Source of the DNA: a virus
Reading direction: 5' to 3' (one strand)
Virus record (IMG/VR): IMGVR_UViG_3300035703_000259
Span: 1-34,869 of that record
Length of the DNA stretch: 34,869 nucleotides
Numbering within the stretch: the stretch's first letter is position 1; every line of letters starts with the position of its first letter. The position numbers were made by a program, and so were the translations under genes. Below the pieces are notes generated by a model, which saw nothing but the letters and a program-made list of their open reading frames with translations, ran no database searches and was not told the origin of the DNA. Shown piece by piece: positions 1-34,869 of this stretch.

Positions 1-203
1 CCACCGGCTCTGTTGGCTGTGGCTGCGCATTAACCAGAATGTTTTCCAACAATGAAGTCGGCGGCGATACAGCAGGAACCTCATAGTTCGGTGGTGGCGC
101 GGGCTGCGCATTCACTAGAATGTTTTCCGGGAATGAAACTGGCGTTGTTATAATAGGCGTCTCATAAATTGGCTGTGGCTGTGGCTGTGGCTGTGGCTGT
201 GCT
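1..203. repeat. Left copy of the terminal overlap (short form)
   Basis: These bases are repeated at 34586-34869. The match is collinear, except that the left copy lacks one 81-base unit present on the right (from the GCATTCACTAG element to the next copy of the same element). This shows that the window is a circular or circularly permuted molecule opened inside a repeat array. The 81-base difference equals exactly 27 codons, so both forms keep the gene open. Confidence 0.93.
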
Positions 204-1015
204 TGCACGATTGTTTCGGGCAAAAGCGCGCTCGACAGTGCAGACCCAGCAGTAGAACCGATGGCTGATCCCGCAATGCTTGGCGCTGCGGACTTGATAG
301 CTGTGGCCACAATGTCACCGGCAATGCTTGGCAGGACGGAAGGCGCAATCGCGCCCAGACCCGCAGATGCCACGTTCTGTGCAGCAGTGGCCGCAATATC
401 ATCTAGGAGTGATGGCAGGTTCGGAAGCACATCTGCTGCAAGTGATGCCGTCGGGGCAACAACATCGCCACTGGGAACGCCAGCGCCAAAGACGCCTTCC
501 CCAAGTCCTGCGCCACCGCCAGCAATGGCAGCGCGAAGAAGCGTATCCTCTAGGCTACGGCCTTGGGCAACGCTTGATGCAGCGGAGCCAGCAGCAGCAG
601 GAAGGATTGTACCGAGAAGACCACCGCCGGGAATAAGGGCGGATGCAAGGATCGGAAGGCCGATATCCGCAATTACTCCCAACGCGCTTTTATTAACCTT
701 TTCATTTGCAATCGTCTTAAAATCGGATGTCCCCACTGGGACAGTCTGAATGTCCCATCCCGCCTTTTTCCCAAGTGTGTCGCTTAGACCTTTGCCAATC
801 ACCACTGCCTGCTGTGCGGCTTCAGGCCCAATGCCCTCAAACAGCACTTCTCCGCTTTTATCAACAATGCGAACAGGCTGGCTCTGTTCAACAAGCATTA
901 GATTGTTGAAGCCCTGCGATGTTGGGTTCCCCTTGTTTGACAAAGGCGCTTGCACAAGAGAATATTGTCCCGGAACGGGGATGTTTGCGCCTTCAGGCAT
1001 ATCCATTCTTGGCAT
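1..1015 (-). CDS. Repeat-containing minor virion protein, N-terminal part (cut by window end)
   Basis: This is the 5' part of a gene that continues at the right end of the window (34869 down to 33684). Its ATG overlaps the portal stop as TAATG. The joined product would be 665 aa (long form) or 638 aa (short form). The N-terminal 100 or so residues look globular. Then comes a long Ala/Gly/Ser-rich hydrophobic region (GGGLLGTILPAAAGSAASS-like), a QPQPQPQP run encoded by a ctgtgg hexanucleotide repeat, and the start of the 27-residue repeats. I do not recognise the family. Its place between portal and scaffold suggests a minor head or ejected virion protein. The hydrophobic stretches could fit membrane interaction, which is an inference only. 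Confidence 0.85.
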   Translation of the reverse strand, partial: MPRMDMPEGANIPVPGQYSLVQAPLSNKGNPTSQGFNNLMLVEQSQPVRIVDKSGEVLFEGIGPEAAQQAVVIGKGLSDTLGKKAGWDIQTVPVGTSDFKTIANEKVNKSALGVIADIGLPILASALIPGGGLLGTILPAAAGSAASSVAQGRSLEDTLLRAAIAGGGAGLGEGVFGAGVPSGDVVAPTASLAADVLPNLPSLLDDIAATAAQNVASAGLGAIAPSVLPSIAGDIVATAIKSAAPSIAGSAIGSTAGSALSSALLPETIVQAQPQPQPQPQPIYETPIITTPVSFPENILVNAQPAPPPNYEVPAVSPPTSLLENILVNAQPQPTEPV

Positions 1016-3270
1016 TACATCATTCCTTCTGGCGGGAGTGCAACTGGTGCTTCTATAGGAGCAGGGGCAGGAGCAATTGCCTGTGCGGCCTGAGCCTGTG
1101 CGGCAACAAGAGCTTTATTCACTTCAGCCTGCTGACGAAGCAATTCGCGGTCACGCTGCATCAACGCTTCAATGTTGGCAGTGTTGACCTGCGTTCCATA
1201 TTTAGCCTCAATTTCAGCAGACTTTAGCATCACTTCCGCGTCGAGCTTGTCACGTTCACGGTCATCCTTCAGCAGCATCTCTTCGCGCTGCAGTTCAAGT
1301 TCTGCGGCCTTCTTCTGGATGTCAGCCTGAATGCTCTGGGCCTGAACCTGCGCCAAAATTACCTCAGGGCTTGGCGGAGGAGGCGTCGGAGCTGGTGGCT
1401 GGAAGTTCTGCGGATTGGTGAAGAATTGCGAAACGTCCTTGAAGCCAGCAATCGCCAGCATCTGCTCCAGCGTATTGTAATAGCCACCAAGGCTGACCAG
1501 CGGATTGTTCATCGGCCCCATCTGCTGCAAGATCATTTCCTGCTTCTGGGCAATGAGATTGAGGAAGCCCATCTTCTGCTCGTCGGAGCCAGTGCCAAGA
1601 GCGACATTGACAACGACATCCATGTCAGCATCCCAGACGCGGGGGTCAATCGGCACAAACTCATTGCGCAAGCGGACCATGCGCGGCTTGTCCTGATGTT
1701 TTACCAGCAATTTCAACGACTTATCCATCAGCGTCTTGAAGCCGGTTTCGGCAAACATACGGCAGATGAGTTCGATGTGCTGCTGAGCTGCCGTCACGGT
1801 TGCGTTCACAGCCGTTGCAGTGGCTCCCATCAGAGCGTTTGCATCAAGGCCAGCAGATGCCTTGTTAATGCCCGTGCGGCTTTCCTTCACCTGATCCATA
1901 TATTCAAGCATCGGGAATGCAGCCTGAGATACGTTAGGCGTGATAAATGGCTGCACCGCGCCCTGCGACTTCATGCGGATAATGCCGCCAACCTCGGTAT
2001 TCAGCACGTCTTCAATGGACGCCTGACCTTCCACAACACCCATGCGCGGGTAGATCGACTGAGCCAAGCTATCGAGCGTGTTGCGTAGAATGGACGATTT
2101 GATGCGCTGGATGTCCATCACAACGTCTGCAACCGACATACCAAAGAACGTATGTGGCTCAGGGTCAGGGCAGAAGTCGAAGAATGGATGATCATCGACG
2201 GCTTCTTGATGCAGCAGTTTATACGCAGAGCCACCAACACAGACCTTGCGCAGTTCAGCGATACCGTCACCGTCCATGTCGACGTAGACGTAGCCCTCAA
2301 TGTAGAGAACCTTCTTTGATGCAGTGTCCGTACGCCCAGCGCCAAGGATGGTCGCCTGCGGGTTACGGTCAAACGCCTCCTGATTGCCGTCAAAGTCGTC
2401 TTGGGTTTCGTAGCCCAGCTGTTCAACTTCGCTCTGTTCGTAGCCCATCTGGACCAGCTCAGAGACGGTCAGATAGCGACGATGGCCGATGAACTCGAAG
2501 TCGTTCATGGACTTGGCCCGGCGATCAATCAGCAACTCTTCCGGCGGAAGGGCCTGCATATTGAGGCGGCCTTCTTTGGTCTTGCGCACAACGGTTGCGC
2601 TATACGTCGGCGTCTGAATGACGGTCACAATATCTTCAGGCGTCATTGCCTCAGTTTCGCCGTATTCCACCTCAACTTCACGCAGTTCGACAGTGGGATC
2701 GGACATCAGGACCATGTAGGCGTTTTCGTCCAAGCCCTCAATTTCGTAGGTCTTGACCGTTTCCTTCTCGTCCCACCAGACCTTGCCAAAACCATTCTTG
2801 CGGACAAGAGCATCCTTGAACATCGCATAGGCATGGAAGAACAGGTTATTGTCGCGTGTCAGGCAGTAGTTGACGTAATCCGTCGCCTGCTCTGCGTTCT
2901 TAACATCCTCTGGCCCATTGGGAGCAAACTCCACAACTGACGACGAGCCAAAGAATACGCGCATGACGGAAGGCATAATGGCTTGCACGGTATCGCGCAC
3001 GTCCATCGACATGGCCTGAGAGCGGCCTTCCTCTTCGTTGCCAAAGGGCTCGCCCTTGTAATACTGGCCAGCAAGAGCGCGCTCCGGGGAAACCGTGTCG
3101 TCGATATACGCCTGCGCGTCATCAATTTCGCCAGCGACGATGTTCTGCAGCTCTTCGTCTGACATCATTTCTTCGTCAGTGGCTTCGATGTCAATTTCGA
3201 TGCCGTCGTCTAGCATCATGGCATCATCGACAGCAGCGTTCGACGGTTTCGCGTTATTCCGATATGCCAT
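1015..3270 (-). CDS. Portal protein (podovirus type)
   Basis: This 751-aa protein would form the dodecameric head-to-tail connector through which DNA is packaged and ejected. It lies downstream of terL and three small genes and upstream of head genes, as expected for a portal. The N-terminus is very acidic. A segment around residues 85-180 (DTVQAIMPSVMRVFFGSS, then DYVNYCLTRDNN and KVWWDE) resembles portals of P22/SU10-like podoviruses. The centre contains the typical RRYLTVSEL and LRNTLDSLAQSIYPRMGVVEGQ region. The C-terminal 130 residues are proline-rich and then a long charged coiled coil, and end Ala/Pro-rich. The length (about 750 aa) suits the large podoviral portals with an extended C-terminal barrel. 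The stop overlaps the next ATG by one base. Confidence 0.9.
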   Translation of the reverse strand: MAYRNNAKPSNAAVDDAMMLDDGIEIDIEATDEEMMSDEELQNIVAGEIDDAQAYIDDTVSPERALAGQYYKGEPFGNEEEGRSQAMSMDVRDTVQAIMPSVMRVFFGSSSVVEFAPNGPEDVKNAEQATDYVNYCLTRDNNLFFHAYAMFKDALVRKNGFGKVWWDEKETVKTYEIEGLDENAYMVLMSDPTVELREVEVEYGETEAMTPEDIVTVIQTPTYSATVVRKTKEGRLNMQALPPEELLIDRRAKSMNDFEFIGHRRYLTVSELVQMGYEQSEVEQLGYETQDDFDGNQEAFDRNPQATILGAGRTDTASKKVLYIEGYVYVDMDGDGIAELRKVCVGGSAYKLLHQEAVDDHPFFDFCPDPEPHTFFGMSVADVVMDIQRIKSSILRNTLDSLAQSIYPRMGVVEGQASIEDVLNTEVGGIIRMKSQGAVQPFITPNVSQAAFPMLEYMDQVKESRTGINKASAGLDANALMGATATAVNATVTAAQQHIELICRMFAETGFKTLMDKSLKLLVKHQDKPRMVRLRNEFVPIDPRVWDADMDVVVNVALGTGSDEQKMGFLNLIAQKQEMILQQMGPMNNPLVSLGGYYNTLEQMLAIAGFKDVSQFFTNPQNFQPPAPTPPPPSPEVILAQVQAQSIQADIQKKAAELELQREEMLLKDDRERDKLDAEVMLKSAEIEAKYGTQVNTANIEALMQRDRELLRQQAEVNKALVAAQAQAAQAIAPAPAPIEAPVALPPEGMM

Positions 3271-3279
3271 AGTCTTACC

Positions 3280-3456
3280 TTACTTCTTTTTCGACTTGCC
3301 AGCTTCAGACAATGCGATTGCAATAGCCTGCTTGCGGCTCTTAGCCATAGGAGCCTTGGCCGGTCCCTTGGGGTTTACACCAGCGTGAAGGGTGCCGCGC
3401 TTGTACTCACCCATGATTTTGCCAATCTTCTTGGCCGCTGCGCTTAGCTTTTTCAT
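3280..3456 (-). CDS. Small basic phage protein, DUF6496-like (58 aa)
   Basis: The protein starts MKKLSAAAKKIGKIMGEYK, carries GTLHAG in the middle and ends in a basic tail after RKQAIAIALSEA. The last motif is typical of the DUF6496 family found in many phage genomes beside terminase or portal genes. The chosen ATG at 3456 has an AAGGAAAATGAT ribosome-binding region. A longer frame opening upstream at 3603 would overlap the neighbouring gene almost fully and is rejected. The role is unknown; the strong positive charge would fit DNA or capsid binding, which is an inference. Confidence 0.8.
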   Translation of the reverse strand: MKKLSAAAKKIGKIMGEYKRGTLHAGVNPKGPAKAPMAKSRKQAIAIALSEAGKSKKK

Positions 3457-3457
3457 A

Positions 3458-3619
3458 TCATTTTCCTTTTGGCTTGGCATTCTTAGCAGTTTTTGCAGCA
3501 GCCTTAAATGCCGCCGCGCTGGGAGCGCCCTTCGTCCCCGGCTTACGCATCTTCTCACCAGAGCCAGCTTTGATCCGCTCCCGCTTCGCGTGAATTGCAG
3601 CATAAAGGCCCATCTTCAT
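3458..3619 (-). CDS. Small basic phage protein (53 aa) near terminase
   Basis: The protein begins MKMGLYAAIHAKRERIKAGS, continues with EKMRKPGTKGAP and ends in an Ala/Lys-rich tail. Short proteins with the GLYA-I-AKR-RI-AGSGEKMRKPG signature are common in phage structural operons. Their function is unknown. The ATG overlaps the stop of the 100-aa gene as ATGA, and the stop lies 2 bases before the next ATG, so it is translationally coupled on both sides. Assignment rests on the recognisable signature and tight packing. Confidence 0.8.
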   Translation of the reverse strand: MKMGLYAAIHAKRERIKAGSGEKMRKPGTKGAPSAAAFKAAAKTAKNAKPKGK

Positions 3620-3918
3620 TTGGACTTCCCCTTGTTGCGGGCGGAGATTGCTTTGGACTTGGCTTTCGCGTCTGCTTTAGATGACGCACCCCACGCTTGC
3701 AGCGAAAGGAGGAGGCGAGTTGGTCGGCCCTTCTCGTCACGCTCCGGCCCCGGCATTCCACCCATACGCGCTAAGAATGACGCCCTCCGTGGATTGTCGC
3801 CAGACTTAACCGGCGCTTTCAAGTTCATCCCTTCAGCTTTGGCAGACGCACGACCTTTGGCGTTCAAACCGCCAGACGCCGACTTCCCTTCCTTGCGCTG
3901 CCATGCAGGAGACTTCAT
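3616..3918 (-). CDS. Conserved phage protein, DUF6321-like (100 aa)
   Basis: This highly basic 100-aa protein contains WQRKEGKSASGGLNAKGRAS, then LKAPVKSGDNPRRASFLARM, MPGPERDEKGRPTRL and a C-terminal LSLQAWGASSKADAKAK region. This arrangement matches the DUF6321 family as I recall it, commonly encoded next to large terminase genes of podoviruses. Function is unknown. The ATG overlaps the terL stop as TAATG and its own stop overlaps the next gene as ATGA, so it belongs to the packaging operon. Confidence 0.85.
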   Translation of the reverse strand: MKSPAWQRKEGKSASGGLNAKGRASAKAEGMNLKAPVKSGDNPRRASFLARMGGMPGPERDEKGRPTRLLLSLQAWGASSKADAKAKSKAISARNKGKSK

Positions 3919-5183
3919 TAAACGATACCACGTATATTTCGCCTGATAGGCGTATAACCCATTTGCTCTCTGTGCGCTATGGCAAAGTATCTGGCTGCGT
4001 CGGCATAGTGACTGGTCCAGTCATGGAACGGATGCGTCTGAAACTCTTGGCGCTTTTCATCATAATTGCGGCGATACATCCGCAAGGCTTCGATCCCCTG
4101 CTTGCAAGCCGTCTTGTCAAACCACGAACGAGGCAGGAGCATACGCAACGCTTGAATACCGTCCATAATGTCCATGCGTGGCGCGACTTCGATGTTGCGA
4201 AGCCCAAGTTCGCTCAACACTTCAAGGCGGCTCTTGCCTGTCCCCAGTTCACGGACGCGCACGTCATGTGGAAGATAGTGATTGCCCCAAACGTAAGGCT
4301 TGTCCTGTAGCTGCTTGACATACCAGTCGAGCGCAACGCCTTCACCCTTCAGGCAGTCAATCCAACGTGTCTCGCCGCCATGCGCTTGGACGAACCAGAT
4401 CACCGTGCTGTCAGACATACCCAAGTCCCATGCGGTATGCACTGGAAGGGCTGGGTCATATGGAACGCTTGTGATGCGATTGGAGGCTTCCATCTCGCTA
4501 AACTCTTTGCCGTAATACGCTCCACGAACAGCGGCTTCAAAGCTGCACTCGTATTCCTGCGCGTATTCGTCCTCGCTCATCATCCGTCGAGCGTCTGTCA
4601 GTTCCTTGTCGTCCAGCAGGCCAGTCTCAGAAGCCTTTAGCATCAGGCGCGACCAGTCTTCGTCTTCCTCCGCGTTCTGCCACAGGTCGAAGAAGACGTT
4701 CTTACCCTTTGGCGTCCCAATGAAGATGGCCCAACCCTTACGGTCAGACAACGCTGGGCGGATCACCTGCGTCCAGACTGTTGGGTTCATGTCTCCAAAT
4801 TCGTCGAGGACAACGCCGTCGAGATAGATACCACGAAGCCGATCGGGATTGTCAGCGCCATAGACGCGAATGCGCGCCTTATTTGGCAGCTCTACCCACA
4901 GCTCGCTCTCGTTGATCTTTACGCCCGGAAGGAAGGCGACAGCTTCCTTGATGTATGTCCAAGCGATGTCTTTGGCTTGGTTCAGCTGTGGGGCGATATA
5001 AGCAAAGCGCGGGCTGCTGAGTTTGCAAGCAAGCGCACGACGCACAATCTCGTTGACGCAGGCAACAGTCTTACCGGCACGACGATGTGCAACGGTAATC
5101 ATCCATCGTGTTTTACGCTTGTGGAGCGGAAGAAACTGTTCCCGCGCCCTATACGGACTGATTAGGTCAATCGTCCGCGTCAT
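3918..5183 (-). CDS. terL: Terminase large subunit
   Basis: This is the ATPase-nuclease motor that cuts and packages phage DNA into the prohead. With the ATG at 5183 the protein is 421 aa. It shows Walker A HRRAGKT at residues 33-39, Walker B VVLDE at 124-128, the coupling motif GTPKG at 156-160, and RNaseH-fold nuclease acidic residues at D253 (WDLGMSD), D388 (HDWTS) and D395 (YADAARYF). A start at 5264 is also open but would lie deep inside terS. The ATG at 5183 gives a 17-base overlap with terS and the usual N-terminus. The Terminase_6-like layout fits headful packaging, consistent with the permuted window ends. Packaging mode is inferred, not shown. Confidence 0.95.
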   Translation of the reverse strand: MTRTIDLISPYRAREQFLPLHKRKTRWMITVAHRRAGKTVACVNEIVRRALACKLSSPRFAYIAPQLNQAKDIAWTYIKEAVAFLPGVKINESELWVELPNKARIRVYGADNPDRLRGIYLDGVVLDEFGDMNPTVWTQVIRPALSDRKGWAIFIGTPKGKNVFFDLWQNAEEDEDWSRLMLKASETGLLDDKELTDARRMMSEDEYAQEYECSFEAAVRGAYYGKEFSEMEASNRITSVPYDPALPVHTAWDLGMSDSTVIWFVQAHGGETRWIDCLKGEGVALDWYVKQLQDKPYVWGNHYLPHDVRVRELGTGKSRLEVLSELGLRNIEVAPRMDIMDGIQALRMLLPRSWFDKTACKQGIEALRMYRRNYDEKRQEFQTHPFHDWTSHYADAARYFAIAHREQMGYTPIRRNIRGIV

Positions 5184-5553
5184 TGTCCAAGCCGGGATAA
5201 TGCACGATGCCGATGTTTCCTTCGACGTGGAGCTTAGAAGGCTCATTGTAGCCGTGCATTGCATTTAGCTCTTTGACGGCTGCAACCTTAACGCTTCCTG
5301 CGCCAGTTTCGTATGTTTCCTTGAGCGCCCTTACAGACATCTCACGGGTCCATAGAACCTTCTCTGATAGAGCCTCTTTTAGCTCCCTCACTCTTTCCGC
5401 GACCTTGCCGTCACTCATTAGCACAGATGCTTTCGAGTAAATGGTGTTGTCGGCCATTCCTTCAGCGTCATATGCAGACCGATAAGCGTCGGCCTGTGTC
5501 ATGCCGTCAGCGATGGCCTGAGCAAATGCTTCCTGTTTAAATGTCAATTTCAT
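5167..5553 (-). CDS. terS: Terminase small subunit
   Basis: This 128-aa protein should recognise phage DNA for packaging and hand it to TerL. It begins MKLTFKQEAFAQAIADGMTQ with ADAYRSAYDAEGM following, a helix-turn-helix typical of Terminase_2-type small subunits. A central helical region (VRELKEALSEKVLWTREM) suits oligomerisation. It is the first gene behind a strong promoter (5587-5615), with GGGAG about ten bases before the ATG, and overlaps terL by 17 bases. The gene therefore opens the late operon. Confidence 0.9.
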   Translation of the reverse strand: MKLTFKQEAFAQAIADGMTQADAYRSAYDAEGMADNTIYSKASVLMSDGKVAERVRELKEALSEKVLWTREMSVRALKETYETGAGSVKVAAVKELNAMHGYNEPSKLHVEGNIGIVHYPGLDNDADD

Positions 5554-5586
5554 ATCAGGCTTATACTCCCGTTTCGCCTGAAATGC

Positions 5587-5615
5587 TATTTAGGCTTTGG
5601 ACCATGTTTTGTCAA
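5587..5615 (-). promoter_or_regulatory. Sigma70-like promoter of the late operon
   Basis: On the minus strand, TTGACA (5615-5610) and TAAATA (5592-5587) are separated by exactly 17 bases, a near-consensus housekeeping promoter. Transcription would start a few bases before the terS leader, about 30 bases upstream of its ATG. The -35 box lies inside the last codons of the preceding 60-aa gene. This marks the boundary between the small-gene block and the packaging/structural genes. Confidence 0.82.
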
Positions 5616-5794
5616 AGCAGCTCCCCCACATAATCCAGCAGTCGCTTCACCGCCTTGATGTCCTTCTTATACGTCTTCTCATCCTCTGGATGGACGTAAT
5701 CATGGGCAAGATTGCTTTCGAGGATTTGCAGCGTGTCCTTAAGCCATTCGCGCACAAGACCGTCGAGCATGGAAGGGTCGATCTCGATCATCAT
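5612..5794 (-). CDS. Hypothetical protein (60 aa)
   Basis: The product is an acidic, helical protein (MMIEIDPSMLDGLVREWLKD, then ILESNLAHDY and KTYKKDIKAVKRLLDYVGEL). I recognise only its resemblance to small phage proteins encoded near terminases. It starts 2 bases after the stop of the 59-aa gene, with GAGCGCGACTGAG upstream as a possible ribosome site. Its stop overlaps the -35 box of the late promoter, so it is the last gene of the leftward early block. Confidence 0.7.
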   Translation of the reverse strand: MMIEIDPSMLDGLVREWLKDTLQILESNLAHDYVHPEDEKTYKKDIKAVKRLLDYVGELL

Positions 5795-5795
5795 C

Positions 5796-5975
5796 TCAGT
5801 CGCGCTCCAGCTTACGCATGGATTTCACGAAGCGCCCGGTCTTGGGGTCGCGGTCAACCAGCGTGTCATATTCCTCTTGCAGTTCTTCCAGCTTGCGCTT
5901 CATCCCTGCGTTGGCGATGATAAAGCTAGTGGCCGCGCCCAGCACGAACCCTCCGATGGCGTAAATCTCACTCAT
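5796..5975 (-). CDS. Small single-pass membrane protein (59 aa)
   Basis: The chosen start (MSEIYAIGGFVLGAATSF) overlaps the previous stop as ATGA and follows a GAGGAGAGAC ribosome site. Residues 4-24 form one membrane segment, followed by a charged helix (KRKLEELQEEYDTL) and a basic tail. The frame can be extended to 6002, but that start has no ribosome site and would overlap further. Function is unknown; it resembles small phage inner-membrane proteins with a cytoplasmic coiled coil. Confidence 0.75.
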   Translation of the reverse strand: MSEIYAIGGFVLGAATSFIIANAGMKRKLEELQEEYDTLVDRDPKTGRFVKSMRKLERD

Positions 5976-6097
5976 ATCAGTCTCTCCTCTATCTTGCCGC
6001 ACTTGAAGCAGCGTCGCTGTTGATACTCGCGCACGTAAAGGCGCTCCCTCTGGTATGTCTCAGACCAGCGCGACCAGTCGTGGAACCAGCACCTCAC
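5972..6097 (-). CDS. Small Cys/Trp-rich zinc-finger-like protein (41 aa, GTG start)
   Basis: The protein reads MRCWFHDWSRWSETY and ends with QQRRCFKCGKIEERLI. The CWFHDWS...W start and a terminal C-x2-C motif are typical of a small protein seen in many phages. CxxC with the N-terminal Cys and His could bind one zinc ion. The GTG overlaps the stop of the upstream membrane protein as GTGA. A longer frame from 6220 would lie inside the neighbour in another frame and lacks the family-like N-terminus. Confidence 0.75.
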   Translation of the reverse strand: MRCWFHDWSRWSETYQRERLYVREYQQRRCFKCGKIEERLI

Positions 6098-6261
6098 AGC
6101 ATCATCCCCAACAGCACGATGCCGGTCACCAGTGCGCCGAAGAAGATCAGCACGCAGATGATATGGATCACGTCCGCAAGTGCGCCGTCGATCTCCGACG
6201 TGATGCGACCGACAAGCCACGACAGCGCGAAGACCACGAAGGTTATTCCGAATGCGCTCAT
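6094..6261 (-). CDS. Small two-pass membrane protein (55 aa)
   Basis: Two hydrophobic segments are visible: residues 4-17 (FGITFVVFALSWLV) and 31-54 (VIHIICVLIFFGALVTGIVL). A short charged loop (GRITSEID) lies between them. It overlaps its upstream neighbour as ATGA and its downstream neighbour as GTGA. I do not recognise a family. Its position far from the endolysin makes a holin role less likely than for the 26.6-27.5 kb cassette. Confidence 0.75.
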   Translation of the reverse strand: MSAFGITFVVFALSWLVGRITSEIDGALADVIHIICVLIFFGALVTGIVLLGMML

Positions 6262-6524
6262 TTCAAATGCTCCTTTGCTTCGACGGCGTCGGCCACATCG
6301 TATTGCGTCATGTTAACCTCAGGCCCAATGTTCCACAGATACGCCACGATCTTGGCGCGCTCCTCTGCTGCTGCTAAATCCATCGCGCACTTGTGGCAGT
6401 AAACCGCCTCGACCGTGCAGGGGACAAAGCCTTCGCCAGCAACGCACTGTTCATCTGCATATTCAACGCAGACGCCAAGGCATCCATCTTCAGCCTCATG
6501 ACCGCATGATAGGTGTATCGTCAT
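6258..6524 (-). CDS. Cys/His-rich hypothetical protein (88 aa)
   Basis: The N-terminal half is rich in possible zinc ligands: CGH at 7-9, then C15, C19, C27, C36 and a CHKC cluster at 43-46. The C-terminal half is an acidic helix (AAAEERAKIVAYLW...). The ATG overlaps the upstream stop within the duplicated junction AGGAAAGGCAGAGCAATGA, whose AGGAAAGG serves as ribosome site. Function is unknown; a small zinc-binding regulator is possible but unproven. Confidence 0.75.
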   Translation of the reverse strand: MTIHLSCGHEAEDGCLGVCVEYADEQCVAGEGFVPCTVEAVYCHKCAMDLAAAEERAKIVAYLWNIGPEVNMTQYDVADAVEAKEHLK

Positions 6525-6546
6525 TGCTCTGCCTTTCCTGCTAGGG
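6521..6546 (-). repeat. Duplicated gene-junction cassette, copy 2
   Basis: This is identical over 26 bases to 6955-6980 and has the same role at the next gene boundary. The downstream genes differ (a coiled-coil protein versus a Cys/His-rich protein), so the junction is conserved where the gene that follows is not. Confidence 0.9.
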
Positions 6547-6958
6547 CTGCGCGGGCGATGTCAGACTGGTGAGAGCCTAGCGAAAAATCACCGCTAAGGT
6601 CCGTCCGCAATCGGGCGATCCGCTCCAACGCCTCACGCAGCCGCTCAACATCCATCATCGCGCAATCGTAATCGACCTTCCATTGCTCAATCTCTGTCGT
6701 AAGGATTGCGTTAGCCTCTCTTTCGCTATCCAACGACAAAACGGCTTGATGCCATTCCCGCTTTTGCTTGCGCAAAATGTTGATCTCTGTATCTTCATTA
6801 GCTTGTAGCGTCCGCACTGCTGAGGCTTGGATTTTTATGGCCTTCTTCAACCGCTCAATCTCTGCTGCCTGCTCCTCAATATGGGCCTTCGCAGTGCGGG
6901 GGAGACAAACTTCGCTGGAGCAAGGACAGTCCAGCCACTCAAGTAGATCGTCGCTCAT
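6521..6958 (-). CDS. Coiled-coil accessory protein ending LAGKAEQ (145 aa)
   Basis: The start MSDDLLEWLDCPC is chosen because its ATG overlaps the preceding stop as ATGA inside the duplicated junction at 6955-6980. The next region, EEQAAEIERLKKAI, begins a long coiled coil running to about residue 115. The last part ends ALAGKAEQ, identical to the end of the upstream gene. The shared QAAEIERL element links it to the 153-aa and 107-aa neighbours, a family reminiscent of Ea22/Ead-like early phage proteins. Function is unknown. Confidence 0.78.
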   Translation of the reverse strand: MSDDLLEWLDCPCSSEVCLPRTAKAHIEEQAAEIERLKKAIKIQASAVRTLQANEDTEINILRKQKREWHQAVLSLDSEREANAILTTEIEQWKVDYDCAMMDVERLREALERIARLRTDLSGDFSLGSHQSDIARAALAGKAEQ

Positions 6959-6980
6959 TGCTCTGCCTTTCCTGCTAGGG
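6955..6980 (-). repeat. Duplicated gene-junction cassette, copy 1
   Basis: On the minus strand this 26-base sequence, ending AGGAAAGGCAGAGCAATGA, is identical to that at 6521-6546. It encodes the last residues (LAGKAEQ) of one gene, its stop, the ribosome site (AGGAAAGG) and the ATG of the next gene. It is thus a complete coupling module. Confidence 0.9.
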
Positions 6981-7416
6981 AGTGCCATGCCTGCCACGCT
7001 TCCGTATAGCCGCAGTTACAAGGCCCCCTTGCCCATCCCCTGACGCAATCACAGGCGTCTTCGTGACCTGCGTAGAACCCTAGATCATTGCCAGCCTCAC
7101 GCAGCCGCTCGTTCTCTGCCCGCAGCATGTGATGGTGCGCGTCCTCTGCCGCCTTCCAGCTTTTGAGTTCTTCAATCTCCGCCGCTTGGGCTTCGATACG
7201 GTTGGATAGGTGGGCGATCTTTGTCGCCTCCCATGCGCTTGGAGAGAATTGGGCCGCCTCATCCTCGTGGACGGCATAATTCACCCCGTCGATAGCATCG
7301 CTTTGCAAATACCTCCCTGCCTCGGCTTTGATAGCCGTGTAGCCCGCGTTTTCGGGTCGGTAATACAGGCCGCGCTTAACAAGCAGATACCGGCGCTCAA
7401 CCAGTTTGTCAGTCAT
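6955..7416 (-). CDS. Coiled-coil accessory protein ending LAGKAEQ (153 aa)
   Basis: The chosen start (MTDKLVERRYLLVKRGLYYR) overlaps the stop of the 107-aa gene by a few bases; the frame is open further upstream to 7602 but that part is antisense-like filler. The N-terminal 70 residues resemble phage proteins of the form LLVKRGLYYRP-N-GYT. Then comes RIEAQAAEIEELKSWKAAED, a coiled coil, and a Cys-rich segment (CDCVRGWARGPCNCGY). It shares the terminal LAGKAEQ and a 26-base junction with the next gene, indicating duplication. Function is unknown. Confidence 0.78.
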   Translation of the reverse strand: MTDKLVERRYLLVKRGLYYRPENAGYTAIKAEAGRYLQSDAIDGVNYAVHEDEAAQFSPSAWEATKIAHLSNRIEAQAAEIEELKSWKAAEDAHHHMLRAENERLREAGNDLGFYAGHEDACDCVRGWARGPCNCGYTEAWQAWHSLAGKAEQ

Positions 7417-7732
7417 GTGCGTCATCCTGTGCATATTGGTCGCGGACGGAATACCAATCGTAACCAGAGCCATCCTCATATTTGGGGATGTTAAACCCCT
7501 CGGCAAGTTCATCGCTGGCGGCCTCCCAAGCGGTATCGTCTCGGCAACAAGAGCAACCAGCAGCGCAATACAGTTTGGCAACCAAGCCCCGCAGCCGCTC
7601 AATCTCTGCCGCTTGGGCTTCGACCTTGATCTTGGCCTGCTCCATCACCTCAGAGGCGCGCTCCACGTCATTGACGATGGAGACGTACTCGCACTCGTAA
7701 CCGAAGGCGGGGCAGCGTCCGTACTCGGTCAT
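7409..7732 (-). CDS. Coiled-coil/Cys-rich accessory protein (107 aa)
   Basis: The protein starts MTEYGRCPAFGYECEY, with an early Cys pair. Residues 25-50 are a coiled coil with EAQAAEIERLRGLV, shared with the two genes that follow. A Cys cluster (CAAGCSCC) and an acidic C-terminus complete it. The ATG overlaps the stop of the 58-aa gene within the repeated junction AAGAGGGGTTTGGGAAATGA. Function is unknown; it is one of three paralogue-like proteins in a row. Confidence 0.77.
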   Translation of the reverse strand: MTEYGRCPAFGYECEYVSIVNDVERASEVMEQAKIKVEAQAAEIERLRGLVAKLYCAAGCSCCRDDTAWEAASDELAEGFNIPKYEDGSGYDWYSVRDQYAQDDAHD

Positions 7733-7905
7733 TTCCCAAACCCCTCTTCTCTCATGCAGTGCAAATCGCTTGAAGCAATTTCCTCTGGGTCATCTTCCGG
7801 CCACGCATCGTGGGACGCCTCGGCCATCAGCTTGAGTTCCGCTTCCGGCCAGCCCGTCACAGCCATGTACTCCGTGTAGCGGCGCATCCACTCGTCACGG
7901 CTCAT
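7729..7905 (-). CDS. Hypothetical protein ending REEGFGK (58 aa)
   Basis: The frame reads MSRDEWMRRYTEYMAVTGWP followed by an acidic C-terminal half and ends REEGFGK. Both its own ATG and its stop lie in copies of the same 21-base junction (7902-7922 and 7729-7749), so it is flanked by direct repeats. No family is recognised. Codon-level overlap (ATGA at both ends) and an embedded GAAGAGG ribosome site support expression. Confidence 0.75.
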   Translation of the reverse strand: MSRDEWMRRYTEYMAVTGWPEAELKLMAEASHDAWPEDDPEEIASSDLHCMREEGFGK

Positions 7906-8432
7906 TTCCCAAACCCCTCTTCCCGTCCGTGATTAACATGAAATCCGTAATCAACTTCCGCCTTCTTGCGGGATGCAATCGCGTCTTTCATGTCATCAAA
8001 ATACCCAAGAAAAATGCACCGCTTCTGGTGAACCAATTGCGCCTGCCACCTTCCCCGTTTGGACGCATACGTCACGCCGGTCACTCCGCTGCTATTTGCG
8101 CTGCTCAGCTTTGCGTTTTTTGCATTGTCTGAAACAGTAACAACCCGAAGGTTTGCGATCTTATTGTCCGCACCGTTCCCGTTTATGTGGTCGATCACAC
8201 CAGTCGGCCACTCGCCATAGTGCATAGCCCAAGCAATCTGATGCGCGTGATAATTCACACTATCAATCGCCCCCTGCCTGTAGCGCCCGCCGGAAACGTA
8301 AGTAAACGCCTCCTTGTTAGCCCACTGCGTGTTCCAACTAGCGGGATGCCCATCGTAGAACCGCCATACCAAACGGCCTGTGTCGGGGTCATAATCCAAA
8401 CGCTGCTTTAAGTAGCTTACGTCATGTTTCAT
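7902..8432 (-). CDS. HNH endonuclease with AP2-type DNA-binding domain (176 aa)
   Basis: The start MKHDVSYLKQRLDYDPDTG overlaps the upstream stop as ATGA; a longer opening at 8519 is not needed. The N-terminal half has the typical homing-endonuclease layout (DPDTGRLVWR, then HQIAWAMHYGEWP and the catalytic IDHINGNGADNKIANLR). The C-terminal half (SGVTGVTYASKRGRWQAQ, then FLGYFDDMKDAI) is an AP2/ERF-type beta-sheet DNA-binding domain. Such free-standing genes are selfish invaders in phages. It ends REEGFGK like its neighbour, so its junction was either acquired or adapted. Confidence 0.9.
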   Translation of the reverse strand: MKHDVSYLKQRLDYDPDTGRLVWRFYDGHPASWNTQWANKEAFTYVSGGRYRQGAIDSVNYHAHQIAWAMHYGEWPTGVIDHINGNGADNKIANLRVVTVSDNAKNAKLSSANSSGVTGVTYASKRGRWQAQLVHQKRCIFLGYFDDMKDAIASRKKAEVDYGFHVNHGREEGFGK

Positions 8433-8686
8433 TCTCCGAACCCTTCCAAATATAGTTCGATGGCTCGAATGCAGATGTCCACTGTGCACGCATCCAACAG
8501 CATCGCCTCCCACGCACACAGCAGCTTGCGATCAACCGGCTTCTGTTCGTGCTTGGCGATCATGTCGCAGAGAGCGCGGAAAGCGCCGCCAGCTTTATAC
8601 ATCAGCGTGACGTTATTGACGCCGTACTCGCTCCGCTTCGCAGCTTCGATCAGCACCCAGTCTTCTGGTGTTTGTGTGTCAGTCAT
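8429..8686 (-). CDS. Hypothetical protein, paralogue of the 90-aa protein at 9315 (85 aa)
   Basis: Both this and the 90-aa gene begin MTDT...DWVL-EAAKR. Both contain LCDMI-KHEQ-PVD-KLLCA in the middle and end E-FG(E/K). They are clearly diverged copies of one gene, separated by the Ala-rich gene. The shared pattern also occurs in other phages as small proteins of unknown function. The ATG overlaps the Ala-rich gene's stop and its stop overlaps the HNH-AP2 gene, both as ATGA. Confidence 0.8.
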   Translation of the reverse strand: MTDTQTPEDWVLIEAAKRSEYGVNNVTLMYKAGGAFRALCDMIAKHEQKPVDRKLLCAWEAMLLDACTVDICIRAIELYLEGFGE

Positions 8687-9318
8687 GCCACCACCCCATA
8701 ATCCGCAGGCCGCGCAGGGATTTTATCCGGTGATGCAAAGCCAAACTTCGGCAGGAAATAAAACGGCTTACCGTCGCGCTTCAGGATTTTACCCCCTTGG
8801 ATTTCAGACGACGCATACCCTGCCGCACCCCATGCCGCACCCCATGCCGCATCCCCTGCCGCATACCCTGCCGCAACCCATGCCGCATCCCCTGCCGCAT
8901 ACCCTGCCGCATCCCATGCCGCATCCCCTGCCGCAACCTTTCGCCAGCCAGCAACGTCTAGCGTGTCCATATACCACCAGAAGTCGAGCAACTTGTTCCA
9001 CTGGTCGCCGATGACCTTAGCAGGGTCGGTCAGCACAATGGCCGGTGCGCCGTCGATCTTGTCGTTCGTATTGCGCAACAGAACAGCATGGGCGCGGCTG
9101 ATATTCAGTAGCCTGGCCGTTGCTTTATCCGCTTCCGCCTGCTTGGTGTCTTTGAGCATCATCGCATCCCATCCACCAACAACGTGCAGCACTTGGCCTT
9201 GCGCGCACATACAGGACAGGTTGCCGTCTTCGTAGCTACCCATGTCGATCAATGAACCCTTATAAGGCTTGCCTTCGTCGGTGTTCCAACGGGCGATCAG
9301 TTCGTTAATGTTGTTCAT
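8683..9318 (-). CDS. Protein with Ala-rich AAGDAAW tandem repeats (211 aa)
   Basis: The ATG at 9318 overlaps the upstream stop as ATGA in the junction AAGAGGAATTTGGGAAATGA; a longer opening at 9414 is rejected. The N-terminal 125 residues look globular (INELIARWNTDEGKPYKGS..., DLxCMCAQG, LLNISRAHAVLLRNT). From about residue 145 a series of four-residue units (DAAW, DAAG, YAAG, VAAG, GAAW) is encoded by ten 12-base DNA repeats. The last 45 residues are basic and then aromatic. Similar AAW/AAR-repeat proteins occur in phages, but I know no function. Confidence 0.82.
   Translation of the reverse strand: MNNINELIARWNTDEGKPYKGSLIDMGSYEDGNLSCMCAQGQVLHVVGGWDAMMLKDTKQAEADKATARLLNISRAHAVLLRNTNDKIDGAPAIVLTDPAKVIGDQWNKLLDFWWYMDTLDVAGWRKVAAGDAAWDAAGYAAGDAAWVAAGYAAGDAAWGAAWGAAGYASSEIQGGKILKRDGKPFYFLPKFGFASPDKIPARPADYGVVA
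8821..8940. repeat. Tandem 12-base repeat, ten units
   Basis: Units beginning TGCCGCA recur every 12 bases at 8821, 8833, 8845, 8857, 8869, 8881, 8893, 8905, 8917 and 8929, with the variable remainder a/c/t, c/a, ccc/t. On the minus strand this encodes the (D/Y/V/G)AA(W/G) peptide repeat. Repeat number is likely to vary by slippage or recombination in frame, because each unit is four codons. Confidence 0.93.
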
Positions 9319-9587
9319 TTCCCAAATTCCTCTTCCCACAACGTGATGGCGAGGACGGCAAAGTCTGCCTTGTAGCCATCTGCAACCCACCTCCTGTGCG
9401 CCTCCCGCGCACACAGCAGCTTGGGATCAACCGGCGGCTGCTCATGCTTCAAGATCATGTCGCAAAGCGGGCTGTATATTTCATGGGTGATATAGGAATG
9501 CTGCAACTGGTTGAGGGTGTATATCCCCTCCCACCCACACCGCTTCGCGGCTTCGAGCAGCACCCAGTCTGGTGGTGTGTCGGTCAT
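9315..9587 (-). CDS. Hypothetical protein, paralogue of the 85-aa protein at 8429 (90 aa)
   Basis: It begins MTDTPPDWVLLEAAKRCG, with a Cys-containing middle LCDMILKHEQPPVDPKLLCA, and ends EEEFGK. It is the better-preserved copy of a pair with the 85-aa protein. The ATG overlaps the stop of the 36-aa membrane protein. The terminal codons GAAGAGGAATTTGGG serve as ribosome site for the next gene. Function is unknown. Confidence 0.8.
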   Translation of the reverse strand: MTDTPPDWVLLEAAKRCGWEGIYTLNQLQHSYITHEIYSPLCDMILKHEQPPVDPKLLCAREAHRRWVADGYKADFAVLAITLWEEEFGK

Positions 9588-9694
9588 ATCAGTTTACTCC
9601 CGGCTTCCCATCCAAACCGCGCACAAAAGGCTATCACAAATGTTGCCATACCAAATGCAACGATAGCCATTAGAATGTCGATAAATTGCTGCAT
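9584..9694 (-). CDS. Small membrane protein (36 aa)
   Basis: The frame reads MQQFIDILMAIVAFGMATFV then IAFCARFGWEAGSKLI: a single membrane segment from about residue 5 to 24 with a short polar tail. It is preceded by an AAGGAAAGAG ribosome site, 4 bases before the ATG, and overlaps the next gene as ATGA. It is too short for family assignment; regular spacing, ribosome site and coupling support it as real. Confidence 0.68.
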   Translation of the reverse strand: MQQFIDILMAIVAFGMATFVIAFCARFGWEAGSKLI

Positions 9695-9705
9695 ATCTCT
9701 TTCCT

Positions 9706-9921
9706 TCATACAACAGTGATCTTTACGTCATAGGCCCACGCAACAAGGTCGACCTGCTCTGCCTCAGTCATTGGGCCGTGCAGCTTCCCGGACACTATGA
9801 TTGCCTTTGCAAGCTCCTGCGAACCTTCGACCAGCTTGGCATAATACTGAGCATCACTCTCCTTGCTGGGCAGTTTGTGCGCTTCAATGCGCTTTGGGTT
9901 GCGGGTCATGAAAGCGTTCAT
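9706..9921 (-). CDS. Hypothetical protein (71 aa)
   Basis: The product begins MNAFMTRNPKRIEAHKLPS, has a helical middle (YYAKLVEGSQELAKAIIVSG) and ends with VAWAYDVKITVV. The ATG overlaps the preceding stop as ATGA. No family is recognised and no membrane segment is visible. It is separated from the next gene by only 11 bases, which contain that gene's ribosome site. Confidence 0.75.
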   Translation of the reverse strand: MNAFMTRNPKRIEAHKLPSKESDAQYYAKLVEGSQELAKAIIVSGKLHGPMTEAEQVDLVAWAYDVKITVV

Positions 9922-10043
9922 CGCACGGTCTCCGCAGGCTTGCAGCTTGTGACGATAACCTTGTCACCCTTGCTCTTTGGCGTCCGTTCAATGACAATTG
10001 GCTTGATACCCTTTAGGGCGAGGAAGTCCCGATAGCTGATCAC
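9918..10043 (-). CDS. Hypothetical protein (41 aa, GTG start)
   Basis: The GTG at 10043 overlaps the upstream stop as GTGA and is preceded by AAGGAG nine bases upstream, a better signal than the longer opening at 10112. The protein is MISYRDFLALKGIKPIVIER followed by a basic strand-rich part and ends PAETVR. It resembles short phage proteins with a DFLALKGIKP start, but function is unknown. Confidence 0.7.
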   Translation of the reverse strand: MISYRDFLALKGIKPIVIERTPKSKGDKVIVTSCKPAETVR

Positions 10044-10132
10044 AGTGCCAACTCCTTTGCGAGTGCGACTGTGCAGATGAAACCCATCATAAAGGTCATG
10101 GCTGCGGTCCAAATCATTTCGCTGCGTGTCAT
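10040..10132 (-). CDS. Tiny membrane protein (30 aa)
   Basis: The sequence MTRSEMIWTAAMTFMMGFIC continues to a short polar end (KELAL). Residues 6-25 form one Met/Phe-rich membrane segment. The ATG is one base away from the stop of the 86-aa gene and the stop overlaps the next GTG as GTGA; the AAGGAG near its end is the ribosome site for that next gene. Short but well supported by context. Confidence 0.6.
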   Translation of the reverse strand: MTRSEMIWTAAMTFMMGFICTVALAKELAL

Positions 10133-10133
10133 T

Positions 10134-10394
10134 TCACATTGCTCCCTTTGCGCGGGCTTTGTCGTACATACGCTTGTACTGCGCCGCCTTGGTCATTTCG
10201 TATTGATAGTCGCGGCTGGTGATGTGCTTGCCTGCAACGCGCTTGGCAGTGGCAATCTTTGCCAGCGCCTGAATGCGGTCATGGTCGAGGCGCATGGACC
10301 CCATCGCGTGATACTGCTTTGATGACTGGTAGCCAATGATCCAGAACTTTGCGATTGCCCGCTGGCGTTTGATGTATTCCTCTGAGTAGGTCAT
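10134..10394 (-). CDS. Hypothetical protein, first gene of the second leftward module (86 aa)
   Basis: The product is basic and helical (MTYSEEYIKRQRAIAKFWII, then QALAKIATAKRVAGKH and a C-terminal AAQYKRMYDKARAKG). It is not recognised. It lies 32 bases downstream of a promoter-like element (10426-10453) with the leader ACGAAGGGAGTTTAGAAAATG, almost the same leader as that of the first rightward gene at 13683. It should be one of the first proteins made from this module. Confidence 0.78.
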   Translation of the reverse strand: MTYSEEYIKRQRAIAKFWIIGYQSSKQYHAMGSMRLDHDRIQALAKIATAKRVAGKHITSRDYQYEMTKAAQYKRMYDKARAKGAM

Positions 10395-10425
10395 TTTCTA
10401 AACTCCCTTCGTTTCTATGCAGCCC

Positions 10426-10453
10426 ACTTTACGGCCAAAATCACACTGGTCAA
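10426..10453 (-). promoter_or_regulatory. Promoter candidate upstream of the 86-aa gene
   Basis: On the minus strand, TTGACC (10453-10448) and TAAAGT (10431-10426) are 16 bases apart. The distance from the -35 box to the leader ACGAAGGGA is the same as at the rightward promoter 13625-13652. Gene order, the break in the chain of overlapping genes, and the matching leader support it; activity is inferred. Confidence 0.62.
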
Positions 10454-10463
10454 TACCTGAATG

Positions 10464-10637
10464 CTATTTTTTTTCACCTTGCGTTGATTTTTGCCAAAAC
10501 TCCACGTCCCACTCGCTTTCAAAAGGCCAAGGCTTGAAGCGCCAGTCATCCGTCTTGACGTTCCGGCGCATTTGCCCATTGCGGAACTTGATGTCGATAA
10601 ATTCATGGGGAGGCCGTCTCCCTATGTTGTAAGGCAC
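10464..10637 (-). CDS. Hypothetical Trp-rich small protein (57 aa, GTG start uncertain)
   Basis: The informative part is RRPPHEFIDIKFRNGQMRRN followed by DDWRFKPWPFESEWDVEFWQ, which looks protein-like and unlike a shadow frame. The start is uncertain. The GTG at 10637 gives a short overlap (16 bases) with the previous gene, whereas the ATG at 10724 would overlap that gene almost entirely. No strong ribosome site is visible. Function is unknown. Confidence 0.6.
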   Translation of the reverse strand: MPYNIGRRPPHEFIDIKFRNGQMRRNVKTDDWRFKPWPFESEWDVEFWQKSTQGEKK

Positions 10638-10783
10638 TTGCGGCGAGCCTTGTCGATCTTGTCGAGCGTTCCCAGCGTGACACCGTGCTTGGCGGCGATT
10701 GCCACCTTCTGCATCTCCAGCCATGCAAGGTCTTTGTGAATGGCGTCGTTGTGATCCGCCCGTAGTGGTGTTCCTCTGGGCAT
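10622..10783 (-). CDS. Hypothetical small HTH-like protein (53 aa)
   Basis: The frame reads MPRGTPLRADHNDAIHKDLA then WLEMQKVAIAAKHGVTLGTL and a basic end. The segment VAIAAKHGVTLGTLDKI looks like a helix-turn-helix, so it may bind DNA. The ATG overlaps the stop of the 54-aa gene as TGATG. It is too short for secure family assignment. Confidence 0.65.
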   Translation of the reverse strand: MPRGTPLRADHNDAIHKDLAWLEMQKVAIAAKHGVTLGTLDKIDKARRKCLTT

Positions 10784-10947
10784 CACTTCGTCACCAAGTC
10801 GAAGTAGCGGCGTCCGTTCTCATCCTTCTTTATGATCGCCTTTACGGTTTTCACATTCTCGTTGATCCAGTTCACATAGTCGTCAAAGTGCGTTGAGCTT
10901 GTCGATACGCTCCCAGCTGTGGAGCGCGTGATTTTCTTATCGGTCAT
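10783..10947 (-). CDS. Hypothetical protein (54 aa)
   Basis: The product MTDKKITRSTAGSVSTSSTH continues with FDDYVNWINENVKTVKAIIK and ends GRRYFDLVTK. The ATG lies inside the last codons of the methyltransferase gene, 11 bases of overlap, with GAGGGA five bases upstream as ribosome site. That junction resembles the one at the methyltransferase start. Function is unknown. Confidence 0.7.
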   Translation of the reverse strand: MTDKKITRSTAGSVSTSSTHFDDYVNWINENVKTVKAIIKKDENGRRYFDLVTK

Positions 10948-11794
10948 AGGTTCCCTCTACCTTTTGAATGCGTTCACCGATCCGGCGCATGACCGGGACG
11001 GCCATTGAGTTTCCTAAAGCCTTGTATCGAGGCCCATCTGGGCAATCACCTGCTGATTTATTCCTCCAGGGGATTGCTGTGTAATTATCTGGGAAGCCTT
11101 GTAGGCGCTCTTGCTCTATTGGAGTTAGCCGCCTGACACCACCGCCATCAATGACGAATGCTTCTTCTTCTCGCAAGCATCCCGCCCCGCTTCTGGTAAG
11201 GCAAGGAAATACCCACCCAGTCCCCGATCTCTCTTTGATGACCGGCGGAGTATACCCCGACAAGCCTTGGCGCTCAAAAAGAACCGCTGCTGCACTGGCT
11301 GCGTCTCCAAGACATCCGACAACGAACACACGACGGCGGCGCTGGGCCACTCCGAAGAATTGAGCGTCAAGCACTCTGTAGGCGAACCCATACCCGAGTT
11401 CGACCAAGCCCCCGAGAATGGAACCAAAGTCCCTTCCTCCGTTCGATGACAAGACGCCGGGGACGTTCTCCCAAACCACCCATCTGGGCCGTGTTCTGTC
11501 AGCAAGCCTAAGAAATTCGAGCGCCAAGTTGCCACGGTCATCATCCAATCCGCCTCTGAGGCCAGCGATTGAGAAGGACTGGCAGGGCGTTCCTCCGACA
11601 AGAAGGTCAATTGGTCCATATTCGTTTGCCTCAATTGTTGTGAAGTCACCGTGTAGTGGGACATCAGGATAATGGTGTTGCAAGACAGCCCTTGGGAACG
11701 GCTCAATCTCGCTGAAGAAAGCTGGCTCCCAACCAAGAGGATGCCAAGCGGCTGTCGCAGCCTCAATGCCGCTGCAAACGCTGCCGTACCTCAT
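10937..11794 (-). CDS. DNA (cytosine-5) methyltransferase
   Basis: This 285-aa enzyme should transfer a methyl group from S-adenosylmethionine to C5 of cytosine in a specific DNA sequence. Motif I is GSVCSGIEAATAAW at residues 4-17. The catalytic Cys is in PCQSFS at 70-75 (C71). ENVPG lies at 109-113, QRRRR at 151-155 and GNSMAV at 261-266, preceded by LTPIEQERLQGFPDNYT. All core motifs are intact. The target-recognition region (about 165-220) is short. No restriction endonuclease gene is adjacent, so it is an orphan enzyme that may protect phage DNA or affect expression (inference). The ATG overlaps the initiator stop as ATGA. Confidence 0.95.
   Translation of the reverse strand: MRYGSVCSGIEAATAAWHPLGWEPAFFSEIEPFPRAVLQHHYPDVPLHGDFTTIEANEYGPIDLLVGGTPCQSFSIAGLRGGLDDDRGNLALEFLRLADRTRPRWVVWENVPGVLSSNGGRDFGSILGGLVELGYGFAYRVLDAQFFGVAQRRRRVFVVGCLGDAASAAAVLFERQGLSGYTPPVIKERSGTGWVFPCLTRSGAGCLREEEAFVIDGGGVRRLTPIEQERLQGFPDNYTAIPWRNKSAGDCPDGPRYKALGNSMAVPVMRRIGERIQKVEGTYDR
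10939..10957 (-). repeat. Gene-junction sequence related to 11793-11811
   Basis: On the minus strand GAGGGAACCTATGACCGAT here and GAAGGGACTTATGACCGAT at 11793-11811 match at 16 of 19 positions. Both encode the C-terminal EGTYDR of the upstream gene, and both carry a GGGA ribosome site. Here the internal ATG is used as a gene start; at the other copy the gene start is a few bases further on. Confidence 0.8.
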
Positions 11795-12447
11795 CGGTCA
11801 TAAGTCCCTTCGAGCAGTTTGATGAATGTGCTGGGCTGAAGCAGGAAGTCGAAGTTTGCTCGCCAGCCTCTGTCGTTGTCTCCGCACAGGAATTTCGATT
11901 TGTCGATGGCTGACAGCGCCTTGGACCAGTCTGCCGCTTCTGGATATTCCTTAATCCGCGCTTGCACCTGTCGTCTACGTGCTTCCGTTACCTTGGAGAC
12001 TTTCGGTAGGCCACGGTCAGCAGCCAGATCATTCCAAGCGTCAACGACATCGTGGACAGAGAGGTCATCGTCAGATGACATATCCTTTGGTGTGTTTTGA
12101 TGTATCTCTGATGTATTGGGTGACACTGTGTCAGGGGTGGGGTGACTGTCTGTCAGGGGTGGGGTGACACTGTGTCGGGGGTGACAATCTGTCAGGGGTG
12201 ATAAAATCCAGTATTTATTGCCCTTACCAGTTACCTCATCGCGGCGAACAAAACCCGCCTCCTCCAGCTCTCTGATGATGCGCTGGATTGACCTCGCAGC
12301 CATGCTTGCCTTGATAGCCAACCGATTGATTGATGGCCAGCAAAGACCTTCGTCGTTCGCCCAATCAGCAAGCGCCAATAGGACCAGTTTCTGGGTGGAT
12401 GATAGGTCTGTGCGTTCCCAGACGGCGGTCATGATCCGTATGCTCAT
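11791..12447 (-). CDS. Replication initiator-like protein with winged helix (218 aa)
   Basis: Residues 1-85 form a helix_turn_helix_36-type winged helix (LSSTQKLVLLALADWANDEG, WPSINRLAIKASMAARSI, IIRELEEAGFVRRDE). This domain is typical of phage replication proteins of the lambda O kind. A low-complexity linker (about 86-120, Pro/Thr/Ser/His rich) is encoded by an iteron array. The C-terminal region (VHDVVDAWNDLAADRGLP, then ALSAIDKSKFLCG and GWRANFDFLLQ) resembles the C-terminal part found in such initiators. No helicase gene follows, so it would have to recruit a host helicase. The architecture strongly suggests origin binding; direct evidence is lacking. Confidence 0.85.
   Translation of the reverse strand: MSIRIMTAVWERTDLSSTQKLVLLALADWANDEGLCWPSINRLAIKASMAARSIQRIIRELEEAGFVRRDEVTGKGNKYWILSPLTDCHPRHSVTPPLTDSHPTPDTVSPNTSEIHQNTPKDMSSDDDLSVHDVVDAWNDLAADRGLPKVSKVTEARRRQVQARIKEYPEAADWSKALSAIDKSKFLCGDNDRGWRANFDFLLQPSTFIKLLEGTYDR
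11793..11811 (-). repeat. Gene-junction sequence related to 10939-10957
   Basis: This is the second copy of the EGTYDR/ATGACCGAT junction, at the end of the initiator gene and the start of the methyltransferase gene. The initiator and the methyltransferase are unrelated proteins with the same last six residues, which points to junction reuse and not to common ancestry of the genes. Confidence 0.8.
12118..12200. repeat. Four dyad-symmetric iterons: candidate replication origin
   Basis: Four copies of GGGTGAC-n5-GTC(A/G)GGG lie at TGAC positions 12121, 12143, 12165 and 12182 (steps 22, 22, 17). Copy 1 contains the perfect palindrome TGACAC-T-GTGTCA. They sit inside the linker of the initiator gene and are flanked by AT-richer DNA on both sides (about 12076-12117 and 12201-12220). 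This is the same plan as the lambda origin in gene O. The function is inferred. Confidence 0.75.
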
Positions 12448-12506
12448 AACGCAATGCCTTGCGCGAGACGGAATACGTTTGTAGAAAATGTCATTAGCAT
12501 TGCCAT
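12444..12506 (-). CDS. Possible 20-aa coupled leader peptide before the initiator
   Basis: An ATG at 12506 preceded by CCGGAGA opens MAMLMTFSTNVFRLAQGIAL, whose stop overlaps the initiator ATG as ATGA. The geometry matches the rest of the operon, and the initiator itself has no obvious ribosome site, so coupling may matter. The peptide is too short to prove as a gene. Confidence 0.35.
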   Translation of the reverse strand: MAMLMTFSTNVFRLAQGIAL

Positions 12507-12578
12507 GTTCTCCGGTGGCGGTGTAGGGCGGGGAAGCGGAGCGTCAACTCCATCCTCGCCCGCCTTTCATAACACAAT

Positions 12579-12938
12579 TCAATCGTCGTTCAAAGCGCCA
12601 TATTTGACGCTGGATGTCCGCCGCAGGCCCAAGTGATGATTGACTGTCGTCCTATCAATTTGCAGGTGAGCCGCGATCCTGTCTGCGTTCCAGCGCATTT
12701 CGTGGTGCAGCCTTTGGATAAACTCCCGGCGCGCCGCAACTAGGTGCTTTACCCGTGACCGGCTGAAAATGTCCTCAATTGACACACCGTGCCGCTGGGT
12801 GACTGTGCGCTTTATGTCATCCATCTTGAAGCTGGTGTAGACCGGCACTTTAACGGCGACTGGAGCCATCAGCATTGCCCGCCGAGGTGGCCGTGGAAGC
12901 GGTGTCGCTCGCTGGCGGTTGGTGGTAATTCTAATCAT
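12579..12938 (-). CDS. DnaA domain IV-like DNA-binding protein (119 aa)
   Basis: After a basic, proline-rich N-terminus (residues 1-35), residues 40-105 look like the C-terminal DNA-binding domain of DnaA. It shows VTQRHGVSIEDIFSRSRVKH, then LVAARREFIQRLHHEMRW with the Arg-containing helix. ADRIAAHLQIDRTTVNHHL corresponds to the DnaA signature helix (normally ...DHTTV-H). The AAA+ ATPase domain of DnaA is absent. It could bind DnaA boxes or phage sites to assist or compete in initiation (inference). It lies just upstream of the initiator gene, with GAAGGGAC eight bases before its ATG. Confidence 0.85.
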   Translation of the reverse strand: MIRITTNRQRATPLPRPPRRAMLMAPVAVKVPVYTSFKMDDIKRTVTQRHGVSIEDIFSRSRVKHLVAARREFIQRLHHEMRWNADRIAAHLQIDRTTVNHHLGLRRTSSVKYGALNDD

Positions 12939-12962
12939 TGTGTTTTGTCCCTTCTTTCTATA

Positions 12963-13367
12963 TTATTCGCCTGCGTCAGTTTTGGCGTGGCCGGGGCGTC
13001 GAGTTACTCCCTTCCTCCGCTCCGGCCTTATCTCCCGCAGATCGTGTGTCGGAAACAGTGCCTTGAAAAGCGCCTTGCGGATCGGCCAGTCCCTGCTGTC
13101 AACAGCCTTGGACCCCTTCACATCTTCCACGACTTCTCTGCCGCTCTGCAAATAGGCGAAGTCCGCAAGATAGCCTAACCGCCTGCCGTTATCGTGTTTG
13201 ACCTGTATGCCATTGATAACAAACCAAAATTGCGGAAACACGAGCAGGTCATCAATCTCACCAGCGGCCAGCATAACGTGCAGTTCATCACACCGTTTGG
13301 CTTCCGAAATGCTGTCGTGCTTGTGGCCGGTGGCGCAGTACGCCTTCTTAGCTTTCCACTTTTTCAC
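12963..13367 (-). CDS. DUF1064 family nuclease-like protein (134 aa, GTG start)
   Basis: The sequence shows the DUF1064 pattern: DSISEAKRCDELHVMLAAGE, then LLVFPQFWFVINGIQ, YLADFAYLQSGREVVEDVKG and IRKALFKALFPTHD. Family members are phage proteins with a PD-(D/E)xK-like core, related in fold to Holliday-junction resolvases and VRR-type nucleases. E-x-n-D...E-D-V-K-G supplies plausible metal ligands. A role in phage DNA recombination or branch processing is likely but not shown. The GTG start has AAGGAG six bases upstream and overlaps the HTH gene by 20 bases. Confidence 0.82.
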   Translation of the reverse strand: MKKWKAKKAYCATGHKHDSISEAKRCDELHVMLAAGEIDDLLVFPQFWFVINGIQVKHDNGRRLGYLADFAYLQSGREVVEDVKGSKAVDSRDWPIRKALFKALFPTHDLREIRPERRKGVTRRPGHAKTDAGE

Positions 13368-13557
13368 CTGTAAGCTCCTTCATTGTAATCAAATTATCAA
13401 GAGCTTTGGTCGCCCGGTCAAGAGTGTCCAGCCGGGGTGTCACCTTTTTCCAGTTGGTGAAAATCGTCGGAGCTAACTTTGCCTGCGCGGCGATGGCTGA
13501 TCGTGTGATGCCGTGGAATGCGGCCTTAGCGAGTAGTTCCCTTACCTTGATATGCAC
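13348..13557 (-). CDS. Cro/repressor-like HTH protein (69 aa, GTG start)
   Basis: Residues 15-45 (HGITRSAIAAQAKLAPTIFT then NWKKVTPRLDTLDRATKAL) form a small HTH domain like Cro or CII-type phage regulators. The gene is the first leftward gene next to the divergent promoter region, the usual position for a Cro-like control protein. The GTG has AAGGAG six bases upstream. No separate CI-type repressor or integrase is found, so a temperate lifestyle is not supported. Confidence 0.75.
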   Translation of the reverse strand: MHIKVRELLAKAAFHGITRSAIAAQAKLAPTIFTNWKKVTPRLDTLDRATKALDNLITMKELTGEKVES

Positions 13558-13580
13558 TTCATTCTCCTTGTTGGAAGCCC

Positions 13581-13610
13581 CTCATACGATCTAAAAAATT
13601 ATATTGTCAA
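13581..13610 (-). promoter_or_regulatory. Leftward early promoter candidate
   Basis: On the minus strand TTGACA (13610-13605) is followed after 18 bases by TATGAG (13586-13581), about 25 bases before the GTG of the HTH gene. The -35 box is perfect and the -10 box weak, suggesting activation or a tuned level. The whole 125-base gap between the divergent genes is the only place for control of both early operons. Confidence 0.55.
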
Positions 13611-13624
13611 CGCAATTTTTCCTA

Positions 13625-13652
13625 TTGCATTGTCGGATGGCGGCTGTATGTT
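13625..13652 (+). promoter_or_regulatory. Rightward early promoter candidate
   Basis: TTGCAT (13625-13630) and TATGTT (13647-13652) are 16 bases apart, followed by the leader ACGAAGGGAACTTAGAAATG of the first rightward gene. The same layout and leader occur on the minus strand at 10453-10392. AAGGGA at 13669-13674 is the ribosome site. Confidence 0.6.
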
Positions 13653-13682
13653 GGCCTTGTTAGCAACGAAGGGAACTTAGAA

Positions 13683-13850
13683 ATGATTGCAGCAGAATAC
13701 ACCAACGGCACCGCCCGCATCGCTCCGATGCTCTGGATCACCAAGATCGAGAATGGTCGCCGTGAATACCTGCAAGGCTATTCGGTCAACGGAAAGCGCG
13801 AAGCACGTAAGCTCGCCCAGACCCTCAACGCACAGCCTTGGAACTTCTAA
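13683..13850 (+). CDS. Hypothetical protein, first rightward gene (55 aa)
   Basis: The product starts MIAAEYTNGTARIAPMLWIT, followed by KIENGRREYLQGYSVNGKRE and a C-terminal LAQTLNAQPWNF. The pattern looks like a small beta-beta-alpha protein. It is not recognised. A good ribosome site (AAGGGA nine bases upstream) and a TAATG overlap with the next gene support it. Confidence 0.78.
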   Translation: MIAAEYTNGTARIAPMLWITKIENGRREYLQGYSVNGKREARKLAQTLNAQPWNF

Positions 13851-14029
13851 TGGACAACTACCAAACAATTATCGACATTTTGGACGCCCAAGTGTCTACC
13901 CCATATGGCGACAGATGCTCATTCAAGCTGGGTTATCTCGTCTCATTGATGGCAACCTTCGCAGACCGCTACCCAGAGGTGGCTAACGATTTGCGCGACC
14001 GATTGAAAACAGCAGGGGAATTGAACTGA
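13850..14029 (+). CDS. Hypothetical protein (59 aa)
   Basis: The frame reads MDNYQTIIDILDAQVSTPYG and ends RDRLKTAGELN, an acidic helical protein. It overlaps the previous gene as TAATG and the ERF gene as TGATG. A frame start 12 bases further upstream (13838) would overlap the previous gene more and is less likely. Function is unknown. Confidence 0.72.
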   Translation: MDNYQTIIDILDAQVSTPYGDRCSFKLGYLVSLMATFADRYPEVANDLRDRLKTAGELN

Positions 14030-14586
14030 TGACGAAACATGAAAACATTATGCAGGCCCTTGTCGCCGCACTTCCTGAGCTAGAGAGCGCGAAGAAAAAC
14101 AAGGCCAATCCAGCGTTCAAATCAAAGTATGCTGACCTTGGTGCGGTGATCGAAGCAATACAGCCGATCCGCGAGCATGGCCTTTGGTTCCGTCAGTTTT
14201 CCCACGATCGTGATGGTGGGAGTGCGGTGGAGACTTTCTATACTCATGCAACTGGGGAATTGTCTGCTGGAATATACTTCGTTCCAGCAGATAAGAACAA
14301 CGCTCATGGATATGGCTCCGCAAACAGTTATGCGCGCCGATACGGGCTGCAACTTGCCTTTGGCCTTGCCACTGAGGATGATGACGGAAACGCAGCAAAT
14401 GCGGCCCCTGCAAGAGCGCCGCAGCCGATCAGCACTGAGCAGCTTGAGAAGGTCCAAGACTTGGTGGACGCCACCCAGAGCGATGTGGTCGCCATCTGCA
14501 AGAAGCTAAAGGTCAACAGCCTCAAAGAGATGACGCAGGATCAATACGCATACGTCACTGGCGTACTTGAGAAGAAGAAGGGATAA
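14029..14586 (+). CDS. ERF-family single-strand annealing recombinase (185 aa)
   Basis: The protein anneals complementary single strands during phage recombination and circularisation of permuted DNA. ERF signatures are ALPELESAKKNKANPAFKSK followed by YADLGAVIEAIQPIREHGL in the N-terminus, ...ETFYTHATGE, and HGYGSANSYARRYGLQLAFG in the centre. The C-terminus (about 125-185) is a linker and a small helical domain ending LEKKKG. It lies in an operon with SSB, as expected for annealing systems. P22 Erf is required to circularise permuted DNA, which fits the terminal overlap seen here (inference). Confidence 0.92.
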   Translation: MTKHENIMQALVAALPELESAKKNKANPAFKSKYADLGAVIEAIQPIREHGLWFRQFSHDRDGGSAVETFYTHATGELSAGIYFVPADKNNAHGYGSANSYARRYGLQLAFGLATEDDDGNAANAAPARAPQPISTEQLEKVQDLVDATQSDVVAICKKLKVNSLKEMTQDQYAYVTGVLEKKKG

Positions 14587-14590
14587 GAGG

Positions 14591-15082
14591 ATGGTAAACT
14601 TCATGGAAAGAGCCAAAATCATTGAGATTGCAGAGCTTATAAAGTCTCAGTCTGATGATGAGGAATTGCTTCTGGATATGCTGGAAGGCGAAACCGATTT
14701 ATTCGAAATTGTCCGCAAGCTGCTTGAGGCTAACGAGGATGATGAAGGGAAAAAGGCCGCGCTTGCAGAGCAAATGGCTGCTCGAAAGTCACGCAGAGAC
14801 AGGTGCGACAATCGCATTGCGTCGCGCCGAAACATCATCCGTGAACTTATGCTGGCCGCTGGTCTGGATAAGCTGCCACTGCCCGAAGCGACAATCTCAA
14901 AACAAAAGGTCAAGGCCAAGCTTTACATTGTTGACGCAGACGCGGTTCCGCAGGAATTTTCAAAGGCAACATGGAAGCCGGACCTTGAGAAAATTAAAGC
15001 AGCGTATGACGTTGATGCGGCCCTGCCCAATTGGCTGTCCGTCGATCCAGAACGCGAAACAATAGTTATTAGGCGCGCATAG
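14591..15082 (+). CDS. Gp157-like protein (163 aa)
   Basis: The N-terminal half is an acidic helical bundle (EIAELIKSQSDDEELLLDML, EIVRKLLEANEDDEGKKAAL). This is followed by a basic helix (ARKSRRDRCDNRIASRRNII) and a strand-rich C-terminus with KLPLPEATISKQKV and PQEFSK. That order matches the Siphovirus Gp157 family, often encoded next to ERF or RecT genes and linked in Streptococcus phages to phage resistance when expressed in trans. The ATG at 14591 is preceded by AAGGGATAAGAGG. A second ATG at 14603 is possible. Confidence 0.82.
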   Translation: MVNFMERAKIIEIAELIKSQSDDEELLLDMLEGETDLFEIVRKLLEANEDDEGKKAALAEQMAARKSRRDRCDNRIASRRNIIRELMLAAGLDKLPLPEATISKQKVKAKLYIVDADAVPQEFSKATWKPDLEKIKAAYDVDAALPNWLSVDPERETIVIRRA

Positions 15083-15091
15083 GAGGCTCAC

Positions 15092-15418
15092 ATGACACAG
15101 AACGAAATGGTTTTGGGCTGGCTGAAGAAGGCTCCTATCGGCCCGATGGCAGCGATGAAGGAACTGGGCGTTATGCGTCTGGCAGCGCGGATCAAGGACC
15201 TGCGTGATGACGGCCATAAAATCCAGACGGAATGGGATTATGTGATCGACCGCTATGGTCAGGAGCGTCGAGTGGCGCGGTATGTTTTGAAGGAACTAGC
15301 AAATGGCACTTCCACAAAGGGTGAAACAGAAGTCGGACAAGGCAGACAAGCAGAAGAGAAGTCCAGCACATCGCGCTTGGGTTCGTGGCTTCGCCTGTTC
15401 GGCCTGCGGATTGACTGA
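15092..15418 (+). CDS. Helix-turn-helix protein (108 aa), 3' end overlaps next gene
   Basis: The first 70 residues look like the HTH_39-type domain used by phages: MTQNEMVLGWLKKAPIGPMA then AMKELGVMRLAARIKDLRDD and GHKIQTEWDYVIDRYGQERR. The last 35 residues (from about 72) are low-complexity and coincide with the start of the next gene in another frame; that gene's AAGGAACTAGC ribosome site lies within this one. The unusually long overlap (116 bases) suggests that a stop codon was lost and the tail is unselected. Likely DNA binding; target unknown. Confidence 0.78.
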   Translation: MTQNEMVLGWLKKAPIGPMAAMKELGVMRLAARIKDLRDDGHKIQTEWDYVIDRYGQERRVARYVLKELANGTSTKGETEVGQGRQAEEKSSTSRLGSWLRLFGLRID

Positions 15419-15641
15419 GGCAATCGAGGTCGCTCACGTTCGCCGGGGAACAGATGGCGGAATGGGTATCAAGCCGAGCGACAGATGGACAATCAGCCTG
15501 TGCAAATCCTGCCACGCTCAACAGCACCAGCAGGGAGAAGAAACGTTTGAAAAGTGCCACGGTATTGATATGAAGGCGCTGGCTGAAGAGTTTTTTAGAA
15601 ACAGCCCTCACAAGAGGAAATTAGAAAATGACAATACCTAA
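15303..15641 (+). CDS. HNH nuclease-like zinc protein, DUF968-like (112 aa)
   Basis: A basic N-terminus (residues 1-28) precedes a Cys/His domain: FACSACGLTEAIEVAHVRRG with CxxC and the conserved H, then SLCKSCHAQQHQQGEETFEK with a second CxxCH and QH. This is the layout of HNH proteins of the DUF968/Ref/NinG-type recombination accessory nucleases. It lies in the recombination operon after ERF. AAGGA lies ten bases before the ATG. The frame overlaps the HTH gene by 116 bases and the following gene by 14. Confidence 0.8.
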   Translation: MALPQRVKQKSDKADKQKRSPAHRAWVRGFACSACGLTEAIEVAHVRRGTDGGMGIKPSDRWTISLCKSCHAQQHQQGEETFEKCHGIDMKALAEEFFRNSPHKRKLENDNT

Positions 15642-15951
15642 TGACGCCCCCGTCTCAGAACGCTTTCGATTGGCGGCACTGGAATGGACGGAACTCGACA
15701 ACGCCGCAAGGATGTTGGAAGAAGGCAAGACCACATATCTTGCACAACAAAAGACGCGGCTTGGCGATATGCCTGAAGCCAAATCAGAACGTATCGTTAA
15801 ATCGTCGAAGGAATGGTCGGATTACATCAAGGCGATGGTCCGGTCTAAAACAGCAGCGAACAAAGCTCGCATTGAAATGGACTATCTCAAAATGCGTATG
15901 CAGGAATGGATCGCTGCAGAAGCAAACAACCGTGTAGAAAGGAAGATGTAA
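15628..15951 (+). CDS. Conserved hypothetical phage protein (107 aa)
   Basis: The product is helical and charged: [40 protein letters not shown], then [19 protein letters not shown] and [17 protein letters not shown] recognise it only as a type of coiled-coil protein common in phage recombination operons. The stop overlaps the next ATG as TAATG and its start lies within the end of the HNH gene with AAGAGGAAATT upstream. Function is unknown. Confidence 0.78.
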
Positions 15952-16187
15952 TGACAAATATGGTAGCAGCCGCCGAACTTCGGCTTTTGATTGAGCGCAT
16001 CGAGCGCCTTGAAGAGGAAAAGAAAGGCATTTCGGACGACATCCGCGATGTGTATTCCGAAGCCAAGGTACGGGGTTATGACGCCAAGATTATGCGTCAG
16101 ATCATCAAGCTGCGGGCGATGGAAGCACATGATCGTGCTGAATTTGAAGCAATTCTGGACACCTATATCGCAGCATTGGGAATGTAA
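15951..16187 (+). CDS. GapR/DUF2312-family nucleoid protein (78 aa)
   Basis: The sequence reads [20 protein letters not shown], then [20 protein letters not shown] and [20 protein letters not shown], ending [10 protein letters not shown]. This closely follows the alphaproteobacterial GapR/DUF2312 family. Host GapR dimers or tetramers bind AT-rich, overtwisted DNA and help replication and topoisomerase action. This short phage copy keeps the long helix and the [10 protein letters not shown] basic helix. It may take part in phage replication or interfere with host chromosome control (inference). It is coupled to its neighbours by TAATG. Confidence 0.9.
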
Positions 16188-16188
16188 T

Positions 16189-16566
16189 ATGCAGAAAGTG
16201 TTCATTACAGGCGGTCTGGGCCGCGATGCAGAGCTTAAAGCCACACAGGGAGGCGATGAGGTTCTGACGTTCCCTGTTGGCGTCTCACAGGGCTTTGGCG
16301 ACAAGAAAACGACCAACTGGTTCCGCTGCTCTCTCTGGGGCAAGCGCGCCCGGTCATTGCAGCCCTATCTGCTCAAGGGCGTAAAGGTTACTGCTGTTGG
16401 GTCACTGGTCATTGGTGAGTATGAAGGCAAGGCGCAATTCAACGTGTCCGTCGACGAGGTTGAGTTTATGTCACGCGCTGACAATGCCAAGCAGCCGACG
16501 GCGCACGATACAGCCAAGCAGAATGGCTATCAGCCTGATCTTGATGACGATTTTGCGCCGTTTTGA
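16189..16566 (+). CDS. ssb: Single-stranded DNA-binding protein (125 aa)
   Basis: The first 100 residues form an OB fold typical of SSB: MQKVFITGGLGRDAELKAT, TFPVGVSQGFGDKKTTNWFR, CSLWGKRARSLQPYLLKG, VTAVGSLVIGEYEGKAQFNV. The C-terminus is a short linker ending in the acidic tip DDDFAPF, equivalent to the DDDIPF tip that recruits replication and repair proteins. It coats single strands during replication and ERF-mediated annealing. The start ATG is one base after the GapR stop. Confidence 0.95.
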   Translation: MQKVFITGGLGRDAELKATQGGDEVLTFPVGVSQGFGDKKTTNWFRCSLWGKRARSLQPYLLKGVKVTAVGSLVIGEYEGKAQFNVSVDEVEFMSRADNAKQPTAHDTAKQNGYQPDLDDDFAPF

Positions 16567-16580
16567 GGATGGAGGATAAC

Positions 16581-16793
16581 ATGAGCGCATTGCTACCAAT
16601 GGCCCGTGAGATTGTCGCAAAAGCCTATCGTACAGGCTCTGTTGTGTATCGCGGCATCATTGGCGGGCAGTGGGACCGTGGAGAAGCGGTCCAGAATGCC
16701 GTGAAGGAACTTGTCAACGCTGGTGGGCCTTACCCAAAGCTACCAGAGGAGCGAGAGCCAGAGCGGCCAGTTAATGCTATTGACGACGAATGA
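16581..16793 (+). CDS. Hypothetical protein, last rightward gene (70 aa)
   Basis: The start MSALLPMAREIVAKAYRTGS at 16581 is chosen because GGAGG lies five bases upstream; a start at 16563 would lie within the end of ssb. The middle GGQWDRGEAVQNAVKELVNA may be a short helix pair, and the tail is Pro/Glu-rich. It ends five bases before the hairpin at 16798. Function is unknown. Confidence 0.75.
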   Translation: MSALLPMAREIVAKAYRTGSVVYRGIIGGQWDRGEAVQNAVKELVNAGGPYPKLPEEREPERPVNAIDDE

Positions 16794-16797
16794 GGGG

Positions 16798-16824
16798 ACG
16801 GGGGCAGCTAATAACTGCTCCCGT
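16798..16824. terminator. Hairpin between convergent operons (possible bidirectional terminator)
   Basis: A 10-base stem (ACGGGGGCAG against CTGCTCCCGT, one G-T pair) closes a 7-base loop CTAATAA. It sits between the end of the rightward early operon and the end of the leftward late operon. There is no long U tract on either strand, so termination strength is uncertain. Confidence 0.6.
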
Positions 16825-16943
16825 TATCTCATATGCGAACGCGGACCCAACTTCTTGCGATGACGCAACCCAGCAGGGGAATGACGGCGCTTCTTGCGCT
16901 GCTGTGGCTGCCATGCAGTTTCTTTGGAAGCCTTCTTAGCCAT
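16824..16943 (-). CDS. Very basic small protein, last gene of the late operon (39 aa)
   Basis: The frame reads MAKKASKETAWQPQQRKKRR, then a His/Arg/Lys-rich end. The ATG overlaps the stop of the M15-like gene as TGATG. More than a third of residues are Lys or Arg, so DNA or RNA binding is plausible. The stop codon touches the terminator stem. Confidence 0.6.
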   Translation of the reverse strand: MAKKASKETAWQPQQRKKRRHSPAGLRHRKKLGPRSHMR

Positions 16944-17437
16944 CAAATTAGTCCATCCAAGATACCGGGCATCTTACGCTTAGTCGAACGCTTCTTTTTG
17001 CCAGCGCCGATCTTGGAAAGCAGGGATGCGAAGTTGCTTTCGGTTTCAGCCTCAATGTCGAAGTCTGGCGCGTCAGGCATATCAGGCTTCTCGACATCCA
17101 CAGACGCCATCTGGGCGGCCTTAGGAGCCTTCACAGCAGCCTTTGGTGCCTTAGAGCCAGTGGCGTAGGCAACGTGCCAGTGATCACCTGTAGCGTGCTT
17201 AGAGCGCCCCTTGCCAACCTCTTCAATCGCCTCAACGACATCAAGGCCAGCATTCTTGAGCGAACTTACGTAATCCTTGAACTTGATGCCGGGGATCGGC
17301 ACAATGTCGATGGCCCTGCCGATGTTATGATACGAACGCGGGTTTTTACGGCCAAGGTCACTTGTGGGTGAACGCTTGGTGCTTGTTACCCGCGCCGTAG
17401 GAAACAGCGACTTAACGAGGTTGACTGCATCTGGCAT
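16943..17437 (-). CDS. M15-type peptidase-like virion protein (164 aa)
   Basis: Residues 1-95 resemble a metallo-D,D-carboxypeptidase/endopeptidase of the M15 group, which cleaves peptidoglycan cross-links. The zinc motif SYHNIGRAID has H37 and D44, and the second motif HWHVAY has H86 and H88. The C-terminal 70 residues are Ala/Lys/Pro-rich then acidic and basic, ending GKKKRSTKRKMPGILDGL, perhaps a virion-anchoring tail. It lies directly after the large internal virion proteins and not in the lysis cassette, so a role in local wall digestion during DNA entry is likely (inference). TAATG overlap upstream. Confidence 0.85.
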   Translation of the reverse strand: MPDAVNLVKSLFPTARVTSTKRSPTSDLGRKNPRSYHNIGRAIDIVPIPGIKFKDYVSSLKNAGLDVVEAIEEVGKGRSKHATGDHWHVAYATGSKAPKAAVKAPKAAQMASVDVEKPDMPDAPDFDIEAETESNFASLLSKIGAGKKKRSTKRKMPGILDGLI

Positions 17438-19062
17438 TAGCGATTGTTCCTTGGTGTCAGGAGGCCAGCAGCGGCAGCAGGGCTAAGAAGCGCCCGTGGC
17501 GTGATCCCCAGAGCCTGAGATGCCTTGCTTGGCGTCCGTCCAAGAATGCGAGCGATGGCTGCGCGACCCTGTGGCGTGTAAGGCGCGGCAATCAAAGCAA
17601 TAGCAGATGCTTGCCCCGGCGTGACGCCTTCATAGCCAAGAGCCTGCGCGATGCCCTGTCCACCGGCAGCCAAACCACCTGTCAGAGCAAGATTGCGCGT
17701 CAACCTTGTCGCCGTCCCACTATCCGCCGTCCTTGATGGAATATTGCGGCCAGCGCGCGCCAAGTCAGCATAAGGTCCACGCCGTTCGCCTCTGCCAAAT
17801 GCTGCAACAGCACGGTCGAGGGAGGATGGCGTAATTTTACCTTGCGCGCCAGACGCTGCCTTCTTGAGACGCGCTTGATGCGCCCAGCCAGCATTAACCT
17901 GCCGAAGTGCGGCAGCTTGACCGGGGTTTTGCTCTGCCAGCGCGTTCATCCATGTCTGACGCAGATTTGCAACCCCAGTGCCAAGGCGACGCTCAAACGG
18001 GTCAACTGATTTCATAAAAACATCGGATGATTTGCTGAGGCGGCTCAGTGCATCCTGAAGGTTTTTACCCCGGATCATTCCATCGCTGTCGGCAAGATCG
18101 GTGATGCTGTCCTTGATGATAGCAACCCAATCACGCTGAAGAGCCTTGCGACTGCTTGGAATGCCAAGATCGTCGAAAATACCTTTCGCACTTTTTGCGA
18201 AGTCGCGTGTAACGGTAAATTCGAGATTTGGAACAAGGGTATTATAGGCTTGCTGCAACTTACCTTTGACCCAGCCGACAGCCTCTTCGCCTTCAAGTTC
18301 CTTCGGGACAACGCGACCAACAAACGATGCCGCACGGTTGAGCGCAGACTTTTCAAAGTCCTTGCCAACTTGCTCGCGGCTATACTGAATAACGTCACCT
18401 ATGCCGGGAATGCTGGTTGCGGCCTCTTCAATCCGCTGAAGCCCTCGCCCAAGCAGGCTTCCGCCCTCTCCAGCGATCATGCCGATTGTTGGGCTAACCC
18501 CCTCTTGACGAAGCGTTTGCAGCCCACGCGATACACTGGGGGCAATAACTCCCGAAATTACATTGGCTACAGGCTGCAACGCGCCAGAAATAGCCGCTCC
18601 CGCCCCAACATCACCAAGAAATTCAGGGATGCCTTGTGCGCGTGACAGCGCGGCGCTGGAAAGTCCGCCACCAATAGCCGCTTGCCCAACAGACGCAGGG
18701 GCGGTAACTGCACGAGTTGGCAACATAGCCGCAGTGCCAGCAATATTGCCCACAATCTGGCCCGCGCCTGAAGTATTGGCCCTACGCTGAATGTCCGTCT
18801 CAGAAAGCGTCTGTGCTGCCGTAGGAAGCCCCAACGCGGCACCAAGACGGTTAATCCCACTTACGCCGGGCAACTGCTCAAGTCGCGATGCAACAACGTC
18901 CAAAGGCTCCCGCGCACCAAGATAAAGGCCACGGAGAAAGCTGTCGTCGCTAGGCTGCGCTTCGCCAAGTTGCTGCTTGACGGCGTTGTCAATTACATCG
19001 TCTGGCGTACCTTCTGGGAATTCCAAAATTGTGCCGTCAGGAAGCTGAGCCTTAATCGCCAT
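17437..19062 (-). CDS. Internal virion (ejection) protein (541 aa)
   Basis: The N-terminus has MAIKAQLPDGTILEFPEGTP followed by DDVIDNAVKQQLGE, a short motif common at the start of phage internal virion proteins. A long Ala/Gly-rich region (about 85-165) with alternating hydrophobic stretches and a helical centre follow. Its size and place at the end of the structural operon with two helical neighbours match ejection proteins of podoviruses, which enter the cell to form a DNA channel. The assignment is by context and composition, not by a strong motif. Confidence 0.75.
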   Translation of the reverse strand: MAIKAQLPDGTILEFPEGTPDDVIDNAVKQQLGEAQPSDDSFLRGLYLGAREPLDVVASRLEQLPGVSGINRLGAALGLPTAAQTLSETDIQRRANTSGAGQIVGNIAGTAAMLPTRAVTAPASVGQAAIGGGLSSAALSRAQGIPEFLGDVGAGAAISGALQPVANVISGVIAPSVSRGLQTLRQEGVSPTIGMIAGEGGSLLGRGLQRIEEAATSIPGIGDVIQYSREQVGKDFEKSALNRAASFVGRVVPKELEGEEAVGWVKGKLQQAYNTLVPNLEFTVTRDFAKSAKGIFDDLGIPSSRKALQRDWVAIIKDSITDLADSDGMIRGKNLQDALSRLSKSSDVFMKSVDPFERRLGTGVANLRQTWMNALAEQNPGQAAALRQVNAGWAHQARLKKAASGAQGKITPSSLDRAVAAFGRGERRGPYADLARAGRNIPSRTADSGTATRLTRNLALTGGLAAGGQGIAQALGYEGVTPGQASAIALIAAPYTPQGRAAIARILGRTPSKASQALGITPRALLSPAAAAGLLTPRNNR

Positions 19063-19748
19063 TACATTCTGTTCCCAAACCGATCAAATTTGATAACCTT
19101 GGGAGCCGATTGGCCACCCATCATTGCCTTTGTGCGGTTGATATTTGGCGTTGGCTTTTTAACGGATGACAACCGCTCGTTTACGAAATTCAAGCGTTCT
19201 GAAATGATGGAGCGAAGGCCGCCCAGCTTTTCCTCAACCACCTCATCGTTGTCATCAGATGATGGCTTAAAGGCTTCCAGCTTTTGCGCAAATTCGCGCA
19301 TATCCTGAGCGCCCTCACCCGGCACACGAGTGATCTGGCTTGCCAAAGAGTAAAGCTGACTGGCTGCCGTGTTAAAGCGACCAACATCTTTTGCCACAGT
19401 GTCTCCCGGAAATACGCCCGGAAAATACTCACGCACAACCCGCCAAGGCTCTTTACCCTTCAGAGAGCGATTATAAATCTGCTCTGCACGATCCAGTTGC
19501 TTCGCTACGCTGCTCAATTGCGTTTTGGCAGATGAAAGCTCCTGATAAATTGCAGGCGTTGGGATATCTGCAGTTGCAACAGCAGTCGCCGCTTCCGTTC
19601 CCGGCTTCAAGCGCGCTTCGACGCCAGCCTTAGCCCCAGCTTCCGCTCCAGCCACAGCGCCACGAAAGCCCGGAGTTTCCGTTGGAGAAACTGGCTTTTG
19701 AAGAGCTTCTGGTGCCTGCTTTACAATCGGTGCGTCACGCCATCCCAT
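19062..19748 (-). CDS. Probable internal virion protein (228 aa)
   Basis: The first 65 residues are Ala/Pro/Thr-rich (FRGAVAGAEAGAKAGVEARL). The rest is helical (SSAKTQLSSVAKQLDRAEQI, DMREFAQKLEAF, LRSIISERLNFVNERLSS) with a basic tail. I find no family motif. It is coupled by TAATG to both neighbours in the ejection-protein block, so a virion or ejection role is likely. Confidence 0.7.
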   Translation of the reverse strand: MGWRDAPIVKQAPEALQKPVSPTETPGFRGAVAGAEAGAKAGVEARLKPGTEAATAVATADIPTPAIYQELSSAKTQLSSVAKQLDRAEQIYNRSLKGKEPWRVVREYFPGVFPGDTVAKDVGRFNTAASQLYSLASQITRVPGEGAQDMREFAQKLEAFKPSSDDNDEVVEEKLGGLRSIISERLNFVNERLSSVKKPTPNINRTKAMMGGQSAPKVIKFDRFGNRM

Positions 19749-20323
19749 TATGGTTTACTCCGAATATTGCCTTCAGGATCAACAAACTGCGTCCCAGATG
19801 GAAGCGCGTTATATTCTTCGTCGCTTGCGACTGTCGGCAGATTTTGCAAACGAGCAGATGGGTTTACGATAGCGCCAGTATAGGGATCGCGTGGGCGGCC
19901 AAGCGGATCAAATGCCAATCGCGTCGGGTCTTTTGCCTTGTTCTGCTCAATGACCAACTTTGCGAAGTCGTCTGCGCTCATCAATTGAACGGCGCGGGCA
20001 AGCTGCGGGTTTGTCTGCTCAAGCTGGGAAATGTATTGAGCCTTCACAGCCCCAAGTTGTGCCTGCTGCTCTGCCTGCTTACGAAGCTGGTCAATCTGGA
20101 GACGGCCTTGGACTTCCTGCAACTTCTGCTGCTGGAGGTTTTGGAACACCTGATCTGGCGTCTGTGTGCGGCCACGCGAAACTGAGCGTAGCAGCGAGCT
20201 AAGAGCAAGAAGTTTATCGCCACCACTTAGTTGCCCAGAGAGGTTGCCCTGCATAATCTGAGCCATCTGTTCGGCATCAGACATCGGCTGGGCTGGCTGC
20301 ATTTGCTTTCCAAATAGTGCCAT
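19748..20323 (-). CDS. Probable internal virion protein, Gln-rich (191 aa)
   Basis: The protein is Gln-rich and helical in the middle (QVFQNLQQQKLQEVQGRLQI then QLRKQAEQQAQLGAVKA). The C-terminus is more structured and contains DPLGRPRDPYTGAIVNP. Such compositions are common among small internal or tail-lumen proteins of podoviruses. The start lies 2 bases after the stop of the 287-aa gene. No specific function is assigned. Confidence 0.7.
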   Translation of the reverse strand: MALFGKQMQPAQPMSDAEQMAQIMQGNLSGQLSGGDKLLALSSLLRSVSRGRTQTPDQVFQNLQQQKLQEVQGRLQIDQLRKQAEQQAQLGAVKAQYISQLEQTNPQLARAVQLMSADDFAKLVIEQNKAKDPTRLAFDPLGRPRDPYTGAIVNPSARLQNLPTVASDEEYNALPSGTQFVDPEGNIRSKP

Positions 20324-20325
20324 GA

Positions 20326-21189
20326 TTAGAAAATCCCAAGTTTCTTGAGGCTGCCAAGAATGCCAGTTACATCGCTAGCTGCGCCAAGGAAGCCCTGACC
20401 CGGTGCAGTGGTCGTCTGCGTCGTTGATGTCGTTGCAGGAACGCCAGAAATACCCGACTGGAAGATTTTAAGCTGCTCAGCCGGGTAGCCGCGCTGTTCG
20501 AGGAAGTCCTTATACGCAAGGTCAAGGTTCTGCTGAGCCATGCCGCGCTGTGCCTGACCTGCACCGGCAAGCATCTGCTGACGGGCCTGCTCCTGCGAAA
20601 TTGCCTGATTGCCAAAGCCTGCCAACTGAGACGCGCCAGCAAGCTGCTGCGTTGGCAAATTCGTCGCCATTCCAGCAGCCTGACTGTAACCCTGATTGTA
20701 AAGGTTCGCTAACGTCTGTGCGGTGTTTAAATCCTGCTCGCCAGCAATCTGCGCTTCATATACGCCGCGACGCTCATTGCCGAATGCGCGAGACTGAGCC
20801 AACTGAGCCTTCGTCGCTGCATCACGCTCTGCGCGAGACTGAGCAAGGCGGCGCATCGTCGCATCTACCACGTTTTCCTGATACGGAGACATGAAGCCTT
20901 GAACGTCGGTCTGGAACTGCGCGGGAGAGTAGCCAGCGGCGCGCTGTGCGGCCTGTGTGGCCTCTTCAAGCTGTGGAGCGCCAACGCGATTGGTTGCAGC
21001 CTGTTCGGCCATCTGGAAGGCTTGCTGCTCCTGTGGGCGGAACTCAGCAATGCGCGGGCCACCGTATGCCTGATAAGGGATCGACGAGACCTGCTGTGCC
21101 GCCTGAAAGTTGCGGGTCAGCAAATCCTGCACAAATGGGTTTAGCTGCTGCGTTGTCTGCTGTGTCGCAGTCTGACCGCCCTTAGACAT
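20326..21189 (-). CDS. Probable internal virion protein, Ala/Gln-rich (287 aa)
   Basis: The start MSKGGQTATQQTTQQLNPFV at 21189 has AAGGAG upstream; a longer opening (21231) lacks support. The middle contains FMSPYQENVVDATMRRLAQS and ERDAATKAQLAQSRAFGNER. I recall such a segment in proteins of podoviral DNA-injection blocks. The whole is amphipathic and helical; the C-terminus GFLGAASDVTGILGSLKKLG is hydrophobic and could insert in a membrane. Ejection function is inferred. Confidence 0.75.
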   Translation of the reverse strand: MSKGGQTATQQTTQQLNPFVQDLLTRNFQAAQQVSSIPYQAYGGPRIAEFRPQEQQAFQMAEQAATNRVGAPQLEEATQAAQRAAGYSPAQFQTDVQGFMSPYQENVVDATMRRLAQSRAERDAATKAQLAQSRAFGNERRGVYEAQIAGEQDLNTAQTLANLYNQGYSQAAGMATNLPTQQLAGASQLAGFGNQAISQEQARQQMLAGAGQAQRGMAQQNLDLAYKDFLEQRGYPAEQLKIFQSGISGVPATTSTTQTTTAPGQGFLGAASDVTGILGSLKKLGIF

Positions 21190-21191
21190 AC

Positions 21192-21551
21192 TTAAAGCTC
21201 CTTGGCGATGGTGGTGCAAACCTCTTGCCACCCGTCGCCTTTGAAAATCTTAACCCAACCCCGTCTACCAGATATTGACATGGAATTACAGCCTATAGTG
21301 ATGGCAAATGCTCGCACAGAACGCTCCATTTCCAGCAATTCATCCAGATCACCCCCAGCAAGGAAAATGTGCATCACCTTCTTGCCCGGAAAGATTTGTA
21401 TTTCAGTCACAACAGCCGATTTCTCACCCGGCCATAGCTGAAAGTTCCCAGTGACAATCCCATCCCAGATGTCGCGGATGTTGTGTGTCCCCTTCGTATA
21501 TTCCAGTGCCGCTTTAATGTACGGCTGGCAGCGCATAAACTCTTCGACCAT
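21192..21551 (-). CDS. Conserved phage protein, GNAT-like (119 aa)
   Basis: The sequence MRCQPYIKAALEYTKGTHNI, FQLWPGEKSAVVTEIQIFPG, KKVMHIFLAGGDLDELLEME, then AFAITIGCNSMSISGRRGW has the order of strands and helices of a small acetyltransferase-like fold. It belongs to a widespread family in podovirus tail/ejection blocks. Catalytic activity is unclear. It is coupled by TAATG to the 370-aa gene. The position suggests a structural or assembly role like other small proteins in that block. Confidence 0.65.
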   Translation of the reverse strand: MVEEFMRCQPYIKAALEYTKGTHNIRDIWDGIVTGNFQLWPGEKSAVVTEIQIFPGKKVMHIFLAGGDLDELLEMERSVRAFAITIGCNSMSISGRRGWVKIFKGDGWQEVCTTIAKEL

Positions 21552-22663
21552 TACTGCTGGACCTGCGTCACTGCGACATGGGCCGTCGGTGCGGATGGAG
21601 CGAAAGCCGTTGCCGCCACGTTCGTCGGCTGCAAGCCTGTGTCGTCAACCGCCCAGAACAATTCGACGTAATCGTTTGCGCCCAGTGAAACGAAGTCGTT
21701 GATGGAGAGGACGGAATAGCCGCCACTGTCCTTCAATGAGCCGACAGCCGTGCTTGAGCCGATATTAGTCGTGCCGTTTTTCTTGAGCCACATCCAAGCA
21801 GACTTGGCGTTTGAGTTGCCTGCGGAGAACTGGATGCGGGCAGCGAAGTTATAGAGACCGCTGTGTGCTACAGTCAGGCGCGTTGTCGGACTTCCGGCCA
21901 ACGTGATACCCTCTGTGATGACGGTTGTGTCCCACGCCAGCGCATAGGCTGTGCTGGCTGCCGCCGGTGTGATCGTCGCGTTCTTGGTGAACTGGCCGAA
22001 ATAATATTGCTGCTCAATAGCTGGGCGGACGAAAATCTCACCGTCGCTTGTGCCGACTTTCAGAACAGCGGCGACCGGCACAACGTTATCGGGTGCTGTC
22101 GGCTTGACGTTTGTAAACGCACCCGCTGTTGTCGGAGATGCGTAGAGAATGTCACCGACGCTAAAGCCACTCGTATTGATGCCGCGAACGTGACCAAATG
22201 TGGTGCAATAGCCAACCTGCCCGCTGTCGGGAAGCTCATGGGTCATGACGCCAAGAATGTAGAGCGTCGGCGTTGCGCCATTGGCGAGATATTTCGTCAC
22301 AGAAAGGACGTTGTTTGCGCCCACGCCTGAAAAGCCAACTACCGATCCGTTAGCTATCACCGATCCCGTCATATTCTCAACGCGGGCGTATGTCTCCTGA
22401 CCGATCTGCTGAGTGACATCGTACTCCATGCCGAGGTCAAGCGTCCCGTCAATCGTATTCCATGACAGGCTTCCGGTGGACGGGGTGTGCGTGTCAGTTG
22501 TGATGAACGATGTATCGGAGACAATCAGCTTTGCTGGCTGGTAGACGCCAACATCTTGGCCTTTGGTGTACGCGCTGTTGGCGTTGAGTTCGATCAGCCG
22601 GTTACGCTGTGCCTCATAGGCTTGGCTGTATTGAAGCGGTGCTGGCGGTAGCTTCAGGCTCAT
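21551..22663 (-). CDS. Tail spike/fibre-like protein with C-terminal beta domain (370 aa)
   Basis: The N-terminus (MSLKLPPAPLQYSQAYEAQR then NRLIELNANSAYTKGQD) looks like a particle-binding helix. The centre is beta-rich (SLSWNTIDGTLDLGMEYDVT, ARVENMTGSVIANGSVVGFS). The last 130 residues (TRLTVAHSGLYNFAARIQFS then KSAWMWLKKNGTTN) resemble a C1q/TNF-like jelly roll used by phage tail or capsid decoration proteins. It could be a second receptor-binding or decoration protein. The gene overlaps the tail-hub gene as ATGA. Confidence in the fold is moderate. Confidence 0.7.
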   Translation of the reverse strand: MSLKLPPAPLQYSQAYEAQRNRLIELNANSAYTKGQDVGVYQPAKLIVSDTSFITTDTHTPSTGSLSWNTIDGTLDLGMEYDVTQQIGQETYARVENMTGSVIANGSVVGFSGVGANNVLSVTKYLANGATPTLYILGVMTHELPDSGQVGYCTTFGHVRGINTSGFSVGDILYASPTTAGAFTNVKPTAPDNVVPVAAVLKVGTSDGEIFVRPAIEQQYYFGQFTKNATITPAAASTAYALAWDTTVITEGITLAGSPTTRLTVAHSGLYNFAARIQFSAGNSNAKSAWMWLKKNGTTNIGSSTAVGSLKDSGGYSVLSINDFVSLGANDYVELFWAVDDTGLQPTNVAATAFAPSAPTAHVAVTQVQQ

Positions 22664-24147
22664 CTACGCCCACCCTGAATGGCATTAAACCGCATAATCC
22701 CTACTCGCCAGTCGACATCACGTGCGCCATCAACGCGGACATTGATCTGGCGTCCATTAAATCGAATGGATGTCGGGTTTTCCAGCGTATATGGCCCGTA
22801 TGATACCTCATCCCCATTGGGATAGTATTTCTTAACGAATGTCGCCGTCACATCGCCTTGTGTTTTCTCGTCTGGGATCAGCTCATTGACGTGCATAATT
22901 CGGTCGCCTTGCCCAATCTGGAAAGGCCCGCTTTCTGCGTATACGTCACCACCGCCCGGACGGTAGAAGGCGACTTCGTGGTCATAGACGTAGCCATCGG
23001 AAGCCCACATCATTGGGTAATTGAAGACGGTCTTATCGATGCCGCACGTCCGAGCCATCTGCCCAATTGACCAATGATTTTCTTGGTAGTTCCACGTGAC
23101 ATACCTATCATTTTCAATCGACGAAGAAGACGGATAGAACCACCAAATCTCGCCAAATTCTGTGTTTGGCACACAGACAATTTTAGACCGCTGAGCTCCG
23201 TTTAGATCGGAAAAGACATAATCCTCCACGTCAGACGGAAGTGGCTTCACATACCCATCGTAAATGAAGAAGCCGCGGTTGCCCATCCAAACGCTCATGT
23301 TATCAAGAACCGCTATGGCTTGGCGGGAGATGATGCCGCAGTTACGGCCAGCAGTCTCAAACTGGTAGGTAAACGGCAGGCCGACATAGCTTGCAACGTG
23401 CGCGTCAATGTCCGTCAGCACCAAGACCTGACCACGTACACGACGAGCGCACATGATTTTTCCGGGTGTTGTTAGGATAAAGCTGCCAGCCTGATTGGTA
23501 GATGAGGCCGTCCAAACGGTATTATCCTCTAGGTCACACCATGCGACTTTACGCGGGTTTCCACCGGCACCAAGCGCGAAGATAGAACGCTCATCAGTTA
23601 CCGTAAGGCCGACACAGCCAGTCGGGGAGTTTGTGATCTGCGCGGCTACCGTTACCGGCGATACATCATCAAGCTGCCATTCGTACAATTTTCCGTCAGA
23701 CGTGGCGCAGGCGACAAGATACTCTCCCCACGTATCAAGGCTCCATGTTGCCGCTTCAATAATTGGGCTAATGTCTGGCCGTGGAGTACCATAAGCATAG
23801 CTTCCGTACGTGAGATAGCCGTAGCCGGTAAAATCATTGCCATCTGCTGGGCCCGGAACAAAACCAACTGGGGTAATATCAACAAGCGCACCAGCAGCAG
23901 TCATGCTATAGAGTTTTGTGTTGGTCCCTACGCCAAGGCGGCGCGTTCCGTCATTAGAGCGCCATGCCAAAGTGGTGCGCGGGAAGCCATTAGTGGCTGC
24001 GTTATTACGAACGCGCCAGCCACCGACAGGCCGCATTGTGCCATTGTGCCAGCGCACAAGATTGGCATCATACCACCGCCCAGAAGCCTGAAGTTCAGTG
24101 CCGTTGCGATAAACGCCCGGAGGAATATTGAGCGGGATCAGCGTCAT
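22660..24147 (-). CDS. Tail hub/nozzle protein, gp10-like (495 aa)
   Basis: The start MTLIPLNIPPGVYRNGTELQ, with SGRWYDANLVRWHNGTMRPV following, is the hallmark of podoviral head-completion/tail-nozzle proteins like P22 gp10 (DNA stabilisation). These form the hexameric short tail tube. Repeated short motifs (WGEYLVACATSDGKLYEW, VLTDIDAHVASYVGLPFTY, GNRGFFIYDGYVKPLPSDV) suggest a beta-propeller. Length matches the family (about 470-500 aa). It sits between DUF6378 and the fibre-like gene. Confidence 0.83.
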   Translation of the reverse strand: MTLIPLNIPPGVYRNGTELQASGRWYDANLVRWHNGTMRPVGGWRVRNNAATNGFPRTTLAWRSNDGTRRLGVGTNTKLYSMTAAGALVDITPVGFVPGPADGNDFTGYGYLTYGSYAYGTPRPDISPIIEAATWSLDTWGEYLVACATSDGKLYEWQLDDVSPVTVAAQITNSPTGCVGLTVTDERSIFALGAGGNPRKVAWCDLEDNTVWTASSTNQAGSFILTTPGKIMCARRVRGQVLVLTDIDAHVASYVGLPFTYQFETAGRNCGIISRQAIAVLDNMSVWMGNRGFFIYDGYVKPLPSDVEDYVFSDLNGAQRSKIVCVPNTEFGEIWWFYPSSSSIENDRYVTWNYQENHWSIGQMARTCGIDKTVFNYPMMWASDGYVYDHEVAFYRPGGGDVYAESGPFQIGQGDRIMHVNELIPDEKTQGDVTATFVKKYYPNGDEVSYGPYTLENPTSIRFNGRQINVRVDGARDVDWRVGIMRFNAIQGGRR

Positions 24148-24149
24148 AG

Positions 24150-24479
24150 TTACTCTTCATCATCATGACTGAACGTAAACACCACCTCTATATCATCATT
24201 ATCTGAATTTTGCCATGACTCCGCCATGAGCGCAGCATACGCAATTGTGTCTTCCGAGCTATCTTGATGCCAACCCTCAGAATGCTGCTGCCGAGCTAGT
24301 TTTAGCAGCATCATAAACAGCCAGCCGTCTTGTTCGCTCAGAATGTTGCCAGTCAAAACATTGAAAGCCGCAACCGTTCGGCCCATGCTCCGCTCGCCTT
24401 CTGGGCTGTCGTATTCCTGCCCACGTTCGAGCATCAAATCAGCGGCGCGCTCAAGAAACTCAATTGCCGAAATGGTCAT
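24150..24479 (-). CDS. DUF6378 family protein (109 aa)
   Basis: The signature AADLMLERGQEYDSPEGERS with MGRTVAAFNVLTG and EQDGWLFMMLLKLARQ then DTIAYAALMAES is that of DUF6378, known from phages. It resembles MazG-like helical proteins in layout, but function is not established. The ATG at 24479 (GAAG upstream) gives a 20-base overlap with the phosphoesterase gene; a frame from 24569 would lie wholly inside that gene and is rejected. Confidence 0.82.
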   Translation of the reverse strand: MTISAIEFLERAADLMLERGQEYDSPEGERSMGRTVAAFNVLTGNILSEQDGWLFMMLLKLARQQHSEGWHQDSSEDTIAYAALMAESWQNSDNDDIEVVFTFSHDDEE

Positions 24480-25455
24480 CTTCACTGCCTCCGTCGAATA
24501 CACATTCGCCTCTGAAATATGCCTTTTCATTGATAACCTCACACAACTCAGGAGGAAGCAGCATCCCATCCTTGAACGTCAGCACTGCAAAGCCAGACGT
24601 ATGCGGAGACGGGTTGTTTTCAGCATAGTCAAACTGCGGGCCATGCGGATTGGAAAGAGTGCCTGTGTCGACACCATAGCGGCGGCCATTATAATCAGCC
24701 CAAGGCGTCACAGCGAGGCGATGCAGATGCCCGGTCACGATGCTACGGCCCGATTTAAGCGTGTTGTTATATGTGGCATGGATGCCGTTGTGATAGCGAT
24801 GCTTTACCATCACATTTTCGTTGATCATCGTCGACCATGTGAAGTCCCAGCGGCTAAACTTCTCTTCAAGCCGCTGCACTACACCATCATATTCTGATGC
24901 GTTGACGCATAAGGCGCGGTCAAATCGGGCATCGTGGTTGCCGACGTTCCAAATCTTGACACAGCCCTTGGGGAGACGCTGTTCAATCTCATCAAGTCGG
25001 TCTTGGCAGGCTTCCAGCTCTTCCTTTACGGTGGGCAGCTCAGCCCAGCCCAGAGGCGCATGACGGCTAACACGTGCGCCATCAAACAAGTCGCCATTGG
25101 CAAATATCGTGCGGGGCTTCAAATCCTCAATCAGCAGCAGCAGAGCCTCATTGGCCGTCGTCCGCACCTGATCGGGCCACCAGTGCGCGTCAGAAAATGC
25201 AATGACAGTGCCTGTGTCGATGCTGAGGTCAATTTGTCGCTTGTAAGCGCGGCCAGCGTCGTCAGAGGCCCACTTGGTCGGCTTGCCATCTGACGGAACG
25301 CTCTTGAGAATGATCCCGCGCTGCGCTAATCTCTCCCGACGGGAATAGACGCCACGCTCTTTGATGCCAAGGATGGCCGCGACCTTGATTGGGCTGCCCT
25401 TGCCGCGCTCCCATGCTGCTATAAACTCTTCGTCTGTGAATGTTGCTGCTGGCAC
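24460..25455 (-). CDS. Calcineurin-like metallophosphoesterase with N-terminal HTH (331 aa, GTG start)
   Basis: The metal-binding motifs of the family are present in order: SDAH at 88-91, NGDLFDG at 120-126, GNHD at 172-175, GHLH at 242-245. Residues 5-47 (FTDEEFIAAWERGKGSPIKV then AAILGIKERGVYSRRERL) look like an HTH segment. Substrate is not predictable; DNA, RNA or nucleotides are possible. The GTG is preceded by AAGGGAG. Together with DUF6378 it forms a two-gene island between the lysis cassette and tail genes, not needed for either. Confidence 0.9.
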   Translation of the reverse strand: MPAATFTDEEFIAAWERGKGSPIKVAAILGIKERGVYSRRERLAQRGIILKSVPSDGKPTKWASDDAGRAYKRQIDLSIDTGTVIAFSDAHWWPDQVRTTANEALLLLIEDLKPRTIFANGDLFDGARVSRHAPLGWAELPTVKEELEACQDRLDEIEQRLPKGCVKIWNVGNHDARFDRALCVNASEYDGVVQRLEEKFSRWDFTWSTMINENVMVKHRYHNGIHATYNNTLKSGRSIVTGHLHRLAVTPWADYNGRRYGVDTGTLSNPHGPQFDYAENNPSPHTSGFAVLTFKDGMLLPPELCEVINEKAYFRGECVFDGGSEDDHFGN

Positions 25456-25468
25456 AATGTAATCTCCC

Positions 25469-25741
25469 TTACTTGGCTTCCAAAGCCTTCACCCATGCTT
25501 CGACTGTCAAGCGGTGCTTGACGCTGCAATCAGTATATCGCGCAATGATGTCACTTTCCCAGACAGCGCGATCAGGGTCAGTCAGAACTGCCGGTGGCGC
25601 TGGAAGCAGCGGGCAATTCGACGCTAGGTTTGCCGGTAGCTGCGGCATTGGCGTCACGGACACTGCCTTCGAGCAACCCGCTAATGCCATCAGGAGGAGT
25701 GCAATCAGCAGGCACAGCAGGAGCCGTTTTGTATATTTCAC
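25469..25741 (-). CDS. Rz1-like outer-membrane spanin (90 aa, GTG start; earlier ATG possible)
   Basis: The frame lies within and beyond the Rz gene in another register, the classical Rz/Rz1 arrangement. After a basic start (MKYTKRLL) comes a signal sequence LLCLLIALLLMALAGC with lipobox LAGC, giving a lipoprotein with Cys23. The mature part is Pro-rich (PQLPANLASNCPLLPAPPAV), as in other Rz1 proteins. An ATG at 25813 would add an atypical N-terminus of 24 residues; the GTG is preferred on signal-peptide grounds. Confidence 0.8.
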   Translation of the reverse strand: MKYTKRLLLCLLIALLLMALAGCSKAVSVTPMPQLPANLASNCPLLPAPPAVLTDPDRAVWESDIIARYTDCSVKHRLTVEAWVKALEAK

Positions 25742-25973
25742 GAATAGTGTTGGTGCGTTCGGTTGCCACGACATTGGCTTGATCCCGCTCGATTTCGTAA
25801 ATTTGCGAAACATCGTCTACCGCCTTTTGCATTTCGGCCCGTTGCTTTTCAGCCTTTTCCAGAGCCTTTGAATATGCCGCGTCACACTGCCAGTCACGGA
25901 CTTTGTAACCGGCGGCTACGCCAATAACAAGAGTGCCTGCCGCCACATAGACCATCAACGGATTTGGGATCAT
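25578..25973 (-). CDS. Rz-like inner-membrane spanin (131 aa)
   Basis: MIPNPLMVYVAAGTLVIGVA begins a single N-terminal membrane segment. A periplasmic coiled coil (AYSKALEKAEKQRAEMQKAV, DDVSQIYEIERDQANVV) follows, and the C-terminus is Pro/Ala/Ser-rich. The ATG at 25973 overlaps the endolysin stop as ATGA; a GTG two codons earlier is possible. With Rz1 it would fuse inner and outer membranes in the final step of lysis, which implies a Gram-negative host. Confidence 0.83.
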   Translation of the reverse strand: MIPNPLMVYVAAGTLVIGVAAGYKVRDWQCDAAYSKALEKAEKQRAEMQKAVDDVSQIYEIERDQANVVATERTNTIREIYKTAPAVPADCTPPDGISGLLEGSVRDANAAATGKPSVELPAASSATGSSD

Positions 25974-26581
25974 GCCCACGTCCGATACTTTTTGGTCTTG
26001 GCGCGGCGGTCGTCGATCCCGTGGAGACCACCATTCACCCGTCTTGTGAGTGCGACAATAGCAGCTTCGTTCACACCTTTATCGCAGATGCCCCACAGCT
26101 TGTTGCGGTCAAAGAACCACAGCGCGCTTTCAAAGGCGAGTTCGGTCGCAACAATATCTGGGTTGTCCATGATGTCAGGGCGGCGAACGTAATCAGCAAA
26201 CGCTTGATAGTTGTTCTTGCCGGTAAGCTGAAGCGCCCCGCGTCCACGAAACTTCCACCCGTCGCCGCTGCTCTCAGGCCCATTGCCCATGCGATTGGCG
26301 TAGACGCGGTTGGCTATCCTCTGCGGCTGGCGCGCATACATTTGTGCTGAGAGGCCAGCCGGGAAATACTTACCAAACGTGCTGCGAAGCCCTTTGGCGC
26401 TGTAGTTGAGGTTCTCCGAGAACGTCTTGAAGTTGCCGCTTTCGTGCGCCGTTTGAGCAAAAAAATGCGCAGCGCGATTTGGTGATAGCTTATAGTAAGC
26501 CGCAGCGCGCTTGAAAGTTCCCGGGCCAAACGCACCATCAGCCGTTGCTCCAATCTTCTTTTGCAGGTTAATCAGGCTCAT
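25970..26581 (-). CDS. GH19-like endolysin (203 aa)
   Basis: The enzyme should hydrolyse the glycan strands of peptidoglycan. The N-terminal LQKKIGATADGAFGPGTFKR resembles a reduced peptidoglycan-binding motif. The catalytic region has AQTAHESGNF with Glu47 and FSENLNYSAKGL with Glu56. The typical GDGWKFRGRGALQLTGKNN segment lies at about 105-123, and ALTRRVNGGLHGIDDR follows near the end. No signal peptide is visible, so it depends on a holin for export. ATG overlaps the upstream stop as ATGA; an earlier start at 26602 is not needed. Confidence 0.92.
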   Translation of the reverse strand: MSLINLQKKIGATADGAFGPGTFKRAAAYYKLSPNRAAHFFAQTAHESGNFKTFSENLNYSAKGLRSTFGKYFPAGLSAQMYARQPQRIANRVYANRMGNGPESSGDGWKFRGRGALQLTGKNNYQAFADYVRRPDIMDNPDIVATELAFESALWFFDRNKLWGICDKGVNEAAIVALTRRVNGGLHGIDDRRAKTKKYRTWA

Positions 26582-26742
26582 TTGTCCTGCCCCTTGTTCC
26601 AAAGCTCAAAGAGCGTCTTGATCTTTTCCTCAACCACAGCGAGGCGCACGTCCATCTTGGCGAGGATGATGACCAGCGTGATGAAGGCAAGAACCAGCGG
26701 CCAGAGTTGCCCGATCAGTTCAACGGTGGAGAGATCACCCAT
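26578..26742 (-). CDS. Small membrane protein, holin candidate (54 aa)
   Basis: MGDLSTVELIGQLWPLVLAF and the following ITLVIILAKM form one membrane segment. An amphipathic helix RLAVVEEKIKTLFELWNKGQ follows. It directly precedes the endolysin (ATGA overlap), the classical holin position. The layout (membrane segment then RLA-(V/I)-E-K coiled coil) is shared with the 72-aa protein of the same cassette, suggesting a duplicated origin. Confidence 0.72.
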   Translation of the reverse strand: MGDLSTVELIGQLWPLVLAFITLVIILAKMDVRLAVVEEKIKTLFELWNKGQDK

Positions 26743-26744
26743 CG

Positions 26745-27260
26745 TTATGCTACCGGATTACGCCAGTCGGGAAAGTCGTCCTCATCGACCACGCCATCGC
26801 CATTGGCGTCATAGCGCAGGTCGTTGCGGTACTTCTCCCAAGGAGCCATGTCGTCTTCGTCGTCGTCTAAATCTTCAACTTCGACAGCAGGTTCCGCCAC
26901 GACTGCGGCAGGCGCGACAACAGTAGCTTCAGGTTTTGGGGCGTCAGGTGGGGGTAGATCGCCGCCCACAATTGGATCAGTCGGTTCATTTGAAGTATCC
27001 TTGTCACGGGCATTGGCGTTGAGGCTAAGGCCACCGAGCAGACCGACGAACGCACCGACGATAGTCTGGAACGCTGGGTTAATCGTCTCAAGAATAGCTG
27101 TGCTATCCACTAGTTCATTTGGCACAAACAGCGCCACAGCCAAAGCCGCCACCACCACAAGGATGACAGCGGACAGGGTGATGATAGCCACGCGGATCAC
27201 AAACTCGACGGTATCGTTCACACCGTCCATCTTGCTTTCAAAGTCGTCTAGGAAGCTCAT
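26745..27260 (-). CDS. Membrane protein with acidic linker and EF-hand-like end (171 aa)
   Basis: Residues 20-50 (FVIRVAIITLSAVILVVVAA) are one strong membrane segment; a second hydrophobic stretch is FQTIVGAFVGLLGGLSL. A long Pro/Ala/Val linker follows with acidic LDDDEDDMA. The end contains DANGDGVVDEDDF, which fits an EF-hand/dockerin calcium-binding loop (D-x-N-x-D-x-x-x-D-x-x-D). It lies in the lysis cassette, so it is a holin or holin-partner candidate. The combination with a calcium loop is unusual. Confidence 0.75.
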   Translation of the reverse strand: MSFLDDFESKMDGVNDTVEFVIRVAIITLSAVILVVVAALAVALFVPNELVDSTAILETINPAFQTIVGAFVGLLGGLSLNANARDKDTSNEPTDPIVGGDLPPPDAPKPEATVVAPAAVVAEPAVEVEDLDDDEDDMAPWEKYRNDLRYDANGDGVVDEDDFPDWRNPVA

Positions 27261-27475
27261 CGGTCAGCCTTATTGTCTAGCTTGTCCTCAATCCGGCGGA
27301 GGTGCAGCATCACCTCGTCGAACTTCTTGTCAATGGCGTTGAACTTCTCATCACCAAAATCTAGCTTGGTTTCTAGAATTGCCAGCCGGTTGCTCAACTT
27401 CGTCCAGACGCCAATGATGGCAAAAACGCCAGCAATGAGCGTCATGATCGTGTCGAAGCCGAATGACATATCCAT
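27257..27475 (-). CDS. Small membrane protein with coiled coil, holin-like (72 aa)
   Basis: Residues 7-24 (FDTIMTLIAGVFAIIGVW) form a membrane segment; the rest is a charged coiled coil (RLAILETKLDFGDEKFNAID then VMLHLRRIEDKLDNKAD). It is the first of three membrane proteins in the lysis cassette. GTAGGAAAAGG about 14 bases upstream provides the ribosome site. The layout resembles XhlA-type lysis accessory proteins, but this is similarity of form only. Confidence 0.72.
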   Translation of the reverse strand: MDMSFGFDTIMTLIAGVFAIIGVWTKLSNRLAILETKLDFGDEKFNAIDKKFDEVMLHLRRIEDKLDNKADR

Positions 27476-27515
27476 TATGCTGCCGCCTTTTCCTACGGTT
27501 ATCCCAGTACGCTAA

Positions 27516-27767
27516 TTAAATTGCAGCAGGATCAACCCAGTCTGGATTGAGCTCCCACGAAGCGCCGTCGAACGCATACTTATTGCCTGCCCAATCGGCG
27601 GGGGCGGTGACGCCTTCGTAGACGACAGCGTTATCTGCGTTCAAGTCGGCCACGATGAACTTCGGAGGATCGCCAACAACGATATGGTCAGCGTTCAACG
27701 ACACGACCACATCGTCAGCAAGCAGATACTTTGATAGGCTGGTGGCGGTTTCGACAATGGTCTTCAT
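27516..27767 (-). CDS. Conserved phage protein after tail fibre gene (83 aa)
   Basis: The sequence MKTIVETATSLSKYLLADDV then VVSLNADHIVVGDPPKFIVA, NADNAVVYEGVTAPADWAGN and SWELNPDWVDP is typical of small proteins encoded right behind tail fibre genes in diverse phages. It may be a fibre tip or assembly protein. It starts three bases after the fibre stop. Function is inferred by position. Confidence 0.8.
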   Translation of the reverse strand: MKTIVETATSLSKYLLADDVVVSLNADHIVVGDPPKFIVADLNADNAVVYEGVTAPADWAGNKYAFDGASWELNPDWVDPAAI

Positions 27768-27770
27768 GGT

Positions 27771-29870
27771 TTAACCTTTCACTATAATTTTGGTAGCGGC
27801 GACAGCTGTGCCAGCAAATACGGATGGAACACCGGGAGAAAGCCCTAGAGTTCCGCTGGGCTGCACGTAGTACGATTGGCCCGGTGTCAGACCGGACTGC
27901 GCATCATCCACTGCTCCGACAATCTGAATAGTCGCTGATTGGCCGTTGGTATAATTGCCATCGCTGAAGCCAATAAAGTTTTCAGATGTTAGGTTAGTTA
28001 CCGGGACGATAAACGTAAGAGCAGTGCCAAAACTAGAGTTGCCTACATCTGAATAAGCAATTACAAACTTCTGCGCGTTAGTATCGTAAACGGTTGCGGT
28101 AAAGGCGGTGCTTGCACTTTCAAAAACAGATGCAGTGCCAAAGCTGATGCTCGTACCCGAAACAGTTCCGACGATAGCGGTTCCAAAACTTGAGTTGCCT
28201 ACATCAGCATAGGAGATAACGACTTTCTGCGTAACTGTATCGTAGGCAACGGAGATATTAGATGAGCTTGCACTTTCAAACACTACCGGAGTGCCGAAGC
28301 TTATGCTCGTGCCCGACACAGTGCCGACAACGGCGGTTCCGTAGCTGGAGTTGCCTGCGTCCGTGTACGCGATGACAATCCGCTGCGCATTGGCGTCGTA
28401 AGTAGTTGCAGCGTTTGAGGTGTAACCAGTTTCAAACACAACCTCCGTACCATAACTGATAACCGTACCAGTAAGCGTGCCGACAATGGCGGTGCCTTGA
28501 TCTGCATTGCCTCCGTCCCTGTAAGCTACTACGACACGTTGCTGTGCAGTATGGTAAGCTGTAGAGATGCTAAAAGTTCTACCGCTGTTAAATGTAACCG
28601 GAGAGCCAAAGCTTATGGTTGTGCCCGACACGGTAGCCGCAATGGACCTCCCGATGTCGACGTTATCCGTATCTCGACAAGCTATAAACACAACATTTTG
28701 CGCAGCATGATACGTTGCGGAAATATCCGCTGTATTAAAACTTTGAAATACAACAGCCGTACCAAAACTGATGCTCGTGCCCGACACAGTGCCAACAATG
28801 GCAGTGCCAAAACTAGAGTTGCCCGCGTCTGAATAAGCAATTACAATACGCTGCGCGGTAGTATTGTACGTAGCCGAAATATAATTTGAAGTAGCACTTT
28901 CAAACACAACTGGAGTGCCAAAACTGATGCTAGTTCCGCTAACTGTCCCAACAACGGCAGTTCCGTAGTTGGAATTGCCGCCGTCTCGATACGCGATTAC
29001 TACCTTCTGTGATACTGTGTCATAGGCAGCGGAGATATAATTTGAACTAGCACTGTCAAACACAGTCGGCGATCCTGCACCTCCTGCAATTGTTGCGATA
29101 CTGACCGTGCCATCCACATTAATAATTACCGTTGAACCATCACTCAACGATCCAGATGCAATCGCGGTATATTTCGACGCGCTTATAGCGGCCCAGCTTG
29201 CGTTCGTTCCGTCAGTGGTGACGAACTTGCCAGCATTTCCCGCCTGATTGGGGAGTGCGCTTGAAAATGCCGTAGCGTTAACAAACTGCGTCGTCGCAAC
29301 CTGATCGGTGCTGGTCCCTGTGGCTGCAGTCGGCGCGGTTGGTGTTCCAGTGAATGCAGGGGAAACGGTTGGTGCAAAATTGGCAGCGACAAATGCAGTC
29401 GTGGCGATCTGCGTTGTGTTAGTCCCGCCAGCCGCAGTCGGTGCAGTCGGTGTGCCAGTCAGCGCAGGAGATGCGAGAGGCGCATAGGTGGACGCCGCAA
29501 CAGATGTCGAGAGCTTAGCATCAAGCTGCGTCTGAACGGCGGATGTAACGCCATCGAGATAGCTGATCTCAGTTGCTGAAACCGTACCGATGCTGGTCGT
29601 CGAAGGAAGTGTGACCGTCCCGGTGAACGTAGGGCCACTGAGAGGAGCAACAACGCCACCAGAAAGTGTGCCAGTGACATTGATCGTACCAGCGACGGTG
29701 AGCGTTTTGCCAACACCGACATTCAGACCAACACTGGTCCCACTTCCAGCCGCAGCGAATACGGCATCAACAAGGTCGAAGTCCGTATTGAGCTTCGTTC
29801 CCCAAGTGTCAGCGGATGCGCCTACTTCTGGTTTTGTAAGACCGAGATTGGTGGTCGTTGTATCAGCCAT
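27771..29870 (-). CDS. Tail fibre with seven 52-residue repeats (699 aa)
   Basis: The N-terminus [20 protein letters not shown] with [18 protein letters not shown] is the usual virion-attachment end of such fibres. Residues 75-200 are shaft repeats ([20 protein letters not shown], ...TAFVAANF). Residues 267-624 are seven near-identical 52-residue units (VVFESA-SNYIS--YD-, [25 protein letters not shown]). A short C-terminal domain ([20 protein letters not shown], ...[17 protein letters not shown]) ends the protein. Seven tandem beta-rich units suggest a seven-bladed propeller, a likely receptor-binding module (inference). Confidence 0.9.
27999..29072 (-). repeat. Seven tandem 156-base units in the tail fibre gene
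   Basis: The units begin at about residues 267, 319, 371, 423, 475, 527 and 579. The last is shortened and runs into a different sequence (about residue 624). Several units share long stretches of identical DNA (for example AAGCTTATGCTCGTGCCCGA-type blocks on the plus strand), so recombination between units is plausible. Unit 3 and unit 4 are the most diverged. Confidence 0.9.
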
Positions 29871-30490
29871 TAGCCAAAAGTCCTCGTCCGAGTAACTAAC
29901 CTACTAGAGCCGGTTTTGGCCCTTTGCTCTGCAACTTCGTATTCAGCCATAAGCCGATCATAGATACCAGCCCAAACTGTAATGCGCTCATCTTCCTTCA
30001 AATACGGCGCGCTCTGAATAAGCGTTGCATACAGATATATATCAGGGTTGGCGGTTAAAAGCCAGTTGGATGTATTGCTGTCAGACAGGCCAGCGATCCG
30101 TGCATAATACATCAGTTCGCCAGTGTAAGAGGTGTCCGGCGCAGGGATGTGCTGAAACTGGGTGCCAACCGTCGAGAAGAAGATCGGCACACCAGACGTG
30201 GAAAACTTGGTCTTCTGGATAATGGCTTCTTCCGGCGTGACAAACTCGACAACCGTAATCGGGTTGGTCGTGATCTGATACCGAATTGTCTCCATCCAAT
30301 CAGCTGGACGGTTCTCGTACTCTGCATCAACCGTAACCGTTGCCCGCGTCACCATTTCGGGAGCCCGCATACGGCGGTTAAGCGTTGCCTCTGCAAGCGC
30401 GATGAAGTTCGGAATAGCCGATGTCAGGTCATCACGATTGAGAAAATCAGCGACGGCGGACTTTAGTTCAGAGTACGTGGTAATCGCCAT
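29870..30490 (-). CDS. Head-tail adaptor protein (206 aa)
   Basis: The N-terminus [20 protein letters not shown], then [20 protein letters not shown], is the typical start of podoviral adaptor proteins that bind below the portal ring (SU10-type adaptor). The middle is beta-rich ([19 protein letters not shown]) and the end a helix ([19 protein letters not shown]). It should form a dodecameric ring between portal and nozzle. TAATG overlaps at both ends. Confidence 0.83.
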
Positions 30491-30795
30491 TAGATAGTCC
30501 CCGGCCTTGTGCGGAACGCCCGGTTGTCAGGATCGTTCAGCCATTTCGCCATAGCCTTCTGGTCATTCAGAATGCCTTGACGTTCCAGTTCGTAATACAC
30601 TGAAAGCGGGATGCTGCCAACCTTCGTCCATTCCCCAAAGCGTTCGGGTGCAGCATTAAACTCACGCTTGTTCTGCTCGATGATGGCGGAGACGTCCTGC
30701 TCTTTCGAGATGATGGCTTCGTCTTTTTCGGCATCGTAATCGTAAAAGGTTTTGACGCCAGTGAATGCGTCATCGTTGATAAGGCGCTTAGTCAT
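30490..30795 (-). CDS. Conserved hypothetical protein next to adaptor (101 aa)
   Basis: The protein starts MTKRLINDDAFTGVKTFYDY and ends WLNDPDNRAFRTRPGTI. Small proteins with the same D-FTG-KTFYDYD and LNDPDNRAFRTR ends occur in many podovirus structural operons. The ATG overlaps the HNH endonuclease stop as ATGA; if the HNH gene is a recent insertion, this junction was rebuilt. The role is unknown; it is probably a virion or scaffold-related protein. Confidence 0.78.
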   Translation of the reverse strand: MTKRLINDDAFTGVKTFYDYDAEKDEAIISKEQDVSAIIEQNKREFNAAPERFGEWTKVGSIPLSVYYELERQGILNDQKAMAKWLNDPDNRAFRTRPGTI

Positions 30796-31367
30796 TGAAC
30801 GTGGCTCCATGTTCTACCTGATCGGACGCCCCTAATGCAATTTTCACTGAGCTTTAACTCCCTTGCAATGCTGGCGGCATTTTTCTGGCTCGTTCTTATA
30901 TACCTAACTAGCTCATCATTCAACTTAGCTTTGCCGTTGCCAGTACCCTTCGGAGCTACCGTCCGTTTTCTGCCCTTGGCGATCATATCAGCCGTGTTCT
31001 GCTTATACGTCCCAACCGTTAAATGATCTGGGTTTACGCAGGCTGGATTATCGCACGAGTGCATAACTACCAAACCATCTGGTATTAGTCCTTTGTGCAT
31101 TTCATATGACAGGCGGTGCGCTGATAAGGTTGAGCTTCCCTTCCCGCCTTGCTGGATTATGCCGTAGCCGTTCGGCCTTCTATTACCAACCCAAATCCAG
31201 CAATCGCCAGTGCGCTCAATTTTCCGAAAAAACCTCTCTTCAAGAGAGCCTCGTGGCCTCGCAAGAGAAAATCGCGGGTCTTTGCGTCTGGCCTCCATAT
31301 AATGAGCGCCGCAATACCCTCTGGCGACAAACGGCTTTGAGCAGCCTTCAATAATACATTCGCGCAT
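30792..31367 (-). CDS. HNH homing-type endonuclease with C-terminal HTH (191 aa)
   Basis: The start MRECIIEGCSKPFVARGYCG at 31367 lies directly after the terminator T run; an opening at 31454 would include the terminator and is rejected. CIIEGC...GYCGAH forms an N-terminal zinc knuckle. The nuclease core has LSAHRLSYEMHKGLIPDGLV (H84), VMHSCDNPACVNPDHLTVGT (H103, N112, H115). The C-terminus ARELKLSENCIRGVRSGRTW is an HTH. Such genes often sit between structural genes as selfish elements, here right after the major capsid gene. Its ribosome site (GGGAG) is the 3' arm of that terminator. Confidence 0.92.
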   Translation of the reverse strand: MRECIIEGCSKPFVARGYCGAHYMEARRKDPRFSLARPRGSLEERFFRKIERTGDCWIWVGNRRPNGYGIIQQGGKGSSTLSAHRLSYEMHKGLIPDGLVVMHSCDNPACVNPDHLTVGTYKQNTADMIAKGRKRTVAPKGTGNGKAKLNDELVRYIRTSQKNAASIARELKLSENCIRGVRSGRTWSHVQ

Positions 31368-31408
31368 AAAAAACTCCCGGTGCAGGAAGTTGTTCCATAC
31401 ACCGGGAG
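31368..31408 (-). terminator. Strong intrinsic terminator after the major capsid gene
   Basis: On the minus strand a perfect 9-base stem, CTCCCGGTG (31408-31400) and CACCGGGAG (31382-31374), with a 17-base loop is followed by TTTTTT (31373-31368) and then directly by the ATG of the HNH gene. It would cut most transcripts after the capsid gene. Its 3' arm holds GGGAG, positioned six bases from the ATG. Confidence 0.9.
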
Positions 31409-31429
31409 CCTTTAGTTGTAAAGTCGATA

Positions 31430-32392
31430 CTAGCTCGTGGTCAAGTCCGCGCAAATCCCATGAGCCGCCTGCGAGTTGACCTTCAGGCCGTACTCAACGA
31501 GCATCAGACGCTTCTCTGCGTCACCCGTCTTCGCCAGTTCCATCTGCTGGATCGGACGAAGAATTGCCAGCGAGGCGTAATCGGGATCAACGATGAACGC
31601 ATCACGGTCACGCTGGAAGCGGTTCGGGACGATGTTGACAGTGCCGAAGTCAGACACATACACGTCGGCAGCGCCGATGATCTGAGCCTGCTGACCAGCT
31701 GGAACGTCACGGAACTTCGTGGCGATACCAGCGAAGGCGGAAGCTGCCACCTTGTTGAACGGACCAACCATGAGCATCTTCGGAGTGCCGCCCTGCGTCC
31801 AGACGCTCTGGATGACATTCTTCAGCAGCGTTTCAGTGAACGCGCGCTGCGTACCGTCAGTACGAGCAGCCGTCGGGGTCGAGCCAACCGTCGGGTTCGC
31901 ACCACCAACACCCGTCGAGGTGTTCGAGGTCAACCAAGCAGGAAGGCCAGCGGTACGGCGGGCGGTCGTGGTGTTACCGGCAACTGCAGCTTGGTTAGCA
32001 AGCAGAGCAGCTTCCATGTCGCGCTTCAGTTCCGAGCCCAGCTTGGCGAGCTGATAGGTCAGTTCCGAGCGACGGCCAGCCTTATCGACGCTTTCGAGCG
32101 TGCCGGAGATGACGACGTTCTTCGTGCTGATCTGCGTGTAGTTACCAACGCGGCTGGTCGGCGTAACAGCAGTGAACGAGGAGATATCGTCGCCTTCGAG
32201 AGCGGCGTTAGCGGCGGAAGCGGCTGCGAGAGCGTCCGTCTGCCATTCGAAGTACGTGTTCTTGACGTTCTCACGGCCAACGTTCGAGATGAACGGGGTT
32301 TCTTCCGGCGAGATGTTATAGATGACGTTCGAGAGGTCTTCACGAATACCGATAGCGGAGTACCGGGTAAAAGTATTTGCAACAATTGCCAT
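31430..32392 (-). CDS. Major capsid protein (320 aa)
   Basis: The protein forms the capsid shell. It begins MAIVANTFTRYSAIGIREDL, then SNVIYNISPEETPFISNVGR, which is typical of the SU10-type (DUF5309) major capsid family with HK97 fold. The centre has LTYQLAKLGSELKRDMEAAL (spine helix) and LLKNVIQSVWTQGG. The end has IVPNRFQRDRDAFIVDPDYA and LAKTGDAEKRLMLVEYGLKV. It lies after the scaffold gene and before a terminator, consistent with high separate expression. Confidence 0.92.
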   Translation of the reverse strand: MAIVANTFTRYSAIGIREDLSNVIYNISPEETPFISNVGRENVKNTYFEWQTDALAAASAANAALEGDDISSFTAVTPTSRVGNYTQISTKNVVISGTLESVDKAGRRSELTYQLAKLGSELKRDMEAALLANQAAVAGNTTTARRTAGLPAWLTSNTSTGVGGANPTVGSTPTAARTDGTQRAFTETLLKNVIQSVWTQGGTPKMLMVGPFNKVAASAFAGIATKFRDVPAGQQAQIIGAADVYVSDFGTVNIVPNRFQRDRDAFIVDPDYASLAILRPIQQMELAKTGDAEKRLMLVEYGLKVNSQAAHGICADLTTS

Positions 32393-32405
32393 GATCTATG
32401 TCCTA

Positions 32406-33425
32406 TTAAATGAGTTTGTCCAAAAGAGCGGCTGCATCTGAGATACGGCCACTACGCACAAGGCGCTGAGACGCTTTCTTTACATCGGTTGAACGGACGT
32501 TGACCTGAGAGCCACTGCTGCCGGGGCGGATAACCTTGGCACCCTTTTTAGGGGAAGCCTTGGCCTGTTGCACCTTAGTGCGGCCCTTATCGTACAGCAT
32601 GGCTTTGCGGAGAAGTGCGACATGGCTGGCTTGGCGCAGGCTTTCAATTTCCTGCTCTGACAGCCCCTGAGCTACCGCCCAGTCACGCAATTCCTTTGCT
32701 TCCTGAGCCATAGTTGCCTGATCTTTCCACTCGGGAATAACATCTGGCAGCTTAGCACGTTCAGCTTCCACAAAAGCCCTAATCGCTCTTGTCTGGTCGG
32801 TGACGGCTTCCTGTGCGAGACGCTGCTGTTCAGCCTGCATGGCCTGTAAGCGATACGTTTGTTCCTCACGGGATTTACGCCACTGTCGTTCTAACCGCGC
32901 CGCCTCAATGGGGTCTTCGTTATAAAGAGTGTCCCAATCAGGCTCTGCACTGACTTGCTGCAATAGTTGCTGCTGGAGCAACGGCAGAAGCTCAGCGTAT
33001 TGAGCGCGTTCCTGACGGATGGTTTCAGCCTCACTTTGGAACGCTTTACGTTCTTCAGCTAGGGCCTGAGCCTTCCGCGTGTAATCTGAAGTCCGGCTAT
33101 AACCATTCCGAAGTTCAGCTAGGGTGACTTCAACCTCGTTACCGTCAACTTTTACCTTGACCGTAACGTCATCGGGAAGTTCCTGCGTTCCTTCTTCCTC
33201 GTTATCGTCTTCGTCCAGTTCGGCTTCGTCGTCATACTCAGCTCCATCTTCGCCGTCTTCGGCATCAACTTCGCCTTCGTATTCCTCTTCAGCCTCACCC
33301 GTTTCCGGGTCTAGCGCCTCAGCTTCATCTTGGGTGTCCTCTTCAGGGCCAAGCAATTTGCTGATGGCTAAGGTTGCTTCGTGGAGGCCGATCCCAGTAT
33401 CGGGGTTGCCGACTTGTTCCGTCAT
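32406..33425 (-). CDS. Scaffolding-like protein (339 aa)
   Basis: The first 90 residues are extremely acidic (EYDDEAELDEDDNEEEGTQE). A short conserved region follows (VTVKVKVDGNEVEVTLAELR, NGYSRTSDYTRKAQALAEER). Then long helices (IRQERAQYAELLPLLQQQLL, RQWRKSREEQTYRLQAMQAE) and a basic C-terminus with KKGAKVIRPGSSG. This order is typical of podoviral scaffold proteins directly upstream of the capsid gene; the basic tail would bind the capsid protein. AAAAGGTGAT precedes the ATG. Confidence 0.85.
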   Translation of the reverse strand: MTEQVGNPDTGIGLHEATLAISKLLGPEEDTQDEAEALDPETGEAEEEYEGEVDAEDGEDGAEYDDEAELDEDDNEEEGTQELPDDVTVKVKVDGNEVEVTLAELRNGYSRTSDYTRKAQALAEERKAFQSEAETIRQERAQYAELLPLLQQQLLQQVSAEPDWDTLYNEDPIEAARLERQWRKSREEQTYRLQAMQAEQQRLAQEAVTDQTRAIRAFVEAERAKLPDVIPEWKDQATMAQEAKELRDWAVAQGLSEQEIESLRQASHVALLRKAMLYDKGRTKVQQAKASPKKGAKVIRPGSSGSQVNVRSTDVKKASQRLVRSGRISDAAALLDKLI

Positions 33426-33447
33426 ATATCACCTTTTTTCATAAATG

Positions 33448-33684
33448 TTAATTCCTTGATGCAAGCACTCCTGCGTCAAGGGTCGCCTGTAGGCGGGCTT
33501 TCAAACGCTCTAATCCTTTTAGCGTGTGAAACAGGTCTTGGCGCTGCCGATCATCGCCCAATGCGGTCGTGCGCCATTCAGTGTAAATGTCAGCCTCAAC
33601 TTGCTCCATAGCAGCGATGAAAGTTTCATCTTCCAAGATGCGCTTGGCATGATTGGCCTGAGTGATAACTTGACCTTTATCCAT
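33448..33684 (-). CDS. Small helical protein before scaffold gene (78 aa)
   Basis: The product MDKGQVITQANHAKRILEDE, then FIAAMEQVEADIYTEWRTTA and LFHTLKGLERLKARLQATLD, is a helical hairpin. It resembles small proteins located just upstream of scaffold genes in other phages. Its ATG overlaps the stop of the repeat protein as TGATG. Function is unknown. Confidence 0.78.
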   Translation of the reverse strand: MDKGQVITQANHAKRILEDETFIAAMEQVEADIYTEWRTTALGDDRQRQDLFHTLKGLERLKARLQATLDAGVLASRN

Positions 33685-34869
33685 CAGATTAACGGCTGAT
33701 AGATTGGCGTTGCGGCAGCAGCGGGCGCAGAAGAGCCAGCAGATGCACCGGAAACAAGGCGGTTATACTCAGGCCGGAAGAATGTCGCCTCCGGGCCAAA
33801 GCCGTAACGCTCGTAATCGAGAATGTTAGGCTGTGCGCGGTAATCCATGCCAGTGCCAAATCCTGTGCCAGCGCCGAATGGTGAGACATAAGGAGTTGTG
33901 GAGCCAGCGCCACCTCTACTACCACCACCACCAACAGCACTGCCAAGCAACGATGCGACAGCCAGATAATCAGTCAGACCCATGTTTGACGTAATCCGGT
34001 CAAGAAGGCTCTCGTTTTTAGGTGCCATCGCAACGTCTTTAAGTATTTCAGCTACTGGAGCGCCAGCAACATCAAGTGGGCCAATATCTGGAACGGGTGA
34101 TGGCGTTACCGTCGTAGCAGATGGCGCTGTAACCAGAATGTCGCTTGGGAACGATGCAGGTGGTGCGACTGACGGCGTATCTGGCTGCGTAGTCGGCTGT
34201 GTCTGCGCGTTGACTAAAATGTCACTTGGGAACGCAATCGGTGGCGTGACAGACGGCGCTTCAGGCTGTGGGATAGCCTCAGGCTGTGCAGTAACTAAAA
34301 TGTCACTTGGGAATGCAATTGGTGTGGCAACTTGTGGCGCATCAGGCTGTGAAGTCGGTGGCGTCTGAGCGTTTACCAAAATACTGTCTAAGAACGACAA
34401 AGGAGGCTCAGGCACAGTAGCTTCAGGAACTGCCACCGGCTGCGGCTGCGCGCTAACCAAAATATTTTCTGGGAACGTCACAGGAGCCGCGACAGGAGGC
34501 TCCTGATATGCGGGTTCAGGCTGCATCGGAGCGTTAACAAGAATTTCAGTTGGCACAGAAACTGGAGGAGCAGGTGTCGGAGCGTCCACCGGCTCTGTTG
34601 GCTGTGGCTGCGCATTAACCAGAATGTTTTCCAACAATGAAGTCGGCGGCGATACAGCAGGAACCTCATAGTTCGGTGGTGGCGCGGGCTGCGCATTCAC
34701 TAGAATGTTTTCTGGGAACGTCACAGGAGCCGCGACAGGAGGGGTTTCTGGCTGCGGCACTGGTTGCGGCTGCGCATTCACTAGAATGTTTTCCGGGAAT
34801 GAAACTGGCGTTGTTATAATAGGCGTCTCATAAATTGGCTGTGGCTGTGGCTGTGGCTGTGGCTGTGCT
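33684..34869 (-). CDS. Repeat-containing minor virion protein, C-terminal part (cut by window end)
   Basis: This part holds eight complete 27-residue repeats (consensus NAQPQP-PQP-APSVAPPI-F with PSDILV or PENILV). A C-terminal domain follows (ESLLDRITSNMGLTDYLAVA, SLLGSAVGGGGSRG, NILDYERYGFGPEATFFRPE). The glycine-rich part and the YERYGFGPEATFFRPEYNRL ending look conserved and folded. The gene joins the part at 1-1015 in frame. The Pro-rich repeats should be extended, like a flexible rod. I do not recognise a named family. Confidence 0.87.
   Translation of the reverse strand, partial: AQPQPQPQPQPIYETPIITTPVSFPENILVNAQPQPVPQPETPPVAAPVTFPENILVNAQPAPPPNYEVPAVSPPTSLLENILVNAQPQPTEPVDAPTPAPPVSVPTEILVNAPMQPEPAYQEPPVAAPVTFPENILVSAQPQPVAVPEATVPEPPLSFLDSILVNAQTPPTSQPDAPQVATPIAFPSDILVTAQPEAIPQPEAPSVTPPIAFPSDILVNAQTQPTTQPDTPSVAPPASFPSDILVTAPSATTVTPSPVPDIGPLDVAGAPVAEILKDVAMAPKNESLLDRITSNMGLTDYLAVASLLGSAVGGGGSRGGAGSTTPYVSPFGAGTGFGTGMDYRAQPNILDYERYGFGPEATFFRPEYNRLVSGASAGSSAPAAAATPIYQPLI
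34131..34869 (-). repeat. Tandem 81-base repeat array (27-codon units)
   Basis: Eight exact-length units lie at 34131-34778, and one more upstream runs into the QPQP tract at the window end. All units are 81 bases; sequence differs between units but the ILV end and NAQ start are fixed. The last three units (PSDILV type) are closest to each other, and two ENILV units share VAAPVTF, showing recent duplication. Confidence 0.92.
34586..34869. repeat. Right copy of the terminal overlap (long form)
   Basis: This is the 284-base counterpart of bases 1-203, with one additional 27-codon repeat. Removing the duplicated end gives a genome of about 34,666 bases (long form) or 34,585 bases (short form). 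Both forms give a reading frame that passes uninterrupted through the join. Confidence 0.93.

Follow-up and report, generated by a model that had tools for sequence, protein, structure and literature searches.

The replication initiator gene of the window (the whole stretch of DNA analysed, a linear IMG/VR virus contig of 34,869 bp) carries an array of dyad repeats inside its own coding sequence, and across related genes the iteron core changes in step with the gene's own recognition helix. Very probably the repeats are binding sites of the encoded winged helix and, together with an adjoining AT-rich stretch, would form a replication origin laid out as in phage lambda. The first-pass annotation had proposed a lambda-like origin within the initiator gene, and this reading is supported by the kept spacing of the repeats as well as by the co-variation between core and helix, which make the array a candidate origin. 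The features of the gene are listed in Table 1.

Table 1. The initiator gene of the window, its predicted domains and the repeats within it
Feature	Position	Strand	Basis or remarks
Initiator gene, 218 aa	11791..12447	-	Winged helix at the N-terminus, disordered linker, helical C-terminal domain
Winged-helix DNA-binding domain, residues 1-82	12202..12447	-	AlphaFold, pLDDT mostly > 90
Recognition helix, residues 51-64	12256..12297	-	Predicted structure and covariation with iteron bases
Iteron 1 (coding order), GGGTGACAATCTGTCAGGG	12179..12197	+	Motif search
Iteron 2, GGGTGACACTGTGTCGGGG, imperfect arm	12162..12180	+	Motif search
Iteron 3, GGGTGACTGTCTGTCAGGG	12140..12158	+	Motif search
Iteron 4, GGGTGACACTGTGTCAGGG	12118..12136	+	Motif search
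AT-rich stretch 3' of the iterons, AATACATCAGAGATACATCAAAACACACC...	12073..12117	-	33% G+C; probable unwinding element
C-terminal helical domain, residues 131-213	11809..12057	-	PHROG profiles and mosaic comparisons

The four dyad iterons that had been noticed in the linker-coding part of the gene are indeed present (12118-12197, steps of 22, 22 and 17 bases). A search of the whole record for GGGTGAC-n5-GTC(A/G)GGG returned four matches and no more, all of them in the array; dinucleotide shuffles predict none. Three of the copies are exact, while the one at 12162-12180 has GTCGGGG; on the coding strand its arm reads CGA (Arg) at a place where the perfect sequence would bring a TGA stop into frame. 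The description of the iterons as palindromic holds for the inner arms, which are dyad-symmetric (TGACA-n3-TGTCA), but not for the outer GGG/GGG flanks, so that an iteron reads CCC-TGACA-n3-TGTCA-CCC on the coding strand. Throughout the family the flanks of the dyads are C-rich and almost free of T on the coding strand, whatever the core, and since they are the same on both sides of the core every iteron is directional; stop avoidance, the proline linker or DNA shape may be the reason for this bias. The DNA next to the iterons had also been called AT-richer, and the G+C content is 33% over the 45 nt past the last iteron compared to 58% across the iterons themselves. The G+C skew of the window tracks gene direction and is uninformative.

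In the Pfam search the N-terminus of the initiator matched HTH_36 (PF13730) with 50.7 bits (cutoff 25), and residues 4-217 gave a full-length PHROG match to phrog_345, 'replication initiation O-like' (E 9.5e-40). The AlphaFold model of the protein (pLDDT 81) places helices at residues 3-10, 17-29, 40-47 and 51-64 and strands at 67-72 and 76-81 of the winged-helix domain, and linker residues 86-126 fall below a pLDDT of 50 between two confident domains. The C-terminal domain matched the profiles phrog_10469 (DnaD-like helicase loader, 7.3e-23) and phrog_19658 (4.9e-23); it is probably a helicase-recruiting module, for which the DnaD-like match is suggestive only. On the coding strand the winged helix is thus followed by the iterons, the AT-rich stretch and the C-terminal domain, in this order. 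Elsewhere in the window, proteins with internal repeats are encoded at 8683-9414 (-; Ala/Gly/Trp-rich, AAGDAAW), 33684-34781 (-; proline-rich, 'FPENILVNAQP') and 27771-29870 (-; repeat units in a putative tail-fibre protein), and a phage GapR-like DNA-binding protein (15906-16187, +; PF10073, 109 bits) adjoins SSB and ERF genes and is present in 30 of the relative loci compared.

Repeats within a coding sequence could in principle be the by-product of a repetitive Pro/Thr/His-rich linker peptide without any role for the DNA, and the linker is proline-rich in all types, with iteron flanks that are C-rich and T-poor on the coding strand. The signal is lost, however, on synonymous shuffling: with the protein preserved, 300 shuffles of the window gene gave a mean array score of 37.7 (sd 2.0, maximum 44), whereas the actual array scores 51. 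The spacings of 17/22/22 place the copies in all three frames, and a repeated peptide therefore cannot account for them. Across the family only 19% of the short steps are multiples of three, and approximately 90% of the weighted genes have their repeats spread over two or three frames. The handling of stop codons points in the same direction. Among 61 distinct arrays of the TGA type, all 23 arms that lie in the TGA-stop frame are near misses (CGA 12, TGT 9, TGC 1, AGA 1), compared to 188 perfect arms out of 219 in the other frames; an open gene cannot hold TGA, and these near-miss triplets show how binding site and coding are reconciled. Given in addition that the iteron cores follow the recognition helix, the peptide-repeat reading was ruled out by the synonymous shuffles and the reading frames, and we assign it practically no credence.

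A first scan covered 56 viral loci. The expectation that the spacing should be kept while the linker changes was borne out by about 30 distinct close relatives, in which the 17/22/22 steps and the number of iterons are maintained and both linker residues and cores vary. Each distinct close relative whose linker is complete retains the 34 codons and, in the same position, the four iterons, with TGACA, TGAAC, GTGCAT or GTGCAG as cores, and none of the close relatives retains the linker peptide without the DNA repeats. G+C content after the last iteron is 20-40% in all of them, and a conserved AATACATCAnAnAYACATCAATTAA-like sequence is located there. More distant relatives with iterons at the same place include phages of Sphingopyxis, Microcystis, Pseudomonas, Vibrio and Escherichia.

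Further scans brought the collection to 278 distinct genes, 277 of which were scored with an iteron finder that is blind to the protein and rates dyad repeats against 20 synonymous shuffles per gene. Linker iterons that beat all 20 shuffles were found in 241 of the 277 distinct related genes (87%), compared to 6% of the control ORFs taken from these contigs (9 of 154). The steps peak at 17 and 22 bp across the family, the first site has its median at nt 253, and in 116 of the 241 genes, where about 27 would be expected, the gene's 40-mer of lowest G+C follows the last iteron at a distance of 5-80 nt. As positive controls, the finder returned the annotated iterons of lambda O, four sites inside the annotated origin of P22, and three of the four sites plus one false site for phi80 gp15. 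The linker iterons of the window initiator conform to a regularity found here, which is not a published criterion for HTH_36-type O-like initiators.

For the analysis of recognition, half-site positions were numbered outward from the dyad centre. The strongest association linked Arg56 to C at position 3, which was observed in 36 of 38 genes with Arg56 (the other two lack C3) and in none of the 84 without it (95% redundancy; p 6e-29), and which persisted among genes of <60% identity (12/14 vs 0/21). Of 32 independent pairs, 30 were concordant, none opposite and two unchanged, and in background-matched pairs the C3 state differed in 1% of cases if the R56 state was the same and in 96% if it was different. 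Similarly, Asp51 was accompanied by A4 in all 29 cases and Glu51 by C4 in 28 of 33, the remaining five having A4; the independent pairs for residue 51 and position 4 were distributed 17/0/4. Arg52 is almost invariant across the family, as is G5 in the half-sites. With background removed, the 13-residue window most closely tied to the iteron was 49-61 (partial r 0.30; median window 0.10), which coincides with the predicted recognition helix 51-64. The largest mutual information of any single column belonged to residue 17, outside this helix, and iteron type also correlates with background lineage (partial r 0.25). Covariation and the predicted structure together identify residue 51 (Ala in the window protein) and Arg56 as the putative specificity positions.

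The prediction on iterons and code was written down before a test set was assembled. A scan of a genome collection yielded only one relative (Amaricoccus), and the test set was therefore drawn from phage records and from prophages in bacterial genomes, giving 46 genes with <85% identity to the discovery set. Iterons were present in 39 of these. Under the pre-set register filters, 14 test genes could be scored for the R56 rule and four for the E51 rule, and every one of them conformed, with no scorable case for D51; 25 of the 39 iteron genes were unscorable for the code owing to an even-centred array or the lack of a G at position 5. Three test genes (L490, L494 and L498) exhibited 'GAGxST' helices, repeats in 15-bp steps and GTCAGA-type half-sites, off the 17/22 geometry, and this subfamily appears to follow another scheme.

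Recombination has acted on the same segment. In two pairs of loci (L009/L041 and L016/L042) identity is 90-100% in the first 120 nt of the gene and 95-100% immediately after the iterons, yet drops to 43-78% between these segments, a stretch that covers recognition helix, wing and iterons. As judged from these alignments, near-identical genes have exchanged a cassette of approximately 200 bp that holds recognition helix and iterons together. Two further relatives, L015 and L019, retain the C-terminal domain of the window protein (DNA identity 85-100% for L015). In these genes (L015:4764-5483 and L019:4767-5483) a different winged-helix-like domain makes up the whole N-terminal half and the iterons are missing; CCATTTG/CAAATGG-type repeats lie where they would be and are perhaps a second type of in-gene origin. 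Cassette swaps and mosaics taken together indicate that DNA-binding domain and sites move as a unit, independently of the C-terminal module.

Co-variation, cassette exchange and structure thus support the proposed binding of the initiator's own winged helix to the iterons of its own gene. By this mechanism a dimer of the N-terminal domain would sit on each dyad with its recognition helix in the major groove, where Arg56 would read the G opposite C3, residue 51 position 4, and Arg52 the near-invariant G5. Four closely arrayed dimers may bend or strain the DNA such that the AT-rich stretch opens, a step modelled on lambda (PMC7466680), and the C-terminal domain would bring in the replicative helicase or its loader, as suggested by lambda (PMC7466680) and the DnaD-like profiles. 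Origin activity would accordingly be expected at the array. The contiguity of protein and sites would allow the specificity cassette of recognition helix, wing and iterons, approximately 200 bp in size, to be exchanged whole.

Co-variation demonstrates recognition, not the consequence of binding, and the repeats could instead serve as an operator at which the encoded protein blocks its own transcription for autoregulation and copy control, with the origin elsewhere. Dyad sites within a gene can block transcription, and autoregulation through dyad sites is found in plasmid initiators, for example RepE. The sites of the window are located about 250 nt into the gene, however, away from a promoter position, and about four sites at fixed spacing with an AT-rich side correspond to the layout of the in-gene origins of lambda, P22 and phi80. 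We thus consider a purely regulatory array unlikely, although operator and origin roles may coexist.

Directly upstream of the initiator, ORF 12579-12938 (-) encodes a stand-alone DnaA domain IV-like protein, whose Bac_DnaA_C match of 31.2 bits is just below the cutoff of 31.5. An initiator-type DNA-binding domain of this kind, or alternatively a host factor, might be the main reader of the sites. This gene has homologues in only six close-relative loci (L005, L006, L007, L015, L019 and L057), whereas iterons are present in nearly all, no DnaA box that could serve as a partner site was found in the whole record, and the iteron bases vary with the recognition helix of the initiator itself. A different principal reader is therefore very improbable, even more so than the operator, and recognition by the initiator itself remains the preferred reading.

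Textbooks describe in-gene origins for a few lambdoid phages. Like lambda O, P22 gene 18 and phi80 gene 15, the window gene has about four dyad iterons after the N-terminal domain and an AT-rich tract 3' of them, and lambda O binds its iterons as a dimer (PMC7466680). The steps (17/22/22 in the window, 20/24/23 in lambda) are different and the half-sites unrelated, and no P-type loader gene was recognised in the annotated parts of the window, in which it differs from the lambda group. The relation to lambda had been placed at the level of the winged helix only, in a phage with a putative alphaproteobacterial host. This agrees with the different Pfam families (PF13730 vs PF04492) but not with the match of both proteins to phrog_345. 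Phage_rep_O (PF04492) scored 123, 129 and 88 bits for lambda, P22 and phi80, respectively, and gave no match at E <= 1 for the window initiator, and direct profile comparison with lambda O returned nothing significant. Since its N-terminal domain is not Phage_rep_O, the window initiator belongs to a parallel O-like family.

Among solved structures, sequence search returned nothing below E 0.2, while the best PDB fold matches (including 4pql, 4pt7 and 5kbj; E 2.8e-3 to 1e-2, target-normalised TM about 0.46) were weak and generic for winged helices. They are annotated as N-terminal domains of plasmid initiator or Rep proteins and as a Rep-DNA complex, and we take these closest initiator/Rep folds to be staphylococcal RepA. 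No RepA_N domain was among the Pfam matches at E <= 1 for the window initiator. In the parts of the literature on RepA_N initiators of plasmids and of the PLE phage satellite that we consulted, these proteins likewise place an N-terminal DNA-binding domain on semi-palindromic iterons, and for the PLE satellites this domain is described as co-varying with the origin and being swapped (PMC8263062). Unlike the window array, the PLE origin is described there as intergenic, and unlike for the window family, those parts report no residue-to-base code. A match to the RP-C profile (19.3 bits) was below the Pfam cutoff of 24.4. The repABC plasmids of Alphaproteobacteria likewise carry their origin within repC, the gene of their initiator, and an AT-rich region there is essential, but repC is without iterons, unlike the window gene (PMC3155836). 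Searches of the open-access literature, which does not include the classic lambdoid type-specificity work of the 1970s-80s, turned up no HTH_36 initiator described as carrying iterons and no comparable code. Lambda is a precedent for the layout, whereas its wide occurrence and the residue-level recognition code appear to be new.

We lean, by a modest margin of confidence, towards the broader view that HTH_36 initiators constitute a large family in which helix and iterons are an exchangeable cassette under the code R56-C3, D51-A4, E51-C4 and R52-G5, diversified by selection from rival phages, satellites or origin-directed nucleases. If this is true, every such gene would be a self-documenting pair of protein and target, and specificity would be predictable from metagenomes alone. 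The in-gene layout is a rule across the broader family, including phages or prophages of Sphingopyxis, Microcystis, Pseudomonas and Amaricoccus as well as many uncultured contigs, and sequence alone therefore locates the likely origin to within about 100 bp in hundreds of uncultured phages. As protein and target reside in one gene, metagenomes yield natural protein-DNA pairs in bulk, and it is unusual for a winged helix to yield a predictive recognition code without any experiment. The cassette exchanges imply that one recombination event may suffice to give an initiator a new origin specificity, a point of relevance to phage compatibility, superinfection and defences that target origins.
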